A stretch of 64,000 nucleotides of DNA from an uncultured Clostridia bacterium (GTDB lineage: Bacteria > Bacillota > Clostridia > Christensenellales > Borkfalkiaceae), in contig CANRNE010000011.1 in assembly GCA_947631925.1 (NCBI GenBank), positions 1 through 64,000 on the forward strand, read 5' to 3'. The notes below the pieces were generated by a model that was not told the origin of the DNA, did no database searches, and saw nothing but the letters and a program-made list of their open reading frames with translations. Both the position numbers and the translations under genes were made by a program. Positions 1 to 64,000 of this stretch are shown here, in pieces; position 1 is the stretch's first letter; each line of letters starts with the position of its first letter.

Positions 1-2
1 TC

Positions 3-2615
3 ACGGTCACGGCGGAGAACAAGAACTCGCCCGAGGGGCAACAGCTTGTCGCGTTGACTTTCACGATCACGGGCTATCTCGAAGGAGACGACGCGCTCAA
101 GAATGCCATTGCCATCACCGTCGCCGAGGGTGCCAATACGGGCAAGGCGAATGAGGAGTTCGCCATCACCGTGGCATTCAAAGAAGGTTCAAGCGAAGAA
201 AATTTCCCGAACTACACCTTTGAATTTAAGGAAGGCACCTATAAGATCACGGCGGCAGTGTTCGCGAACGTGACTTTTGCGAGCGGCAGTGCAGTCTATG
301 ACCGCGCGGCGCACACGCACAAGGCGACCATCGGCCAGCCCGCAGACAAGAAGGGGACCTTTGACGAAAAGTATACCTACGCCATCAAGGGCGGCGCTTC
401 TGTTGCGGAAATGAAGGACGCCGGTATCTACACGGTCACGCTGGAACTCACCTTCACCGTGAGTGAGAGCGAGAAGTACACGACGACCCTCACGAGCGAG
501 TATATCATCACCGCGGCGCAGATTGGCACAGTCACGGTGCAGACGGACGACTTCACCTACACGGGCGCGGCTATCGAGCCCACCCTCACGGTCAAGAGCG
601 CGAATAACCTTACACTGAGCACAGAAGAATACACTGTCTCCTATGGTGCGCACGGCAATGTGAATGCGGGCACCGTGGAAGTCACCGTCGCGCCCAATAG
701 CAAGAACTTTGCAGGCTCGGGCAACGCGACATTCCTCATCAAGACAAAGGATATCGGAGGGGCCGAAGTTGCCGTGACGAAGGATTACACCTATTGCGGC
801 AGGGAGATTGTCCCCGCACAGGGTGATGTCACCGTGACGCTGGCGGGCTTTGAAGTAACCTTCGGCATTTCCGCAAATAATAACATCGACGCGGGCAAAG
901 ATGCTGTCGTCACGGTCACGGGCACGGGCAACTACTCGGGCACGGCGACTGCGAACTTCACCATCAAGGCGAAGGATATCACGGTCAACATCCTCGGTCA
1001 GACCTTCACCTACAGCGGGACGGAGAAGTTCGTCCTCGACGACAGCAAGTGGACGACGACGGGGCTTGAAACGCGCGACAATCCCGAGAGCCTGCATGTC
1101 ACACTCTCCCTCGCGAAATCCGAGAGATGGAACGTCGGCACGCATGAAGACGTCATTGAGGGTGCATGGAATAACGGCAACTACAATGTCACCTTTGTAA
1201 AGGGCGACCTCACCGTCACGGCAAGAGCAGTCACCGTCACAGTCGCGGACAAGAGCAGCGAGTACGGCGACAGCTATGCGGAGTTGACGTACACGGTAAA
1301 CAAAGAGACTCCGCTCGCCAAGGGCGACGAGGAAGAGGCGCTCGGCATCACGCTGACATTCGCAGGGTCGGAGGGCAGTGTCCTTCTGACGCCGAACACC
1401 TATCTCATCACGGGCAAGGCGTCTCCTGTTAGCGGCAACTATGCCGTGACCTTCCAAAACGAGGACGGCGATACCGCATCGGCTGTCTATACCGTCACCA
1501 AGCGGCATATCACGGTCACCATCCAAAATCAAACGAAGACGTATAATAACGAGGAATTCTCCGTGCCGCAGGCCGAGAACGAGGGCTGGAAGGTTACGGA
1601 AAACACCGTTGTGGGTGGAGACGAACTCGGCATTACGCTCACGAAGGCGCTCGGCAAAGACGTCCATGAATACGTCATCTCGGGCGAGGCTACAAATTCC
1701 AACTACGACGTGACGTTTATAGAAGGCACGTTCACAGTCGAGCGGCGGGCCGTGACGGTGACGGTTGCGGACCAGAGCGCGGATTACGACTATCTGTACG
1801 AATACGCGAAAGACGGCAGCGCGTGGACGGTCGAAGCAGAGGCCCTCGCGCAGGGCGAAGACAGGGACGATTTGCAAATCACCCTCGACTTCGGCGAAAT
1901 CACGACGGCGGGCACCTATCCCATCCGCGGCGAATGCGCAAACAACAACTACGCAGTGACCTTCCGCGGCAGTATGGAAGACTGCGGCACGTACACCGTC
2001 AACAAGAAGGATTTGAGCGAGGGAAGAGCCATCTTCCGTCTCTCCTCGGGAGACAAGACCTCTGGCAACTACACGCTGACGGTTGCTCTGAGCAGCGAAT
2101 CCATCGACCTCGACAGCTCGGCGAGCGTCTTCGAGGGCACGACCCCGAAGACCCTCCAAACGACGGTGACGCCTTCCCGCCTCACCGAAGTGGGCACGCA
2201 CAAAGTGCAAATCGAAATCGTGGACGACAACTACTGCGGAGGCGCGGAGTTCACCGTCATCGTGACGTATGCGAACGGCTACACCGAACGCCTGCAGACG
2301 ACGATGCAGCGGCTCCGGGAGCTGGCAGAGGGGAAGAGCGCAGACGCGCTCAAAGAAGAGGACTTCGACGACCTCAAGGAGATGGCAACCCTGCTCGCGG
2401 CGCTCAACGCCGAGGAGCGCGGCCTCGCGGCAGACGATTTGGAAAAGTACGATGACCTCGTAAACGCATGGAATGACCTTGCCGACCTCGACGGCATCAT
2501 CGAGACGGCGGAGGCAGTCGCAAGCGCACCGCTCAGCGGCCTGTTCGGTGCCATCTCTACTTTGACGGCACTCGCCGCGCTTGCATTCGTAGTGACGAAA
2601 GGAGGGCTTCTCTGA
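3..2615 (+). CDS. MBG-repeat surface protein, 5' end outside window
   Basis: The frame is open to the left edge, so the gene starts before the window; the TTG at 54 is only the first in-window candidate. About 870 codons are visible. The protein is a chain of beta-rich repeats of roughly 75-90 residues with recurring YTVxK, GxYxVTV and NNNYAVTF-like signatures, typical of MBG/YDG-type Ig-like domains found in bacterial adhesins. After the last repeat comes an alpha-helical, charged stretch (about 150 residues before the end, rich in E, D and L) and then a single hydrophobic C-terminal segment. No LPXTG sorting signal is seen, so anchoring is probably by the C-terminal membrane helix. The stop overlaps the next start by ATGA, so it is cotranscribed with the lipoprotein and ABC exporter downstream. 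Ligand unknown. Confidence 0.7.
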   Translation, partial: TVTAENKNSPEGQQLVALTFTITGYLEGDDALKNAIAITVAEGANTGKANEEFAITVAFKEGSSEENFPNYTFEFKEGTYKITAAVFANVTFASGSAVYDRAAHTHKATIGQPADKKGTFDEKYTYAIKGGASVAEMKDAGIYTVTLELTFTVSESEKYTTTLTSEYIITAAQIGTVTVQTDDFTYTGAAIEPTLTVKSANNLTLSTEEYTVSYGAHGNVNAGTVEVTVAPNSKNFAGSGNATFLIKTKDIGGAEVAVTKDYTYCGREIVPAQGDVTVTLAGFEVTFGISANNNIDAGKDAVVTVTGTGNYSGTATANFTIKAKDITVNILGQTFTYSGTEKFVLDDSKWTTTGLETRDNPESLHVTLSLAKSERWNVGTHEDVIEGAWNNGNYNVTFVKGDLTVTARAVTVTVADKSSEYGDSYAELTYTVNKETPLAKGDEEEALGITLTFAGSEGSVLLTPNTYLITGKASPVSGNYAVTFQNEDGDTASAVYTVTKRHITVTIQNQTKTYNNEEFSVPQAENEGWKVTENTVVGGDELGITLTKALGKDVHEYVISGEATNSNYDVTFIEGTFTVERRAVTVTVADQSADYDYLYEYAKDGSAWTVEAEALAQGEDRDDLQITLDFGEITTAGTYPIRGECANNNYAVTFRGSMEDCGTYTVNKKDLSEGRAIFRLSSGDKTSGNYTLTVALSSESIDLDSSASVFEGTTPKTLQTTVTPSRLTEVGTHKVQIEIVDDNYCGGAEFTVIVTYANGYTERLQTTMQRLRELAEGKSADALKEEDFDDLKEMATLLAALNAEERGLAADDLEKYDDLVNAWNDLADLDGIIETAEAVASAPLSGLFGAISTLTALAALAFVVTKGGLL

Positions 2616-3208
2616 TGAAGAAAATCTTAGCTGCATGTATGATGGTTTTGTCCCTTGTGCTCCTCTGCGGCTGTGCGACGCTCGTTCCCAACACGGGCGG
2701 CTCGGAAGGGGAGGGCGGCGGCGATGCCACTTCCCCCCTCGCAGAGATTGCCGCCAAATATGAGAAGTGCGGCGAGGCAACGGGCGTCCTCGAGACGGTG
2801 GAAATCGAGAGCGGCGATCTCTTGCAATACAGAAGCGAGAAGACGTTTGCAAAAGAGGGGAGCGAATTTTCGCTTACCGAAAAGATTCAGCGTCTCAATC
2901 CGCTCACCGAAGAGGAACCCTATTCAGTGACGGAAACAAAGTCCCGCGTCGCCGCCGCGACCTTCTCCGCGAGCCTCACGCTCAACGAATTGTACTTCAA
3001 TAGCTGGAACATCGAGGAGGGCGTGCTCACCGCCAAGGTGCGGGACGACAGCATCCAAAAGGTGCTCTCCCTCTCGGGGAGCCTTCCGAAGCCCGTGCAC
3101 GAGCTCACCCTCGTCGTGACATCGAATCCCACGCACATCACGGAAATCGGCATCACTTTCCTTTCGGGGAGCTCCACGGTTTCCATCTCGATTTCCATTT
3201 CCTATTAA
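2615..3208 (+). CDS. Putative lipoprotein of unknown function
   Basis: 197 residues. The first 20 residues are a type II signal peptide with a lipobox (LLCGC, lipidation expected on Cys20), followed by a Gly/Glu-rich linker. The rest is a small beta-rich domain with no motif that I recognise. The start ATG overlaps the stop of the upstream MBG protein (ATGA), and the ABC ATPase follows after 22 bases, so it belongs to the same operon. It may be an accessory subunit of the surface-protein/ABC-exporter system. Function not assigned. Confidence 0.7.
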   Translation: MKKILAACMMVLSLVLLCGCATLVPNTGGSEGEGGGDATSPLAEIAAKYEKCGEATGVLETVEIESGDLLQYRSEKTFAKEGSEFSLTEKIQRLNPLTEEEPYSVTETKSRVAAATFSASLTLNELYFNSWNIEEGVLTAKVRDDSIQKVLSLSGSLPKPVHELTLVVTSNPTHITEIGITFLSGSSTVSISISISY

Positions 3209-3230
3209 ACAGCCAAGAAGGAGATTTACG

Positions 3231-4100
3231 GTGAAGTATTGTACAACTTGCAAAGTGCTCTATCAGGATGAAGTCAATTTCTGCCCCGACTGCGGCGGGA
3301 GAACGGTCTCCTTCGCCGCGGGCTACGACCCCTACGGCGTCTCGGCGGCGGCCCCCACGGGCTCCGAAAAGGAAGTCGTGAGCGTCAAGGGGCTCTACAA
3401 GCGGTATTCGCGCAAGGCGCCTTGGGCGGTCACGGACGTCTCGTTCACCTGCAACGAGGGGGAGATTGTCGGCCTTCTCGGGCACAACGGCGCGGGCAAA
3501 TCCACCACGCTCAAGTGCCTCGAGGGCATGCTTCCCTTCGAGAGGGGAGAGATTAAGATTGCGGGATACGACATCAAGAAGGACGCGGAGAAGGCGAAGA
3601 TGCAGATGGGCTTCGTCACCGACAACCACGCGACCTTCGTGAAGATGACGGGCATCCAGTACATCAACTTCATGGCAGATGTCTATGAAGTCCCCACGGA
3701 CGTGCGCACCAAGCGCCTCGCCGAACTCGAGCGCGTCTTCCGCTTGGGACGGCCCATCGAGAACCTCATCAGCTCCTATTCGCACGGCATGCGGCAGAAA
3801 ATCTGCATGATGGGCAGTCTCATCCATTCCCCCAAGCTGTGGATTTTGGACGAGCCGATGACGGGTCTCGACCCCGCCACGATGCGCGCCGTGCAGAAGT
3901 TCATGCACGAATATGTGGCGCAGGGGAACGCCATCATCTTCTCCTCGCACGCCCTCAACACGGTGGCAAAACTCTGCGACAGAGTTGTCCTTATCCAGAA
4001 GGGCGAGCAAGTGGACGAGCTCAACGTCAAACAAATCTACGCCGCCAACCCCAACTTCGACTTCGAGGAGTATTTCCTGCGCAATGAAAAGACAAGATAA
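3231..4100 (+). CDS. ABC transporter ATP-binding protein with N-terminal zinc ribbon
   Basis: 289 residues; GTG start preceded by AAGGAG. Residues 1-25 form a zinc-ribbon-like knuckle with two CxxC pairs (CTTC and CPDC) that is not part of the usual ABC fold. The ABC domain follows: Walker A GHNGAGKST, a signature of the form SYSHGMRQK in place of LSGGQ, Walker B LWILDEPMTGLDP, and a switch His (SSHAL). This is the ABC-2/exporter ATPase class (CcmA-like). It overlaps the start of the downstream permease gene, so the two should form one complex. The added zinc ribbon is the notable feature and could sense metal or bind a partner. Confidence 0.88.
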   Translation: MKYCTTCKVLYQDEVNFCPDCGGRTVSFAAGYDPYGVSAAAPTGSEKEVVSVKGLYKRYSRKAPWAVTDVSFTCNEGEIVGLLGHNGAGKSTTLKCLEGMLPFERGEIKIAGYDIKKDAEKAKMQMGFVTDNHATFVKMTGIQYINFMADVYEVPTDVRTKRLAELERVFRLGRPIENLISSYSHGMRQKICMMGSLIHSPKLWILDEPMTGLDPATMRAVQKFMHEYVAQGNAIIFSSHALNTVAKLCDRVVLIQKGEQVDELNVKQIYAANPNFDFEEYFLRNEKTR

Positions 4101-5826
4101 TGCCTTAGAGGCCCGCGCAATCGGAACGGCTGTAAAAGAGGAGAAAGCGGGCGGCGTCAAAATGAAGAAGGTGCGGGCGATTCTCCGAAAAGGCGGACAG
4201 GAGCGCCGCTCCGCATTCCGGGCGGGTCAATTTGACTTCGTGGGCTTTCTTTTGCGCCTCGTGCTGGTCGCCGCCATCGTCGCACTCTTCGTCCTCTTCT
4301 TCGGACGCTTTGTGGACGTGTACATGGCGGTCAAGACGAACGGGGAGACGGACATTCCCCGCCGCGCCACCGAACTTCTCACCATTCTCTATGCTGCAAT
4401 CACCGTGGGCATGGTGATAGGGGGCATCGGGCAGCTCGGACGGGAGCTCTTCAACTCGGACGACATGAGAATCTTCTCCGCCCTTCCCCTCAACGAAAAG
4501 ACGCTGTTCGTCGCCAAGCTCTTCAACATCTACCGCGGACAGCTGCTCATCGCACTCGTCACCGTCCTCACGGTGAATGCGACGTTTGCATGGAAAGTCG
4601 CCGTGACGCCCGCCTTCTGGGCGCTGACGGTGGGGATTTGCTTCCTGCTTCCCCTCATCACCATCGCAATAGCGGCGGTGCTCGTCATGCCCTTCCAGCT
4701 CATCAAGCGCTTCTTGCGCGAGCGGTTCTTTTTGACCTTTTTGCTCGTGACCGCCCTCCTCGGCGTGGCGTTCTGGGTGTATTCCCTGCTGCTCAGCGGG
4801 GTGAAACAGCTCCTCTTGGGAGATTCCCTGCGCTACTTCTTCAACGAACAGGTCATGACGGCAATCGGGAAGGCATGCGACTTCCTCTATCCCGCGCGCT
4901 GGTTTGCCAACATCATGGCGGGGACGGACCCCGTCTGGAGCTGGGTGGGCCTCGTCGCCGTCGGCGCCGTCGGACTTCTCATCTCCATGCTCGTCATCAA
5001 GAGCATTCTGCGCCGCGCGATGCAGGCGAGAAACCAGAGCTCGACGGGCTCCCTTCTGCGCTCGGGGTATCTCAAGCCCAAGCACGGGAAGTTCTCCGCC
5101 CTGCTCAAAAAGGAATTTTTGCTCATCTTCCGCACGCCCTCCTACATGTTCTCCTACTTCTCCGTGGCGTTCATCATGCCCCTCATGGTGTACTTCTGCA
5201 TGGACATCGGCGCCTCGCTCGTGGAGAACCTCGTCGGGTTGGACAGCAACCTCGAACTCGCCCTCTTTTTGACCATTCTCTTCGGCGCGCTCACCAACGT
5301 GTTCTGCGCAACCAATATCAGCCGCGACGGGGAGATGTTCTATACGGTGAAGGCGCTTCCGCTCAACTTCAAGGCGGTGTTCTTTTCCAAGGTCGTGCTC
5401 TGCCTCATCGTGACCGCCATCACGCAGGTGGCCTCGGCGATTCTCCTCGCCGGTGCGGGCATCGTCACGGCATACGACGCGCTCTTTATCGCCGCCGTGG
5501 GCATCATCTTCAGCTTTGTCAACATCGCCGTCGCCACCCGCTACGACTTCAACCACGCCCGCTTCTCGACAGAGGACGACGGGGAGATTAAGGAGTCGTC
5601 GGGAACGGTCTCCATCGTCATCGTCTTGGGCATGGTGGTGTCCTTTGCGGTCGGCGGGCTGGTGTTTATTCTCAAAGTCCTCTCCCAGCTCAACGGGACG
5701 GGGTACGGCGCGCTCACCTACATTCTTGCGGGCGGGCTCGCCCTTGTCGCGGGCGGACTTGCGGCATTCTACCTCTTCTTCCGCCTCAAGCAAAAATACT
5801 ATGAATTTTCCGGAGGTGGCATCTGA
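4084..5826 (+). CDS. ABC exporter permease, about 12 membrane segments
   Basis: About 580 residues from the ATG at 4084, which overlaps the ATPase gene by 17 bases; a GAGGAG lies 13 bases upstream. An ATG at 4162 (554 residues) is an alternative but its SD-like sequence is 18 bases away. The protein has two sets of about six hydrophobic helices separated by a charged cytoplasmic stretch around residues 300-340. This is the layout of full-length ABC-2-type exporter permeases. It is the partner of the zinc-ribbon ATPase. The next gene starts inside its stop codon (ATGA). Substrate is not evident; the neighbouring extracellular repeat proteins suggest a role at the cell surface. Confidence 0.8.
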   Translation: MKRQDNALEARAIGTAVKEEKAGGVKMKKVRAILRKGGQERRSAFRAGQFDFVGFLLRLVLVAAIVALFVLFFGRFVDVYMAVKTNGETDIPRRATELLTILYAAITVGMVIGGIGQLGRELFNSDDMRIFSALPLNEKTLFVAKLFNIYRGQLLIALVTVLTVNATFAWKVAVTPAFWALTVGICFLLPLITIAIAAVLVMPFQLIKRFLRERFFLTFLLVTALLGVAFWVYSLLLSGVKQLLLGDSLRYFFNEQVMTAIGKACDFLYPARWFANIMAGTDPVWSWVGLVAVGAVGLLISMLVIKSILRRAMQARNQSSTGSLLRSGYLKPKHGKFSALLKKEFLLIFRTPSYMFSYFSVAFIMPLMVYFCMDIGASLVENLVGLDSNLELALFLTILFGALTNVFCATNISRDGEMFYTVKALPLNFKAVFFSKVVLCLIVTAITQVASAILLAGAGIVTAYDALFIAAVGIIFSFVNIAVATRYDFNHARFSTEDDGEIKESSGTVSIVIVLGMVVSFAVGGLVFILKVLSQLNGTGYGALTYILAGGLALVAGGLAAFYLFFRLKQKYYEFSGGGI

Positions 5827-8800
5827 TGCGGAAAACACTCATCGCACTCATCATCGTGCTTCCCGTAACCTTCGTTCTCGTCATCTTCTCCTCTCTCAAC
5901 CTCGTCGCCCTCAATGTCCCCGTCGCGGTCAACGGCATCACCATCCGCGCAGAGGACGAGGTGGACGGCGCACTCTTCGTCAACATGGCGGAGGAGAAGG
6001 ACCACTTCGTCTCGGTGGAAGTAAGCCCCGCCAACGCAACGGAGAAGGGGTACAACATCACCTGCGAGCCCGCGGACATTCTCTCCGTCACCCAAGAGGG
6101 GAAGATTGTTCCCCGCCGCGAGGGCACGGCGAAGATTACCGCGACCAGCGTGGACAAGGGCTTTTCCGACACGATGTCCGTCGTCGTCGGCTCCTCTCTT
6201 CCCTATGACTTCACCTTCTCGCTCTTCGACGAAGAGGGGAACAACGTCCTCGAAGAGACCTTGGGCGGTTACACGGGTTCGCTTTCCACGGGGACGTACA
6301 CCTACGCCGTGGACATCGCGCCCGCGGAATTCACCGCCTATACCTACTCGGTCGCAAACGGCACGGTCGCAGAGTTCTCACAGGGTCTTAAAACGGTCTA
6401 TCTTCCCTTCTCGGGCAAGGCGGAATTCACGGTGACCGTCCCCAACGGTGTCAAAGGTCCCATCTCGAAGACGGTCTCCCTCGACGTTACGGGCGCCTCG
6501 TCGGATGTCCTCGTCAACGGGCAGGCGGCGAGCGAATTTGCCAAAAACAGCGTCATTCCGCTCGCATTCGGCGCGCGCCGCGCACAGTTCTATGTGGAAT
6601 GCGAGGGCGGCGAGCCCCGCTTCTCCTCCGGGGACGTGAAGACGGAATGCGACGTGACGTCCTACGGCAGCAACCGCTATCTCATGGAAATCACCCTTCT
6701 CGAGGACGCGGAGGAGGGATTCTCCGCCCAAATCACCGCGGGCGGCAAGATAATCGACGTCACGTTCACCTTCGAGGACTTTGCCTTCTCGCTGCGTTCG
6801 GATGCCTCCATCACGGAGAAGGACGGCAGCCTCCGCACCGCCGTCATCACGGGACAGGAGACCGCCTTCTATGCCGTCTCCTCGGTGGATTCGGAGGACG
6901 TCGCCTACAGGTGGGAACTCTCGGGCGCGCCCGCAGAGTATCTCACGGCAAGCGGCAGCAGCGCCATCCTCAAGGCGGGCAGAAGCGGGCAGTATACCCT
7001 GCGCGTGACGGCGACGGTTGCGGGCTCGGAGCCGCTCACCGAGACCTTGCTCATCACCGCCGTCGACAACGTCGCCGACGTGCTCATCAACAACGACACG
7101 CGCGTCGACCTCGCCGAGTGCTACACGATTGCGGGCAAGGCATATGACAACGCCTACGCGCTCGTCTCCAACGCCTATGCGCTCACCGTGTATTCCTTCG
7201 ACAGCAATATGTCTCCGCACATTGCGGGCGACGAAATCGTCTATTCCGTCAACAACGATTCCATTGCGACCGTGGACGTGCGGGAGGGGATTCCCTACGT
7301 CATTCCCAAGGCATCGGGGAAGGTGGAGGTCACGGCCTCGTGGACGGGCAACGAATATTTCCCGAAGAAAGTTACCTCCTCCGTCACCTTCAACATCATC
7401 GCGGACGCCGTCTCCGTCAAGAACGCGCCCGAACTCGTCACGGCGACGAAGGCGGGACTGCCCGTCGTGCTCACAACCGACATCAAACTGGGCACCGACG
7501 CCCACGGGGAGCTCCTCTCCAAGGACGAGCGCGCGAAGATGTTCGGGACGATGAAGTCCACCTACAACATCGAATGGTATAAGCACGCCGCGAGCGCATC
7601 CGAGAGCGATGCAACCGTCTCTTTCGTCATGGAATTCACCAACGACGTGTACGGCAACGGCAAGTCCATCGACGCGGACAACTTCACACACGCCTTCGAC
7701 TCGACGGGCCAGCAGCCGCTCTTTTCCTGCTACCGCCGTCCGCTCTACTTCGTCCGCTACGGGGACACCGCGAGCGTGGCGGGACAGGACAACTGCGCCT
7801 TCCTCATCCGGAAGGACGGCGTCAGGCTGTACGGCGTCAACCTGCTCGGCTGCAGCGACGACTCCCTCACCTCCGAATCGGGGGTATACGACCTCAACAA
7901 CCTCAATGCAACGGGCACGACGCTCGAAGTCAACGCCTCCGCGGAAATCATCAACTGCCGCATAAGAAACGGCCGCAACGTCGTTCGGGTGTACGGCGGC
8001 AACCGCGACGGGAGCAAGTACTTCCTCGAAAGCCTCGGCGCGAACACGGGCTGTGACAGCGAGCGCATTCAGGTGCGCATCGAGGGGTGCATCCTCTCGC
8101 AGGGGCGGGAATTCATCCTCAAAGCGGGTGCAAACCGTGCCCTGCACGCCTCCTTGACCAACGGCGCAGAGCCCGTCCTCCGCGACAAAGACGGCAAACC
8201 CTATCCCTCTACGACGGCGACGAGCAACAGCTACACGGACCCTTGGATGGACGAAGACTTCTATAAGAATTACGTCATGACGGACATCACGCTCAAGGAC
8301 AGCGTCCTCGAGACGAGCGGTCTCTTCACGGTGGGCATCGAGGCCAACTTCGCAGGCCAGCTGCTCTATCCCGGGACCAAGAGCGCGGACTACCAGAACC
8401 TCGTCTCCCTCACGAAGGAGTGGCAGTACTCGGGCGGCACGTCCTTTGCCGTTCTTCTCCGCCTCGAAGGGGACGTCCGTCTCTACGACTGGAAGGACAT
8501 CACCCTCGTGGACAGCTCCACCCTCATCGAATCGCCGATTGGCGGCAAGATGGGGCTCGAATGGCTCAAGCTCGACATCGCCAAGATGCTCAACTACGTC
8601 AGCAAGCTCAATCCCGAAGCATACGGCAAGGTCATTCAGGAGGCAGACGGCAAGCAGTTCGTCCACGGCGGCATCGCCCTCTACGGCGGCGGCAGAAACT
8701 ATTCCTGCGTCGACTACTCCAAACTCGACGAAGCGCGCTCCGACTTCCTCTCCCTCAATGTCAACATCTCCGTCCTCAAGGGCGGCGGCGCGGACATCGG

Positions 8801-8948
8801 AAAGCAGGGCTCCCTCCTGCCCGCGGCGGCAGGCACGCAGGACTTCCGCTTCTATATGTACGGCAGCGACAGCGTACACAACAACTACGTCAGCCAGTTG
8901 ACGGGAAAGAACTACGGAGGCGTCAAGCCCATCCCCGTGTTCGAATAA
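5826..8948 (+). CDS. Membrane-anchored Big2/beta-helix surface protein
   Basis: 1040 residues. An N-terminal uncleaved-looking hydrophobic segment (about residues 5-35) is followed by a Big2-type Ig-like domain (about 40-125, ending ITATSVDKG), several more Ig-like beta domains, and from about residue 600 onward a long region of short beta repeats with recurrent Asn and Gly turns that resembles a right-handed parallel beta-helix (pectate-lyase-like fold). No catalytic residues are recognised. The gene starts in an ATGA overlap with the exporter permease and ends at a strong hairpin, closing the operon. Probably a large extracellular adhesin or polysaccharide-binding protein. Confidence 0.75.
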   Translation: MRKTLIALIIVLPVTFVLVIFSSLNLVALNVPVAVNGITIRAEDEVDGALFVNMAEEKDHFVSVEVSPANATEKGYNITCEPADILSVTQEGKIVPRREGTAKITATSVDKGFSDTMSVVVGSSLPYDFTFSLFDEEGNNVLEETLGGYTGSLSTGTYTYAVDIAPAEFTAYTYSVANGTVAEFSQGLKTVYLPFSGKAEFTVTVPNGVKGPISKTVSLDVTGASSDVLVNGQAASEFAKNSVIPLAFGARRAQFYVECEGGEPRFSSGDVKTECDVTSYGSNRYLMEITLLEDAEEGFSAQITAGGKIIDVTFTFEDFAFSLRSDASITEKDGSLRTAVITGQETAFYAVSSVDSEDVAYRWELSGAPAEYLTASGSSAILKAGRSGQYTLRVTATVAGSEPLTETLLITAVDNVADVLINNDTRVDLAECYTIAGKAYDNAYALVSNAYALTVYSFDSNMSPHIAGDEIVYSVNNDSIATVDVREGIPYVIPKASGKVEVTASWTGNEYFPKKVTSSVTFNIIADAVSVKNAPELVTATKAGLPVVLTTDIKLGTDAHGELLSKDERAKMFGTMKSTYNIEWYKHAASASESDATVSFVMEFTNDVYGNGKSIDADNFTHAFDSTGQQPLFSCYRRPLYFVRYGDTASVAGQDNCAFLIRKDGVRLYGVNLLGCSDDSLTSESGVYDLNNLNATGTTLEVNASAEIINCRIRNGRNVVRVYGGNRDGSKYFLESLGANTGCDSERIQVRIEGCILSQGREFILKAGANRALHASLTNGAEPVLRDKDGKPYPSTTATSNSYTDPWMDEDFYKNYVMTDITLKDSVLETSGLFTVGIEANFAGQLLYPGTKSADYQNLVSLTKEWQYSGGTSFAVLLRLEGDVRLYDWKDITLVDSSTLIESPIGGKMGLEWLKLDIAKMLNYVSKLNPEAYGKVIQEADGKQFVHGGIALYGGGRNYSCVDYSKLDEARSDFLSLNVNISVLKGGGADIGKQGSLLPAAAGTQDFRFYMYGSDSVHNNYVSQLTGKNYGGVKPIPVFE

Positions 8949-8956
8949 AGAAGACA

Positions 8957-8988
8957 AAAAAAACGGACCCCGCAAAGGGTCCGTTTTT
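8957..8988. terminator. Bidirectional rho-independent terminator
   Basis: A perfect hairpin (arm AAAAACGGACCC, loop CGCAAA) has A-rich and T-rich flanks on both sides. It lies between the convergent surface-protein operon and the rubrerythrin gene and can serve both. Confidence 0.85.
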
Positions 8989-9000
8989 GCATGCAACGCA

Positions 9001-9543
9001 TCAATAGTTCTGATTTTTGACTTCGAAGAAGCTCTGCGGATGGTTGCAGACGGGGCAGACATCGGGCGCTTTCGTGCCGATGACGATGTGTCCGCAGTTT
9101 CTGCATTCCCAGATGACGACGCCGCTCTTTTCGAAGACCTGCTTGGTCTCGATGTTGTTGAGCAGGGCGCGGTATCTCTCCTCATGCGCCTTTTCGATGG
9201 CGGCAACGCCGCGGAACTGTTTGGCGAGGTCAAGGAATCCCTCCTCCTCCGCTTCGCGCGCCATGCGCTCGTACATGTCCGTCCATTCGAAGTTCTCGCC
9301 CGTCGCGGCAGCGAGCAGGTTTTGCTCCGTCGTGCCCAGCTCCCCGAGCGCCTTGAACCACAGTTTTGCGTGTTCTTTTTCGTTCTCCGCCGTCTTTAAG
9401 AAGAGCTCGGCAATCTGCTCGTAGCCCGCCTTCTTCGCGACAGAGGCAAAATAGGTGTATTTGTTGCGCGCTTGGCTCTCGCCTGCGAACGCTTCCCAAA
9501 GGTTGCGCTCGGTCTTGGTGCCTTCATAAGGATTCTTTCCCAT
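9001..9543 (-). CDS. rbr: Rubrerythrin
   Basis: 180 residues. The N-terminal 140 residues form a four-helix ferritin-like di-iron domain with ExxH/ExxR-type ligands (NEKEHAKLW and [10 protein letters not shown]). The C-terminal domain is rubredoxin-like with two CxxC pairs (CRNC and CPVC) binding one Fe. It acts in the cytoplasm as an NAD(P)H-linked peroxidase protecting anaerobes from peroxide. The ATG at 9543 is chosen because AAGGAGAA precedes it; the longer frame to 9615 would run through the promoter. It has its own near-consensus promoter and is monocistronic. Confidence 0.93.
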
Positions 9544-9586
9544 CGTACAATTCTCCTTGCATTCGGGCGTCCCGCCCTGTATGAGT

Positions 9587-9615
9587 ATGATAGCACAAAG
9601 CGGACGGCTTGTCAA
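9587..9615 (-). promoter_or_regulatory. Sigma-A promoter of rubrerythrin
   Basis: On the minus strand TTGACA and TATCAT are separated by 17 bases, about 45 bases upstream of the ATG. No peroxide-regulator operator is obvious next to it. Confidence 0.8.
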
Positions 9616-9698
9616 GCCGCCCGCCGAAAATTTCCGACAGCACAGGAAAAAATGTCACGGAAGGGGTCGGATTTCGCAGAAAACCGCTCTCTTCGCCG

Positions 9699-11597
9699 TC
9701 ATTTGCTTTGAAGTTTCAGGTAGTCCGTGAGGTCGTTGAACGAAGGGAAGCAATAATCCGCGCCTGCATCGTAGAGGTCCTTTTCCGAATATTTCCCGGA
9801 GGCGATTCCGATGGCTACCACTCCCGCCTGTTTTGCGGCCTTCATGTCGATGATGTCGTCGCCCGTGTACCAAATGCGCTTGCCCTTTGCCCCCATATGC
9901 GCAATGCACATGTTGATTTGATAGGGGCTCGGCTTCACATGCAGGGGGTTGAAGGGATTCTCCCTGCCGATGATGGATTCGAAATAGGACACGAGGCCGT
10001 ATTTTGAAAGACAATGGCTGATGACCTCGGTCGCATTGGACGAGACGATTCCCAGCCGTATTCCGCCCTCATGGAGGGCCTTTACGGTCTTGTCCACCCC
10101 GTCGAAGAGAGGGGTCTTGGCCTCCGTCTCCATTTCGAATTTCGTCACCAGTTTTTCCGCTTGGGCATTGATTTGTGCCGATTGCTCTTCCGTGTATTCG
10201 TCATAAACTTTTTGGTGAAGTTCATGCCAGCTGTTATAGCCGTCCCGCATGTAAAACGACTCGTCGACTTTGATGTACAGGGAATAATAATCGGAGATGA
10301 TTTTTGCCAACTGTAGCAGCAGCGAAACATCCCGATAGAGATAGATGAGCGTGCGGTCGAAGTCGGTGATGATAATTTCGGGCCTGTCGGGCTTTTTGGC
10401 TTCGGAAACGCCCGTATAGTGCTTCATCTCTTCCTGCGAAAGGGCATGCGCCCATTCATACTCGAATTGACTCTGCAATCTCTCCAAGAGCGTCTCATGG
10501 GTCTTGCTCGCCCTGCTGTCGACGAAAATCATGTCGCTCGGCACGCTTTTGAATTCGCTTCCGCCCGACAGCGGGACCTCTTCCCACTTCTGGAAGTTGA
10601 AAAACCCGATGACGGCGCGCTTGTTGGCATTGCAGAAGAGGGCGCCCTTGAGAATGGGCTGGTGGGCATAGTAGCGGATGACGCGCTTCATGGAATACGG
10701 CCAGTCCTCAAAGCACATCCGCTTGATGGATTCGGCCTTCGCCCAGGGCCGCAGTCCCTTCGAGATGCTCTCGTTGTGATGCTTTTCGTCGGCATCCTCT
10801 ATCACGTAGTTGCGCTGCAGAATGCGCAAGGTCAAGTCCAAAGAATATCTGTCGGCGTAAGTCAGAAGGTCGCTCGACAGTACCTGTCCCGTATACCCGA
10901 AAAAGTCCACAAACGGATAGTCCCCGCTCTTAATGAGCGCGGAAAACGCCTTTTGGTACTCCCGCTCGTTGATAATCGGAAGGGCGGAGGCGTCGGAAAG
11001 GGGAGAGGGCGTTTCTGCCTCTTGCGGCATGTTGATTCCGATGCCGTCATTGAGTTCAAGTCCTTTGGCAAGACGGGAGGCGAACAGCTCGAAATCCGTC
11101 TGCCGCCGCAGATAGACGTTCTGATTGAGGTTTTTGTAGAATTCCACGCTGTTCTCGCTCAGAATTCCCGCATTGGCAAAGACCTTTTCCAAGACGGAGA
11201 CATCGAGGGTGCTTCCGTCGATGTTGACGGTGACGATGGTGACGGGGCGGCTCTGGCGCTGCATTTCAATCGCCGCAATCTCCTGCATGGTGATACATTC
11301 CCGGTACTCCGTCCCGTCTTTGACGAAGCCGCTCAGGTTATTTTCGCCGTTCGGCGTCAGAAATCCCTTCGTAAAGTCGGAAGAAATGAAGAGAAAGAAG
11401 TAATCGCACTGCGGGATGATATTTAAGATGTTGAATTTGAAATTCCCGACGCACTCGTCGTCGGAATACCAGACCCGTCCGTAGTTAATCTTTTTTTGGG
11501 CCTTCAGATAGTTTTTGAACATCTTCGCAGTCTCCGCCCCCGAATCCCGGTAGCAGAGGAAAATCCTGCACTTGCTGTCGGCATGTTCGTCTATCAT
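9699..11597 (-). CDS. TIR-like / HAD-hydrolase fusion protein, candidate defence protein
   Basis: 632 residues; ATG preceded by AAGGAGGAAG. Residues about 10-170 look like a TIR-type domain: a first beta strand IFLCYRDSG, then a CDYFFLFIS strand-helix unit followed by an F, and a conserved-looking Glu region (EIAAIEMQ) where TIR NADases carry their catalytic Glu. Residues about 205-395 are an unassigned middle domain. Residues 406-632 are a complete HAD phosphatase: DFDRT (nucleophile Asp, motif I), VSSN (motif II Ser), a conserved Lys in VKPSP (motif III) and TGDD (motif IV). Base composition is visibly lower in GC than pgi and rubrerythrin, suggesting transfer. TIR fusions of this type are often antiphage NAD-depletion or signalling proteins; the TIR call is by eye and the biological role is inference. 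Confidence 0.6.
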   Translation of the reverse strand: MIDEHADSKCRIFLCYRDSGAETAKMFKNYLKAQKKINYGRVWYSDDECVGNFKFNILNIIPQCDYFFLFISSDFTKGFLTPNGENNLSGFVKDGTEYRECITMQEIAAIEMQRQSRPVTIVTVNIDGSTLDVSVLEKVFANAGILSENSVEFYKNLNQNVYLRRQTDFELFASRLAKGLELNDGIGINMPQEAETPSPLSDASALPIINEREYQKAFSALIKSGDYPFVDFFGYTGQVLSSDLLTYADRYSLDLTLRILQRNYVIEDADEKHHNESISKGLRPWAKAESIKRMCFEDWPYSMKRVIRYYAHQPILKGALFCNANKRAVIGFFNFQKWEEVPLSGGSEFKSVPSDMIFVDSRASKTHETLLERLQSQFEYEWAHALSQEEMKHYTGVSEAKKPDRPEIIITDFDRTLIYLYRDVSLLLQLAKIISDYYSLYIKVDESFYMRDGYNSWHELHQKVYDEYTEEQSAQINAQAEKLVTKFEMETEAKTPLFDGVDKTVKALHEGGIRLGIVSSNATEVISHCLSKYGLVSYFESIIGRENPFNPLHVKPSPYQINMCIAHMGAKGKRIWYTGDDIIDMKAAKQAGVVAIGIASGKYSEKDLYDAGADYCFPSFNDLTDYLKLQSK

Positions 11598-11617
11598 ACT
11601 TCCTCCTTTCAGAGAAT

Positions 11618-11650
11618 ATAAGCGGTCTGCCGAAACGTCAAACCGCTTAT
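11618..11650 (-). terminator. Hairpin between pgi and the TIR-HAD gene
   Basis: Inverted repeat ATAAGCGGT / ACCGCTTAT (9 bp) with a 15-base loop. There is no T-run after it on the minus strand, so it could be a weak terminator or an mRNA processing or attenuation stem. Confidence 0.4.
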
Positions 11651-11666
11651 TCCTGTTGCTGTGAAT

Positions 11667-13094
11667 TTATACGAAGTAATCGGAGTCGGGCGCGGTCGCC
11701 TCGAGGTCGTGCCGCTGCAAATCGTACCCCGCTTTTCCGAGCAGGGCGAACGTCGCCTTCTTTCCCGCCTCCACACCGGGCTGGTTGAAGGGGTCGACGC
11801 GGAGCATGGTCCCCGTGTACGCCGTCTGCAGTTCGAGGAGGAAGAGCAGCTGGCCGAGGGTGTACTCATTGACTTCGGGCAGATGGATTGTGTAGTTGAG
11901 ACGGCCCGCCTTGGTGAGCGCATACGCCGTCGCGTATTCTTCCGCCTGAATGAGCTGTTCGAGGGAATGCCCGCCGAGGAAGGCGATATCCGCGATGTCC
12001 TCGTGTCCGCGGGGGATGGGGGAGACTTCCTTGTATTTGTCGACGGCAAGGAGGGTGATGACCTTGTCGAAGGGGCCCTCGGTGTAGAGCTGAATCTGGG
12101 AGTGCTGGTCGGTGACGCCGAGCGATTTCACGGGAGTCTGTCCGACGTTGCAGGGCTTTCCGTCCACGGTGACGTTCTTGCCGAGGCTCTCCGCCCACAG
12201 CTGGGCGTACCAGTCCGCGACCTGCCGCAAGTTGTCCGAATAGGGCATCATGACGCTGATATTCTTCCCGTCCTGCATCGCGGTGTACTGCAAGACGGCG
12301 CAAAGGAGGGCGGGATTTTTGCGGAAGTCGGAGGACTTGCACCGCTTATCCATCGCGGCCGCACCCTTCAAAAGCGCCTTGATGTCGATTCCGAGCACCG
12401 CCGCGGGGAGAAGACCGACGGGGGAGAGTTCGGAGAATCTTCCTCCCACGCCGTCGCCGAGCACATAGCTCTTGACGCCGCCGAGCTGTTTGGAGATTTT
12501 GACGAGGTTCCCCCGCTTTGCATCCGTCGTGAAGATGACGTTCTCGCGTACATCCACGCCCGCCTTTTTGAGCGCATCGGAGACGATGAGAAACTGCGAC
12601 ATCGTCTCGCTCGTCGCCCCCGACTTGGAGATGACGTTGAAGCAGGTGTTGGAGACATCAATGACATCGAGAAGTTCCTTCATGCGGACGGGGTCGATGT
12701 TGTCCTCCACATAGAACTTGGGGCCCTTGCGCTTGGACTTGGGCAAGTCGTTGTAGTGGAGATGGCAGAGGGCATTGAACGCCATTGAGGGACCGAGCGC
12801 GCTCCCGCCGATGCCGAGCACGACAAAGGCGTCGTACCGCTTGCGGATAAATTTCGCCGTGACGAGAATGTCCTCGACGACTTCGGTCTGGTTATAGGGG
12901 AGTTCCGTCCAGCCGAGGAAGAGCTCATCCTTGCCGCGATTGGCATGGATTTGGGTGTGTGCGACCTTTGCAAGGCGGGCATTCGCATTCAGCGCCTTCT
13001 CGGAATACCCCTTCGCGCCGAGATATTTGTCCGTCATGTTGGTGTAATCCACCCAAATTTTGAGTTCTTTTCTCCGCGCTTCCGTCAATTTCAT
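11667..13094 (-). CDS. pgi: Glucose-6-phosphate isomerase
   Basis: 475 residues, a normal length for the short bacterial form. It interconverts glucose 6-phosphate and fructose 6-phosphate in glycolysis. Sugar-phosphate-binding motifs are present: VLGIGGSALGP (about 92-102), SKSGATSET (156-164), the GVGGRFSELSPVG segment and the family-typical GHSLEQL and FNQPGVE regions. It has its own promoter and SD (GGAGG). In this window it links to the maltodextrin locus, whose glucose units would enter glycolysis here. Confidence 0.96.
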   Translation of the reverse strand: MKLTEARRKELKIWVDYTNMTDKYLGAKGYSEKALNANARLAKVAHTQIHANRGKDELFLGWTELPYNQTEVVEDILVTAKFIRKRYDAFVVLGIGGSALGPSMAFNALCHLHYNDLPKSKRKGPKFYVEDNIDPVRMKELLDVIDVSNTCFNVISKSGATSETMSQFLIVSDALKKAGVDVRENVIFTTDAKRGNLVKISKQLGGVKSYVLGDGVGGRFSELSPVGLLPAAVLGIDIKALLKGAAAMDKRCKSSDFRKNPALLCAVLQYTAMQDGKNISVMMPYSDNLRQVADWYAQLWAESLGKNVTVDGKPCNVGQTPVKSLGVTDQHSQIQLYTEGPFDKVITLLAVDKYKEVSPIPRGHEDIADIAFLGGHSLEQLIQAEEYATAYALTKAGRLNYTIHLPEVNEYTLGQLLFLLELQTAYTGTMLRVDPFNQPGVEAGKKATFALLGKAGYDLQRHDLEATAPDSDYFV

Positions 13095-13132
13095 AGCTTG
13101 TCAAATCCTCCGTAATTCATCGAACGGGATTT

Positions 13133-13161
13133 ATTATACCATATCCCGACAAGAATGGCAA
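13133..13161 (-). promoter_or_regulatory. Sigma-A promoter of pgi
   Basis: On the minus strand TTGCCA and TATAAT are separated by 17 bases, about 40 bases before the pgi ATG. Confidence 0.8.
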
Positions 13162-13185
13162 ACAATCGACGAGGGAAAATTTTTG

Positions 13186-13205
13186 TTTTCGGCGAAAATC
13201 TTTGC
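13186..13205 (+). repeat. Intergenic repeat 1, copy 1 (degenerate)
   Basis: The 20-mer TTTTCGGCGAAAATCTTTGC occurs exactly here, at 59908-59927 and inverted at 50782-50801, always between genes. In this copy the second half of the hairpin is degenerate. Confidence 0.7.
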
Positions 13206-13238
13206 TTGTTTCGCGATTTCTTTTGCTTAAGTTTTCAT

Positions 13239-13280
13239 TGTCATTTGACCAAGCGAACGCAGTGCGCGTGGAGAAATCTC
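13239..13280 (+). repeat. Intergenic repeat 2, copy 1
   Basis: Ends in GCGCGTGGAGAAATCTC, which recurs at 53846-53862; the preceding 20-25 bases (CCAAGC followed by a GCGAA-like block) are also similar. This type of GTGGAGAAATCTC repeat is familiar from many clostridial assemblies, but no function is known to me. The rest of the 13162-13475 gap holds a GC-rich hairpin (13283-13312) and the promoter for the next gene. Confidence 0.6.
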
Positions 13281-13354
13281 TCGGCTCCGCCTTTGGGGGA
13301 GCCGTCACGCAGTGACTGAGGGGGGCCGCTCATATCACCCCCGCGGAAATAATT

Positions 13355-13405
13355 TTGCATTTATGCAAACGAATCGCTTGACAGGGGGGGGTAATCGGAT
13401 ATAAT
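13355..13405 (+). promoter_or_regulatory. Promoter with upstream palindrome for the acidic-repeat membrane protein
   Basis: TTGACA (13378) and TATAAT (13400) with 16-base spacing, preceded by a G-run in the spacer. Ten bases upstream of the -35 is the palindrome TTGCATTTATGCAA (13355-13368), a possible regulator site. The ATG follows 70 bases later with a GGAGAAAAC SD. Confidence 0.75.
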
Positions 13406-13475
13406 ACATAATATATAAATTCACAATTCCCGAAGCTGCGACACAACATTCCGAAATTCGGGAAAAGGAGAAAAC

Positions 13476-14837
13476 ATGGATCATCACAAAATCAAGACGG
13501 GGTTTGCGCTCTGCATCGCGCAGTCCGTCCTCTTCCTCCTCGGGACAATCGTCATGGTTGTCTTACAGTTCGTGCTGCTTTCGCCCGGGGATTCCTACAA
13601 CCCGTTCATCATCGCCGCCCCCATCCTCGCAGTCTTCGCCATTCTCTTCTTTGCGCTCTCCATGGTTGCGCGCAAGGGCAAGCGCGGCGCGGCGATAGCC
13701 ATCCTCGTCTTCAGCTGTCCGATGTATTTGCCCTGTCTCTTGTCCCTCATCGGCAGCATCCTCATGGTCGTTGCCATGAAGAAACGGCCTGCACCCGCAG
13801 CCGGACAGCCCGCAGAAGTTCTTCCCGAAGCCGTCCCCGCGGCGGAGCTCTCCGAAGAAGTTGCTCCCGCAGTTGCACCCGTCGAAGAAGTTTCCGAAGA
13901 GGAAGAGGCTCCCGAGGCGGAACTCGCCGAAGAAGTTTCCGAAGAGGAAGAGGCCCCCGAAGTTGAACTCTCCGAGGAAGTTTCCGAAGAGAATTTTGGG
14001 GAACTGCCCGAGGGCGGAGCCACGCTCACCGAGGGGGAGACGGTCACCGAGAAGCAGACGGGCAAAATTGCCGCAGTGCTCGGCAAGGCGCGCGCCGCCG
14101 TCAAAAAGGAGGAGAGCGGGCAGTGGAAGGCCTTCGTCGCGCTCTCCGCGTTCTTTGCCGTCCTGCTTGCGCTCTCGCTTGCAAGCTACCTCACGGGCTT
14201 CTTCCATGTCTATGATGACAACCCGCTGTCCTACGCCGTCTCCGCGTGCGTACTCGCCCTCGTCCCGGGATTTCTCGTCTATTTCGGCTCGCACAATCCC
14301 TTCCGCATGCCCAAGGCGCTCGCCATCATCCTCATCGTGCTCGGCGGTCTCGGCTATGCGGGGCTGGACGCGCTTGCCGTGCTCGCCGCTTTGGAATGCA
14401 CCGAGTCCTACTACATCATCTTTGTGGATGTCTTCGTCATGTGCGCGCAGATTGCGACGCTCTTCATCTATCCCTATTTCGTCGGGAAGGACGCCTCGGC
14501 GGGGGCGGCCATCGGCATCGTCATCGCGGCCACCGTTCTTCTTCCCTTCCTCTCCGCAATCGTGCTCGGGCTCATCGCGCTCGCCTGCATCGTCCTCTTT
14601 GCCATCTTCATCCTCACCCTCGTTCTCACCCTTCTCAATATGTCGGGAGATTCGGGCTGGGAGGCCTTCAAAGTCGGCCTGTTCGGCGGGACCTTGGAGA
14701 AGAAAGAGTACACCTTTACCAACGACATGGGGTGCACGTCCACGGTCTACAGTCAGGACGGAAAGAAATTTTATAACTCCGACGGAACCCTCGTCGGGTA
14801 CAGCGACGACGGCGGGAAGACCATTCGGAAGCCATAA
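13476..14837 (+). CDS. Multi-pass membrane protein with acidic repeat loop
   Basis: 453 residues. Three N-terminal hydrophobic helices (about 8-110) are followed by an Ala/Pro/Glu-rich disordered stretch containing 2.4 copies of a 15-residue repeat (EEVSEEEEAPEAELA type, nucleotides 13884-13991), then about six more hydrophobic helices and a short polar tail with Tyr/Asp turns (VYSQDGKKFYNSDG). No transporter or enzyme motif is recognised. It is monocistronic, with a strong promoter and a terminator. Function unknown. Confidence 0.7.
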   Translation: MDHHKIKTGFALCIAQSVLFLLGTIVMVVLQFVLLSPGDSYNPFIIAAPILAVFAILFFALSMVARKGKRGAAIAILVFSCPMYLPCLLSLIGSILMVVAMKKRPAPAAGQPAEVLPEAVPAAELSEEVAPAVAPVEEVSEEEEAPEAELAEEVSEEEEAPEVELSEEVSEENFGELPEGGATLTEGETVTEKQTGKIAAVLGKARAAVKKEESGQWKAFVALSAFFAVLLALSLASYLTGFFHVYDDNPLSYAVSACVLALVPGFLVYFGSHNPFRMPKALAIILIVLGGLGYAGLDALAVLAALECTESYYIIFVDVFVMCAQIATLFIYPYFVGKDASAGAAIGIVIAATVLLPFLSAIVLGLIALACIVLFAIFILTLVLTLLNMSGDSGWEAFKVGLFGGTLEKKEYTFTNDMGCTSTVYSQDGKKFYNSDGTLVGYSDDGGKTIRKP

Positions 14838-14853
14838 CCGTTTCGCAAATCGA

Positions 14854-14888
14854 GACAGCCTGTTACTTCGGTGCGGGCTGTCTTTTTT
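14854..14888 (+). terminator. Rho-independent terminator after the membrane-protein gene
   Basis: Stem GACAGCC / GGCTGTC followed by TTTTTT. It overlaps the 3' end of the convergent flippase gene. Confidence 0.75.
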
Positions 14889-16386
14889 GTTGCAATTTTA
14901 TGGGCAGAAATTTCTTGAAAACTGCCCGAAAGTCCACGAGTTTCAGCCCGTACAGTCCCGCTCCTTCGAGTGCGCAGACCGCGGCGGCGGAGAGGACGAT
15001 TGCCCACCCGTAGTCCATCACGGGCACGAGCAGAGCGCGCAGAACAAGCCCCGCCGCCATGGCGGCCGCAATGACGAGAAGGAGCCTCAAGGCATCCTTC
15101 CCGAGGCGGATGCGCCCCGCCTTTTTGACGAGGAGCGCGAGGGAGCAGACGGCCGTGATGAGCTGTTCGCACGCCATTCCCGCAAGCAGCGCGCCGCTTC
15201 CGAGCACCGCGGGCAGAAACCACACGCAGGCGAGCATTCCCGCCGCCCCGCACAAAAAGATGAGCAGGGTCTGCCGCTCGCACCCCATGGAGTTGAGGAT
15301 GCTCGTGGAAATCATCGTGAGACTCATGGGAATGAGCAAGACGGCGCTCGAGGAGATGAGCCTGCCGCTCTCCGTATTCCCGAAGAGGAGAATCCCCGCG
15401 CCCTCTCCGCAGACGAGGAAGAGGGGAACGAGGGCACCCGCGATGACGAGGGCGGAGGTGAGCGCCTTCCTGACGAGGGCGGCAAACTTTTCCCGCTCGC
15501 CCCGATAGTACCGCTCGGAGAGCTCGGGCACGAGCACGAGCGCGATGGAGCTTATCAGCGTATTGGGAATCATGAGGATGGGCATCACCATGCCGCCGAC
15601 GATGCCGTAGGCGCTCATCGCGGACGAGGAGGACATCCCCGCCGCCACGAGCCGCATGGGGAAGAGGACGGAGACGAGGGAGGAGACGAGGGAGGAGGCC
15701 GTCCGCATCGTCGTAATCGGAATGGAGGACTTGAGGAGGGGAGCAAGTTCGCCGCGCGGCGAAGAGAGCCGCCCGCCCTTCAGAAAGAAATAGAACACGG
15801 CGATGGCGAAGGAGCAGAGATAGGAGACGAGCACGGCGATGCCCGCGCAGTTGACGTCTTCTATCTGCGGCTTTGCGAAGACGAGCAGGACGACGCCCAC
15901 GACAATCATGACGATTTCCTCGACGAGTTCGATGAGGGAGTAGGCGAGGAAGCGCCTGTTTCCCCAAAAACTGCCGCGGATGACGGCATACACCGAGGTA
16001 AAGGTGAGTCCGGCGAGGACGATGTAGAAGACGTCGGCACAGCGCGGGTCGGAAAAGACCTTGGAGACGGGCGTCCTGAGGGCGAACAGGAGGACGGTGA
16101 CGAGGAGGGCGGAGGCGGCGGCGATGAGAATGGCTCCCGCCGTCGCGGCGCGCTGTCCGCGGCGGAAGTTTTTCGCGCGGTATTTGGAGATGGTGCGCGA
16201 GAGGGTGATGGGGAGTCCCGACGAGGAGAGCGTCAAGAAGACGGCGAACACGGTGAGCGCCACCTGATACACGCCGAGCCCTTCGGGACCGAGCGTGCGG
16301 GAGAGCAGAATGCGGTAGACAAACCCGAGGGCATGTTCGAGCAGGGTGAAGACGGTGACTACGACGGTAGTCCTGTACAAGTTCAT
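14863..16386 (-). CDS. SpoVB/MATE-type polysaccharide or lipid II flippase
   Basis: About 507 residues with 14 predicted membrane helices and the family-typical N-terminus (a start helix, then GFVYRILLSRTLGPEGLG, then LSSSGLPITLSR). These are features of the MOP/PST flippases that include SpoVB of spore-forming Firmicutes, which acts in the spore-cortex pathway. The ATG at 16386 is chosen because it gives the normal N-terminal length; an upstream TTG at 16434 would add 16 residues. There is no strong SD for either start. The gene is divergent from a LysM gene that has a mother-cell-type -10 box, which supports a sporulation role, though the family also serves general wall or capsule export. 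Confidence 0.8.
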   Translation of the reverse strand: MNLYRTTVVVTVFTLLEHALGFVYRILLSRTLGPEGLGVYQVALTVFAVFLTLSSSGLPITLSRTISKYRAKNFRRGQRAATAGAILIAAASALLVTVLLFALRTPVSKVFSDPRCADVFYIVLAGLTFTSVYAVIRGSFWGNRRFLAYSLIELVEEIVMIVVGVVLLVFAKPQIEDVNCAGIAVLVSYLCSFAIAVFYFFLKGGRLSSPRGELAPLLKSSIPITTMRTASSLVSSLVSVLFPMRLVAAGMSSSSAMSAYGIVGGMVMPILMIPNTLISSIALVLVPELSERYYRGEREKFAALVRKALTSALVIAGALVPLFLVCGEGAGILLFGNTESGRLISSSAVLLIPMSLTMISTSILNSMGCERQTLLIFLCGAAGMLACVWFLPAVLGSGALLAGMACEQLITAVCSLALLVKKAGRIRLGKDALRLLLVIAAAMAAGLVLRALLVPVMDYGWAIVLSAAAVCALEGAGLYGLKLVDFRAVFKKFLPIKLQQKRQPAPK

Positions 16387-16427
16387 ACCGTAATCTATGA
16401 AAAGGCGCACCTTTTTATGATATGCCG

Positions 16428-16435
16428 CATACAAT
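16428..16435 (+). promoter_or_regulatory. Mother-cell sigma-like -10 box (CATACAAT), copy 1
   Basis: CATACAAT matches the -10 consensus of sigma-E and is close to sigma-K of spore formers. The surrounding TGCCGCATACAATG is identical to that at 16742-16755. No clear -35 is seen, but an AC dinucleotide lies 17 bases upstream. It sits just before the LysM gene. Confidence 0.45.
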
Positions 16436-16440
16436 GGAGT

Positions 16441-16722
16441 GTGGAACTTCGCATCTTAGAGAGAAGACGTTACGCCGTGAAGCGGGGGCAGACGCTTTGT
16501 GCGGTCGCGGAGGCTTTCGGCGTCCCCGCGACGTTACTTGCCTTCGAAAATTCCCTTCTCGGGGAGGTGGAGGCGGGGCAGGTGCTGCATATTCCCCCCG
16601 CGTCCCATCTCTACACCGTCCGCGGCGGGGAGAGCCGCACCCTTCTCTGCGGCTCCGAGGAAAATTTTTTCCGAAAAAACGGCACCCGCAGTCTCTTCAT
16701 CGGGCAGACCGTCGCGCTCTGA
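16441..16722 (+). CDS. Small LysM-domain protein, probably spore-envelope
   Basis: 93 residues from the GTG at 16441; an in-frame ATG at 16417 would give 101 residues, but it lies upstream of the presumed -10 box. The first LysM runs from YAVKRGQTL to GQVLHIP (about residues 11-52). A second, degenerate LysM follows (YTVRGGES to GQTVAL). LysM binds GlcNAc-containing glycans such as peptidoglycan; small LysM proteins without a signal peptide are typical of spore cortex and coat. No signal peptide is present, consistent with mother-cell cytoplasmic synthesis. It is too short and in the wrong place to be an enzyme. The start is uncertain. Confidence 0.65.
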   Translation: MELRILERRRYAVKRGQTLCAVAEAFGVPATLLAFENSLLGEVEAGQVLHIPPASHLYTVRGGESRTLLCGSEENFFRKNGTRSLFIGQTVAL

Positions 16723-16745
16723 TGCACGCCGCCGCCCGCCTGCCG

Positions 16746-16753
16746 CATACAAT
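16746..16753 (+). promoter_or_regulatory. Mother-cell sigma-like -10 box (CATACAAT), copy 2
   Basis: Second CATACAAT in an identical 14-base context, 39 bases before the ATG of the next gene. Between them lies a small hairpin (AAACCG/CGGTTT) and a GGAGG SD. The repetition of the motif before two adjacent small genes is the main support. Confidence 0.5.
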
Positions 16754-16791
16754 GCAGTAAACCGAAAACGGTTTTTCTACGGAGGTAAGAA

Positions 16792-17442
16792 ATGTCATTC
16801 TTTTCCAATTTTTCATCTGACCGTTGTCCCGGTACCATTTCGGGCAACCCGCTTAGCGGTCTCTGCGAAAAAGTGTGCATTCAGGCGGAGAAGATCTTCG
16901 ACGCGGGCATCATTCAGACCCGCCTTGAAAATTATTCCGCCGTGCTCACAAATCCCTCTCCCGCAGACCCTACATATCCGCTCACCTTCGTGAGTGCGCG
17001 CTCCACCTCTCCCGCGACCGTCACCAATGTCAATGTGGAACGGCAGGCGGAGGGCTGCTGTGCCCGCGTGCAGGCGACGGTCAACATTCCGCTCGAGGTC
17101 GCCTATGTGGACGCAAACGGCGTCGAGGGCGTCGCAACGAGCAGTATTTCCCTCTCGGAGGACGTGTTGATGTACGTCCCGCCCGCATCCGTGATGCCCT
17201 TCACCGTGACGGGCGTGGCGTCCTGCGTGGCGCCCGAGGGTACCTTTGACGCCGCAAACAACGCCTTCACGATAAGCGCCTGCGTCACCTGTATTCTCAA
17301 AGTCGCGATGCAGGTGGAGCTCCTCGTCCCCAGCTACGGCTACTGCGCCATTCCGCCCGCACAGGAGTATTCGCAGGAGGTCTGCGCGGGCTTCTTCGAA
17401 CTGCCCCTCTACCCGCAGGGCAAGGCCTGCAGCAAGAAGTAA
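16792..17442 (+). CDS. Conserved Cys-containing beta-rich protein, probably spore-associated
   Basis: 216 residues, no signal peptide and no membrane segment. An N-terminal motif (GNPLSGLCEKVCIQAEKIFD) and scattered Cys residues (including CC and CxxC-like pairs) precede a beta-rich central domain. I recall similar proteins as unnamed conserved clostridial proteins; a family name cannot be given with certainty. The mother-cell-type -10 box, the LysM neighbour and the SpoVB-like flippase suggest a spore-envelope role. GGAGGTAAGAA is a good SD. Confidence 0.65.
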   Translation: MSFFSNFSSDRCPGTISGNPLSGLCEKVCIQAEKIFDAGIIQTRLENYSAVLTNPSPADPTYPLTFVSARSTSPATVTNVNVERQAEGCCARVQATVNIPLEVAYVDANGVEGVATSSISLSEDVLMYVPPASVMPFTVTGVASCVAPEGTFDAANNAFTISACVTCILKVAMQVELLVPSYGYCAIPPAQEYSQEVCAGFFELPLYPQGKACSKK

Positions 17443-17465
17443 CCGAAAATTTCACAACCCATCGG

Positions 17466-17492
17466 GCCGAGGTCAACCGCCTCGGCTCTCTT
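17466..17492 (+). terminator. Probable terminator
   Basis: Hairpin GCCGAGG / CCTCGGC with a 7-base loop and a pyrimidine-rich but interrupted tail (TCTCTTGC). Confidence 0.5.
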
Positions 17493-17602
17493 GCTTTCGG
17501 GAAATTGGCGAAAATACGGCGTCAAAACGCCCGAAATGTATTGAATGTTCACTGCCATGTAATCTTTTTACATTGATTTCGAAACTTTTTCACATAGTTC
17601 TC

Positions 17603-17630
17603 TTGACTTTTCCGAAAAATATGATATAAT
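17603..17630 (+). promoter_or_regulatory. Sigma-A promoter of malQ
   Basis: TTGACT and TATAAT with 16-base spacing and an extended -10 (TGATATAAT). This excludes the in-frame ATG at 17629 as a start. Confidence 0.8.
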
Positions 17631-17658
17631 GTACCCGTACAAATCACGGAGAAGTTTT

Positions 17659-19173
17659 ATGACAGCTGAAAGAACATGCGGGCTGCTCGTGCCCGTTTCC
17701 TCCCTCCCTTCCGAAGAGGGCATCGGAACCCTCGGCAGGGGGGCTTTTGCGTTCCTCGATTTTCTCGCGGAATCCGCCCAGCACATCTGGCAGGTGCTCC
17801 CGCTCAACCCGACTAACTACGGCGACAGTCCCTATCAGTCCTGTTGTGCGAATGCGCTCAACTACTATTTCATCGACCTTCGCCTGCTTCGGGAGGAGGG
17901 TCTTCTCACGGAGGAAGAACTTCGCTGCGACTTCGGCAGCAATCCGCTCCGCGTGGACTACGGCAAGCTGTTCCGCAACAAGATTGCCGTCTTAAAGCGC
18001 GCCTTTTCGCGCTTTGACGTAGAAAATCCCGCCTTCCGCGCCTTTGTCGAGGAGGGGGAATACGCCGACTTCGCCCTCTTCATGGCGCTAAAGGAGAACT
18101 TCGGCCACGCCGCATGGACGGAGTGGGAGGAGCCTTACCGCACCTATCATGAAGAAGTTGCGTCCGCGTTCGCGCGCGAGCACGCGTCGGAGATTGCCTT
18201 CTGGCAGTTCACGCAGTTCGAATTTCTGCGCCAGTGGGACGCGGTTCTTTCCTACGCCCACGCGCGGGGCATCTCGGTGATGGGGGACATTCCGCTCTAC
18301 ATCGCCTATGACAGCGTGGAGATGTGGAAGTACGGCAGCGAGATTTTCCGCGTGGACGAGCGCCGCATTCCCGAGGCCGTCGCAGGCTGCCCGCCCGACG
18401 CCTTCTCCGAAGACGGACAGCTGTGGGGGAATCCCGTCTACAACTGGGCGCACATGAAGGAGGACGGCTACCGCTGGTGGAACAGGCGCATCGCCGCCAA
18501 TCTCCGCCTCTTCGACATCCTGCGAATCGACCATTTCCGCGGCTTCGACCGCTACTATGCCGTGCCCTACGGCGCCAAGAATGCCCGCCTCGGCAGCTGG
18601 GAGGACGGCCCCAAGGAGGCGCTCTTTGCGGACAAGCTGAACCTGCGCATCGTCGCGGAGGACCTCGGCGTCATCGACGACGGCGTGAGACGGCTGATGA
18701 AAAACGTCGGCTACCCCGGCATGAAAATCATGGAATTTGCCTTCGACGGCAATCCCGAGAACGAGCACAAGCCCACCAACTGCACGGAGAACTTCGTCGT
18801 CTATACGGGCACGCACGACAACATGCCCCTCCGCCAGTACATCGAGGACCTCTCCGAAAAAGAGCTCGCCGCCTTCCGGGAGGACCTTGCGAAGGAATGT
18901 CGGGCGCTCGGCGTCCGTAAAAATTGCAAAGACGCCCCCGCGATGACGCGCACCGTCATCCGTCTCGCCTATGCGTGCAGGGCGAATACCGTCATCATTC
19001 CGCTGTGGGACGTGCTTGCGCTCGGCGGCGATTCCCGCATCAATTTGCCCTCCACCGTCTCTCCCAAGAACTGGAGCAGACGCTTTCTTCCCACGGATTT
19101 TGGCAAAAATGCAAAAAAGTTACTAAAAACACTTGCAATCCGTTCAAATCGGGTGTATAATATGAACAAATAG
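17659..19173 (+). CDS. malQ: 4-alpha-glucanotransferase (amylomaltase)
   Basis: 504 residues, GH77. It transfers alpha-1,4-glucan segments between maltodextrins and releases glucose in the cytoplasm. The N-terminal signature LLVPVSSLPSEEGIGTLG and the catalytic motifs are present: RIDHFRG with the nucleophile Asp (about 291), AEDLG with the acid/base Glu (about 333) and GTHDN (about 383). The ATG at 17659 follows CGGAGAAG and lies just downstream of the promoter. The last codons contain the promoter for the following transporter operon, so malQ can be expressed separately. Confidence 0.96.
   Translation: MTAERTCGLLVPVSSLPSEEGIGTLGRGAFAFLDFLAESAQHIWQVLPLNPTNYGDSPYQSCCANALNYYFIDLRLLREEGLLTEEELRCDFGSNPLRVDYGKLFRNKIAVLKRAFSRFDVENPAFRAFVEEGEYADFALFMALKENFGHAAWTEWEEPYRTYHEEVASAFAREHASEIAFWQFTQFEFLRQWDAVLSYAHARGISVMGDIPLYIAYDSVEMWKYGSEIFRVDERRIPEAVAGCPPDAFSEDGQLWGNPVYNWAHMKEDGYRWWNRRIAANLRLFDILRIDHFRGFDRYYAVPYGAKNARLGSWEDGPKEALFADKLNLRIVAEDLGVIDDGVRRLMKNVGYPGMKIMEFAFDGNPENEHKPTNCTENFVVYTGTHDNMPLRQYIEDLSEKELAAFREDLAKECRALGVRKNCKDAPAMTRTVIRLAYACRANTVIIPLWDVLALGGDSRINLPSTVSPKNWSRRFLPTDFGKNAKKLLKTLAIRSNRVYNMNK
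19133..19161 (+). promoter_or_regulatory. Sigma-A promoter of the maltodextrin operon, inside the end of malQ
   Basis: TTGCAA and TATAAT with 17-base spacing. It is flanked by a short inverted repeat GTTACT (19119-19124) / AGTAAC (19174-19179), a possible operator. The leader before the binding protein is about 170 bases and contains strong hairpins. Confidence 0.75.
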
Positions 19174-19223
19174 AGTAACGGTAATCACAGATTTCGCTTG
19201 CTCAAAGTTTCAAATTCACAAAT

Positions 19224-19273
19224 CCCCCCTTTTTTCTTGACAAAAGGGGGAGGGCGCGCCCGCGGGCGCGCCC
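19224..19273 (+). promoter_or_regulatory. Two strong leader hairpins before the binding-protein gene
   Basis: First a C-run/T-run followed by an A-run/G-run pair (CCCCCC...GGGGG), then a perfect 22-base palindrome of only G and C at 19252-19273 (arm GGGCGCGCCCG). They could terminate malQ readthrough, attenuate the operon or protect the 5' end. The 19174-19336 gap contains no gene. Confidence 0.6.
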
Positions 19274-19336
19274 GAAGGTCTATCGGGAATCGGCGGGGGA
19301 ACATCCCGTATTCAAATATTTTATCGGAGGAAAAGA

Positions 19337-20707
19337 ATGAAACAACGCTGGATTACTTTCACGCTTGCGGGGGCCATTGCGCTCACGGCAATCGGCGGCC
19401 TTGCGGCATGCGCACCCGAGGGCGGTGGCGGCGGTGGCGGTGTTGATGCCAATACCATTCAGATTTGGGGTCCGGGGCACGAAACGAGCTTTATCGAATC
19501 CCGCCTCAACGCCTATGTGCAGGCATGGGAAGCGGAGCATCCGGGGGAGAAGTATCCCTATAAATTGGTGCAGGCAAACGCCGGCGAGGACGATGCGGAA
19601 AACAAATTCAACGTCGATGCGACTGCCTGCGGCGATGTCTACCACTTCGCGAGCAACCAGCTCATGTCTCTGATGGAAGCGGGCGGCCTTGCCCGTATCA
19701 GCCCCGACATGGAGACGCGCATCAAGACAGAGGACATGGAAGCAGTCGTCGAGGCTTGCAAGATAGGGGATGGCTACTATGCCTATCCCTACACCTCGGA
19801 CAACGGCTACTGCCTCTTCTATGACAGCGATGTCGTCACGATTACGGAAGAAACCACCGTCATGGACGTCATCGAGCAATGCAAGGCGGCGAAAAAGCAG
19901 TTCATCATGCCCATGAAGGATGCCTACTATGCGGCGTCCTTCATCTACGGCGCGGGCGCCACCTATCAGGCAACCTACAATAATAGCGGTAAATTCCTGT
20001 CCTCGAAGAACACCTTCGCCGAAAAGCCCGCAGGGAGCGAATACTCCTACGGCGAACTCGGCGGCAAGATGCTTGCCGACCTGTTCGAGCTCAGCAACAG
20101 CTCTGCGAAGGGGTACACTGCCACCGTCATCGCGGGCGGCAATACGGAAGTGGAAACTGCGCTCAACACAGAAAAATTCGGCGCCGCCGTCACCGGTTCA
20201 TGGGAAGCGGCCTCCATCGCCTATGCGACCGTGAATGGGGAGCCCCTCAAAGCGGCGGCCTGCGCCCTTCCCGATTGGGTGAGCACGCTCGACGGCAACA
20301 CCTATCATTGGCGCGCCTTCATGGGCTACAAGATGATTGGCGTCAATCCCCACTCCTCGCACCTTGCCGAGGCGCACAGAATCGCCGCCTTCCTCACCTC
20401 GGAAGAGTCCCAGCTGGCACACTTCAACGAATGGTATGTCGGTCCCTCCAACAAGAAAGTGGCGGAAAGCGACGAAGTTTTGAACAGCGAATACAGCTTC
20501 TCCTTCAAGGCAATGAACGAGCAGCGCGAGAAGTGTTCGCTGCCGCAGAAACCCTGCCCGCAGGACTACTGGAACAACGTCGGCTCCTTTGCGGAATGGC
20601 TTATGGACTACAATGCGAATATCTCCGACCCGAAGACTCCCGCTGCGGACAAAAAGGATTTGAAGACGCGCGTCGAACAGCTCGCCAAAGCTTTGACCCA
20701 AAATTAA
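19337..20707 (+). CDS. Maltodextrin-type substrate-binding lipoprotein
   Basis: 456 residues. Type II signal peptide with lipobox LAAC (Cys25) and a Gly-rich linker, then a family-1 extracellular solute-binding fold (IQIWGPGHE start; ligand-contact region around WEAASI and the FNEWYVGPSNKK segment near the C-terminus). It captures malto-oligosaccharides outside the membrane and delivers them to MalFG. GGAGG SD. It is the first gene of the operon; specificity is inferred from the amylases and malQ beside it. Confidence 0.9.
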   Translation: MKQRWITFTLAGAIALTAIGGLAACAPEGGGGGGGVDANTIQIWGPGHETSFIESRLNAYVQAWEAEHPGEKYPYKLVQANAGEDDAENKFNVDATACGDVYHFASNQLMSLMEAGGLARISPDMETRIKTEDMEAVVEACKIGDGYYAYPYTSDNGYCLFYDSDVVTITEETTVMDVIEQCKAAKKQFIMPMKDAYYAASFIYGAGATYQATYNNSGKFLSSKNTFAEKPAGSEYSYGELGGKMLADLFELSNSSAKGYTATVIAGGNTEVETALNTEKFGAAVTGSWEAASIAYATVNGEPLKAAACALPDWVSTLDGNTYHWRAFMGYKMIGVNPHSSHLAEAHRIAAFLTSEESQLAHFNEWYVGPSNKKVAESDEVLNSEYSFSFKAMNEQREKCSLPQKPCPQDYWNNVGSFAEWLMDYNANISDPKTPAADKKDLKTRVEQLAKALTQN

Positions 20708-20770
20708 CACTTGCACATGCGGGGCAAAGCGCAGTCTTTGCCCCTTTCTCCGATTCTCGAGGAGGACATT

Positions 20771-22420
20771 ATGAAGGATATTCCGCCCATCATCACGGGA
20801 GGACAAATCGCGCTCATCGTCTTCCTCTCCGTCATCGCGCTCGCGCTCGCCGTCGTCGCCCTGCTGCTCTTTGTGGGGCTGGTGCGGCGGCGCAGCTTCC
20901 GCGAGGCGACGGAGCTGGAAATTCTCACGATGGGCCCGCTGCAAAAATTCGGCTACCGCGCCAAGCGCTTCCTCTTCCGCGTCCCGGATGGGGCGTATAC
21001 GCTCGTCGCGGTGCACATTCCCGCCCTCGCCAAGCGGGCATGGAAGGGGATTTGCGGCATCTTCACCACCCTCAAGGACGCCCTCGTCCACGGGGACTGG
21101 AAGACCCGCTGCTCCTTTGCCGTCATGGGATTCTCCTATTTCGCCCGCAAGCGCTTTGCCCGCGGGCTGCTCTTCTTTGCGCTCGAAGTGTTCTATATCC
21201 TGTATATGGTGCTCTTCGGCGGCAATCAGCTCTTCCGCTTCTTCACGATGACGGAGGGCAACGTCGTGGGAAGGGAGGAGTTCTGGAACGAGGACATCGG
21301 CAACTGGGACTACCGCTACCATGACAACAGCCTGCTCATTCTCATCTACGGCACGCTGACGCTCATCTTCACCGTGGCATTCCTGTACGGCTGGTACAAG
21401 AACATCAAGGCCGCCTACTATGCGCAGGAGCTCGAGGAGGCGCGCCGCCACATTCCCACCGCGAAGGAGGACATCCACAACCTCGTGGACGCGCAGTATC
21501 ACAAGACGCTGCTCGCCGTCCCGCTCGCGGGCCTCATGGTGTTCACGATATTCCCGATTATCTTCATGATTTTCCTCGCGTTCACCAACTATGACGCCAT
21601 GCACACGCCCGACGTCTCCAATCTCTTCACATGGGTGGGGGCGCAGAACTTCTTCACCATCTTCACGGGCGGCATCGGCTCGGGCAACACCCAGTTCGGG
21701 CGCGTGTTCGGAACGCTGCTCTTATGGACGGTCGTCTGGGCAGTCTTTGCGACGTTCACCAACTACATTCTCGGCATGCTCGTCGCCATCATCATCAACA
21801 AGAAGGGGATTCGCCTCAAAAAGCTGTGGCGAACGGTGCTCGTCATGACGATTGCCGTGCCGCAGTTCGTTTCCCTCCTTCTGATGTCGCAGATGTTCGG
21901 CGACAACGGGTTCATCAACACCGTCTTCGGCACCCGAATCGGCTTCTTGACCGACCACAGCCTTCTCCCCAAGGTGATGGTCATTCTCATCAACATCTGG
22001 GTGGGCATTCCGCACACCATGCTCATGGTCTCGGGAATTCTCATGAACATTCCCGCCGACCTCTACGAATCGGCAAAAATCGACGGCGCAGGTCCCGTCA
22101 AGCAGTACATGAAGATTACCCTTCCCTACATCCTGCATGTGACCACGCCCTCGCTCATCACGACGTTTATCGGCAACCTCAACAACTTCGGCGTCATCTA
22201 CCTGCTCACGGGCGGCGGTCCGCTCATGCAGGAGGCGGGCTCGGGCGGCGCAGGCGAGACGGACCTTCTCATCACTTGGCTCTACAAACTCGTGTTCAGC
22301 TACAATGAATATGCCATGGCGTCCGTCGTCAGCATTCTCATGTTCATTCTGACCGCCGTCGTGTCGCTCATCGCCTACAACCGCTCCAAAGCAGTCAAAA
22401 ACGAGGAGGACTTCATGTAA
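20771..22420 (+). CDS. malF: Maltodextrin ABC transporter permease, MalF type
   Basis: 549 residues. The ATG at 20771 follows GAGGAGGAC; the in-frame ATG at 20711 lies before this SD. It has a long N-terminal part with a first helix and an amphipathic region, followed by six to seven helices. The EAA motif characteristic of this permease class is visible (YESAKIDGAGPVKQYMKITL). It forms the channel with MalG. The stop overlaps the malG ATG. Confidence 0.9.
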   Translation: MKDIPPIITGGQIALIVFLSVIALALAVVALLLFVGLVRRRSFREATELEILTMGPLQKFGYRAKRFLFRVPDGAYTLVAVHIPALAKRAWKGICGIFTTLKDALVHGDWKTRCSFAVMGFSYFARKRFARGLLFFALEVFYILYMVLFGGNQLFRFFTMTEGNVVGREEFWNEDIGNWDYRYHDNSLLILIYGTLTLIFTVAFLYGWYKNIKAAYYAQELEEARRHIPTAKEDIHNLVDAQYHKTLLAVPLAGLMVFTIFPIIFMIFLAFTNYDAMHTPDVSNLFTWVGAQNFFTIFTGGIGSGNTQFGRVFGTLLLWTVVWAVFATFTNYILGMLVAIIINKKGIRLKKLWRTVLVMTIAVPQFVSLLLMSQMFGDNGFINTVFGTRIGFLTDHSLLPKVMVILINIWVGIPHTMLMVSGILMNIPADLYESAKIDGAGPVKQYMKITLPYILHVTTPSLITTFIGNLNNFGVIYLLTGGGPLMQEAGSGGAGETDLLITWLYKLVFSYNEYAMASVVSILMFILTAVVSLIAYNRSKAVKNEEDFM

Positions 22421-23328
22421 TGAAACGTCTCCGCAGCAAAAAAGCCGTGGAACGCGGCACCAACGCGGCCATCTATGTCATTCTGACCGTCATCAGCATC
22501 ATCTGGCTCTTCCCGTTTGTCTATCTGCTCATGCAGTCCTTCCGCGGCGAACCGGGACAGGCGACGGCGTACTTCTTCCCCAAGCAGTGGACGTTCGACA
22601 ACTACATCCACCTCTTCACGGGGGAGGGAATCTCCTATAAGGACGGCCTCGTCAAGGCGACGGAAGTCAAATTCCCGCTCTGGTACGGGCGCACCCTCCT
22701 CATCGCCCTCGTCGTCACCGTCATACAGACGCTCATCGTGCTCGTCACGAGCTATGCGCTCTCCCGCCTCCGCTTCAAGATGAGAAAGCCGCTCATGAAC
22801 CTCATGCTCATCCTCGGGATGTTCCCCGGGTTCATGTCCATGACGGCGCTCTACTTCCTCCTCAAGCTCCTCGGCCTGACGCAGGACATGAGCACGGTGG
22901 GCCTCATTCTCGTCTATGTGGGGAGCTCGTGTATGGGCTACTACATCTGTAAGGGCTTCTTCGACACCATTCCGAAGAGCCTCGACGAGGCGGCGCGCAT
23001 TGACGGCGCCAACCGACAGCAGGTGTTCTTCAAAGTCATCCTGCCGCTCTCCAAACCCATCATCATCTACACCATTCTCAACGCATTCATGGCGCCGTGG
23101 GGGGACTATATGTTCGCCTCGCTCATCGCCTTCGGCAATTCCAACTACTGGAACGTCGCCGTCGGTATGCGCGAGATGATTCAGCCCGCCGCCCTCAGCA
23201 CCTATGCAGACTCCTTCCAGCGCTTCTGCGCGGCGGCGGTGATTGTCTCCATTCCCATCACCGTCCTCTTCTTCCTTCTGCAGCGCTACTATGTGGAGGG
23301 CATCACGGGAGGTTCTGTCAAGGGATGA
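22420..23328 (+). CDS. malG: Maltodextrin ABC transporter permease, MalG type
   Basis: 302 residues, six membrane helices, EAA loop (DEAARIDGANRQQVFFKVILP) that docks to the ATPase. Start ATG overlaps the malF stop (ATGTAATG). Its own stop overlaps the start of the first amylase gene. Confidence 0.92.
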   Translation: MKRLRSKKAVERGTNAAIYVILTVISIIWLFPFVYLLMQSFRGEPGQATAYFFPKQWTFDNYIHLFTGEGISYKDGLVKATEVKFPLWYGRTLLIALVVTVIQTLIVLVTSYALSRLRFKMRKPLMNLMLILGMFPGFMSMTALYFLLKLLGLTQDMSTVGLILVYVGSSCMGYYICKGFFDTIPKSLDEAARIDGANRQQVFFKVILPLSKPIIIYTILNAFMAPWGDYMFASLIAFGNSNYWNVAVGMREMIQPAALSTYADSFQRFCAAAVIVSIPITVLFFLLQRYYVEGITGGSVKG

Positions 23329-24902
23329 TGAAACGCACGCTCTCGGTATGTCTCGCGGCGGCGATTGCTCTCCCGCTCGCACTCCTCGGCGCCTGTGCGC
23401 CCCACGATGTCCTCGAAGAAGAGATTATCGAGGACGGCTACGACAACTACTACGAAATCTACGTCGGTTCCTTCTGCGACAGCGACAACGACGGCAAAGG
23501 GGACCTGCGCGGCGTCACGCAAAAGCTCTCCTATGTGCGCGATTTGGGCTATACGGGCATCTGGCTCATGCCCATCTGCAAGTCGCCGAGCTACCACAAG
23601 TACGACGTCGAGGACTACAAGGCCGTGGACCCCGCCTACGGCACGATGGACGACTTCAAGGAGATGGTCGCCCGCGCGCACGAGCTGGGGATTGACGTCA
23701 TCATCGACATGGTCTTCAACCATTCCTCCAATCGCAATGCGTGGTTTTCCGCCTTTGCGGATGCCCGCATCGCGGGGGATACCGACAACAAGTATTACAA
23801 CTACTACAACTTCTCCGCGACGCCGCAGGACGGCTATGCCTATGCGGCAAATAACTTCTATTATGAGGCGCGCTTCGACACCGCCATGCCCGACCTCAAC
23901 CTCGAATGCGAGGACGTAAAGGATGAGCTCGTCGACATCATGCGCTTCTGGCTCACGGAGGGGGACGTGGACGGCTTCCGCCTCGACGCGGTGCGCTATT
24001 TCTGGTACAACAACCCCGAACGGAGCGCAGATTTTGTCGGCTGGCTGAAGGAACAGGCGGACGGCATCCTCCGTGAAACGGAAGGGGAGGGCGCCCACGC
24101 CTACTTTGTCGGCGAAGACTGGGCGACGGAATCCGAGATTGCCACCTTCTACGAGCGCGGAAAGGGCAGCACCTTCTTTGCGTTCAGCGTGGCGCAGAAC
24201 GCACCCTCCTACATTCCCTCCGTCATCAACTCCGCCATGCACCCCGTGCTCCCCGACCCCGCATATTCGGCACAGCTCTTCATGCGGTCGATGGAGCGCC
24301 TCGAAGAGATAGCGGGCGGCGGCATCGCCGTTCCCTTCCTCGACAACCACGACACGACCCGCATTGCCACTTCCTACGGGAAAAATGTGGAGAAAATCAA
24401 GTTCTCCTACGGACTTCTCTCGCTGTATTCGGGCAATATCTTCACCTACTACGGCGATGAAATCGGCGCCATGGGCAACAAGGACATGGGGGACGAGTAT
24501 CTCCGCGTCGGCATGCTCTGGAAGAACACGGACACCGTCCTCACCCCCGGTTCCTATGTCAAAAACGCCGCCTCGCTCTACTACTCCTTCGGCTCCGTCG
24601 AACAGCAGCTGAAGGACGAGGACAGTATTCTCAACTATTACAAGCGCTGCAACAATGCGAGAAACGCCTTCCCCGCCCTCATGCGCGGGACGGCCGTCCG
24701 CGTCAACGAAGACGGCGCGGTGCTCGTCTTCACCAAGACCTACAAGTCTCAGACCGTCACCGTCGCCGTCAACTTCTCCATGGAGACGGAGACCGTGGAA
24801 GTATCGGGCACGCTCGCCCGCGACATCTGCGTGAGCGGTGCGGTGACCGAGAGCGGAGGGACGCTCACCATGCCCGCCCTCTCCATCGCAATTTTGCAAT
24901 GA
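23325..24902 (+). CDS. GH13 alpha-amylase lipoprotein 1
   Basis: About 525 residues; two adjacent ATGs (23325, 23328). A signal peptide with lipobox LGAC places the enzyme on the outer face of the membrane. GH13 catalytic residues: nucleophile Asp in GFRLDAV (about 219), acid/base Glu in VGEDW (about 262) and the HD pair in LDNHDTTR (about 340). A Ca-binding-type DSDNDGKGD motif is near the N-terminus. It would cut starch or long dextrins into pieces for the adjacent transporter. Overlaps malG by ATGA. Confidence 0.92.
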   Translation: MMKRTLSVCLAAAIALPLALLGACAPHDVLEEEIIEDGYDNYYEIYVGSFCDSDNDGKGDLRGVTQKLSYVRDLGYTGIWLMPICKSPSYHKYDVEDYKAVDPAYGTMDDFKEMVARAHELGIDVIIDMVFNHSSNRNAWFSAFADARIAGDTDNKYYNYYNFSATPQDGYAYAANNFYYEARFDTAMPDLNLECEDVKDELVDIMRFWLTEGDVDGFRLDAVRYFWYNNPERSADFVGWLKEQADGILRETEGEGAHAYFVGEDWATESEIATFYERGKGSTFFAFSVAQNAPSYIPSVINSAMHPVLPDPAYSAQLFMRSMERLEEIAGGGIAVPFLDNHDTTRIATSYGKNVEKIKFSYGLLSLYSGNIFTYYGDEIGAMGNKDMGDEYLRVGMLWKNTDTVLTPGSYVKNAASLYYSFGSVEQQLKDEDSILNYYKRCNNARNAFPALMRGTAVRVNEDGAVLVFTKTYKSQTVTVAVNFSMETETVEVSGTLARDICVSGAVTESGGTLTMPALSIAILQ

Positions 24903-24912
24903 GGTATCCGAC

Positions 24913-26595
24913 ATGAAAGCAAAATTTCTTCTCCCGATAGCCTTCTCCCTCGCGGCGATGCTCACCGTTGTCGGCTGCACCCCGCAAGGAGGCACGCAGT
25001 ATCACTTCCCGCATGCGGAAAGCGCCTATCTTCCGACGGACGAAGGCAAGATCGAAGAGAATCTCCTCGACGACGACTACGAGACCTACTATCAGATTTT
25101 CGTCTATTCCTTCTGCGACGGCGACGAGGACGGCAGGGGGGACATCGCAGGCATCACCTCGAAACTCGACTATATCCGCAAGATGGGCTATACGGGCATC
25201 TGGCTCACCCCTATCACCGAGGGGGGAAGCAACCACGCCTACGACGTCATCGATTACTATGAGGTAGACGACCGCTTCGGCACCCTCGACGACGTCAAAG
25301 CGCTCGTCAAAAAGGCGCACAGCCTCGGCATCAAAGTCATCCTCGACATGGTCTTCAACCACACCTCCGACCGCAACGAGTGGTTCTCGGACTGCGTCAT
25401 GGCACACATCGACGGCGACACCTCCAACAAGTATTATAACTACTACGACCTTCGCACGTCTGCGGCATGGGGCGGCAATTCCCAAGCCATTTCGGGCACC
25501 TATCAGGGCAAGAGCTACAGCTACTACTACGAATCCTCGCAGGGACAGCACGACATGCCCGACCTCAACCTCGACAACGCCGCAGTACAGAGCGAGATTG
25601 CAAACATCATCAAGTTCTGGATGCAATACGGCATCGACGGCTTCCGTCTCGACGCCGTCAAGAATTATTTTTCAAGCCTCACGAAGAGCGCGCAGTTCGT
25701 CGGATGGATTGCCACCGAGGCGAAAAAATACAATCAAAATGCCTACATCGTCGGCGAAGTGTACGGCGGGGAGAGCGAAATCAAGACGTTCTACAACAAC
25801 GGCTCGCCCGCGCAGAGCTACTTCTGGTTCCCCGACGCCTACTTCCCCGAATGGAGTTGGCCCAGCCATCAAGGCACCATCGGCTGGTGGGCCAAGCAGG
25901 CGGTAAACAGCCCCTCCTCGAGTGCGGACGCCGCCACGAATTACTTCAATTCGATGAAGAACATGATTACGGGCTCCCCGAGCGGCATTCCCGCGCCCTT
26001 CCTGGACAGCCATGACACCGACCGCATCGCAGACGGCTGTTTTGGCGGAAACGAGCGGATGATAAAGTTCGCCCAGATGCTCTTTGCGATGTACACGGGC
26101 AACACCTTCACCTACTACGGCGATGAAATCGGGGCAATGGGCACCCGCGGGGAGGGCTCGGGCTCGGACGCCAACCGCCGTCTCGGGATGCTCTGGTGCA
26201 AGGACGACCTCGACAATCACCCGCCCATCTCCATGTCGGGCGGCACGCCCAACTATCCCTTCGGCGGCGTCGTCGAACAGATTCAGGACCCGACGAGTAT
26301 TCTGAACGTCGTCAAGAAGTGCAACAATGCGAGAAACGCCTTCCCCGCCCTCATGCGCGGCACGCCCTCGCGCGTTGCTTACAGCGACTCCTCCGTTCTC
26401 GTCGTGCGGAAGACCTGTCAAGGCGCCTCGCCCATCACCATCGTCATCAACTTCTCGAATGTCCCCAAGACAGTCAGCGCCGCCACCTTCTCCGAAAAGA
26501 CATACAAGTGGGGCGTGACGGCAAGCAACGCAGCGATTTCGGGCAGCGGCAGCACGGCTACGCTCCCCGGCTACTCCATAGCCATCTTCGGCTGA
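24913..26595 (+). CDS. GH13 alpha-amylase lipoprotein 2
   Basis: 560 residues with lipobox VVGC (Cys22). It is a paralogue of the preceding enzyme: same N-terminal Ca-site (DGDEDGRGD), GFRLDAV (nucleophile Asp about 245), VGEVYGG (Glu about 281) and LDSHDTDR (about 366). It has additional loop segments absent from its neighbour (SSQGQHDM and the WPSHQG region), so specificity may differ. Its C-terminal stretch KKCNNARNAFPALMRGT is nearly identical to that of amylase 1, indicating local duplication. GAGG SD. Confidence 0.92.
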   Translation: MKAKFLLPIAFSLAAMLTVVGCTPQGGTQYHFPHAESAYLPTDEGKIEENLLDDDYETYYQIFVYSFCDGDEDGRGDIAGITSKLDYIRKMGYTGIWLTPITEGGSNHAYDVIDYYEVDDRFGTLDDVKALVKKAHSLGIKVILDMVFNHTSDRNEWFSDCVMAHIDGDTSNKYYNYYDLRTSAAWGGNSQAISGTYQGKSYSYYYESSQGQHDMPDLNLDNAAVQSEIANIIKFWMQYGIDGFRLDAVKNYFSSLTKSAQFVGWIATEAKKYNQNAYIVGEVYGGESEIKTFYNNGSPAQSYFWFPDAYFPEWSWPSHQGTIGWWAKQAVNSPSSSADAATNYFNSMKNMITGSPSGIPAPFLDSHDTDRIADGCFGGNERMIKFAQMLFAMYTGNTFTYYGDEIGAMGTRGEGSGSDANRRLGMLWCKDDLDNHPPISMSGGTPNYPFGGVVEQIQDPTSILNVVKKCNNARNAFPALMRGTPSRVAYSDSSVLVVRKTCQGASPITIVINFSNVPKTVSAATFSEKTYKWGVTASNAAISGSGSTATLPGYSIAIFG

Positions 26596-26619
26596 GAAAT
26601 CTCATAAGGACGGTATCAC

Positions 26620-28518
26620 ATGGCTAATTTAAGTCTGAAACACATCTACAAGGTCTATCCCAACGGCGTGAAGGCGGTCAGCGACTTCAACATGGAGATT
26701 GCCGACAAAGAGTTCATCGTGTTCGTCGGCCCCTCGGGCTGCGGAAAATCCACGACTCTTCGCATGATTGCGGGGCTCGAGGACATCACCGCGGGCGAAC
26801 TCACGATTGGCGATACCGTCGTCAACGACGTGGAGCCCAAGGACAGGGACATCGCCATGGTGTTCCAGAACTATGCGCTCTATCCGCACATGACCGTGTT
26901 CGAGAACATCGCCTTCGGTCTGCGCCTTCGCAAGCTCCCCAAGGAGGAGATTAACCGCAAAGTCCTCGAGGCGGCGGAGATTCTCGGCATCACCGAATAT
27001 CTCGGCAGAAAGCCCAAGGAGATGTCGGGCGGCCAGCGCCAGCGCGTCTCCCTCGGCCGCGCCATCGTCCGCGAGCCCAAAGTCATGCTCCTCGACGAGC
27101 CGCTCTCCAACCTCGACGCCAAACTGCGCACCGCGATGCGTTCGGAGATTTCCAAACTGCACCAGCGCCTCAACACGACGTTCATCTACGTCACCCATGA
27201 CCAGATAGAGGCCATGACGATGGGCACCCGCATCGTCGTCATGAAGGACGGCTTCGTCCAGCAGATTGACACGCCCCGCAACCTCTACCACTACCCGGGG
27301 AACAAGTTCGTTGCGGGCTTCATCGGCACCCCGCAGATGAACTTCTTCGACGGCACTCTCAAAAAGTGCGGCGACCGCGTGGAGATTGCTTTCACGGGTA
27401 CGGACGCCTGCGTCACCGTCCCTTACTCCTACTTCTACAAGACCCGCCCGGGCTATCTCGACGGCAAGACGCCCGTCATCATCGGCCTGCGCGCCGAGGA
27501 CCTCTCCCTCGACCCCGAAGTGATTGCCTCCTCCGACGCCGTCGTCAAAGTCAAGGTCTCCCACAAGGAGGAACTCGGCAACGAGACGCTCGTCTACGGC
27601 GACATCAACATGGAAGGGGACGGCTTCACCGAGAGCGGCACCCGCGTCATCATCAAGAGCTATGCGGACGTCGCCTATCAGGCGGGGGACATCGTGGACG
27701 CCGCGCTCAACCTCGAGCACGTCCACCTCTTCGACGGCGAGACGGAGGTCTCCATCCTGCCCCGCATCCCCGACAACAATGATGTGGATTGCGAAATCGC
27801 GGACGGCAAACTTCTCTTCCTCGGAAGAGAGCTCACCCTTCCCCCCGCAGTCCATGCGGAAAACGGCAGCGGCGAACTGCTCATCCCGACGGACGCCGTC
27901 TCCCTCGGCGGCGATATCCCCGCGCTCTGCGTGGACGTCGAGAACGTCTCGGGCAAGACGCTCGCGGCATTCGAAGTGGGCGGAAGACGGCTCTACGCCC
28001 TCCTCGACGTCGAAAAGGGCGCGCAAGTCAAGCTGTCCCTCGACATGAAGAAGATTACCGTGCTTCGCGGCGGGGAAGAGATTGTTCGCCCGCTCCCCAC
28101 AGTCAGCGCATTGGACGGCATGCTGAAGAAGGAAAAGACGGTGCGCGAGGTGGAAATCGACGGCAAGAAGAAGCGCAAGAAGGAGATTGTCTTCAACCTC
28201 GAAATCGGCGGCGCGAAATTTGCCTCCCCCGACCTCATCACGAACAAGCTCATCTCCGCGCTCTCCGTGCACCGCGCGTTCACCGCGCCCCTGCGCTTCG
28301 AGTGCTCGCCCTACGACATCGCATTCACGCAAGAGGGGATTCCCGCTATTGTCGAGGAAGTGCTCGACTACGGCACGGAGCGCTTCGCCCGCTGCAGAGT
28401 GGGGGAGCGGGACGTCATCGTCTTTGCGGACATCCCCGTGGAGGGGGAAGTGCACCTTTCTCCCGACTTCGACAAGTGTTCCGTGTTCGAATCCGAGCTC
28501 GATATCCGAATCGTATAA
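26620..28518 (+). CDS. Sugar ABC transporter ATPase (MalK/MsmX type) with long C-terminal extension
   Basis: 632 residues, while this family is normally about 365-380. Residues 1-240 are the ABC domain: Walker A GPSGCGKST, signature MSGGQRQR, Walker B VMLLDEPLSNLDAKLR and switch His in THDQ. Residues about 240-378 are the usual regulatory TOBE-type barrel. An extra segment of about 250 residues follows, beta-rich, with a basic KKKRKKE stretch; I do not recognise it. It energises MalFG and may add regulation or partner binding. Last gene of the operon, ending at a strong terminator. Confidence 0.88.
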   Translation: MANLSLKHIYKVYPNGVKAVSDFNMEIADKEFIVFVGPSGCGKSTTLRMIAGLEDITAGELTIGDTVVNDVEPKDRDIAMVFQNYALYPHMTVFENIAFGLRLRKLPKEEINRKVLEAAEILGITEYLGRKPKEMSGGQRQRVSLGRAIVREPKVMLLDEPLSNLDAKLRTAMRSEISKLHQRLNTTFIYVTHDQIEAMTMGTRIVVMKDGFVQQIDTPRNLYHYPGNKFVAGFIGTPQMNFFDGTLKKCGDRVEIAFTGTDACVTVPYSYFYKTRPGYLDGKTPVIIGLRAEDLSLDPEVIASSDAVVKVKVSHKEELGNETLVYGDINMEGDGFTESGTRVIIKSYADVAYQAGDIVDAALNLEHVHLFDGETEVSILPRIPDNNDVDCEIADGKLLFLGRELTLPPAVHAENGSGELLIPTDAVSLGGDIPALCVDVENVSGKTLAAFEVGGRRLYALLDVEKGAQVKLSLDMKKITVLRGGEEIVRPLPTVSALDGMLKKEKTVREVEIDGKKKRKKEIVFNLEIGGAKFASPDLITNKLISALSVHRAFTAPLRFECSPYDIAFTQEGIPAIVEEVLDYGTERFARCRVGERDVIVFADIPVEGEVHLSPDFDKCSVFESELDIRIV

Positions 28519-28533
28519 ATCCTTCAAATTTCA

Positions 28534-28560
28534 AAAAGCGGCGCAATTTGCGCCGCTTTT
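28534..28560 (+). terminator. Rho-independent terminator of the maltodextrin operon
   Basis: Hairpin AAAGCGGCGCAA / TTGCGCCGCTTTT with a very short loop and T-run. Confidence 0.85.
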
Positions 28561-28658
28561 GCCATATTTTCATAAAATAACGTCAATTTTTAATTATTTC
28601 GATGAAAATCGAAATAAAAACAAAATCCATTCGGGTATTATTTCCCCCCGCCGTGCGA

Positions 28659-28664
28659 TACAAT
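28659..28664 (+). promoter_or_regulatory. -10 box (TACAAT) placed 7 bases before the DUF368 ATG
   Basis: TACAAT ends at 28664 and the ATG is at 28672, so transcription from it would begin at or next to the A of the start codon (leaderless mRNA). No good -35 and no SD are visible. Confidence 0.4.
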
Positions 28665-28671
28665 AATAGGG

Positions 28672-29562
28672 ATGAGACAATCGGAGAATCAACCCAAGCG
28701 GGGAAAACTTAAAGCCTTTTTCAAAGATGTTCTTCGCGGCGCCGCCATCGGGGTTGCGTTCATCATTCCGGGGTTTTCCGGTGGGTCGGTGGCCGTCCTT
28801 CTCGGCGTCTATGAAAGGCTCGTGGACAATTTGTCCGCCCTTCTTAAACATTTCTGCTGCAGTTTTGTCGCCCTTCTTCCCATTCTTCTCGGCGCCGCGC
28901 TCGGCGCCTGCGCGATGCTCTTTCCCATCCGCTACGGGCTCGAAGCGTTCCCCATTCCCACCGTCACCCTCTTCGTCGGGCTCGCGATAGGGGGTGTACC
29001 CGCCGTCCTCGAAAAAATCAAGGGAAAGCCCAACCTCGGCCACGTCGCGGCGTTTCTCGTTCCCTGCGCCCTCGCGGCGCTCCTCGCCCTTTTGCCCGCC
29101 TCGGCCTCGGTCGGCAACTTGGCCCTTTCTGCGCCCGACTATCTTCTTCTCTTCGGGGTATGTGCGCTCGCCGCCTGCGCCCTCGTCGTCCCCGGCATCT
29201 CGGGTTCCATGGTGCTCCTCGTCTTCGGTTACTACGATTTTCTCGTGCGCATGCTCACGCAGGTTGCGGCGGGGAGAATTTCCGCGGAATGCGTCCTCGT
29301 CCTTCTTGTCGCCGCGCTCGGCATTGCCTTCGGCGTCGTCGCCGCGTCCTATCTCATGAAGAAGCTCCTCGCGCGCTTTCCGAAGGGGACGTACTGCGCC
29401 ATTCTCGGCTTCCTTGCGGGGAGCATCGTCGCCGTCTATGCCCCCTTTGCGGAAGAGGTCTCCATGGCGCCCGCATGGCACTTCGCCCTCGCCGCCCTCC
29501 TTCTCGCCTTTGGGGTATTTTTGGCCCTCGGCATGCGCCGTCTTGCAAAAAAACGGGCGTAA
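28672..29562 (+). CDS. DUF368 membrane protein, PopT-type undecaprenyl-phosphate transporter
   Basis: 296 residues, about 8 hydrophobic helices. The family signature is at the N-terminus (GAAIGVAFIIPGFSGGS) with a second PGISGS-type motif in the middle. DUF368 proteins (PopT) are known to recycle the undecaprenyl-phosphate lipid carrier across the membrane for cell-wall synthesis. The start has no clear SD; translation may be leaderless. It is followed by a promoter for the ABC-F gene. Confidence 0.85.
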   Translation: MRQSENQPKRGKLKAFFKDVLRGAAIGVAFIIPGFSGGSVAVLLGVYERLVDNLSALLKHFCCSFVALLPILLGAALGACAMLFPIRYGLEAFPIPTVTLFVGLAIGGVPAVLEKIKGKPNLGHVAAFLVPCALAALLALLPASASVGNLALSAPDYLLLFGVCALAACALVVPGISGSMVLLVFGYYDFLVRMLTQVAAGRISAECVLVLLVAALGIAFGVVAASYLMKKLLARFPKGTYCAILGFLAGSIVAVYAPFAEEVSMAPAWHFALAALLLAFGVFLALGMRRLAKKRA

Positions 29563-29628
29563 AACCCAACCCATGTCGCATTTTTTCGCAAATTCCGCCC
29601 CCAACTTCTTTTTCCGCCCGCAAAAGGC

Positions 29629-29657
29629 TTGCCATTTTTCCCGCCCTATGGTATAAT
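29629..29657 (+). promoter_or_regulatory. Sigma-A promoter of the ABC-F gene
   Basis: TTGCCA and TATAAT with 17-base spacing, about 30 bases before the ATG. Confidence 0.8.
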
Positions 29658-29687
29658 TTTCCGCGGAACAAAGCAAGCGAGGTCGAA

Positions 29688-31265
29688 ATGTTACAGGTAA
29701 ACGGCGTCAGTCTGCAGTACGGCAGCAAAAAGCTCTTCGAGGATGTCAATCTCAAGTTCACAAAGGGGAACTGCTACGGCATCATCGGCGCAAACGGGGC
29801 GGGCAAATCCACCTTCTTAAAGGTCCTCTCGGGGGAGATTGAGCCCAACAAGGGGGAAGTGATTCTCGACAAGAACGAGCGCATGAGCGTGCTCGCGCAG
29901 AACCAGAACAAATACGACGGGGAAACCGTTCTCCGCACCGTCATGCTCGGACATGGTAGGCTCGTCGAGATTATGGACGAGAAGGACGAGCTGTATTCGC
30001 ACGCCGATTTCACGGAGGAAGACGGCGTCCGAGCCGCCAAGCTCGAGAGCGAATTTGCCGAACTCGGCGGCTGGGAAGCCGAGAGCGAGGCGGAGACTCT
30101 TCTCAATGCCCTCGACATCCCCGCAAGCGAACACTATCGCCTGATGGGGGAACTCGACGCCAAGCAAAAGGTCAAAGTTCTCCTCGCGCAGGCGCTCTTC
30201 GGAAATCCCGACGTCCTCCTTTTGGACGAGCCCACCAACAACCTCGACTTAAAGACCGCAAGGTGGCTGGAGAACTACCTGCTCGACTTTGAAAACACCA
30301 TCATCATCGTCTCTCACAACCGCCACTTCCTCAACAAGGTGTGCACCTACATCTGCGACGTGGACTTCGGAAAAATCAACCTGTATCTCGGAAACTACGA
30401 CTTCTGGTACAAGACTTCCCAGCTCTTGGCGCGCCAGCAGCGGGACGCCAACAAGAAGGCGGAACAGCGCGCGGCGGAACTGCGCGAATTCATCGCACGG
30501 TTTGCGGCGAACGCCTCCAAATCCAAGCAGGCGACCTCAAGGAAGAAGGAGCTCGAAAAGCTCACCATCTCCGATTTCAAGCCCTCTCTTCGCAAATATC
30601 CCTTCATCGACTTCAAATTCGAGCGCGAGATAGGCAACGACATCCTGATTGTCGAAAATCTCACCAAGAAGGGGTACTTCGAGGACATCTCCTTCACCGT
30701 GCAAAAAGGGGACAAAATCGGCATTCTCTCCGACAAATCGACGTCGGTCACGATGCTCTACGAAATCCTTTGCGGCAGGGAGACCGCGGACATGGGTACC
30801 GTGAAATGGGGCAAGACCATCGAAATGTCCTATTTTCCGCAGAACAACAACGAGTACTTCGAGGGCGTCTCGCTCACCCTCGTGCAGTGGCTGTCGCAGT
30901 TCTCCAAGGACCACTATGAGGAGTATCTGCGCGGCTGGCTCGGGCGCATGCTCTTCTCGGGCGAGGAGGCCTTAAAGGAGGCAAAAGTGCTCTCAGGTGG
31001 CGAAAAAGTGCGGTGCATGCTCGCAAAAATGATGCTCGAGGGCGGAAACTTCCTCATCTTCGACGAGCCCACCAACCACCTCGACCTCGAATCCATCACC
31101 GCGCTCAACAACGGGCTCACCGCCTTCCGCGGCTGTATGCTGCTCACCTCCCACGACGAGGAGCTCATGAACACCGTCTGCAACCGCATCATCGTCCTCG
31201 ACGGGAAGAAGACCTTCGACAAGAGCTGTACCTTCGACGAGTACGTCGACATCGTGAGCAAATAA
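29688..31265 (+). CDS. ABC-F family ATPase (YbiT/YkpA-like)
   Basis: 525 residues, two ABC domains joined by a charged linker (about 245-305), no membrane segments: a ribosome-associated ABC-F protein. Domain 1 has Walker A GANGAGKST and Walker B LLLDEPTNNLD but a degenerate signature (GELDAKQK). Domain 2 has an intact LSGGEKVR signature and LIFDEPTNHLD but a degenerate Walker A (ILSDKSTSV). So the composite site made of Walker A1 and signature 2 is intact and the other is dead. ABC-F proteins modulate translation or give antibiotic resistance; the exact role is unknown. The ATG at 29688 lies just after its promoter; upstream in-frame codons belong to the DUF368 gene region. Confidence 0.88.
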   Translation: MLQVNGVSLQYGSKKLFEDVNLKFTKGNCYGIIGANGAGKSTFLKVLSGEIEPNKGEVILDKNERMSVLAQNQNKYDGETVLRTVMLGHGRLVEIMDEKDELYSHADFTEEDGVRAAKLESEFAELGGWEAESEAETLLNALDIPASEHYRLMGELDAKQKVKVLLAQALFGNPDVLLLDEPTNNLDLKTARWLENYLLDFENTIIIVSHNRHFLNKVCTYICDVDFGKINLYLGNYDFWYKTSQLLARQQRDANKKAEQRAAELREFIARFAANASKSKQATSRKKELEKLTISDFKPSLRKYPFIDFKFEREIGNDILIVENLTKKGYFEDISFTVQKGDKIGILSDKSTSVTMLYEILCGRETADMGTVKWGKTIEMSYFPQNNNEYFEGVSLTLVQWLSQFSKDHYEEYLRGWLGRMLFSGEEALKEAKVLSGGEKVRCMLAKMMLEGGNFLIFDEPTNHLDLESITALNNGLTAFRGCMLLTSHDEELMNTVCNRIIVLDGKKTFDKSCTFDEYVDIVSK

Positions 31266-31278
31266 CGAAAATTCGCTC

Positions 31279-31302
31279 GCCCGACTTCGGTCGGGCTTTT
31301 TT
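31279..31302 (+). terminator. Rho-independent terminator of the ABC-F gene
   Basis: GCCCGAC-TTCG-GTCGGGC with a UUCG tetraloop and TTTTTT. Confidence 0.9.
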
Positions 31303-31312
31303 GTTAAAAGAA

Positions 31313-31336
31313 AACCCCCGGATAGTCCGGGGGTTC
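31313..31336 (+). repeat. GC-rich hairpin at the left border of the IS region
   Basis: AACCCCCGGA / TCCGGGGGTT perfect 10-bp stem with a 3-base loop (positions 31313-31335). It may be a second terminator or the subterminal hairpin of the IS200-type element. Confidence 0.5.
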
Positions 31337-31370
31337 GGAAGAGGTTTACCGATAAGTATTGAAAATAAAA

Positions 31371-31432
31371 CTCCTTTGGATTAGAATAAAGGTAAGCGAC
31401 CTGGCAGTTGCGAACCGAAAAATCCAAAGGAG
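31371..31432 (+). promoter_or_regulatory. Stem that sequesters the tnpA ribosome-binding site
   Basis: CTCCTTTGGATT (31371-31382) is the exact complement of AATCCAAAGGAG (31421-31432), which contains the SD of tnpA. IS200 is known to limit transposase synthesis with such a 5' UTR stem; the arrangement here matches that rule. Confidence 0.7.
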
Positions 31433-31441
31433 GTCAACCGA

Positions 31442-31786
31442 ATGGAAGACATAAACAGTTTAGCACATACGAAATGGAATTGCAAGTATCACATCGTGTT
31501 TGCGCCGAAATATCGCAGGAAAGTATTTTTTGAAGAGAAGAGGTTGGAAATAGGAGCGATACTGCGAGAATTGTGCAGATGGAAGGGGGTGGAAATAGTA
31601 GAAGCAGAAGTGTGCCCCGATCATGTGCATATGTTGCTTGAGATACCGCCGAAGATGAGTGTAAGCGGGTTCATGGGATTTCTGAAAGGCAAGAGCAGCC
31701 TGATGATCTACCAAAAATGGGGCAACATGAAGTTCAAATACAGGAACAGACAATTCTGGTGCAGAGGGTACTATGTAGACACTGTA
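31442..31786 (+). pseudogene. tnpA: IS200 transposase TnpA, 5' part (codons 1-115)
   Basis: Reads IS200 TnpA from the start to YYVDTV. The HUH motif is present in DHVHMLLEIPP. In the intact protein a GKNTKAI-type segment should follow; instead the sequence changes at 31787 into foreign DNA, where a fortuitous stop is met at 31820-31822. The missing 3' part is at 43931-44047 and joins in frame. The catalytic Tyr of this family lies in the C-terminal part around YYVDT, so this fragment alone is unlikely to be active. Confidence 0.88.
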
Positions 31787-31815
31787 ACACATTTTTATGG
31801 ACACAATATGGACAC
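31784..31815 (+). other. attL of the 12-kb element
   Basis: The junction is within the GTA at 31784-31786, which is shared with attR. The element end reads ACACATTTTTATGGACAC, followed by a second ATGGACAC three bases later (31808-31815). These are inverted relative to GTGTCCATAAA at the right end, as expected for the recombinase arms of an attP split by integration. Confidence 0.75.
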
Positions 31816-31867
31816 TACTTAATATGTTCCATATGCCTACCGTTTACAAAGCCGCTGCGGAAATAAA

Positions 31868-31897
31868 AGCCCCAAAATCCTCATGGGGTTTGGGGCT
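31868..31897 (-). terminator. Terminator for the small membrane-protein gene
   Basis: AGCCCCAAA / TTTGGGGCT stem; on the minus strand it is followed by TTTTATTT. Confidence 0.8.
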
Positions 31898-31924
31898 TCT
31901 CCTCTAATCTATCCAAACAGTTTT

Positions 31925-32348
31925 TTAGAGATACTCTATAAACGCCTTTGTGTTATGATACTTTTCAATTTGATTATTCATATATTCCCTATACAGTTTC
32001 TTGTAATCTAATCGAGCCGCCGTCTGCGACGGAAATGATGTCCTTTCGCGGTTTTGGGGAATAAGCACGAGCTTATCTTTACAAGGTGTAAGTGCCTTCC
32101 TTAAATGGAATATTGTCATATTGGATTGCAATGATAGGTTTCCCGATTGTTACATTGATAAGGGTTGCCAACGCGACAACTCCAATCAATGGAATCAGTG
32201 ATACGGCAAATACAAGAAACGGAGAAAGAAAATCTGCAGTACTTCCGAAAAACAAGCCGATTACGATGATAGAAGTTATATATCCGAAGGTACCATACCG
32301 CCTATACTCCAGATGAATGATTCCGTCATTCGTCAGTGCCGTTCCCAT
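31925..32348 (-). pseudogene. Small membrane protein split by an apparent frameshift
   Basis: Two overlapping minus-strand reading frames look like one gene. Frame A (32348-32079, 89 codons) encodes a short polar N-terminus and two membrane helices and ends IPFKEGTYTL-stop. Frame B (within 32131-31925) continues with KDKLVLIPQNRERTSF and a charged helical tail ending in FIEYL. Removing or adding one base near 32080 would join them into about 140 residues. A terminator follows directly. It may be a true frameshift mutation, a sequencing error or a programmed shift. No function recognised. Confidence 0.5.
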
Positions 32349-32355
32349 AAAAACA

Positions 32356-32382
32356 GTCGGGAGTTCGTAACAAACTCCCGAC
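32356..32382 (-). terminator. Terminator of the InlB-type lipoprotein gene
   Basis: GTCGGGAGTT / AACTCCCGAC (10 bp) followed on the minus strand by TGTTTTTA. Confidence 0.85.
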
Positions 32383-32397
32383 CGTTTTCATGCCGAT

Positions 32398-35300
32398 TTA
32401 TTCTTCCCGTTTCCCGTCTGTTAACGGGGCGACGGGAACATCACGTCCCGCCATTGTTTTACTTGCCAATTCCGATAATTTGAGCGCTGTGCCGCCGTCC
32501 GTAGGTGTTTTCGCCCCATACACATAGATTGACAGATCAGAATAAGTATCCGTCGAAACCCGTCTGGTTCTGATAGAAATAACATCTCCCGCATCGGCTT
32601 GGAAAGTGGCACTGTGTGTACTTGCACTATGGCAATTTGTTTCCACAAGAATGTCCTCTCCTTTCGTTACATTTCTTATGTAAATATAAATGCCGCTTTC
32701 TTCTGTTCCGGACGAATCGACCCAGTAGTATACCTTATATTCTCCGCCCGTTAAAGCCGTGAAGTAGTTGTATATGGTGTTTGTTCTGTTAACGGTAAAT
32801 CTATATGAGTCATTGTAACCGGAGTATTTTCTGGCATCGAACCAAGAATAATATGTCGTATCTGACGCCATATACTGCCATCCGGCATACAGCGTCAGAT
32901 CCGACGAGATGGGCGCCGTGAAGTCATAGATGTTTTGACAGCTGCTCTCGGTAAACCAACCGCGGAATGCATAGTTTTTCCGAGAAGGAACGGGCGGGTA
33001 TGTCAATCCTATTTCGGTTGTTACCAATTGAGTCGCCGGCGGCGTTCCGTCCGCCCCGTTTAAGTCGAAGCTCACATGGAAGCTCCCCCAAATAACAGGC
33101 TCTTCGTTCTCATCATAACACCAATAGTTCCCATCCGTATCGGGGAGCTGCCCGGAATAATAATATACGATGATATCCTTCCCGGGAATTTCCAATTCCG
33201 CCCAGCCACTCTGATTCCCGTGATAAAAAACCTGTCCCTTGCTGCCGTTTTGGGCAGAACCGCCATCCATCTTGCCTCCATAGCCCGTTCCCATTCGCTC
33301 TGCTTGGATTGTGCCGCCATGGATAATGATATTTCCGCCGTTGCCGCCGTCACCGCCGTTGCCGCGGCTGCCGCTTTTGCCTGCATTTCTACCGTCGCCT
33401 CCACCGCCGCCGTAGCCGCCGTCACCGCCGTCTCCGCCGCCAATCCGCGTAGCGATGATTTGCCCGCCATAGATTGATAGTGTACCGTTGTTTCCGCCTG
33501 CACCGCCGCGCCCGCCGTCTCCGCCGCGCCCGCCAAGCCAATCGCCGTTGCCGCCGCGCCCGCCTGCACCGCCGCGCCCGCCGTCTCCGCCGCCGAGATT
33601 TGTTACCGTTATACAGCCCCCGCTGATGGAAATCGTGCCGCCATCGGATCCCTTTCCTCCGCTGCCGCCGGAAGAACCGGGCGTCCCCACGTCGCTTCTT
33701 TTTTCCCCATTGGTACCGTGATATCCCTCACTGCCGTTTGCTCCGCCTATATTGCCCAACACCGTCAATTTACCCATAGCGACAGCACTGCTTTGGGCAT
33801 ATATATTCAAGGTGTTTGACTCTGTAACAAAAATATTGTTGACGGTCCATTCACAGCCATCTGCAAGGATGATATTTGCTTCGCCCGAAACAGTCAGGTT
33901 CACGTCGCCCGTTACAGCGCCGAGGAATAAATACCAGCCCGTCAACGTTCTTTGCTCCGCCGATTTGAGGAATTCGATTTCCGCATCCCTGTATTCTTTT
34001 TCTTCTCCGTCTTTGCCGATATAGCGAATTTCCGTATACCATTTTGCGGTGTATGTCACTTCGTCTGTCGACATAACGAAAGTATAACTCAATCCCTCGG
34101 CAATCCTATCATCGCCAGTATACCATCCGAGCCAAAAATATCCTTCGTTGCTTACCGCGGTGATTGTTATTTCATCTCCCAGTTTGTATGCGCCATCCAA
34201 AGATGTTATCGTGCCGGCGAAGGGACTGTTGGATTCCACCTTGACCGGACATATTATCCAATGCGCCGTATAGGTTGTGCTTTCTCCCGTAAAAGAGAAC
34301 GTGTATGAAAGATCGCCCGTCACTTGCTCGTTTTCCCGATACCAACCGGTAAAAACATATCCGTCGTTCGTAACCGCCGTAATCGTTACGCTATCGCCGA
34401 TATCGTACGTCTCCTGGGAAGAGAAAACTTCGCCTGCGTTTTCATCGTTGCGCTCCAAGGCAAATTCGCACCATCTCGGAACAAGGGTAATATTTTCTTC
34501 GGGCATCGTAAAGGTGTAATCCAATTCGCCCGAAACTCTCGTGTCGCCTTGATACCATCCGAGGAACGCATAGCCCTCTTGCGCGGCAGTAGTTACTGTA
34601 ATGCTCTCCCCTGCCGTAACTTTGTTTTCCGAATCATGCGCCCGGCTGATGCCCCCGGCGGTCGGAAGTTTTCCGCCGGAAACGGTAAGTGTTTCGGTAA
34701 ATCCGCCGGACGATGCTCCGCTTGTGGCGTATACTCTACTGAATTGAACGAGAAAAACGTCACCGGCATTTGCCTCTATATTACTGTAGGAACTTATGGT
34801 CGCGATTTGTCGACCGTGCACATCATAACGGTAGCATTTTTTGGTTACTTTGTCGTCCGTTCCCCACGAGACGTCGAAATCGATGGAATACTTTCCGCCG
34901 GTCAACGCGGAAAAATAAAAGTCACGCCGAGGATTTTTCTCTTGCCAAGTACTGTAATTCTCATAGGGATCCACCTTGGAATAATAGCAAGACGTACGCG
35001 ATCCGCTCGAGGTCGTTATATCAAGGACATCCGTATTTTTCTCATTATCATATTTGAATTTGAACCAGCCGGCATACAAAACGATGCTCTCCGTTACCGG
35101 TGCACTGAAATCAAAAATTTCTTCGCAGTCCGTATCTTTATACCAACCGCAAAATACATAGCCGCTCCGCACGGGTATCGTGGGATAAACCAATCCTTTG
35201 GTCGGCGTGATTAATTGAGGCTCGGGGGCTGCTCCGTCGGCTCCGTTCAAATCAAACGTAACCGTTGCGGGAACATACCCGCTCTCGTCGCTGTGAAAAG

Positions 35301-37035
35301 TAACGGTATAATACGTCCAATTTGCCGTATAAACGGTTTCCTCCACGCCCAGCTCAAACGTATAACTCTGTGCCTCCGTAAGGAGTTCTCCGTCACAATA
35401 CCAGCCCAACCAGGTATAGCCTTTGTTGGTCTCTGCGGTGATTGTAATTTGCTGCCCGACATGTGTTGCGGAGGGCAATGCAGCCACGCGACCGGCTTTG
35501 AGATTGCTGAGCTCGATTGTGATCGGGAACTCAATCCATTTCGCAATACATACCACGTTTGCTTTGGGCATGGTGAAATAATAGGAAGAATCGGTGGAGA
35601 CCAATTCATCATCGATATACCAACCGGTAAATGTGTACCCGCTTTCCGTCGTTGCATACAAGTAAAAACTTTTATTCGGAGTGGTCTTTGCTTGGTCATA
35701 TCGTGTTACGCTGCCTGCGGCCTCGTTATCGCTCTGCGTGGTCAATGTGTAGAAATTCCATTTCGCAGTCAAAACGGTATCAAGTCCCATCGGGAAAGTA
35801 TAATTTGCCTCTTCGCTCACAAGCGTATCATCTTCCGCAAACCAACCGAGAAAATTATATCCCTCATTTACCGTAGCGCGAATCGTAACTGTTTCATCAT
35901 AATCATATTCTCCTTCGCCGCTGATTTCCCCACATTCGGGGCAATCGTTGTTCAAAACAAGAGAATATCTGTTTGCTTCCCAATGCGCCGTTACTTCGGT
36001 ATCGCTGTCCACGTCCCAAGCAGCAATCGAACTTCCGTCCTCTTCCGTGAGTTGGGTACTCCCGTTCCACCAGCCGAGGAAAGTGTAGCCCGTGCGCGCG
36101 AGCAGAGAGAATGAATAATTCTCATCGAACGTCACCGTCGTTTCGGCTACGTCGCTCCCGCCCGCGGAATCGAACGTTACACGATATGTCTTTGCCGTCA
36201 GGTCCGCCGTAAAGGTGAGCGGCGCGAGAATGGTTTCGCCGTATTCGAGCTCATGCACCCAACCGTTGAAGGTGTAGCCCGTCAACGTATACGGAATATC
36301 GTACTCGTTTTCGGTAAGGAGCGACCCCGTCATCGCTTGCTTTTTCCTATATTCCGTTCCATTTGCCATGTACGTGATATCAATGGTATATTTGCGGTGC
36401 ACCGTGAGATTGTAGGTGTTCGTATTCTCACCGTCTTTGGACGCCACAACGATGCTGAACTCGTTATTCCCGTCCGTAAGCGATGCGGTCTTGGTGTAAA
36501 TCTCGCTCTCGCTCCCCTTTCTGTAGAGATGCCATGTGCTGTCCTCGCTGCACACCACCTTGCCGCCGGTGAGATTGACTTCCTCTGTCTCGGGCTCGAC
36601 GAACAAGAATACTTCGTTCCCCTCAACGTTTACGTCCTCCACGCTGAAGAGAACGGCGGAAGCTTGCTCCCACTTCGCATAGAGCGTGGTGCCTTCCGTC
36701 ACCTTATCAGCGGAAAAATCCCAAAGGTCGGAGCCGATTTCCGTCTTGCCCCAACCCGCAAAGGTATAGTTTTTCCGTGTCGGAGATGTGGGGGCGGTTA
36801 GTTTATTCCCTTCCTTTACAGTCTGTGTGTATGTATTCTGTCCGTCCGCAAACATTCCGCCGTTGGCGTCGTAGGTAACTGTGTACTCTTTGGCAGAAGG
36901 TGTTTGCGACCCGCCGTCCTCGCCGCCGCTTTGGCTGCCACCCTCCGTTCCAACCCCAGCACATGCAGAAATGCCAAAGCAGAGACACAATGCCGCAGTA
37001 AGCGAAATGATAATCGCCAAAAGTTTCTTTTTCAT
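32398..37035 (-). CDS. Giant InlB B-repeat (Flg_new) surface lipoprotein with Gly-rich insert
   Basis: 1545 residues. Signal peptide with lipobox ISAC (Cys25). From about residue 50 it is built of at least ten copies of the InlB B-repeat/Flg_new unit, recognised by GYxFxGWYxxxxxV, YTFxMP and xxAKW signatures. Two beta-sandwich segments (near 680-800 and 1420-1530; each contains SALTGG or TALTGG and AGDVF or AGDVI) may be carbohydrate-binding. Residues about 1120-1235 are a Gly-rich GGxGG low-complexity insert. SD CGGAGG. It is the cargo gene of the element and probably an adhesin or glycan-binding factor. Composition is AT-richer than the host surface proteins at 1-8950. Confidence 0.88.
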   Translation of the reverse strand: MKKKLLAIIISLTAALCLCFGISACAGVGTEGGSQSGGEDGGSQTPSAKEYTVTYDANGGMFADGQNTYTQTVKEGNKLTAPTSPTRKNYTFAGWGKTEIGSDLWDFSADKVTEGTTLYAKWEQASAVLFSVEDVNVEGNEVFLFVEPETEEVNLTGGKVVCSEDSTWHLYRKGSESEIYTKTASLTDGNNEFSIVVASKDGENTNTYNLTVHRKYTIDITYMANGTEYRKKQAMTGSLLTENEYDIPYTLTGYTFNGWVHELEYGETILAPLTFTADLTAKTYRVTFDSAGGSDVAETTVTFDENYSFSLLARTGYTFLGWWNGSTQLTEEDGSSIAAWDVDSDTEVTAHWEANRYSLVLNNDCPECGEISGEGEYDYDETVTIRATVNEGYNFLGWFAEDDTLVSEEANYTFPMGLDTVLTAKWNFYTLTTQSDNEAAGSVTRYDQAKTTPNKSFYLYATTESGYTFTGWYIDDELVSTDSSYYFTMPKANVVCIAKWIEFPITIELSNLKAGRVAALPSATHVGQQITITAETNKGYTWLGWYCDGELLTEAQSYTFELGVEETVYTANWTYYTVTFHSDESGYVPATVTFDLNGADGAAPEPQLITPTKGLVYPTIPVRSGYVFCGWYKDTDCEEIFDFSAPVTESIVLYAGWFKFKYDNEKNTDVLDITTSSGSRTSCYYSKVDPYENYSTWQEKNPRRDFYFSALTGGKYSIDFDVSWGTDDKVTKKCYRYDVHGRQIATISSYSNIEANAGDVFLVQFSRVYATSGASSGGFTETLTVSGGKLPTAGGISRAHDSENKVTAGESITVTTAAQEGYAFLGWYQGDTRVSGELDYTFTMPEENITLVPRWCEFALERNDENAGEVFSSQETYDIGDSVTITAVTNDGYVFTGWYRENEQVTGDLSYTFSFTGESTTYTAHWIICPVKVESNSPFAGTITSLDGAYKLGDEITITAVSNEGYFWLGWYTGDDRIAEGLSYTFVMSTDEVTYTAKWYTEIRYIGKDGEEKEYRDAEIEFLKSAEQRTLTGWYLFLGAVTGDVNLTVSGEANIILADGCEWTVNNIFVTESNTLNIYAQSSAVAMGKLTVLGNIGGANGSEGYHGTNGEKRSDVGTPGSSGGSGGKGSDGGTISISGGCITVTNLGGGDGGRGGAGGRGGNGDWLGGRGGDGGRGGAGGNNGTLSIYGGQIIATRIGGGDGGDGGYGGGGGDGRNAGKSGSRGNGGDGGNGGNIIIHGGTIQAERMGTGYGGKMDGGSAQNGSKGQVFYHGNQSGWAELEIPGKDIIVYYYSGQLPDTDGNYWCYDENEEPVIWGSFHVSFDLNGADGTPPATQLVTTEIGLTYPPVPSRKNYAFRGWFTESSCQNIYDFTAPISSDLTLYAGWQYMASDTTYYSWFDARKYSGYNDSYRFTVNRTNTIYNYFTALTGGEYKVYYWVDSSGTEESGIYIYIRNVTKGEDILVETNCHSASTHSATFQADAGDVISIRTRRVSTDTYSDLSIYVYGAKTPTDGGTALKLSELASKTMAGRDVPVAPLTDGKREE
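33330..33690 (-). repeat. Gly-rich triplet-repeat tract within the surface lipoprotein gene
   Basis: Imperfect GGC/GGT-type coding repeats (seen on the plus strand as CCGCCG...TCTCC units) encode GGRGG, GGDGG and similar. Low-complexity tracts of this kind are prone to length change by slippage. Confidence 0.75.
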
Positions 37036-37078
37036 AAAAAACCTCCGATTTTCCGATGAACTTTTCAGGCGGAAAAGT

Positions 37079-37156
37079 GTACACGGATTATTCTATTCCG
37101 TGTACCATTACCCATCTGCTTAACTCTATTATACTACTCTCCCGCGAAGAAATCAA
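37079..37156 (-). promoter_or_regulatory. Promoter and leader hairpin of the surface lipoprotein gene
   Basis: On the minus strand TTGATT and TATAAT are separated by 17 bases (37128-37156). The leader contains a perfect inverted repeat GTACACGGA / TCCGTGTAC (37079-37105, 9-base loop), a candidate operator or RNA stem. Confidence 0.7.
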
Positions 37157-37252
37157 GAGTTATCAGACAATTTTTTGCCTGTGATACTAAATTTCCCCAT
37201 GAACATCGAACATTTTCTGCACATGGAATAGAATATTACATGAACAATTTGT

Positions 37253-37276
37253 GACGGGGGTAACCCGTCTTTTTTT
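37253..37276 (+). terminator. Plus-strand terminator without an assigned gene
   Basis: GACGGG / CCCGTC followed by seven T on the plus strand. No plus-strand gene lies upstream of it, so it may end a small RNA of up to about 100 bases (a weak TTATCA-17-GATACT promoter is at 37159-37187) or block readthrough into the integrase. It directly abuts the integrase stop codon. Confidence 0.5.
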
Positions 37277-38177
37277 ATTGCAAAAGTTTGCCGAGACGGT
37301 TCATCATCAGCTGCTTGTGCTCCATGAGGCTGTGAACATAACGATTTAAGGTGACGGTGGGGTTTTTATGACCAAGGATCTCGGAGAGCGTTTTCACGTC
37401 CATGCCGCATTCAAGGGCGCGCGTGGCAAAGGTATGACGAAGCGCATGGAACCCACGGTGCGGGATTTGCAACTTCTTCAGAAGCAGCTCAAAAGTCCGT
37501 TGATAGGAGCGCACAGAGACAGGCTTATCTCCTCCGACGATATAAGTCCCGCCGCTCTCCCGCTTTGCCTTCTTCAAGACGCCGATAATCTGCTTGGGCA
37601 GGGGGATGACGCGCGCCGAAGTTTTTGTCTTGGGTGTCTCAAGTAGCTTTTTATAACCGCTTTTACCCCAACCGTCATGACAAGATTGCGTAACGGAAAG
37701 AAGCCCTTCCGTGAAGTCAATGTCCGCCCATGTGAGAGCCATCAGTTCACCGATGCGCAACCCCGAATACAGGCAGAGTAAAATGCCTACGAGCTTCTGC
37801 TTTTTACTCTGCAATATGTATTCCTCGATTTTCTTCTGTTCTTCTTTGGTGAAGCATTCCACCCGCTTTTCTTCGAGCTTCGGACGGATGATCCCGTCGG
37901 AATATTGCCGCTCCGCTACGCCGTAAATCACCGCCTGCTTCAATGATTTTTTCAGAACCGAGATGGCGACATTTACGGTATTGGGAGAAAATGAGGCTAC
38001 CATGCCTGCAACGAACCGCTGTAGAACGCCCGCTGAAAGCATTTCTATCTCATATTCTCCGAGTTTGGGCGTAAGATGCCTTCTGCAAATACGCTCGTAT
38101 TTTTCGTAAGTGCGAGCCTTCGCCGTGGGACGAACACACACCGCCAACCACTCCGAAAGCCATTCATTGTATTTCAT
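37275..38177 (-). CDS. Tyrosine site-specific integrase
   Basis: 300 residues. N-terminal SAM-like DNA-binding domain (about 1-90), C-terminal catalytic domain with the full set: Arg141 in SGLRIGEL, Lys185 in TKTSARVIPL, HALRH (His244, Arg247), LGH (His270) and Tyr280 in NRYVHS. Phage/ICE integrase type (Tn916-like order). It should catalyse DNA strand exchange at a specific att site. In this element it sits internally, not at an end, so it may be a remnant of a nested element or act on circular forms. Confidence 0.93.
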   Translation of the reverse strand: MKYNEWLSEWLAVCVRPTAKARTYEKYERICRRHLTPKLGEYEIEMLSAGVLQRFVAGMVASFSPNTVNVAISVLKKSLKQAVIYGVAERQYSDGIIRPKLEEKRVECFTKEEQKKIEEYILQSKKQKLVGILLCLYSGLRIGELMALTWADIDFTEGLLSVTQSCHDGWGKSGYKKLLETPKTKTSARVIPLPKQIIGVLKKAKRESGGTYIVGGDKPVSVRSYQRTFELLLKKLQIPHRGFHALRHTFATRALECGMDVKTLSEILGHKNPTVTLNRYVHSLMEHKQLMMNRLGKLLQ

Positions 38178-38249
38178 AAATTCCTCCTGTGAAAAGATTT
38201 TGCCCCTTAAAAGTGTAACGAAAAAGGGGGCGAATCCGACAAATGGTTT

Positions 38250-38314
38250 TTAGGCGTGTGCCTGTCTTGAAAACAAGCGCGCCGCTGCGCGGCGCGAGAC
38301 AGGCACACGCCTAA
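38250..38314 (+). other. Large inverted repeat 1, candidate origin
   Basis: Perfect 18-bp arms (38250-38267 and 38297-38314; core AGGCGTGTGCCTGTCT) enclosing a second GC-rich hairpin (CGCGCCGC / GCGGCGCG). The 319-base gap between integrase and Rep contains no gene. Long nested hairpins beside a HUH Rep gene are typical of rolling-circle double- or single-strand origins. Confidence 0.6.
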
Positions 38315-38344
38315 GCCGAACAAAACGATAAACGGAAAGAGAGA

Positions 38345-38406
38345 CTGTGAGGGCGCGGGCATCGCCGCTGAACCGCTTGCGAATGCCCGCGCTTGCCCTC
38401 TCACAG
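38345..38406 (+). other. Large inverted repeat 2, candidate origin
   Basis: Imperfect arms CTGTGAG...GCGGGCAT (38345-38362) and ATGCCCGCGC...CTCACAG (38383-38406) with small bulges. The 13-mer GATAAACGGAAAG just upstream (38327-38339) recurs at 41011-41023 within the same element. Confidence 0.5.
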
Positions 38407-38496
38407 AACATCTTTTCTTTTGCCGTTTACGTTCGTATTTGTATTCGGCAGGCGGCGGTTGCGCGTCTCGGCGCACGTTTCATCGCCGCTCCTGTT

Positions 38497-39603
38497 TCAA
38501 CTTGATTTCGGCAGCATAGCAATCGTTTCGCGGGATACTTCGCCCACCTTCACACCCTCATCCCAACAGGTGAAGTCGCAGGCAAGCACGAGCCGGTTGT
38601 CCGTTTCGTTCACGATCTCCATTTTTGCCAACACATCCGCGCCCTGTATGTCCGAGCGGAAGAACTCATACAGCCCCCGCGAATACACCGCCTTTTCGTT
38701 GTTCTTCTCCATGTACTTCATGAGATAGGCAAGTGCTTTTCCATACACCATATCGGAGAAGGATATATCGTCAAACTCATTCCTGCCGAACTTCTCCGCA
38801 AAGAACGTGTTCTGCGTTATCGTCTTTCTCTTGCCCGTCTTTTTGTTGTAGTCCTTCACTTCCTCAAACTCGCCTACCGTTTCTCCGTCGGGGATATACA
38901 CGAGCGCATGAAAGTGAAGCCTTCCCGTTTCCTTACCCCGTTCCCATACGCCCATATACAGCCACTTATGGCGCGTCGCAAGCCGACGTAGCGTCTGTAA
39001 TAGCCGTTTCTTAAAACTTTCCTCGGTATGCTTTTCATCCGAATAGGTGAAAGTGGCAAAGTAGCGGAAATGCTGGTTATATGCTTTCCTTGCGAACCGC
39101 TGTCTGCGCACGACGAGATTTCTCCACCGCCGTAAACAGTTGTCGTCCACAAACACTTTCAAAGCGTCCTCGGTTGTAAACAGTGGGCGCATATCGTTGA
39201 GGATCGCCTGTTTGCGCTCTTTCGGTTTCAGATGGAGATACTTCTCGTAAAGTTCATCAAAGATTTGCTTGTGCGTGGTATGCCGAATGACCTTCTTCGG
39301 CTCGTCTGTACTTTCAGGCGGGCTTTTTTCATGCGCTTTGATTGCTTCCTCGACCGTGATTTGTTCGGGCGTTGAGGGCGGTTTTTCCTCACCGTGAGAG
39401 GACTGCTCCAATGAGAGCTTTCCGTCCTCAATAGATACCGCAATGACCTGTTCTCTGTGCTTTCTGCGGCGGGTACGGTTGGTGGTATGCGGGGTGGCGA
39501 TATAGTTGCTGCCGTCAAAGCGGACTTTACAGTTGGGATACCAAACCGCAATGCCGTCCGCGTCAAGTTCCCCAATACTGTCGCCGGGTTGTTGTCTTTT
39601 CAT
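38497..39603 (-). CDS. HUH-type rolling-circle replication initiator (Rep)
   Basis: 368 residues from the ATG at 39603 with a perfect AAAGGAGG SD; the longer frame to 39654 is not needed. A basic helical region precedes the catalytic domain: strand FATFTYSDE, the metal-binding HUH motif in GRLHFHALVYIP (about residues 228-236), and a Tyr-containing helix KALAYLMKYMEKNNEK (about 285-300) that would carry the nicking Tyr. This is the layout of Rep proteins of small plasmids and microviruses. It would nick the element's circular form at an origin, probably the hairpin region 38250-38406 just downstream. Confidence 0.82.
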   Translation of the reverse strand: MKRQQPGDSIGELDADGIAVWYPNCKVRFDGSNYIATPHTTNRTRRRKHREQVIAVSIEDGKLSLEQSSHGEEKPPSTPEQITVEEAIKAHEKSPPESTDEPKKVIRHTTHKQIFDELYEKYLHLKPKERKQAILNDMRPLFTTEDALKVFVDDNCLRRWRNLVVRRQRFARKAYNQHFRYFATFTYSDEKHTEESFKKRLLQTLRRLATRHKWLYMGVWERGKETGRLHFHALVYIPDGETVGEFEEVKDYNKKTGKRKTITQNTFFAEKFGRNEFDDISFSDMVYGKALAYLMKYMEKNNEKAVYSRGLYEFFRSDIQGADVLAKMEIVNETDNRLVLACDFTCWDEGVKVGEVSRETIAMLPKSS

Positions 39604-39735
39604 AGATCCTCCTTTGAAATGATCGCAGGCGCTCCCGCCGCAGAAAGTTCCCATACCTCCTTAAATTTATTTTTGCAGCCATAGACGGGCGGGAGTGCCT
39701 GTCACAATACGAATAGATTTTTTCACCGGCAGGAC

Positions 39736-39776
39736 ACGAAAAAAGTGCGAAGTTTTTTTCTTCGCACTTTTTTCGT
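39736..39776. terminator. Long perfect hairpin between rep and the winged-helix gene
   Basis: ACGAAAAAAGTGCGAAG / CTTCGCACTTTTTTCGT, 17 bp, 7-base loop. It can terminate on either strand. The gap 39604-39975 otherwise holds a smaller hairpin (GGCGGAA/TTCCGCC near 39830-39848) and a stem at 39941-39973 right after the stop of the next gene. Confidence 0.7.
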
Positions 39777-39940
39777 ATGCCTTTATCACGGACATGGTAT
39801 GGGGATTTTATGTCAAATCACTTGCGTTAGGCGGAATTGACTTCCGCCGTGCGCGACACAATTTGCGCGACACTTCGTGCTTCTTGTCCGATGAAACGAA
39901 CGAGAGGACACAAAAGTTAATTCGTAACCGCTCATTTCCT

Positions 39941-39973
39941 CACGGAATTTCTTTTCCCAAAAGAAATTCGTGA
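39941..39973 (-). terminator. Stem immediately after the winged-helix gene
   Basis: CACGGAATTTCTTTT / AAAAGAAATTCGTG with one bulge, three bases from the stop codon; no T-run follows. Confidence 0.5.
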
Positions 39974-39975
39974 AT

Positions 39976-40896
39976 TTATTTGGTTGTGAAGTCGCCCACG
40001 ATGAAATACTGCTCTGCATGGTCGTCGTCCAGCTCCCTTGAAACTTGAATGATGTTCTCATAGAACCAATTAAAGATGCCGAACATCTCTCCCGTTTCCC
40101 CGTCCGAAACCGTGACAACGGGATTCTCTTCCAACCCGCCAAACTCTATTAAAAGCGGATTGCCATACAGCGATATTTTTTCGGAGCGGCCGAGCGGGAA
40201 GATCGGGAATTTGATACTCCCGTCTTTGGAGAAAAGAAAGTGTTTGAGCTTCTCTTTTTCTCCCCGCCAATAACTGTACCGCAAGACGATGTACTTAACG
40301 TTTTCGGGGGTAGTGATCGGAAGGTCGTTCTTCACCAGATAATCGTGCCTTGCCTTCCGTTGTTCAAACTTCGCCTCGCAGAGCGGATAGTTGTTATGCC
40401 AAACTTTATTGTGAGCGAAGGAATACACCTTCCAATTCCAATCACGGATACCGACGTCGTGTTTTGTATCATAGAGAAGTTTTAACGTCAATCCCGAACC
40501 GTACTTTTCACACGGCGGTCCGATATAGCGATAGGCATTGCACCTCTGCGCCCCGCTTCTTGATTTCCGAGGAGTGATTTCAATCAGTTTTTCCCGTTCC
40601 AATCTATGCAATACCGTCTGCACCGTCCTGTCCGAAACGCCCAACAGATGAGAAAGAACAGGGATGCGGAACGTTCTACCGTTGCACTCTATCACGGTAT
40701 TGATAATGATTTCCCTGCGCTCTGCGGGGGTTGGCTTGCGAACAAAGAACTCGTGTTCGTCGCCGTCCACCATATAATGCGGGTTTTTGATACGGATAAA
40801 GCCGTACCCATTGCGCCTGATATGCTCCCACGGAAACTCACTCGCTTCTTCGATTTCATCATCGTAATACTTTTCTGCAAATAAATCAATGCCCAT
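39976..40896 (-). CDS. Winged-helix replication/regulatory protein of the element
   Basis: 306 residues from the ATG at 40896. Residues about 75-130 form a helix-turn-helix (FRIPVLSHLLGVSDRTVQTV followed by HRLEREKLIEITPR) typical of replication-initiator A or MarR-like winged helices. The rest is unassigned. The -10 box TATAAT lies so close (40903-40908) that the mRNA would begin at the ATG; the longer frame start at 40941 lies upstream of the promoter. Possible roles: second replication initiator or repressor of the element. Confidence 0.65.
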   Translation of the reverse strand: MGIDLFAEKYYDDEIEEASEFPWEHIRRNGYGFIRIKNPHYMVDGDEHEFFVRKPTPAERREIIINTVIECNGRTFRIPVLSHLLGVSDRTVQTVLHRLEREKLIEITPRKSRSGAQRCNAYRYIGPPCEKYGSGLTLKLLYDTKHDVGIRDWNWKVYSFAHNKVWHNNYPLCEAKFEQRKARHDYLVKNDLPITTPENVKYIVLRYSYWRGEKEKLKHFLFSKDGSIKFPIFPLGRSEKISLYGNPLLIEFGGLEENPVVTVSDGETGEMFGIFNWFYENIIQVSRELDDDHAEQYFIVGDFTTK

Positions 40897-40902
40897 ACCA
40901 TG

Positions 40903-40931
40903 ATTATACCGCGTTCCCACACAAAAAGCAA
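40903..40931 (-). promoter_or_regulatory. Promoter giving a leaderless mRNA for the winged-helix gene
   Basis: TTGCTT and TATAAT, spacing 17 on the minus strand. The ATG is 7 bases downstream of the -10, so transcription should start at the initiation codon. No SD is present. Confidence 0.65.
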
Positions 40932-41013
40932 GAAAATACAAACAGATGTTCGCATTTTATCTCATTTTTTCTTTATGACTACAATTTTTCTCTGTCTTTC
41001 GGCGTTTGGTGAT

Positions 41014-41153
41014 AAACGGAAAGCCACCTGCCGTCAAGTGTAAAATGCACTCCCATTCGGTCGCCCTTGACGGCAGGTGAGCCGTATTCTCTGATAAATT
41101 TTTATTCTGCCATGCCTCACACAATTTATAAAACCGTTATTGTCTTTCCGTTT
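41014..41153 (+). other. Nested inverted repeats in the divergent gap of the element
   Basis: Outer arms AAACGGAAAG (41014-41023) and CTTTCCGTTT (41144-41153); inner perfect 14-bp arms CACCTGCCGTCAAG (41025-41038) and CTTGACGGCAGGTG (41066-41079). The 306-base gap between the divergent genes has no ORF of note. Could be a control region or second origin (incompatibility/oriT-like). Confidence 0.5.
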
Positions 41154-41202
41154 GGGGTAGGGTGCGCCGAAAGGCGAGAAAAACAGCTCGGAGGAAAAGA
41201 AA

Positions 41203-41823
41203 ATGAGCAAAGTGTTGGATTACGGTGTTCTCCGCGAGGAGATCTCAAAGGAAAACGTGCTTGCAATGGCAGAACTCATTGCAGTCCTCGAAACGCAGTA
41301 TCTCATCGGATATATGGGAACGCGGATGCAACGGCTATACCGTGATGTCTATGTAGATATCAAGCACAAGAATGATGTCAGCCATGTATTCAGCGACGGC
41401 TATGACTTGGTGCAGGAAGGCGCGTTATTCCTCTGCGAACATTACGGGAAGCATTTGAGTGATGTTATCGGCTATACCAAGAAAGGCAAGAAGATCACCA
41501 TACAAATCGCCTGTACCAAGAGGATGATGAAACTCATCAACCGCAAGACAAGTGACTATTACCGTAGCGTAAGCCTTGAAGCGTTGACGCCCGTGAGCGA
41601 ACCTTCCACAGAGATGCAGGAAGAAACAGAGCGGGACTATACCGTAGCAGACAGTATCGTTGAGAACTTGAACTTAACGGACAACATGAAAACCGCGCTT
41701 GAATGCCGCATGGCGGGGTTGAGCTTCCCCGAAATCGGCAGGATACTTGAAAGAGCGCAATCCACGGTATTTGAATACTTCATAAAAATGCGCCAAAGAT
41801 ACACGGCAATTTACGGAGGATGA
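41203..41823 (+). CDS. Sigma-region-4-like DNA-binding protein
   Basis: 206 residues, SD GGAGG. The C-terminal 60 residues carry a helix-turn-helix like sigma-70 region 4 (LECRMAGLSFPEIGRILERA followed by QSTVFEYFIKMRQRY). The N-terminal part is helical with conserved-looking aromatic and charged residues. Proteins of this type are common in clostridial mobile elements just upstream of a serine recombinase and probably control its expression. Not a complete sigma factor. Confidence 0.65.
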   Translation: MSKVLDYGVLREEISKENVLAMAELIAVLETQYLIGYMGTRMQRLYRDVYVDIKHKNDVSHVFSDGYDLVQEGALFLCEHYGKHLSDVIGYTKKGKKITIQIACTKRMMKLINRKTSDYYRSVSLEALTPVSEPSTEMQEETERDYTVADSIVENLNLTDNMKTALECRMAGLSFPEIGRILERAQSTVFEYFIKMRQRYTAIYGG

Positions 41824-42003
41824 TATGGAACAGATATCCACCCTCGGACATGGTATGCCTTGAAATGCTCTATCTTTCCAAAGACTATCCATACCTACAT
41901 CCCCCCCTTGAAAAATAATTTTATGGAAAACCATTGTCAAACGGGGTGAAATTTCCTATTCGTATTTTGCAACCATAGGGAAAGCATTCCCCAAAAAATA
42001 TCT

Positions 42004-42210
42004 ATGTCACAAGAGGTCAAAAATGAACTCGAACAGGAAACCAACGAACTTGAAGGATTGGAGAACCACTATCTCTTTTCCCCGTCTATCACAAGAAGGA
42101 AAACCGTCTGCGGAAAGACTTATACCGTCCGTAGCTATTATGCAGGCAGTAAGGACTTTCGCAAAGCAATCACACGGCTTGCAGAACAGCAGGCTTACAA
42201 AGCGAGGTAA
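42004..42210 (+). CDS. TnpW-like small transposon protein
   Basis: 68 residues. The C-terminal half (SITRRKTVCGKTYTVRSYYAGSKD read as a beta-hairpin plus helix) resembles small TnpW-type proteins encoded directly upstream of TnpX-like recombinases. The stop is 3 bases before the recombinase start, suggesting coupled translation. No strong SD. Role in recombination directionality or regulation is inferred. The 41824-42003 gap shows no clear gene. Confidence 0.55.
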   Translation: MSQEVKNELEQETNELEGLENHYLFSPSITRRKTVCGKTYTVRSYYAGSKDFRKAITRLAEQQAYKAR

Positions 42211-42213
42211 TCT

Positions 42214-43839
42214 ATGAAACAGGAAAAACAAATCGCAGGACTTTATATGAGATTGTCCCAAGAGGACGAACGGCAGGGAGAATCGCTCTCCATTGAGAAC
42301 CAGCGGCACATCCTCCGCAAGTATGCCGAGGAGAACAACATCGAAGTGTACGGCGAATACATAGACGACGGCATTTCGGGAACAACGTTCCAACGCCCCG
42401 AAGTGCAGCGGCTTCTCGACGATGCCAAGACGGGAGTTATCAATGCCATCATCGTAAAAGACCTTTCCCGCTTCGGGAGGAACTATATCGAAGTGGGACA
42501 ATACCTTGATTATGTGTTCCCGGCGTTCGGCATCCGCTTCATCGCCATACAGGACAATGTAGACACTTCCAACCGTGACAGCAGCGCAATGGAGATGATG
42601 CCCATTATGAATGTGTTCAACGAGTGGCACGCCGCCAATACGAGTAAGAAAATCAGAGCGGTTTTGAAATCCAATGCGAGAGAAGGGAAATATCATCCGA
42701 GAAAAGCACCGTATGGATACGTCAAGGGGAATGACGACAAGAGAACGCCTATCGTCGACGAGGAAGCGGCTATCATCGTAAAGCGCATCTTTGAAATGCG
42801 TTCCCGCGGCATGAGTCCGCACAGGATCGCAGATCAACTCAACGAGGAGGGCATCGCAAGCCCGAGCAAATATTGCATGGAGAAGTATGGGATCGTAGGT
42901 AAGCGCAACAACTTCGGGTTATGGTCTGTCTGTCCAATCAATAGTATCCTTAAAAATCCCACCTATCTCGGACACATGGTACAGCAACGTTGGACTTCGG
43001 TTTCATACAAAAACCATGCAAGGTATCTCCGCGACGAGAGCGAATGGGTCATTGTACGGAATACGCATGAGGCAATCATAAGCCAAGAACTCTGGGATAA
43101 GGTGAGGGAAGTGGAACAGTCTGTTGCACAGGGGAGAAAAACCAAGCGCGGCTACACGCATCCTCTTTCGGGATTCCTGTATTGTGCGGACTGCGGTGGA
43201 AAAATGAAATTGAACTATATCAAGCGTAACGGCGGCCTCGTCTATAACTTTAACTGCGGCAACCATATAAGGCTTGGCAAAGCGTATTGTTTTTCTCATC
43301 ATATCGCAGCGAAGGACTTGGAAGAGATCATCCTCGGAGATATCCGCTCTATGGCACAGAGGGTTACGCTCGACGAACAAGAAATACGCGAGGCATTTAT
43401 AAAATATCATGCCGAACTTGAGGAAAGGGCGATAAAATCCTCGCAGAGAGAACTGAAAGCCAAGCAAAAACGACACGGCGAACTTTCCCATCTTATGCAA
43501 GCCGCCTATGAAGATAAAGTGCGGGGAAAGATTCCAGAGGACATCTGCGTATCATTTATTGAGAAGTACTCCGCCGAACAGAAATCACTTGCGGCGGAGA
43601 TCGAAGAACTTGAAAGGAAATTGGGCGAAACGGAAACCGTCCGCCAAAACGCAGATGACTTTATACGGGACATAAAGAAATATCTTGACGCTCCCACGCT
43701 TACCCATGAGATGTGCTTTGAACTCATTGACCGCATCGTCATTGGCGGCTTACCCAAAGCCACGGGCAAAGAGCGCACCATAGAAATCGTCTATAAAGTA
43801 GACATTGCCTCCGTCCTGCGAGACCGATTCAAAAAGTAA
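42214..43839 (+). CDS. Large serine recombinase, TnpX/Tn4451-like
   Basis: 541 residues. N-terminal resolvase domain with the catalytic Ser15 in LYMRLSQED and the DLSRFGRNY and NVFNEWHAANTSKKIR conserved blocks; central recombinase domain (about 165-300); zinc ribbon (CADCGGKMK, later CGNH and a further C); C-terminal coiled coil (about 395-480). It catalyses integration and excision through a 2-bp core. Located about 70 bases from the right end of the element, it is the best candidate for the enzyme that inserted it into tnpA. Confidence 0.95.
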   Translation: MKQEKQIAGLYMRLSQEDERQGESLSIENQRHILRKYAEENNIEVYGEYIDDGISGTTFQRPEVQRLLDDAKTGVINAIIVKDLSRFGRNYIEVGQYLDYVFPAFGIRFIAIQDNVDTSNRDSSAMEMMPIMNVFNEWHAANTSKKIRAVLKSNAREGKYHPRKAPYGYVKGNDDKRTPIVDEEAAIIVKRIFEMRSRGMSPHRIADQLNEEGIASPSKYCMEKYGIVGKRNNFGLWSVCPINSILKNPTYLGHMVQQRWTSVSYKNHARYLRDESEWVIVRNTHEAIISQELWDKVREVEQSVAQGRKTKRGYTHPLSGFLYCADCGGKMKLNYIKRNGGLVYNFNCGNHIRLGKAYCFSHHIAAKDLEEIILGDIRSMAQRVTLDEQEIREAFIKYHAELEERAIKSSQRELKAKQKRHGELSHLMQAAYEDKVRGKIPEDICVSFIEKYSAEQKSLAAEIEELERKLGETETVRQNADDFIRDIKKYLDAPTLTHEMCFELIDRIVIGGLPKATGKERTIEIVYKVDIASVLRDRFKK

Positions 43840-43845
43840 AAAGAA

Positions 43846-43880
43846 AGGCGTATGAGTTCCCCGCTCATGCGCCTATTTTT
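43846..43880 (+). terminator. Terminator of the serine recombinase gene
   Basis: AGGCGTATGAG / CTCATGCGCCT (one G-T pair) followed by ATTTTT. Confidence 0.85.
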
Positions 43881-43905
43881 ATGTCTTTCTCCCCATATCC
43901 CCCTA

Positions 43906-43933
43906 GTGTCCATAAATTTATGTCACAACGGTA
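43906..43933 (+). other. attR of the 12-kb element
   Basis: Right end GTGTCCATAAATTTATGTCA is inverted relative to the left end (TTTATGGACAC shared, 11 bp). The junction lies in GTA at 43931-43933, after which tnpA resumes. Confidence 0.75.
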
Positions 43934-44047
43934 GGGAAGAATACGAAAGCAATCAAAGAGTACATAAGCAACCAACTGAAACAGGATAAAGAAGCAAGTC
44001 AATTAAGTATTGACGACTTAGACGACCCGTTCACGGGTAGCAAGTAA
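43931..44047 (+). pseudogene. tnpA: IS200 transposase TnpA, 3' part
   Basis: Reads V-GKNTKAIKEYI and ends DDPFTGSK-stop, the normal TnpA C-terminus. Joined to 31442-31786 through the shared GTA codon it restores a 152-residue transposase. Confidence 0.88.
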
Positions 44048-44056
44048 CAATCGCAT

Positions 44057-44150
44057 GACTGCCAGGTCGTCATATGCGCGGCTTGCGCGCCGCTGGTATT
44101 ATGAGGGCTTACAGCCCGAAACTGAAAAACCACCGGCTATGCCGGTGGAT
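44057..44150 (+). repeat. Right-end hairpins of the IS200-type element
   Basis: Contains ACTGCCAGGTCG (inverted partner of 31398-31409), GCGGC/GCCGC, GGGCT/AGCCC and the end-type hairpin CCACCGGC-TATG-CCGGTGG. Confidence 0.6.
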
Positions 44151-44212
44151 ATTTATTCTTGCAAAAAGCGCGGGATTTTTTGTTTCAAAAGCAAAAAAGT
44201 GATTGCAAACCG

Positions 44213-44241
44213 TTGAAAAATTTTGCGGGAAATGATATACT
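44213..44241 (+). promoter_or_regulatory. Sigma-A promoter of the ftsK operon
   Basis: TTGAAA and TATACT with 17-base spacing and an extended TG motif. It lies about 60 bases right of the IS end. Confidence 0.75.
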
Positions 44242-44294
44242 GTAAGATGAACATTTTATGCGGCTTCTCCATATGGAGAAGAAGGAGGGCATTC

Positions 44295-47200
44295 GTGAAC
44301 GGAATCGGACGGGGAGACGAAGACAGGAAACAGGACAAGCAGTCCGTCTTTACCAAGGAGACGGCGGGCATGATTCTGCTTCTTTTCAGCGCGCTCATTC
44401 TGCTGTTTGCGGCGACAGGGCGGTATATTTTCGGCGACATCGGGCAGATGATTGCCTCTTTCTGCATCGGTTTGGGCGGCTTTTTCATCTATCCGCTCCT
44501 CCTCTTCGGACTGTACGGCGGCGTCTCGCTCGTCGCGGGAAAATCCTTCGTGCCGTGGCGCTGGCTCGTCCGCGGTGCGCTCGTCGTCGTCTGCGTCTTT
44601 TTCATCGTACATATCGCCACGGCGGAGCGCTTCTACTATGATGCGGAGCTCTTGACGAATGCTCCCTACGGGGCATATCTTTCGGGCTGTTTTCATGCCG
44701 CATCCGAGGCCATCGCGCAGGGAACGGGCGGTGGCGTTCTCTTCGGGCTCGTCGCCTACCCCGTGCGCTTTTTGCTCTCCGCACCGGGGGCATACATCGT
44801 CTTTGCCGTCCTCACCCTCCTGTCCCTCTTCTTCTTTTTGATGCTCACCCCCCTCAAGGGGATGCTCCGTCCCGTCGAGCGCAGACCGCGTGAGAAGAAG
44901 GAGCGTCCGCGGGAGACCGACTTCGACGACCTCGACCCCGCCCCCCGCACCCGTCGCGACAGCGAGCGCTTCTCCCGTCCCGCGGCAGAACCCGCCGAGG
45001 AGCCGAGAGGGTACGCCCCCGACCCCGAGCCCGTCTATGAGGAGCGCACGCCCACCGGGAGGGACATTCTGTTCGCCAACGACCCCGCCACCAACTACCA
45101 TTCCAACCTCATCTTCAACCGCGATTCTGCCTTCAACCGCAATGCCCGCCGTTCGAGCGTCCAGCCCGCAGAGCAATATTCGGGCGAATTTTCACGGGAG
45201 GCGGAAGTCACGCGCGACCCCATGCCCAAACGGGTGACTTCGGAGGAATTCAACTATCCCGCGAAGCCGTCCTACCACGCGCCCGACGCACCCGCGCCCG
45301 CGCCTGCACCCCAACCCGCACCCGCGCCCGAGGAATATTCCTCCGCGCCGAGCGTGTTTGACATTCCCGACGAACCCGCTCCGCAGCGGCCTTCCTATCT
45401 TGCCGACCCGCGCCCCAAGGCGCCCGAGACGCCCGCGCCCGCGCCTCAACCTGCGCCCGCCCCTTCCGAGAGCCGCATGCCCGAGCGCTCGTCCCGCTCC
45501 ACCCTGCGCGTCGGATTCGGCGATGCGGACGAACCGCCCGCGCGCAAGCTCGAAGATGCACCCACCCGCGGCGCCCAGCCCCTCGGCTTCGACTTCGGCC
45601 GCGACCGCAGGACGGAGCCCGCCCGCGACGATTTTTCGGGCAGAGAGGCTCCCGCGCGCGACCGTCGCGAGGCCTTTGACAGCCGCGACCCGTTTGGCTC
45701 CCGCGGCGCATTGGGCACAGATGATTCTGCCTCCCGCGATTCCTTCAGCGGACGAGACACCCCCCGCGATGTCTCCGACAGCCCCCGCGAGACACCCCGC
45801 GAGACCTTCCGTGACACTCCCCGTGAGGCTCCCCGTGAGACCTTCCGTGACACTCCCCGTGAAACTCCCCGTGAAACTTTCCGCGACACTCCTCGCGAGA
45901 CCTTCCGTGAGACAGAGGAGCGCGACGACCCCTTCCGCGGCAAGGCGTCCTCCCTGCTCGACGACGACAGCGACGAAGGGGACTTCCACATTCCCGACGC
46001 GTCCGTCGGCATGCCCCGCTCCGAACGCGGAATTCGCCGCACCGAATCCCGTGAGAGCAGTCCGCGCACGAGTTCCTTCCGCACCGAACCCGCGCCCGCA
46101 CCCGCAGAGCCCGCGCCCGCGCCGCAGCCGCAAAAGCACGTCTGGAAGCCGTATAAGCGGCCCTCCGTCGCCCTTCTCAAGGACTACGAGGACAAAGTGA
46201 CCGTCTCCCCCGAGGAGATTGACCAGAACTCCGAACTCATCACGGACACTCTCGCCGCCTTCAAGATTGAATCGCAGGTCGTGAAAGTGACGACGGGCGC
46301 GACCTTTACGCGCTACGACATCACCATTCCGAGCAACGTCGCCGTCCAGACCGTCATCAAACGGGAAGAGGACATCGCCATGCGTCTGCGCGTGCCCAAC
46401 GGCGTCAAGATGCGCGCCAACCGCGAGTACGGGACCATTTCCATCGAGGTCCCCAACCGCAAGCGCGGCACGGTGGGGCTGCAATCCGTCCTCCTCGCAG
46501 ACGAATATGTCCACTCCAAGCCCAACTCCCTGATGTTCGCCATCGGCAAGGACGTCGAGGGGCGGCCCATCTGCGGCAATGTCGTCAAGATGAAGCACAT
46601 GCTCGTCGCAGGCGCCACCGGTTCGGGAAAATCCGTCTGCCTCAACTCCCTGCTCATCTCCCTCATCTGCAAGTACTCTCCCGAAGACCTCCGCCTCATT
46701 CTCATCGACCCCAAGCGCATCGAATTTGCGGTGTATGCGGGCCTTCCGCACCTCATGCTCAACGAGATTATCGCCGAGCCGCAGAAGGCAGTCACCGCCC
46801 TCAACTGGGCGATTAAGGAGATGGAGCGCCGCTACGAGCTCTTCGAGAAGAAGACCCGCGAGGAGCGCACGACGGTGCGCAACATCGACGAATACAACGA
46901 ACATCTCGGCGAGGATGACGACAAACTTGCCAAGATTGTCATCGTCTTCGACGAACTTGCCGATTTCATGGCGGTCGCGAAGAAGGACATCGAGGACAGA
47001 ATCCAGCGTCTCGCCGCCAAGGCGAGGGCGGCGGGCATTCACTTGGTGCTCGCAACGCAGCGTCCCTCGGTAAACGTCATCACGGGCGTCATCAAGGGCA
47101 ATCTTCCCACCCGCTTTGCCTTCAAAGTGGCGGCGGAAGTGGACTCCCGCACCATTCTCGACGAGACGGGCGCGCAGAAGCTCCTCGGCTACGGCGACCT

Positions 47201-47639
47201 TCTCTACCGCTCGGACGACATGTTCGAATCCCGCCGCGTGCAGGGGGCGTACATCAGCTCCGAAGAGGTGCAGGCCATCGTGGACGAAATCAAGGCGCAC
47301 AACGAGACCTACTTCGACAACGCGGTCTCCGACTACATCAACAAGACGGAAGAGGCGCCCGACAGCGCAGACCGTGAGGACGATGACGACGGGGCGGAAC
47401 TCTCCGAATCCACCAAGGAGATGTACATCCACGCGCTCGCCATCGTCGTCAAACTCGGACAGGCGTCCATCTCCCTCATCCAGCGCAAGTGCTCGGTGGG
47501 GTATAACCATGCGGGCAAAATCATCGAATGGATGGAGGCCAAGGGCTACATCTCTCCCTTCGACGGCAAGGCAAAGGCGAGGACGGTGCTCCTCACCCCC
47601 GAAGAATTCCAGAACATCTACGGGGACATTGACCAATGA
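44295..47639 (+). CDS. ftsK: DNA translocase FtsK/SpoIIIE
   Basis: 1114 residues from the GTG at 44295 (SD GAAGGAGGG); upstream in-frame ATGs lack an SD. Four N-terminal membrane helices (about 20-185), a long disordered linker rich in Pro, Arg, Glu and Ala (about 190-620), then the motor: Walker A GATGSGKSVC (about 772) and Walker B IVIVFDELADF (about 882), and the C-terminal winged-helix gamma domain (about 1034-1110) that reads polar sequences. It pumps chromosomal DNA through the septum in division and sporulation. The linker contains tandem PRETFRDT-type repeats. First gene of an overlapping operon with rimO, pgsA and cinA. Confidence 0.95.
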   Translation: MNGIGRGDEDRKQDKQSVFTKETAGMILLLFSALILLFAATGRYIFGDIGQMIASFCIGLGGFFIYPLLLFGLYGGVSLVAGKSFVPWRWLVRGALVVVCVFFIVHIATAERFYYDAELLTNAPYGAYLSGCFHAASEAIAQGTGGGVLFGLVAYPVRFLLSAPGAYIVFAVLTLLSLFFFLMLTPLKGMLRPVERRPREKKERPRETDFDDLDPAPRTRRDSERFSRPAAEPAEEPRGYAPDPEPVYEERTPTGRDILFANDPATNYHSNLIFNRDSAFNRNARRSSVQPAEQYSGEFSREAEVTRDPMPKRVTSEEFNYPAKPSYHAPDAPAPAPAPQPAPAPEEYSSAPSVFDIPDEPAPQRPSYLADPRPKAPETPAPAPQPAPAPSESRMPERSSRSTLRVGFGDADEPPARKLEDAPTRGAQPLGFDFGRDRRTEPARDDFSGREAPARDRREAFDSRDPFGSRGALGTDDSASRDSFSGRDTPRDVSDSPRETPRETFRDTPREAPRETFRDTPRETPRETFRDTPRETFRETEERDDPFRGKASSLLDDDSDEGDFHIPDASVGMPRSERGIRRTESRESSPRTSSFRTEPAPAPAEPAPAPQPQKHVWKPYKRPSVALLKDYEDKVTVSPEEIDQNSELITDTLAAFKIESQVVKVTTGATFTRYDITIPSNVAVQTVIKREEDIAMRLRVPNGVKMRANREYGTISIEVPNRKRGTVGLQSVLLADEYVHSKPNSLMFAIGKDVEGRPICGNVVKMKHMLVAGATGSGKSVCLNSLLISLICKYSPEDLRLILIDPKRIEFAVYAGLPHLMLNEIIAEPQKAVTALNWAIKEMERRYELFEKKTREERTTVRNIDEYNEHLGEDDDKLAKIVIVFDELADFMAVAKKDIEDRIQRLAAKARAAGIHLVLATQRPSVNVITGVIKGNLPTRFAFKVAAEVDSRTILDETGAQKLLGYGDLLYRSDDMFESRRVQGAYISSEEVQAIVDEIKAHNETYFDNAVSDYINKTEEAPDSADREDDDDGAELSESTKEMYIHALAIVVKLGQASISLIQRKCSVGYNHAGKIIEWMEAKGYISPFDGKAKARTVLLTPEEFQNIYGDIDQ
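45760..45915 (+). repeat. Tandem PRET/FRDT coding repeats in the ftsK linker
   Basis: About ten degenerate copies of a 12-base unit pair (CCCCGTGAGACC and TTCCGTGACACT types) encode PRET and FRDT. Unit lengths keep the frame. Confidence 0.7.
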
Positions 47640-48961
47640 ACAAAGTCTTCGGCATGATTTCCCTCGGCTGTGACAAGAACCGCGTGGACGGGGAGCGTCT
47701 GTTGGGGGAAATCGCACGGCACGGCTGCCGCATCACGGACAACCTCTCCGAGGCGCAGGTGCTCATCGTCAACACCTGTGCCTTCCTCAACGCGGCGCGC
47801 GAAGAATCCATCGCCGCCGTCCTCGAGGGGAACGGGTATCGGACGGGCAAACTCGAAAAGATTGTCGTCTCGGGGTGCCTTCCCGAAAAATTCATCGACG
47901 AACTCTTCCCCGCCCTCACGGAGGCGGACGTCTTCCTCGGCGTACACGACGCGTCCGAGCTCTTCCCCGCCCTCGAGCGCTCCTATCGCGAAGAGCGCGT
48001 CAACGCCGTCGGCACGGGGACGGGGGACAGAACGGCCCGCCTCGTCTCCACCATGCCCCACCTCAAATATCTCAAAATCGCCGACGGCTGCTTCAACCGT
48101 TGCACCTACTGCCTCATTCCCAAGATACGGGGGAAGTACATCTCCTATCCGATGGAGGAACTCGTGGCAGAGGCGAAGTCGCTCGGCGAGACGGACGAGC
48201 TCGTCCTCGTCGCACAGGACACGACGCGCTACGGCGAAGATGGGGGAGAGAACAGGCTGGTGCCCCTCCTCCGCGCCCTCTCCGCCCTCGGAAATATCCG
48301 CCACATTCGCCTTCTCTACTGCTATCCCGAGGTGGTGACGGACGCGCTCATCGCCGAAATCAGGGACAACCCCAAGGTGATAAAATACCTCGACATTCCC
48401 CTTCAGCACAGCGAGGACCGCATTCTTCGCCTCATGGGAAGGCGGAGCAGAAAGGCGGAAATCGTAACCCTCCTGCAAAAACTGCGGCAGGAAATCCCGC
48501 AGATTGCCATCCGCACTACCTTCATCGCGGGCTTTCCCTCCGAGACGGAGGAGGAGCACGCCGCCCTCCTTGCCTTTCTCGGGGAGATGCGCTTCGAAAA
48601 CTGCGGCTTCTTCGCCTACTCGCGCGAGCCCGACACGCCCGCCTACAAGATGGCGGGGCAAATTCCCGCCGCCGTCAAAAAGAAGCGCACCAAGGCGCTC
48701 TACAAGCGGCAGGCGGAGATTTCCGGGGAGATTCTCTCGGGATTTGTCGGAAAGACGCTCGAAGTGGTCTGCGACGGCTTTGACTGCGAGAAGGGCTGTT
48801 TCGTGGGACGGGCCCTGTTTCAGGCATATGAAATCGACGGCGTCACCTACTTCACCGCACCCCGCGTAGAGGTCGGAAGGCGGTACCATGTCCGCATCAC
48901 GCGCTCGGATTCGTACGATTTGTACGGCGAGGCCGCAACCGATATCAAGGAGACAACATGA
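47636..48961 (+). CDS. rimO: Ribosomal protein S12 methylthiotransferase
   Basis: 441 residues. Radical-SAM MTTase: N-terminal UPF0004 domain with three Cys (SLGCDKNRVD, NTCAF, SGCLPE), radical-SAM cluster CFNRCTYC (Cys-x3-Cys-x2-Cys) and a C-terminal TRAM domain. It adds a methylthio group to an Asp of ribosomal protein S12. The GCDKN signature and GRALFQA...D ending distinguish it from MiaB. ATGA overlap with ftsK. Confidence 0.94.
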   Translation: MNKVFGMISLGCDKNRVDGERLLGEIARHGCRITDNLSEAQVLIVNTCAFLNAAREESIAAVLEGNGYRTGKLEKIVVSGCLPEKFIDELFPALTEADVFLGVHDASELFPALERSYREERVNAVGTGTGDRTARLVSTMPHLKYLKIADGCFNRCTYCLIPKIRGKYISYPMEELVAEAKSLGETDELVLVAQDTTRYGEDGGENRLVPLLRALSALGNIRHIRLLYCYPEVVTDALIAEIRDNPKVIKYLDIPLQHSEDRILRLMGRRSRKAEIVTLLQKLRQEIPQIAIRTTFIAGFPSETEEEHAALLAFLGEMRFENCGFFAYSREPDTPAYKMAGQIPAAVKKKRTKALYKRQAEISGEILSGFVGKTLEVVCDGFDCEKGCFVGRALFQAYEIDGVTYFTAPRVEVGRRYHVRITRSDSYDLYGEAATDIKETT

Positions 48962-49584
48962 ATTTACCCAACAAAATCACCCTCTCCCGCATCTGTCTCA
49001 TTCCCGTCTTCGTCATCGTCTTCTACCTTGACGTCTTTTCGGAATGTCACTATGAATTTCTCATCGCGGCGGGCATCTTTGTGCTTGCCGCGGGCACCGA
49101 CTTTCTCGACGGCTACATCGCGAGAAAGTACCGCCTCGTCACCAATATGGGCAAGTTTTTGGACCCCATTGCCGATAAAGTGCTCGTCTCGACGGCATTC
49201 ATCCTTCTTCTCACCCGCCCCGCCCTGTTCGAGGTCTCCTTCTTCGCGGGCTGGGGGACCGTATTTGCGGGCATCTGTGTCGCCGTCATTCTCGCGCGCG
49301 AGCTCATCGTGAGCGGCTTCCGCCTCCTCGCCGTCGAGCGGGGAATTGTGCTCGCAGCAGATAAACTCGGAAAAATCAAGACCGTCCTGCAGGACATCGC
49401 CATCGCCCTTCTTCTCGCCGCTGCGCCCTTTGCCGCGGACATGGTGGGGGAGAAATTCGTCATCGGCGGGATGATTATCTTCACCCTCGCCGCGTTTGCG
49501 ACCGTCCTCTCGGGCGTCAATTACATCGTAAAGAACAGGCAGGTCTTAAAGGACACGCCCAAGACTTCGGAGGAACAGCCGTGA
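48958..49584 (+). CDS. pgsA: CDP-diacylglycerol-glycerol-3-phosphate 3-phosphatidyltransferase
   Basis: 208 residues, about five membrane helices. The CDP-alcohol phosphotransferase motif is present as DGYIAR...GKFLDPIADK (D-G-x2-A-R-x8-G-x3-D-x3-D). It makes phosphatidylglycerophosphate for membrane lipids. ATGA overlap with rimO and GTGA overlap with cinA. Confidence 0.94.
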   Translation: MNLPNKITLSRICLIPVFVIVFYLDVFSECHYEFLIAAGIFVLAAGTDFLDGYIARKYRLVTNMGKFLDPIADKVLVSTAFILLLTRPALFEVSFFAGWGTVFAGICVAVILARELIVSGFRLLAVERGIVLAADKLGKIKTVLQDIAIALLLAAAPFAADMVGEKFVIGGMIIFTLAAFATVLSGVNYIVKNRQVLKDTPKTSEEQP

Positions 49585-50663
49585 AATACGCGGCAGTCGT
49601 ACTTTTTAACAACAAAAATCCGCTTTCGATGGTGGATTTTCAGCCCGTGACGGACGCCCTCCTTGCGGGCGGCGTCTTCTTGGACGAGATTGCATGCTGT
49701 CCCTACGACGGGGACTTCGGTGCGGCGCTCTCCCGCCTCTCTCTCGACTGCGAGGGAATCTTTGTCATCGCGGACGGCGCCCTGCACGGAGCCGCGAGAG
49801 AGGAGATTTCGGCATGCGCGGGGGAACTATTCGAGGAAGAAACCGTCCTCGAGACTTCCCGCACCCTCTTCGTCGTGCTCCGCGCCGGGACGAAAGGGGC
49901 GGAGACGGTGCGCTGCGACATCCTTCCCCGCATCGATGCGCGCAGGAAGAACTGCTATCGCCGCGTGGTGCTCTCCACCGTGACCGCGCCCGCCGAGACG
50001 GTCCGCTCCGTCCTCGAAGAGGCGCGCGCCGCCGCTGACGGGAAGCTCGTTTTACACGCCTCGGAGAAGCACGGCGTGTGCCGCATCGAGCTCATCTACG
50101 ACCGCGAGACTCCCAAGATGATAGCGGACGAGGTGGCGAGAATTCTTGCCGTCGGGCTCAACGACTTTCTCTGTTCCCTCTCGGGCGAGACGGTCGCCGA
50201 GCGGCTCGTCGAGACGCTCAAAATTCGCCGCCTTCGCATCTCCACCGCGGAATCTTTGACAGGCGGGGGCGTCGGGCGGGCAATCGTGCGCGTCGCGGGC
50301 GCCAGCGAGGTCTTCTTCGAGGGAATCAACGCCTATGACGAGCGCGCAAAGACGCTTCGGCTCGGCGTGCAGGAGAAGACGCTCAAAGAGCACGGTGCGG
50401 TCTCGGCAGACACCGCCTATGAGATGGCGGCAGGGCTCATCCGCGGAGGAAATTGCGACATCGCCGTCGCCACGACGGGCGCGGCAGGGCCCACTTCTCC
50501 GCAGGAGGGCGTCCCCGTGGGACTCGTCTACATCGCCGTCGGCACCCGCGAGCAGGTCAACGTGTTCCGCTTTCATCTGACGGGCACGCGGGAAGAAATC
50601 ACCGAAACGGCGATAAACTACGCCCTCTTCCTCGCCTACAAGCAAGCCAAGGGCTCCACGTGA
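49581..50663 (+). CDS. cinA: CinA-like protein with divergent N-terminal domain
   Basis: 360 residues, GTG start overlapping pgsA. Residues about 205-355 are the CinA C-terminal (PncC) domain: STAESLTGGGVGRAIV, EGINAYDERAK, HGAVSADTA and ATTGAAGP; this domain deamidates nicotinamide mononucleotide. Residues 1-200 occupy the place of the MoaB-like CinA N-domain but lack its GDELL and GGLGPT motifs, so the pyrophosphatase half is probably inactive or replaced. Its place before recA is conserved in Firmicutes. Confidence 0.82.
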   Translation: MKYAAVVLFNNKNPLSMVDFQPVTDALLAGGVFLDEIACCPYDGDFGAALSRLSLDCEGIFVIADGALHGAAREEISACAGELFEEETVLETSRTLFVVLRAGTKGAETVRCDILPRIDARRKNCYRRVVLSTVTAPAETVRSVLEEARAAADGKLVLHASEKHGVCRIELIYDRETPKMIADEVARILAVGLNDFLCSLSGETVAERLVETLKIRRLRISTAESLTGGGVGRAIVRVAGASEVFFEGINAYDERAKTLRLGVQEKTLKEHGAVSADTAYEMAAGLIRGGNCDIAVATTGAAGPTSPQEGVPVGLVYIAVGTREQVNVFRFHLTGTREEITETAINYALFLAYKQAKGST

Positions 50664-50763
50664 TATAGCAACCCCTTGGCGCCCAATTTGCGACCTCGGG
50701 GCTTATTGTCCGTTGAAACGACCGCGACAGTGAGCATGTTAAGGCAATCGAGCCAATTTCCTC

Positions 50764-50801
50764 GACGAAAAGATTTGCGAAGCAAAGATTTTCGCCGAAA
50801 A
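50764..50801 (-). repeat. Intergenic repeat 1, copy 3 (inverted)
   Basis: Carries the exact 20-mer TTTTCGGCGAAAATCTTTGC on the minus strand followed by a near-complementary second arm (GCAAATCTTTTCGTC), forming a hairpin of about 38 bases just upstream of recA. Confidence 0.75.
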
Positions 50802-50832
50802 AAAATAAAATAATCTTTTAAGGAGAATATCC

Positions 50833-51855
50833 ATGAACGAAGAAAAACGCAAGGCGCTCGACGCCGTTCTCTCGCAGATTGAGAAGGCGTACGGCAAGGG
50901 CTCCATCATGAAGCTCGGACAGGACGCGGGCAACACGGACATCGAGGTTATCCCCTCGGGCTGTCTCGCCCTCGACCTCGCGCTCGGCATCGGGGGGTTT
51001 CCCCGCGGCAGAATGATTGAAATCTACGGCCCCGAATCTTCGGGCAAGACGACGGTCGCCCTGCACGCAGTCGCCGAAGCACAGAAGGCGGGCGGCATCG
51101 CCGCATTTGTGGACGCGGAGCACGCCCTCGACCCCGTCTATGCGAAGAAACTCGGCGTCAATCTCGACGAGCTGTACGTCTCCCAGCCCGACACGGGGGA
51201 ACAGGCGCTCGACATCGTGGACGCACTCGTGCGCTCCTCGGCGGTGGACATCATCGTCATCGACTCCGTCGCCGCCCTCACGCCCAAGGCGGAGATAGAG
51301 GGGGACATGGGAGATTCCCACGTCGGTCTTCAGGCGCGCCTCATGTCGCAGGCGCTCCGCAAGCTCACCGCCATCGTCAACAAGTCCAAGACGTGCGTCA
51401 TCTTCATCAACCAGCTCCGCGAGAAGGTGGGCGTCATGTTCGGCAATCCCGAGGTCACCCCGGGCGGCAAGGCGCTCAAATTCTATGCCTCCATCCGCGT
51501 CGATATCCGCAAGATTGACACCCTCAAGGACGCCGACGGGGCGGCAGGCAACCGCACCCGCGCCAAGGTCGTCAAGAACAAGCTCGCACCTCCCTTCCGT
51601 CAGGCGGAATTTGACATCATGTACGGCGAGGGCGTCTCGCAGGAGGGCTGTGTCATCGACCTCGGCATTCAGTACGATATCATCAAGAAGAGCGGCGCAT
51701 GGTTCAGCTACAACGACAACAAGGTCGCCAACGGCAGAGAGCGCATGCGGCAGTTCCTCAAGGACAACCCCGAACTCATGGCGGAGATGATGGAGAAGAT
51801 TCGCGTCGCCGCAAAGGGTGCCCCCGTCGACGAAGTGGCGGGCATCGAAGAATAA
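50833..51855 (+). CDS. recA: Recombinase A
   Basis: 340 residues. Walker A GPESSGKT (66-73), Walker B region [11 protein letters not shown]1/L2 loop region ([36 protein letters not shown]), all canonical. It catalyses homologous strand exchange and activates LexA cleavage. AAGGAGAATATCC SD. A CGAAC-type LexA box was looked for and not found upstream; the promoter is not obvious (A/T-rich TAAAAT at about 50806). Confidence 0.98.
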
Positions 51856-51892
51856 TTCGCCCAAACGGGCAAACCGTCTGAAAAGTTAATCC

Positions 51893-53803
51893 ATGAAACA
51901 TCAATTTATCAAAGCCGCGGCAGTCAGTCCCGACCTTCGGGTCGCCGACCCCGCTTACAACGCGCAGAAAATCATAGAGGCCATCGAGACGGAGGAGAAA
52001 AAGGGGTGCGAACTTCTCGTCTTCCCCGAGCTCTCCCTCTCGGGCTACACCTGCGGGGACCTCTTCCTCCAGCGCACGCTTTTGGAGGGCTGTCTCGACG
52101 CGCTCGATTTGGTCGCCAAGGCCACACAAGACAAGACGATGCTCGTCTTTGTCGGGCTCCCCGTGGCGGACAGGGAAAAGCTCTACAACTGCGCCGCGGC
52201 AATCTCGGGCGGGAGAGTCCTCGCCCTCGTCGCCAAGAGCTATCTCCCCGACCACAACGAATTCTATGAGGGTCGGCATTTCTCGAGCGGGCAGGATGCG
52301 GACAGCTGTATCCGTCTGAGGAGCGGCAGCGCGTCGCTCTCTCCCCGCGTGCTCGTCTATGACGAGGCGCATCCCGAAATTCTCATCGCCTGCGAGATTT
52401 GCGAGGACTTCTGGGTCCCCGTCTCCCCGTCCGTTTCCCATTGCAAGCACGGCGCGAGCATCGTCGTCAACCTCTCGGCGAGCAACGAACTCGTCGGCAA
52501 GCGCGAATACCGCCACACCCTCATCGCGGCACAGACGGGCAAGAACATCTGCGGCTATGTCTACTGCGGCGCAGGGGTGGGGGAGAGTACCTCCGACTCC
52601 GTCTTTGCCGCCAACAACATGATTTATGAAAACGGCGCCTGCCTTGCGGAGAGCGTCCCCTTCGGAAACGGCATCTGTGAGGCGGAGATTGACGTCGGTT
52701 TCCTGCTCAACGAGCGCCGCCGCAAGACTTCCTATCGGAATTTTGACGCGGAGGAGGACAAGGAGTACATTTGGTGCCCCGCGAAGTTTGTGACGGACGG
52801 GGATTTGACTCTTCGGAACATCGACCCCCTGCCCTTCGTCCCGCACGGGGAGGATTGCCGCGCCGACCTCATCTTCGACATACAGGCAAACGCCCTCGCC
52901 CGCCGCATTGCCCATACCCATGTCCGCGGTGCGGTGCTCGGAATCTCGGGCGGCCTCGACAGCACGCTCGCCCTTCTCGTCACCTGCCGCGCCTTCGATT
53001 TGCTCGGAAAATCCCGCAAGGACATCGTGGGAATTTCCATGCCCTGCTTCGGAACTTCCAAGGGCACGAAGAGCAACGCGGACGCCCTCATGCAGGCGCT
53101 CGGCGTCACCGCGAGAAAGATTGACATCTCCGCCACCGTGCAAAGGCACTTCAAGGATATCGGGCACGACCCCGACGTTCTCAATTCCGCCTACGAAAAC
53201 GCGCAGGCGCGCTACCGCACGATGGTGCTCATGGACATCGCGAATGAGGAAAATTCCCTCGTCGTCGGCACGGGCGACCTCTCCGAACTCGCCCTCGGCT
53301 GGTGCACCTACAACGGCGACCACATGAGCATGTATGCGGTAAATGCCTCCGTCCCCAAGACGCTCGTGCGCTATCTCGTCCTCGCCGAGGCCCACCGTTT
53401 GGGCGGCGACACGGAAAAAGTTTTGAGCCGCGTTTTGAATACTTCCATCTCGCCCGAACTTCTCCCCCCCGACAAGCAGGGGAACATCACGCAGAAGACG
53501 GAGGACCTCATCGGGCCCTACGAACTCACCGACTTCTACCTCTATCACTTCCTGCGCAGAGGGGACTCGCCCGCCAAGACGCTCTACCTCGCCGAGCGCG
53601 CATTCGGGGAAAAATACGACCGCGCGACGCTGAAGAAGTGGCTTGTGTCCTTTTATAAGAGGTTTTTCGCCCAGCAATTCAAGCGCAACTGCGTCCCCGA
53701 CGGCGTGAAAGTGGGCTCCGTCTCGCTCTCCCCGCGCGCCGACCTGCGCATGCCCTCCGACGCCTCTTGCGCCCTCTTCCTCTTGGAAGCCGAAGACCTT
53801 TGA
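51893..53803 (+). CDS. nadE: Glutamine-dependent NAD+ synthetase
   Basis: 636 residues, two-domain form. The N-terminal nitrilase-type glutaminase (about 1-280) has Glu in FPELSLSGY, Lys in AKSYLPDHNEFYE and Cys in CEICEDFWVP. The C-terminal ATP-dependent NAD synthase (about 320-636) has the PP-loop GISGGLDSTLAL. It converts nicotinate adenine dinucleotide to NAD+. It follows recA by 37 bases without a terminator. Confidence 0.96.
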   Translation: MKHQFIKAAAVSPDLRVADPAYNAQKIIEAIETEEKKGCELLVFPELSLSGYTCGDLFLQRTLLEGCLDALDLVAKATQDKTMLVFVGLPVADREKLYNCAAAISGGRVLALVAKSYLPDHNEFYEGRHFSSGQDADSCIRLRSGSASLSPRVLVYDEAHPEILIACEICEDFWVPVSPSVSHCKHGASIVVNLSASNELVGKREYRHTLIAAQTGKNICGYVYCGAGVGESTSDSVFAANNMIYENGACLAESVPFGNGICEAEIDVGFLLNERRRKTSYRNFDAEEDKEYIWCPAKFVTDGDLTLRNIDPLPFVPHGEDCRADLIFDIQANALARRIAHTHVRGAVLGISGGLDSTLALLVTCRAFDLLGKSRKDIVGISMPCFGTSKGTKSNADALMQALGVTARKIDISATVQRHFKDIGHDPDVLNSAYENAQARYRTMVLMDIANEENSLVVGTGDLSELALGWCTYNGDHMSMYAVNASVPKTLVRYLVLAEAHRLGGDTEKVLSRVLNTSISPELLPPDKQGNITQKTEDLIGPYELTDFYLYHFLRRGDSPAKTLYLAERAFGEKYDRATLKKWLVSFYKRFFAQQFKRNCVPDGVKVGSVSLSPRADLRMPSDASCALFLLEAEDL

Positions 53804-53819
53804 GGCCGCTTCTTCATCT

Positions 53820-53862
53820 TGTCATCAGGGCCAAGCCGCGAAGCGGCGCGTGGAGAAATCTC
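53820..53862 (+). repeat. Intergenic repeat 2, copy 2
   Basis: Shares GCGCGTGGAGAAATCTC and the preceding CCAAGC/GCGAAGCG block with 13239-13280. Confidence 0.6.
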
Positions 53863-53900
53863 ACGCGCGTACCTTAATAGAATCCCAAAAATCGCATACG

Positions 53901-53934
53901 AAAAAAAGAGTTAGCAATCGCTAACTTTTTTTTG
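53901..53934 (+). terminator. Terminator of nadE that embeds operator copy 1
   Basis: Stem of AAAAAGAGTTAGC / GCTAACTTTTTTTT type. Its core GTTAGCAATCGCTAAC (53910-53925) has the same palindromic form as the three sites downstream of the feo promoter. Confidence 0.75.
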
Positions 53935-53952
53935 AAAATTGCCGAAAAACAG

Positions 53953-53982
53953 TTGACAAAGGGGGGTTCGGTGTGATAAAAT
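53953..53982 (+). promoter_or_regulatory. Promoter of the feo operon
   Basis: TTGACA and TAAAAT with 18-base spacing, G-rich spacer. Confidence 0.65.
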
Positions 53983-53989
53983 CATCATA

Positions 53990-54070
53990 GTTCGCAGATG
54001 CGAACTGCTTTTTCGGGAAGCGGTTAGCAGATGCGAACAAACTTTGGATAAAGAGTTCGCAATGGCGAAC
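53990..54070 (+). promoter_or_regulatory. Three-site operator cluster for feoA
   Basis: Palindromes GTTCGCAGATGCGAAC (53990-54005), GTTAGCAGATGCGAAC (54023-54038) and GTTCGCAATGGCGAAC (54055-54070), with starts spaced 33 and 32 bases (three helical turns). All lie between the -10 and the ATG, where a bound repressor would block transcription. A fourth copy is in the nadE terminator. The regulator is unknown; a DtxR/MntR- or Fur-type metal sensor is the natural guess. Confidence 0.7.
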
Positions 54071-54099
54071 CGCGCCGCGAAGAGGCGCAAGGAGACTGT

Positions 54100-54312
54100 A
54101 TGCCGCTCATTTTGGCACCCGTGGGGCAGGAAGTCCGCATCGTGCGGATAGCGCTCGACGAAAAAACCACCAAACACCTGCTCAATCTCGGGATTCTCGC
54201 GGGGGAGACGATTACCGTCCTCTCGGCGAGCGGGGGAAGCACCGTCTGCCGCGTCAAGGAGGGGCGTCTCGCCCTCGACAGACAAGTAGCATCCCGCATT
54301 TTTGTCGCATAA
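54100..54312 (+). CDS. feoA: FeoA-domain protein 1
   Basis: 70 residues, SH3-like FeoA fold (LNLGILAGETITVLSASGG). It binds FeoB and stimulates ferrous iron uptake. AAGGAG SD. First gene after the operator cluster. Confidence 0.85.
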   Translation: MPLILAPVGQEVRIVRIALDEKTTKHLLNLGILAGETITVLSASGGSTVCRVKEGRLALDRQVASRIFVA

Positions 54313-54337
54313 ATCTCTTTGGAGGTAGTTCTCTTTT

Positions 54338-54571
54338 ATGGAAAAGAAACTCAATGAATTTTCCGTCGGCGAGCGGGGCACAGTCAAGCTCGTCGCGGGA
54401 GAGGGAAGGCTGCGTCGCCGCCTCTTCGACATGGGGGTAACCCCGGGCGCCGATGTCCTTCTTCGTAAGAAGGCTCCCTTGGGCGACCCCTTGGAAGTCA
54501 CCATCCGCGGCTATGAGCTCACCCTCAGAAAGACGGAGGCCGAGCTCGTTACAATGGAGGTGAAATCATGA
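54338..54571 (+). CDS. feoA: FeoA-domain protein 2
   Basis: 77 residues, FeoA fold with the more typical RLFDMGVTPGADVLLRKKAPLGDP core and the GYELTLRKTEAELV end. Two FeoA paralogues in front of feoB are common in Clostridia. It overlaps the feoB start by 4 bases. GGAGG SD. Confidence 0.92.
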   Translation: MEKKLNEFSVGERGTVKLVAGEGRLRRRLFDMGVTPGADVLLRKKAPLGDPLEVTIRGYELTLRKTEAELVTMEVKS

Positions 54572-56949
54572 TGAAGTTCGCTTTGGCAGGCAATCCCAAC
54601 TGCGGGAAGACCACTCTTTTCAACCTTCTCACAGGGTCCACGGCATATGTCGGCAACTGGCCCGGCGTCACGGTGGATAAGCGCGAGGGGACGTATAAGC
54701 GCGGCGAGGAGCCCGTCAAAATCGTCGACCTGCCCGGTATCTACTCCCTGTCTCCCTACACGCCCGAGGAAGTCATCTCCCGCAATTTCATCCTCGATGA
54801 AAAGCCCGAATGCGTCATCAACATCGTCGACGCGACCAACCTCGAGCGCAACCTGTACCTCACCACCCAGCTGATGGAGATAGACGTCCCCGTCATCATC
54901 GCCCTCAACATGATGGACGCGGTCGAAAAGAGCGGGGACGAGATTGACGCCAAGGAGCTCGAGAAAAAGATTGGCCTTCCCGTCGTCGCCATCTCCGCAC
55001 TCAAGGGGGAGGGCATCAAGGAGCTCATGGACAGGGCAATCTCCTGCGCGAAGACGCCGCGGGAGGGGACGACCGTCCTGCACGATTCCCCCCTTGCCCA
55101 CCTCGTGCGCGACGTCACCATCGCCCTCAAGGGCGCCAAGGTGGATGCACCCCTCTTTCACGCCGTAAAACTCGCCGAGATGGACGAGATTGAAGTGGGC
55201 ATGCACCCCGAACTCGTCAAGATGGTGGAGGAATTCAAGTCCACCTTCGAGGACGACACCTTCGGCAGCGACCTCGAGGCCGTCGTCGCGGACGCAAGAT
55301 ATAAATACATCTCCGCCAACTATTCGGCGGCATACAGAAAGAAGGAGAGACGGGAACAGCTCACGAAGAGCGACCGTGCGGACCGCATTCTCACCAACAA
55401 ATGGCTGGGAATTCCCATCTTCATCGTCATTTTGTTCTTCGTGTTCCACTTCACCTTTTCCGAAGACCTCTTCTTTATAGGCGGCTGGGCGAACCTCGCG
55501 GGAACGCCGCTGCCCACCTTGGAAGAGCTCGGCTACCCTGTGGAAAATCCCGGCGTCACCCTGCTCGCCTGCTTCTATGACGGCGCGGTCTTTTCGCCCG
55601 GCGTCATGTTGACCAACGTCTGGTCGTGGCTTCTCGACTGGGTGGGGGAACTTTTGGGCCTCATCACGAGGAACGCCCCGCTCTGGGTTGGCAGCTTCGT
55701 CGGGGACGGCATCTGGGGAGGCCTCTCCGCCGTGCTCGGCTTCCTGCCGCAGATTCTTACCCTCTTTTTGTTCTTCTCCATCTTGGAAGATTCGGGCTAC
55801 ATGGCGCGCGTCGCCTTCATCATGGACCGCATCTTCCGCAGATTCGGGCTCTCCGGCCGCGCATTCATGCCCATGATTATGGGCTTCGGCTGTAGCCTTC
55901 CCGCGATGATTAACACGAGGACGCTCGCCGACGACAGGGAGCGCACGGCAACCATCCGCGTCATTCCCTTCTTCTCCTGCGGGGCAAAACTGCCCATTCT
56001 CACCGCAATCGCGGGCGGCATCGTCACCTATTTCGAAATTGGCAATGCCGACCTCATCACCTACGGAATGTATCTCATCGGAATTGTAGTTGCCATCGCC
56101 GCGGTCATCCTCATGCGGAACACGACGATGCGCGGCGACGTCCCGCCCTTCATCATGGAGCTCCCCGCCTACCATGCGCCGCTCTTCAAGGGGCTGATGA
56201 TACACCTCTGGGATAAGACCAAGCACTTCATCAAGAAGGCGTTCACCATCATCTTTGCCTCCACCATCGTCGTCTGGTTCCTCTCCAACTTCTCCTGGAA
56301 TTGGCACTTCCTGCCCGAGGAAATTGAGTATGAGGGGGAAACAATCCTCGCCAACCTGCACGCAGACCAAAGTATTTTGGGCTCCATCGGCATGCTCATT
56401 CAGCCCATCTTTACGCCGCTCGGTTTCGGCTCGCAGCTCGGGGAAAACGGCTGGGTCTTCGCCGTCGCCGCCCTCTCCGGTCTCGTCGCGAAGGAGAACG
56501 TTATCGCAACCTTCGGCACCCTCGCCGCCTGCGTCGCGGGCAAGTACATCGCGACGGGGGAGGGCATCGAAGAGGCGGTCATCATGATTGGGGCAAATCC
56601 CGAAATCACCGTCTCCGCGCTCATCGCCTTCATCGCCTTCAACATGACTACCATTCCCTGCTTTGCGGCATGCGCCACGGCAAAGGCGGAGCTCCCCGAG
56701 GGCAAGTTCAAGTGGACGCTCCTCTTCTGGGTCGCCACGTCCTATGTCGTCTCGATGATGATTTACCTCATCGGCTGGGAGAAATCGTGGTGGACGGTAT
56801 TCATCTTCGCAGCCCTCATCGCGGCGGCCGTCACGGGCATTGTCTTCTGGAATAAAAAACACCCCGTCACGAAAGACGAGGCATCCATGTCCGAGACAGA
56901 GCCTCTCGAAGAGGTCGCAATCACGGACGATAAGGAGCAAAAATCATGA
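54568..56949 (+). CDS. feoB: Ferrous iron transporter FeoB
   Basis: 793 residues. N-terminal G domain: G1 GNPNCGKTT, G2 GNWPGVTVDKREG, G3 DLPGIYSLSPY, G4 NMMD, then a GDI-like helical region and a C-terminal membrane domain with two Gate domains (GFGCSLPAM and a matching C-terminal CFAACAT segment with Cys). It imports Fe(II). Adjacent ATGs at 54568 and 54571. ATGA overlap with the next small gene. Confidence 0.97.
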   Translation: MMKFALAGNPNCGKTTLFNLLTGSTAYVGNWPGVTVDKREGTYKRGEEPVKIVDLPGIYSLSPYTPEEVISRNFILDEKPECVINIVDATNLERNLYLTTQLMEIDVPVIIALNMMDAVEKSGDEIDAKELEKKIGLPVVAISALKGEGIKELMDRAISCAKTPREGTTVLHDSPLAHLVRDVTIALKGAKVDAPLFHAVKLAEMDEIEVGMHPELVKMVEEFKSTFEDDTFGSDLEAVVADARYKYISANYSAAYRKKERREQLTKSDRADRILTNKWLGIPIFIVILFFVFHFTFSEDLFFIGGWANLAGTPLPTLEELGYPVENPGVTLLACFYDGAVFSPGVMLTNVWSWLLDWVGELLGLITRNAPLWVGSFVGDGIWGGLSAVLGFLPQILTLFLFFSILEDSGYMARVAFIMDRIFRRFGLSGRAFMPMIMGFGCSLPAMINTRTLADDRERTATIRVIPFFSCGAKLPILTAIAGGIVTYFEIGNADLITYGMYLIGIVVAIAAVILMRNTTMRGDVPPFIMELPAYHAPLFKGLMIHLWDKTKHFIKKAFTIIFASTIVVWFLSNFSWNWHFLPEEIEYEGETILANLHADQSILGSIGMLIQPIFTPLGFGSQLGENGWVFAVAALSGLVAKENVIATFGTLAACVAGKYIATGEGIEEAVIMIGANPEITVSALIAFIAFNMTTIPCFAACATAKAELPEGKFKWTLLFWVATSYVVSMMIYLIGWEKSWWTVFIFAALIAAAVTGIVFWNKKHPVTKDEASMSETEPLEEVAITDDKEQKS

Positions 56950-57107
56950 GCTGGTGGGAAATTCTCCTCATCATCGCGGCGGCGCTCTTCGTGGCCGCGG
57001 TCATCGGCGTATCACTCTACAGAAAGTCAAAGGGGAAGACTTCCTGCGGCTGCGACTGCGCAAACTGTGCGGGCTGCTCTGCCTGCAAGAACAGAAAGGT
57101 AAAATAG
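56946..57107 (+). CDS. FeoB-associated Cys-rich membrane protein
   Basis: 53 residues: one membrane helix (about 5-24) followed by a basic patch and a Cys-rich tail (CGCDCANCAGCSAC). Small proteins of this layout are typically encoded directly after feoB in Clostridia and Desulfovibrio relatives, and are thought to bind iron for FeoB. Start overlaps the feoB stop (ATGA). Confidence 0.88.
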   Translation: MSWWEILLIIAAALFVAAVIGVSLYRKSKGKTSCGCDCANCAGCSACKNRKVK

Positions 57108-57136
57108 CTCATTCATACAATCTCCATAAAATCTTC

Positions 57137-57170
57137 GCAAAACGGCTCTCCCTCGGGAGAGCCGTTTTGC
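57137..57170. terminator. Bidirectional terminator between feo and the ABC pair
   Basis: Perfect GCAAAACGGCTCTCC / GGAGAGCCGTTTTGC hairpin, A-run and T-run inside the arms, between convergent genes. Confidence 0.85.
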
Positions 57171-57171
57171 A

Positions 57172-59103
57172 TTACTCGATGGCTTTGAGCGAATCGTTCA
57201 TGTCGATTTTCGTAATCTTCCGCCTGAGCAAGAGGGTGGAAAGCAGGGTGAAGAGGACGGAAAGCAGCGGCGCCGCAAACCAGACATAGATATGGATGGC
57301 GGACAGCGCGCCCACCTCGAGCAGGGTGAAGACAAACTGCGTGAGCAGGGCGCCGAAGGGGACGCCGAGAAGGGTGCCTATCGTGCCCGTGATGTAAATT
57401 TCGCGGTACACATACATGGCGACTTCCCCTTGGTGGTAGCCGAGCACCATGAGCGTCGCGAGTTCCCTCTCCCGCTCCGAGATGTTGATGGTCGCGAGCG
57501 TGTAGATGACGACGAGATTGAGAAGAGCGGCGAAGAGCACGACGACGACACCGACTGCAATCATCGCCTTGGTTCCGATGTCCTGAAAGATACAGCAGTC
57601 GAGGACGGCGAGCCCCGCAAGCACGAGCGCCGTGGACGCCATCACCGCGACTACCGTCATCGCAAACCGCATCTTGAAGCGCAAGACGTTGCGCATCGTC
57701 GACTTATATGTGAAGGAGAGCCTGTTCCAGAGCACGGGAATGTGTTCGAGGAAGACCTTTTTCCCGGGGCGGGGCGCCTTGGGACGGAGCTGGGAAGCGG
57801 GCGCCTCGGAGAGCTTTTTAAGGCCCGCAAACGCCGTCGCCGCGACCGTCGAGATGCAGATAATCGACGCCACTATCATGAAGAAGGCGAGGGAGACATG
57901 GGCGGGGAAGGGCAGCATGTCGAAGTTCCAGTTGAAGTTGATATAGATGATATAGGCGAGCCCGATGCTTGCACCGTATCCACCCGCCGCACCCAAGACC
58001 GTCCCAATCGCCGCAAAGAGGAGATATTTCGAGAGGATTTGCATGGGGGAGTAGCCGAGCGTCGCACAGCAGGCAATCTGCGCGCGTTCCTCGTCGAGCA
58101 GGCGGGTCATCGCAGACAGCACGACGAGCAGGGTGACCGCGAGGAAGACCACCATGAGCACATAGCCGATGACTTCCACCTTGTCCGCATAGGTATAATA
58201 GGATTCCAACGTAAAATTCTCGTGCAGGGTGAGAACGCCCACCGCGCCCTCTACGTCCTCGAGCGCCCCTTCCACTTCCTCTTTTGCCGCCTCGATTGCC
58301 CTGTCGTAGTTGTCCGAAAAGAGGGTCGTCGGCATCTCCTTTTTGAGGTAGAGGCTGTTATTCGGGAAAGACATCTCCCGCCCGAACAGGGGGAATTTTT
58401 GCCCGACGAGGTAGAAAATCGCGTCGAGCTCTTGGTAGTCGTCCTCCCTGCCCTCGACGGAAATGGTACTCGGGTCGAGCCGCACGGCGCGGTGCAGGGG
58501 ATTTTCCACGATTTTCGTGACGACAAAGGTGTACGTTGCCGTCTGTTTGAACCCGAGAACGTCGATGGAAACCTCGGCCGTCAGCACGTCTCCGAGGACG
58601 TAGGAATGCAGCTGTTCGGTCCCGCGTTCGACCGCAATCGGAATGCTTCCTGCGGGGGCAGTCGCGGGCATGGGTGCCTCGTCTATCGTCTCGGGCGTGT
58701 TCTGGCGGAGAAAATCCTCCTCGCTTTCGAAGAAATACACCCGCGTCGCGCCCGACCCATACAGCCCCGAAAATTCTGCCTCCACGGTTGCGGGCATGTC
58801 GCTCGGCGTCTCGGAAAAGGGCTTTCCCGTTTCGAAGTCGAGGAATCCGCCCTGCACGACTTCGTAGCCGAGCGCTTCGAGCGCCTCTTGTTTCTCCCCC
58901 AAATCGTTCTCGGCGCGCACGATGATGTCGCTCATCCGCTTCTCTGTGTACAGTTCGTCCATGGCGTAGCGCATCTTGTCCGTCGCCATGCCGATGCCCG
59001 CCGAAAATCCCACGCTGAGAAGCACCATCAAAAACACGGAGACAAACCGTGTGAGATGGCGCCGAAAGGTGCGCGGAAAGGTTTTGAGGTAGCTCTTCAC
59101 CAT
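57172..59103 (-). CDS. FtsX/MacB-type ABC transporter permease
   Basis: 643 residues. One N-terminal helix (about 16-40), a large extracellular domain (about 45-300), three helices (about 310-440), a cytoplasmic link (KKVFLEHIPVLWNRL), and four more helices (about 485-630). It belongs to the type VII ABC family, which does not export substrates in the classical sense but uses ATP for mechanotransmission or peptide handling. It overlaps the ATPase gene by 7 bases. Role unknown (antimicrobial peptide resistance or lipoprotein handling are possible). Confidence 0.82.
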   Translation of the reverse strand: MVKSYLKTFPRTFRRHLTRFVSVFLMVLLSVGFSAGIGMATDKMRYAMDELYTEKRMSDIIVRAENDLGEKQEALEALGYEVVQGGFLDFETGKPFSETPSDMPATVEAEFSGLYGSGATRVYFFESEEDFLRQNTPETIDEAPMPATAPAGSIPIAVERGTEQLHSYVLGDVLTAEVSIDVLGFKQTATYTFVVTKIVENPLHRAVRLDPSTISVEGREDDYQELDAIFYLVGQKFPLFGREMSFPNNSLYLKKEMPTTLFSDNYDRAIEAAKEEVEGALEDVEGAVGVLTLHENFTLESYYTYADKVEVIGYVLMVVFLAVTLLVVLSAMTRLLDEERAQIACCATLGYSPMQILSKYLLFAAIGTVLGAAGGYGASIGLAYIIYINFNWNFDMLPFPAHVSLAFFMIVASIICISTVAATAFAGLKKLSEAPASQLRPKAPRPGKKVFLEHIPVLWNRLSFTYKSTMRNVLRFKMRFAMTVVAVMASTALVLAGLAVLDCCIFQDIGTKAMIAVGVVVVLFAALLNLVVIYTLATINISERERELATLMVLGYHQGEVAMYVYREIYITGTIGTLLGVPFGALLTQFVFTLLEVGALSAIHIYVWFAAPLLSVLFTLLSTLLLRRKITKIDMNDSLKAIE

Positions 59104-59798
59104 TCTAATTCCTCGATGGGGAGGGGGTGTTCGTTGCGCTCGATGCGCTCAATCTCCCCGCTGCGGATATGAAGGACGACGTCGGCAATCTCCTTGAGCG
59201 CGGCGTTGTGCGTGACGACGATGACGAGTTTTTTCTTGGCGCGGGAGACGCCATAGAGCAGTTTTAAGATTTTCTTGCCCGTCTGATAGTCGAGCGCCCC
59301 CGTCGGCTCGTCGCAAAGAAGCAGTTTCGGGTCCTTTGCGATGGCCCTTGCGATGGACACGCGCTGCTGTTCCCCGCCCGAGAGCTGGGAGGGGAAGTTC
59401 GCCATCCGCTCCTTTAAGCCCACTTCCTCGAGCACGGCGGAAGGGGAGAGCGCGTTTTTGCAGATTTCCGTCGCAATCTCCACATTTTCGAGCGCGGTGA
59501 GGTTGGGCATCAGGTTATAAAATTGGAAGACAAACCCGACGTCGTGCCTGCGGTACTCGGTGAGTTCCCGCTTGGAGAGGGCGGTGACGGTTTTTCCGTC
59601 GAGAACAATCTCCCCCGCGCTCGCCGTATCCATCCCGCCCAAGAGGTTGAGAAGGGTGGTTTTGCCCGCCCCCGAGGAGCCGAGCACGACGGCGAACGTC
59701 CCGTCTTCGAGGTCGAAGGAGACGTCCTTTAAGGCATCGACTTTCACCGAGCCCGAAGTATACTGTTTTCCGACGCCGCGGAGGGAAAGATAGCTCAT
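59097..59798 (-). CDS. LolD/MacB-type ABC ATPase
   Basis: 233 residues. Walker [10 protein letters not shown], signature LSGGEQQR, Walker [13 protein letters not shown] and H-loop VTHN. The TGALD motif is characteristic of the LolD/FtsE/BceA group, which pairs with FtsX-type permeases, consistent with the downstream gene. Confidence 0.94.
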
Positions 59799-59829
59799 GG
59801 CAAACCTCTGAAACTTTCGGCATTCGCAT

Positions 59830-59895
59830 GTTTCGGCAAAATCTTTTCCGAAACTGCCGCCGATTTATTATACCACACAGATGTCAAGGAATAAA
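59830..59895 (-). promoter_or_regulatory. Promoter and leader hairpin of the ABC pair
   Basis: -10 TATAAT (59867-59872) with a weak -35 TTTATT 17 bases away on the minus strand. The leader has an inverted repeat GTTTCGG / CCGAAAC (59830-59854). No BceR-type box was recognised. Confidence 0.5.
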
Positions 59896-59907
59896 CATAA
59901 TTTTTTA

Positions 59908-59946
59908 TTTTCGGCGAAAATCTTTGCGAAAGCAAATTTTTTCGTC
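59908..59946 (+). repeat. Intergenic repeat 1, copy 2
   Basis: Exact TTTTCGGCGAAAATCTTTGC followed by a hairpin partner arm GCAAATTTTTTCGTC. Confidence 0.75.
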
Positions 59947-59989
59947 CTACAAGGCCTCCCCTTTATTAAAAAAATCAAAAAAAAGGGGA

Positions 59990-60031
59990 TTGACAATTAA
60001 AAATGGTTGTAGTATAATGACGAAAACGTCA
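59990..60031 (+). promoter_or_regulatory. Promoter and LacI-like operator of the GH3 gene
   Basis: TTGACA and TATAAT with 17-base spacing (59990-60018). The palindrome TGACGAAAACGTCA (60018-60031) covers the expected start of transcription. Its form is like LacI-family operators. CGTCAG repeats again 5 bases later. Confidence 0.75.
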
Positions 60032-60053
60032 GAAAGACGTCAGGGAGGATGTC

Positions 60054-63000
60054 ATGACAAAATCAAAGAAAAAGGCAATTTTCTTGTATACGCCGTTCAT
60101 GGCGGCGATTGCGATTATCATCGCAGTTGTCATTGCCGTCTGCTGCGTATTCAGCAACACGCTCTCGATGTATTTCGCAAAAGGCGAAAGCAAAGTCAGC
60201 GATGAGACGAAGAAGGCGGCCGCCGACCTCACGGAGGAGATTACTTTCGAGGGCAGCGTGCTCCTCAAGAACGGCAGCGGCGAGGACGCCCCGCTTCCCC
60301 TCGGCGACAAGATAAACCGCGTGAACGTGTTCGGCTGGGCGGCGTACGACTGGATGACGAGCGCATTCGGCTCTGGCTTCTCCAACACGTCCCTCGAAAA
60401 AATCAAGCTGTTCCCCGCCCTCGAGGAGGCGCACATCGCCTACAACGAGGAACTCTATAACCTCTATCGCACCTTCTATTCCCGGCCCGTCGAGCAGTGG
60501 GGCTTGAAGCTCGATGAATACCGCGGCGACGTCGAAGTGGGCAGTGAGCAGAAATTCACGCTGCACGAACCCGGTGAATCCTTCTACACCGACACAATTC
60601 TTGACAATGCAAGCGAATTTTCGGACATCGCCATCGTCGTCATCGGCCGCACGGGCGGCGAGGCGGCAGACCTTCGCATGTATCAGACCAAACAGGAGCA
60701 GAGGAACGGCTCCGAGACGACGGTGCGGGACGATACGCGCACCTATCTGCAGATTTCCAAGGAAGAGGAGGAGATGATTGCCGCGGCGGAGAAGGCATGC
60801 GACACCGTCATCGTCCTGCTCAACACGAGCAACACGATGGAGCTCGGCTTCCTCGACGACGAGGGAATTGACGCCGCCGTGCTCGTCGGACTCACGGGTT
60901 ACACGGGCGTGCGCTCGGTCATCGAACTTCTCCGCGGCACGGATGATAGCGGCTATCCCGTCTCCTTCTCGGGACGGACGGCGGACACCTATGCCTATCA
61001 GATTTCAAGCGCGCCCTCCGCAGTCAATTCGGGCTTCGGCGGCGCGGTGAAGTACACGGGCCTTCCCACTTCCAACGACTACGTCAAGGGCTACTACGAC
61101 GCCTATGTGGACTACTACGAGGGCATCTATGTCGGCTATAAGTGGTATGAGACGGCGGACGCAGAGGGCTATTGGGAGGATGCGGGCGGCTACGACGCCG
61201 TCGTGCAGTATCCCTTCGGCTACGGGCTCTCCTATACGCAGTTCACGCAGGAAATTGTAAAGGACGAGGCGGCCTACACCGCGGTCGGTGCGGAAAATCC
61301 CTTCTTCCTCGCAGAGACCCTCGAAAAGAACAAGACGTACAGCATCATCGTCCGCGTCACGAACACGGGCAAGACGCCCGCAAAAGACGTCGTCGAGCTC
61401 TACTACACGCCGCCCTACAACGGCAAGACCGAGGTCTCCGAAGTCAACCTGCTCGCCTTTGCCAAGACAGAGACGCTCGTCCCCGAGACGTACTCCTCGG
61501 GAGAGGAACCCTACGAGGACGTCCTCCTCACCTTCACCGCCTATGACCTTGCGACGTACGACATGGCGGCAAAGGACGGCAAGGGCTGTTATGCCCTCTT
61601 CGAAGGGGACTACACCGTCTCCGTGCGCAGCGACTCCCACACCGTCATCGACTCGCTGAGCTGTCACACGGACGGACTTCTCTACGACACCGACCCCGCG
61701 ACGGGCAACACGGTGGAGAACCGCTTTACGGGCGCGAACACCATCGACGGCTATCCCATCGACGGAAGCCTCGAGACCGTTCCCGTCGAATATCTCTCCC
61801 GCGCCGACTTCAAAGGGACCTTCCCGACGGCAAAGAATCTCCGCGCCCGCAGCACGTTGGCGGGGGAGATCTCCTCGAGAACGACCCCCACGGAGGAACA
61901 GCTCAGCCGCACGGGCGACGCGAACAAGACGATGCCCACAGTGGGCGCCGCGAAGACGCTCACCCTCGACGACATGCTGGACGCAAGCGGCATCGACGAC
62001 GCGCGCTGGGCAACGCTCATTTCCCAAATCAAGAAGCCCGAGCTCGTCAATCTCTTCCGCGACGGATTCTTCAAGACGGCGGCGATTGCAAGCATCGACA
62101 AGCCCATGTATTGGGACTACGACGGGCCTCTCGGGCTCAACACCCGCGTCACGAGCAGTACCTCCTGCAGCTTTGTTCCCTATCCGAGCGAGACGCTCCT
62201 CGCCCAGAGCTGGAACGTCGACCTTGCCTACCGCATGGGGAAGAGCGTCGGCACGGAGGCGCGCGAGAGTGAACTCGGCATCCGCGGCTGGTACGGCCCC
62301 GGCGCGAACATCCATCGCAATCCCTACGGCGGCAGAAATGCCGAATACTATTCGGAGGACGGCGTGCTCTCGGGCAAATTCACCGCGGCGACTGTGCGCG
62401 GCGCCAAGGAAATGGGCGTGCACTGCTACATCAAGCACTTCGTCGCCAACGACAGCGAATCCCTCCGCGAGGGGCTCTGCACCTTCCTCACCGAACAGTC
62501 TCTGCGCGAGATTTATCTCAAGCCCTATGAGATTGCAACGAAAGAGGGCGGCGCAAACGGACTCATGACGAGCATGAACCGCCTCGGCTGTGTCTGGTCG
62601 GGCGGAAGTCACGCCCTCTGCACCGAAGTCCTCCGCGACGAATGGGGATTCGAGGGCGCCCTCATCACCGACTGGGTGGACTCGGGCTCGACCTACATGA
62701 CGGACTACCGCGGCCTCTGGGCGGGCAACGACCTCTGGCTCCACAACACCGAGTACGTGCCCTCCGTCTTCATCACGTCCGCCTACCTCGACGACCCCGT
62801 GTTCTTAAATCTCGCACAGCGGCGCGTTCGCGACATCCTCTGGATGCTCGTCGACACGGCGCAGACATACGTCGAAGCTCATCCCGATATCGACACCACG
62901 GGGTACTTCTCCACCGGCGGCGCCGCGATGAATTACAGCTGGGTCTGGTTCCTGCCCGTCCCCGTCTGCGGAGTTCTTCTCATCGGCGAGGGCGTGCTCG

Positions 63001-63074
63001 CGTTCTTCCTCGTGAGAGCCCTCAAAAGGAAAGACCCCGAAGTAGCGCAAGAAACCGACGAAAAGACCGAATAA
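60054..63074 (+). CDS. Membrane-anchored GH3 glycosidase with permuted domain order
   Basis: 1006 residues. An N-terminal signal-anchor helix (about 9-32) and a C-terminal membrane helix (about 965-992) bracket the enzyme. The GH3 alpha/beta-sandwich domain (IVVIGRTGGEAADL, about 195-210; QYPFGYGLSYTQF) and an Fn3-like domain (about 400-550) come first, and the TIM-barrel domain last (KHFVANDSE about 793, nucleophile Asp in LITDW about 872). Ordinary GH3 enzymes have the barrel first; the inverted order is known from rumen Butyrivibrio and Ruminococcus beta-glucosidases. Probably cleaves beta-glucosides at the cell surface. GGGAGG SD. Confidence 0.88.
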   Translation: MTKSKKKAIFLYTPFMAAIAIIIAVVIAVCCVFSNTLSMYFAKGESKVSDETKKAAADLTEEITFEGSVLLKNGSGEDAPLPLGDKINRVNVFGWAAYDWMTSAFGSGFSNTSLEKIKLFPALEEAHIAYNEELYNLYRTFYSRPVEQWGLKLDEYRGDVEVGSEQKFTLHEPGESFYTDTILDNASEFSDIAIVVIGRTGGEAADLRMYQTKQEQRNGSETTVRDDTRTYLQISKEEEEMIAAAEKACDTVIVLLNTSNTMELGFLDDEGIDAAVLVGLTGYTGVRSVIELLRGTDDSGYPVSFSGRTADTYAYQISSAPSAVNSGFGGAVKYTGLPTSNDYVKGYYDAYVDYYEGIYVGYKWYETADAEGYWEDAGGYDAVVQYPFGYGLSYTQFTQEIVKDEAAYTAVGAENPFFLAETLEKNKTYSIIVRVTNTGKTPAKDVVELYYTPPYNGKTEVSEVNLLAFAKTETLVPETYSSGEEPYEDVLLTFTAYDLATYDMAAKDGKGCYALFEGDYTVSVRSDSHTVIDSLSCHTDGLLYDTDPATGNTVENRFTGANTIDGYPIDGSLETVPVEYLSRADFKGTFPTAKNLRARSTLAGEISSRTTPTEEQLSRTGDANKTMPTVGAAKTLTLDDMLDASGIDDARWATLISQIKKPELVNLFRDGFFKTAAIASIDKPMYWDYDGPLGLNTRVTSSTSCSFVPYPSETLLAQSWNVDLAYRMGKSVGTEARESELGIRGWYGPGANIHRNPYGGRNAEYYSEDGVLSGKFTAATVRGAKEMGVHCYIKHFVANDSESLREGLCTFLTEQSLREIYLKPYEIATKEGGANGLMTSMNRLGCVWSGGSHALCTEVLRDEWGFEGALITDWVDSGSTYMTDYRGLWAGNDLWLHNTEYVPSVFITSAYLDDPVFLNLAQRRVRDILWMLVDTAQTYVEAHPDIDTTGYFSTGGAAMNYSWVWFLPVPVCGVLLIGEGVLAFFLVRALKRKDPEVAQETDEKTE

Positions 63075-63076
63075 AC

Positions 63077-63112
63077 AAAAAGCGCTCCGTTCCATCCGAA
63101 CGGAGCGTTTTT
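63077..63112 (+). terminator. Terminator of the GH3 gene
   Basis: CGCTCCGTTC / GAACGGAGCG stem with TTTTT; the A-rich 5' flank also allows minus-strand use. Confidence 0.85.
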
Positions 63113-63145
63113 ATAGCGCGGGCGCGGCACAAGGCGCCAACGTTA

Positions 63146-63868
63146 TCATGCGGGCGCGGTGCAATAGGTATGGAAGAGGGCGTTCACCTTCTCCTTGACA
63201 AGTTCGGCAATCTCTTCCCGCTTCTTGCCGAGCCGCAGGAGGTGATTGACCTTGACGGGCTCTCCCACGGCAAGCACGCGCTTCTTGGCGTGATAGTAGC
63301 AGGGGTAGACGGGCAAATCTTCCCCCGTCTTGTTGTAGTAGTATTCGGAGAGCAACACAAAGCCCGCATGGAAGGAGCGCATCTCCTCAAAATACCCCGC
63401 GTCGGAATCCTCGGGGAAAATCACGACGGAATTTCCCGCATCGAGCACCGACTTGCTGTTGCGGAGCGTCTTCAGAAGCCGCATATCGCGGTAAGTCGCA
63501 ATCGTCTTGATGCCCTTGTAGACGAGACGGGAGAAGACGGCCTCAAACGCGGAGACAAAACTCGCACGCGCCCTTCCCCAGCCCTTCTTGCGCATGTAGT
63601 AGACATCGCGAAGATACGCCCGCCGCGTCTTGTAATCCCCGAGCATCTCATGCGCCGCCCACTTCACCGAGAAGAGGGGAAGGAAGAGCTCAATCCCCAC
63701 GGGCCCCGATTTTGCCGCATGGTTGGCAAGGACGATGCACTTTTCCTGCATGCCTTCCTCGGGCAGATATACTTTCGGCTTTCTGTAAAAAGGCCGAAGA
63801 AGGACTTTTTTGACCGCAGAAAAGAAGGGCTGCTTCTTCTTCGGTACTTCAAACGGTTTCTCTTTCAT
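63146..63868 (-). CDS. PlsC-like lysophospholipid acyltransferase
   Basis: 240 residues, SD CGGAGGAAG. Resembles PlsC enzymes: block I LANHAAKSGP (the canonical NHxxxxD is changed, no Asp at the expected place) and a block III-like VVIFPEDSD. It would transfer an acyl chain to lysophosphatidic acid in phospholipid synthesis. The missing Asp makes activity uncertain; it may be a divergent subgroup. Confidence 0.65.
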   Translation of the reverse strand: MKEKPFEVPKKKQPFFSAVKKVLLRPFYRKPKVYLPEEGMQEKCIVLANHAAKSGPVGIELFLPLFSVKWAAHEMLGDYKTRRAYLRDVYYMRKKGWGRARASFVSAFEAVFSRLVYKGIKTIATYRDMRLLKTLRNSKSVLDAGNSVVIFPEDSDAGYFEEMRSFHAGFVLLSEYYYNKTGEDLPVYPCYYHAKKRVLAVGEPVKVNHLLRLGKKREEIAELVKEKVNALFHTYCTAPA

Positions 63869-63894
63869 GCTTCCTCCGATTGTTTATATTCTTA

Positions 63895-63900
63895 ATTATA
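63895..63900 (-). promoter_or_regulatory. -10 box of the acyltransferase gene
   Basis: TATAAT on the minus strand, 27 bases before the ATG; the -35 is poor. The remaining 100 bases to the window end hold no supported gene. Confidence 0.4.
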
Positions 63901-64000
63901 CGCGCCGATTGTGATAATATGATGAAAATTCCGTCGGAAAGCAATAAATTATTGAAAAAAATCGAATAGGGGAGATGTGGAAAAAAATTTCTCAAAATGC

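Follow-up and report, generated by a model that had tools for sequence, protein, structure and literature searches.

A probable serine-recombinase integrative element inserted at codon 114 of an IS200 transposase gene in an uncultured Clostridia bacterium

Large serine recombinases of the TnpX/TndX subfamily (the DUF4368 clade, represented by Tn4451 and Tn5397) combine four domains with a 2-bp crossover core, such a core being recorded for Tn4451 (PMC5704250). Elements nested within elements are already known: the same source places serine-integrase IMEs at exact sites in the ICE genes maff2, SNF2 and traG, as well as IME_oriT in the oriT nic site (PMC5704250), and another describes Tn1806 in ICESa2603 elements (PMC12942858). 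The locus described here lies in the window (the whole 64-kb stretch of DNA that was analysed) and consists of an IS200 copy, spanning about 31296-44157 with its insert, whose transposase gene (tnpA) is divided by an element of 12,147 bp (31783-43929). This 12.1-kb insert is best explained as an integrative element placed by its own large serine recombinase at the dinucleotide AC of tnpA codon 114 (probability roughly 0.87), and site-specific insertion by that recombinase at this point is well supported. The element resembles the ICE-nested IMEs and IME_oriT in being a serine-integrase element at an exact site within the genes of another mobile element, but differs from the ICE-nested IMEs in that its host is a 0.7-kb IS200 copy and not an ICE, that no relaxase was recognised in the ten ORFs searched, and that among its relatives the sites include serine-recombinase, Rep and hairpin sequences. 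A literature search, with most subscription journals outside its reach, returned no published description of IS200 tnpA as an attachment site.

Similarity of the host copy to other copies runs from near 31296 to 44157, so the IS200 without its insert measures about 0.7 kb. As in IS200 of the IS200/IS605 family, its tnpA scores above the transpos_IS200 cut-off and follows an STnc490 leader, but here the gene is interrupted. The first half starts at 31442 and breaks off within codon 114 (of which AC forms bases 1 and 2), and the second resumes at 43930 and ends with the stop at 44047; joined, the halves restore one frame of 152 codons, as the preliminary description had read them. The insert separates the HUH motif (HVH at residues 61-63, with His61) from Tyr125, which aligns with Tyr127 of the IS608 chain only after the halves are joined and which is presumed to be catalytic. 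Once the halves are joined, a Y1 HUH transposase with its tyrosine is found, as in the IS200/IS605 family. Contig C12 of this genome ends in the uninterrupted 3' part of a second IS copy (L002), which agrees with the joined halves in 304 of 305 positions.

The sole mismatch between the joined sequence and L002 is G for T, directly after AC. Because this only difference from an uninterrupted copy falls on the base right after AC, the T at the left junction is element DNA. The shared core is AC, bounded by differing bases and present at both ends, in keeping with the 2-bp cores of the TnpX/TndX (DUF4368) subfamily. An attachment core of three bases, GTA, had been proposed earlier and gives way to AC on account of this mismatch and of relatives without GTA on one side (right junctions AC|GACAGG in L005, L126 and L178; left junctions AC|TGTC in L132 and L111), so that GTA is common to both sides only by chance in some copies. 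Read-through of GTA-GGG, which the preliminary description expected of intact copies, is seen in the own-genome copy and several others, and ACA-GGC is seen in some. The proposed inverted 11-bp arms are present exactly (31794-31804 on the minus strand and 43906-43916 on the plus strand), within fuller inverted arms of 22 bp that are symmetric about AC and 18/22 identical. With at most one mismatch, the 11-base arm has two matches in the 64 kb against 0.36 expected, a count also reached in 2 of 100 shuffles. Arms and cores were identified first by eye and then by a scripted tally. The core of Tn4451 is GA, and the window element differs from the Tn4451/Tn5397 family in its AC core and in its exact sites in mobility genes.

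Table 1. Features of the interrupted IS200 copy and its insert (window positions)
Feature	Position	Strand	Basis
Left part of IS200 copy, including core AC	31296..31782	+	Similarity to other IS copies starts at 31293-31298 in several relatives
STnc490 RNA family match, IS200 leader	31313..31429	+	Rfam RF01405, 59.2 bits (gathering score 56)
tnpA codons 1-113 and two bases of codon 114	31442..31782	+	Pfam Y1_Tnp 3.6e-35; NF033573 above cut-off
Left AC core copy	31781..31782	+	Base comparison with uninterrupted copy; arm alignment
Left 22-bp arm	31783..31804	-	18/22 identical to right arm
1545-aa protein with InlB-type B repeats, probably surface-exposed (cargo)	32398..37035	-	Pfam Flg_new 1.9e-77, Flg_new_2 4.8e-53
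Tyrosine recombinase (cargo or accessory)	37275..38177	-	Pfam Phage_integrase 4.7e-25; weak matches only, in L033 and L040
Hairpin with 18-nt perfect arms, candidate origin	38250..38314		Pattern as in the hairpin that other elements enter; DNA fold z -8.56
Rep-like protein (REP_ORF2-G2P)	38497..39654	-	Pfam PF23343, 50.8 bits (cut-off 27.8); in many relatives
321-aa conserved protein without family match	39976..40941	-	97% identical in L008 and L134
206-aa conserved protein, weak sigma-factor-like match	41203..41823	+	NF009175 E 6e-4, below its cut-off
68-aa ORF, candidate directionality factor	42004..42210	+	Precedes recombinase in most relatives reaching far enough
Large serine recombinase, 541 aa, open frame	42214..43839	+	Resolvase, Recombinase, Zn_ribbon_recom and DUF4368 all above Pfam cut-off
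Right 22-bp arm	43906..43927	+	Junction tally of relatives; arm alignment
Right AC core copy	43928..43929	+	Junction tally of relatives; arm alignment
Right part of IS200 copy	43930..44157	+	228 bases identical to L002; several relatives also end at 44157
tnpA from third base of codon 114 to stop, with presumed catalytic Tyr125	43930..44047	+	Alignment with IS608 and other TnpA structures

The recombinase carries the four domains of the TnpX/TndX recombinases; its best match among solved structures is the TnpX N-terminal domain (E 6e-28), and among annotated plasmid genes tndX comes closest, at 37.7% identity. It lies inside the ends, giving the element its own integrase, as is typical of an IME. 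Family searches of the ten element ORFs recognised no relaxase, conjugation or mobilisation gene (conjugation and mobilisation being points of comparison with Tn4451-type elements), one of the ten being the Rep-like PF23343 protein. The 68-aa ORF, the 206-aa protein and the Rep-like protein are found near the recombinase in many relatives, in a backbone comparison whose listing left out the InlB-repeat protein. A backbone role for the tyrosine recombinase is not supported, given that it has only weak matches, in two relatives, and both it and the InlB-repeat protein appear to be cargo or accessory. Two other affiliations were considered and set aside, namely membership of SCC with its Ccr recombinases (NCBIfam CcrB 144 bits against a cut-off of 900) and a viral origin (a viral-contig scan gave 3 candidate stretches and 0 confirmed relatives). 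Phage records held 857 matches to the recombinase, all below 60% identity, and one match to the Rep-like protein; plasmid records held no Rep matches.

A recombinase search of GTDB contigs yielded 50 loci; all of the material consists of draft genomes, in which contig ends are close to many of the junctions. Strong recombinase matches occur in 23 of the 103 genomes of the genus and, at order level under a stricter limit, in 11 of 396 genomes. Of the 398 genomes of the family, 14 contain the tnpA right-junction pattern, at 19 places in all, and none contains its reversed control; the left-end pattern, with up to 3 mismatches, occurs at 48 places in 33 of the 398. Thirty of these 48 left ends have a locus: 13 are at tnpA residue 113, three each in Rep and in a second type of serine-recombinase gene, and one in the hairpin, with 10 unassigned. 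All 22 right tnpA junctions start at residue 114 and all 14 left ones end at residue 113, these being distinct sequences with AC or GT cores, not necessarily separate events, tallied after removal of false arms inside tnpA (9 of 31 forward rows and 1 of 15 reverse rows); L156 is a tnpA left junction that the arm pattern of this tally missed. A second complete tnpA insertion of about 15.4 kb (L178, genome G258, in another genus) has both tnpA halves on one 114.6-kb contig. Elements of this type do occur at other IS200 copies, where the preliminary description had suggested looking for them. Its proposal that tnpA genes are the target agrees with the uniform 113|114 junctions and with L178, and is too narrow, relatives using at least four kinds of site.

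These recurrences also bear on whether the junction could be an assembly misjoin bridging two tnpA fragments, as might be feared of a draft genome in 75 contigs whose second IS copy ends a contig. The same site and arms appear in many other assemblies and the second complete case lies inside a long contig; since 14 of the 398 family genomes share the junction, a misjoin is rejected as extremely improbable, a judgement made from assemblies. Two further arrangements were noted: a decayed copy (L139, G060:C20) with tnpA residues 3-87, the C-terminal part of a recombinase and tnpA from residue 114, and a nested one (L133:1636-3111) in which an element occupying a serine-recombinase gene adjoins a second one, in tnpA, at the latter's left end.

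The wider set of relatives extends the range of sites. Once 7 loci that lacked a recognisable arm had been set aside, the count with no filter on the core came to 39 distinct right junctions; the core was AC in 34, GT in 2, and GG (L060), AG (L044) and CC (L047) in one each; in tnpA it was AC in 14 of 14. Six of the 39 came from tnpA searches and the other 33 from recombinase similarity alone, and these 33 comprise 9 in tnpA, 7 in serine-recombinase genes (a Pfam run on the flanks of L022, L044 and L015 served this assignment), 2 in Rep, 7 in the hairpin and 8 elsewhere, which places 25 of 33 in named sites. Among the 8 elsewhere, L027 lies in an ABC-transporter gene and the flanks of L038 and L017 have no Pfam match; a by-eye reading of the L038 flank as a regulator was dropped for that reason. 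L010, on a 134-kb contig, is a complete element of about 9.0 kb lying within a single serine-recombinase gene, and L014 looks like another complete element in such a gene. In a gene of the elements' own recombinase family, L081 has its left junction at residue 134, and a second such junction with the same motif was seen by eye in G004:C37. The hairpin junctions show the right half alone in 6 of 7 cases and both ends in L013. The hairpin sequence also occurs inside several relatives, the window hairpin having the same pattern, and its folding is much stronger than that of shuffled versions (z -8.56 in the window, -6.08 and -4.71 in others); the hairpin may be a replication origin.

Site specificity is not absolute, as 8 of the 33 right junctions fall elsewhere, and this is where a different account must be weighed: a multi-target recombinase for which tnpA is in no way chosen, multicopy IS elements merely offering many landing sites. 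DUF4368 recombinases are described as often multi-targeting (PMC10083194), and the recombinases of L094 (in tnpA) and L061 (elsewhere) are nearly identical at differing sites, which means that a change of site can be quick. Loose targeting of a multicopy gene would, however, scatter the junctions, whereas every tnpA junction falls on one codon, and the other kinds of site are equally exact; such indifference to the site is accordingly considered unlikely. Insertion site tracks recombinase ancestry beyond chance, the eight site labels requiring 15 changes on the recombinase tree where shuffled labels need 24.9 (none of 200 shuffles being as low) and the tnpA label alone 5 changes (as low in 4 of 500), on a tree of 38 rows, five short rows excluded, in which near-copies cluster anyway. 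Specialisation of the lineage on mobile-element genes is strong, but not absolute.

Cargo varies among the insertions. A PADLOC search covered L134, L178, L010 and two window cargo proteins: the tnpA insertion L134 (G075) encodes a KilA-N protein along with a type III restriction-modification pair, and the tnpA insertion L178 (9427-19383) carries type I restriction-modification, Old-like, Shedu-like and HEC-07-like proteins; in L010 an ABC transporter gave incidental matches to ATPases, and no defence match was obtained for the two window proteins. In two tnpA insertions, defence islands with restriction-modification and other defence genes thus ride inside insertion sequences. The precise, frame-restoring junction and the open recombinase frame would also suit a switch, resident in the gene, whose excision on cue activates tnpA, in the manner of skin or fdxN developmental excision. 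The interrupted genes are selfish ones, though, and because cargo differs and most genomes of the genus (80 of 103) are without a close recombinase, the insert behaves as a mobile element, which makes a switch very improbable.

Under the preferred reading of an integrative element placed at AC by its own enzyme, the recombinase would join an attP, in which AC stands between the two 22-bp arms, to an attB in IS200 tnpA that has the AC of codon 114 as its central dinucleotide; strand exchange would leave AC at both ends and split tnpA between the His61 HUH motif and the presumed catalytic Tyr125. The earlier proposal that the serine recombinase at 42214 made the insertion is upheld in so far as the enzyme travels with these ends and the ends recur at one tnpA codon, and from this constant company we infer that it was the agent. 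The intact ends and the open recombinase frame suggest that excision could free tnpA again.

The wider lineage, on this view of the integrative element, uses exact sites in the mobility sequences of others (IS200 tnpA, serine-recombinase genes, Rep and the hairpin), and such sites would harbour elements at little cost to the cell. A more far-reaching possibility, put forward tentatively, is that the lineage has become a specialist of other mobile elements, with recombinases that recognise codons around catalytic motifs in the genes for transposases, Rep proteins and recombinases, together with an origin hairpin, so that insertion would disarm a competitor at no loss to the cell and the insert, often a defence island, could later release it. 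It would then be a hyperparasite of transposons and plasmids, possibly with its own kind among the targets; the disarming of competitors, excision, transfer and mobility are all proposed here as hypotheses. The relatives open a testable question, whether such elements gain from silencing the competitors of their host or merely find a safe landing place. The analysis also supplies a sequence-defined recombinase-site pair from unculturable gut Clostridia (attP arms around AC, attB at tnpA codon 114), as well as a naturally occurring set of related recombinases that have switched among a few exact sites in mobile-element genes.

More distant recombinases lie in other surroundings, all judged by eye. 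Twelve of them, about 48-50% identical, perhaps form a sister group that uses surface-protein genes, lying tens of bases from coding sequence that resembles collagen-like GXY repeats (L066-L070, L072, L074, L075, L079 and L082) or leucine-rich repeats (L065 and L080).
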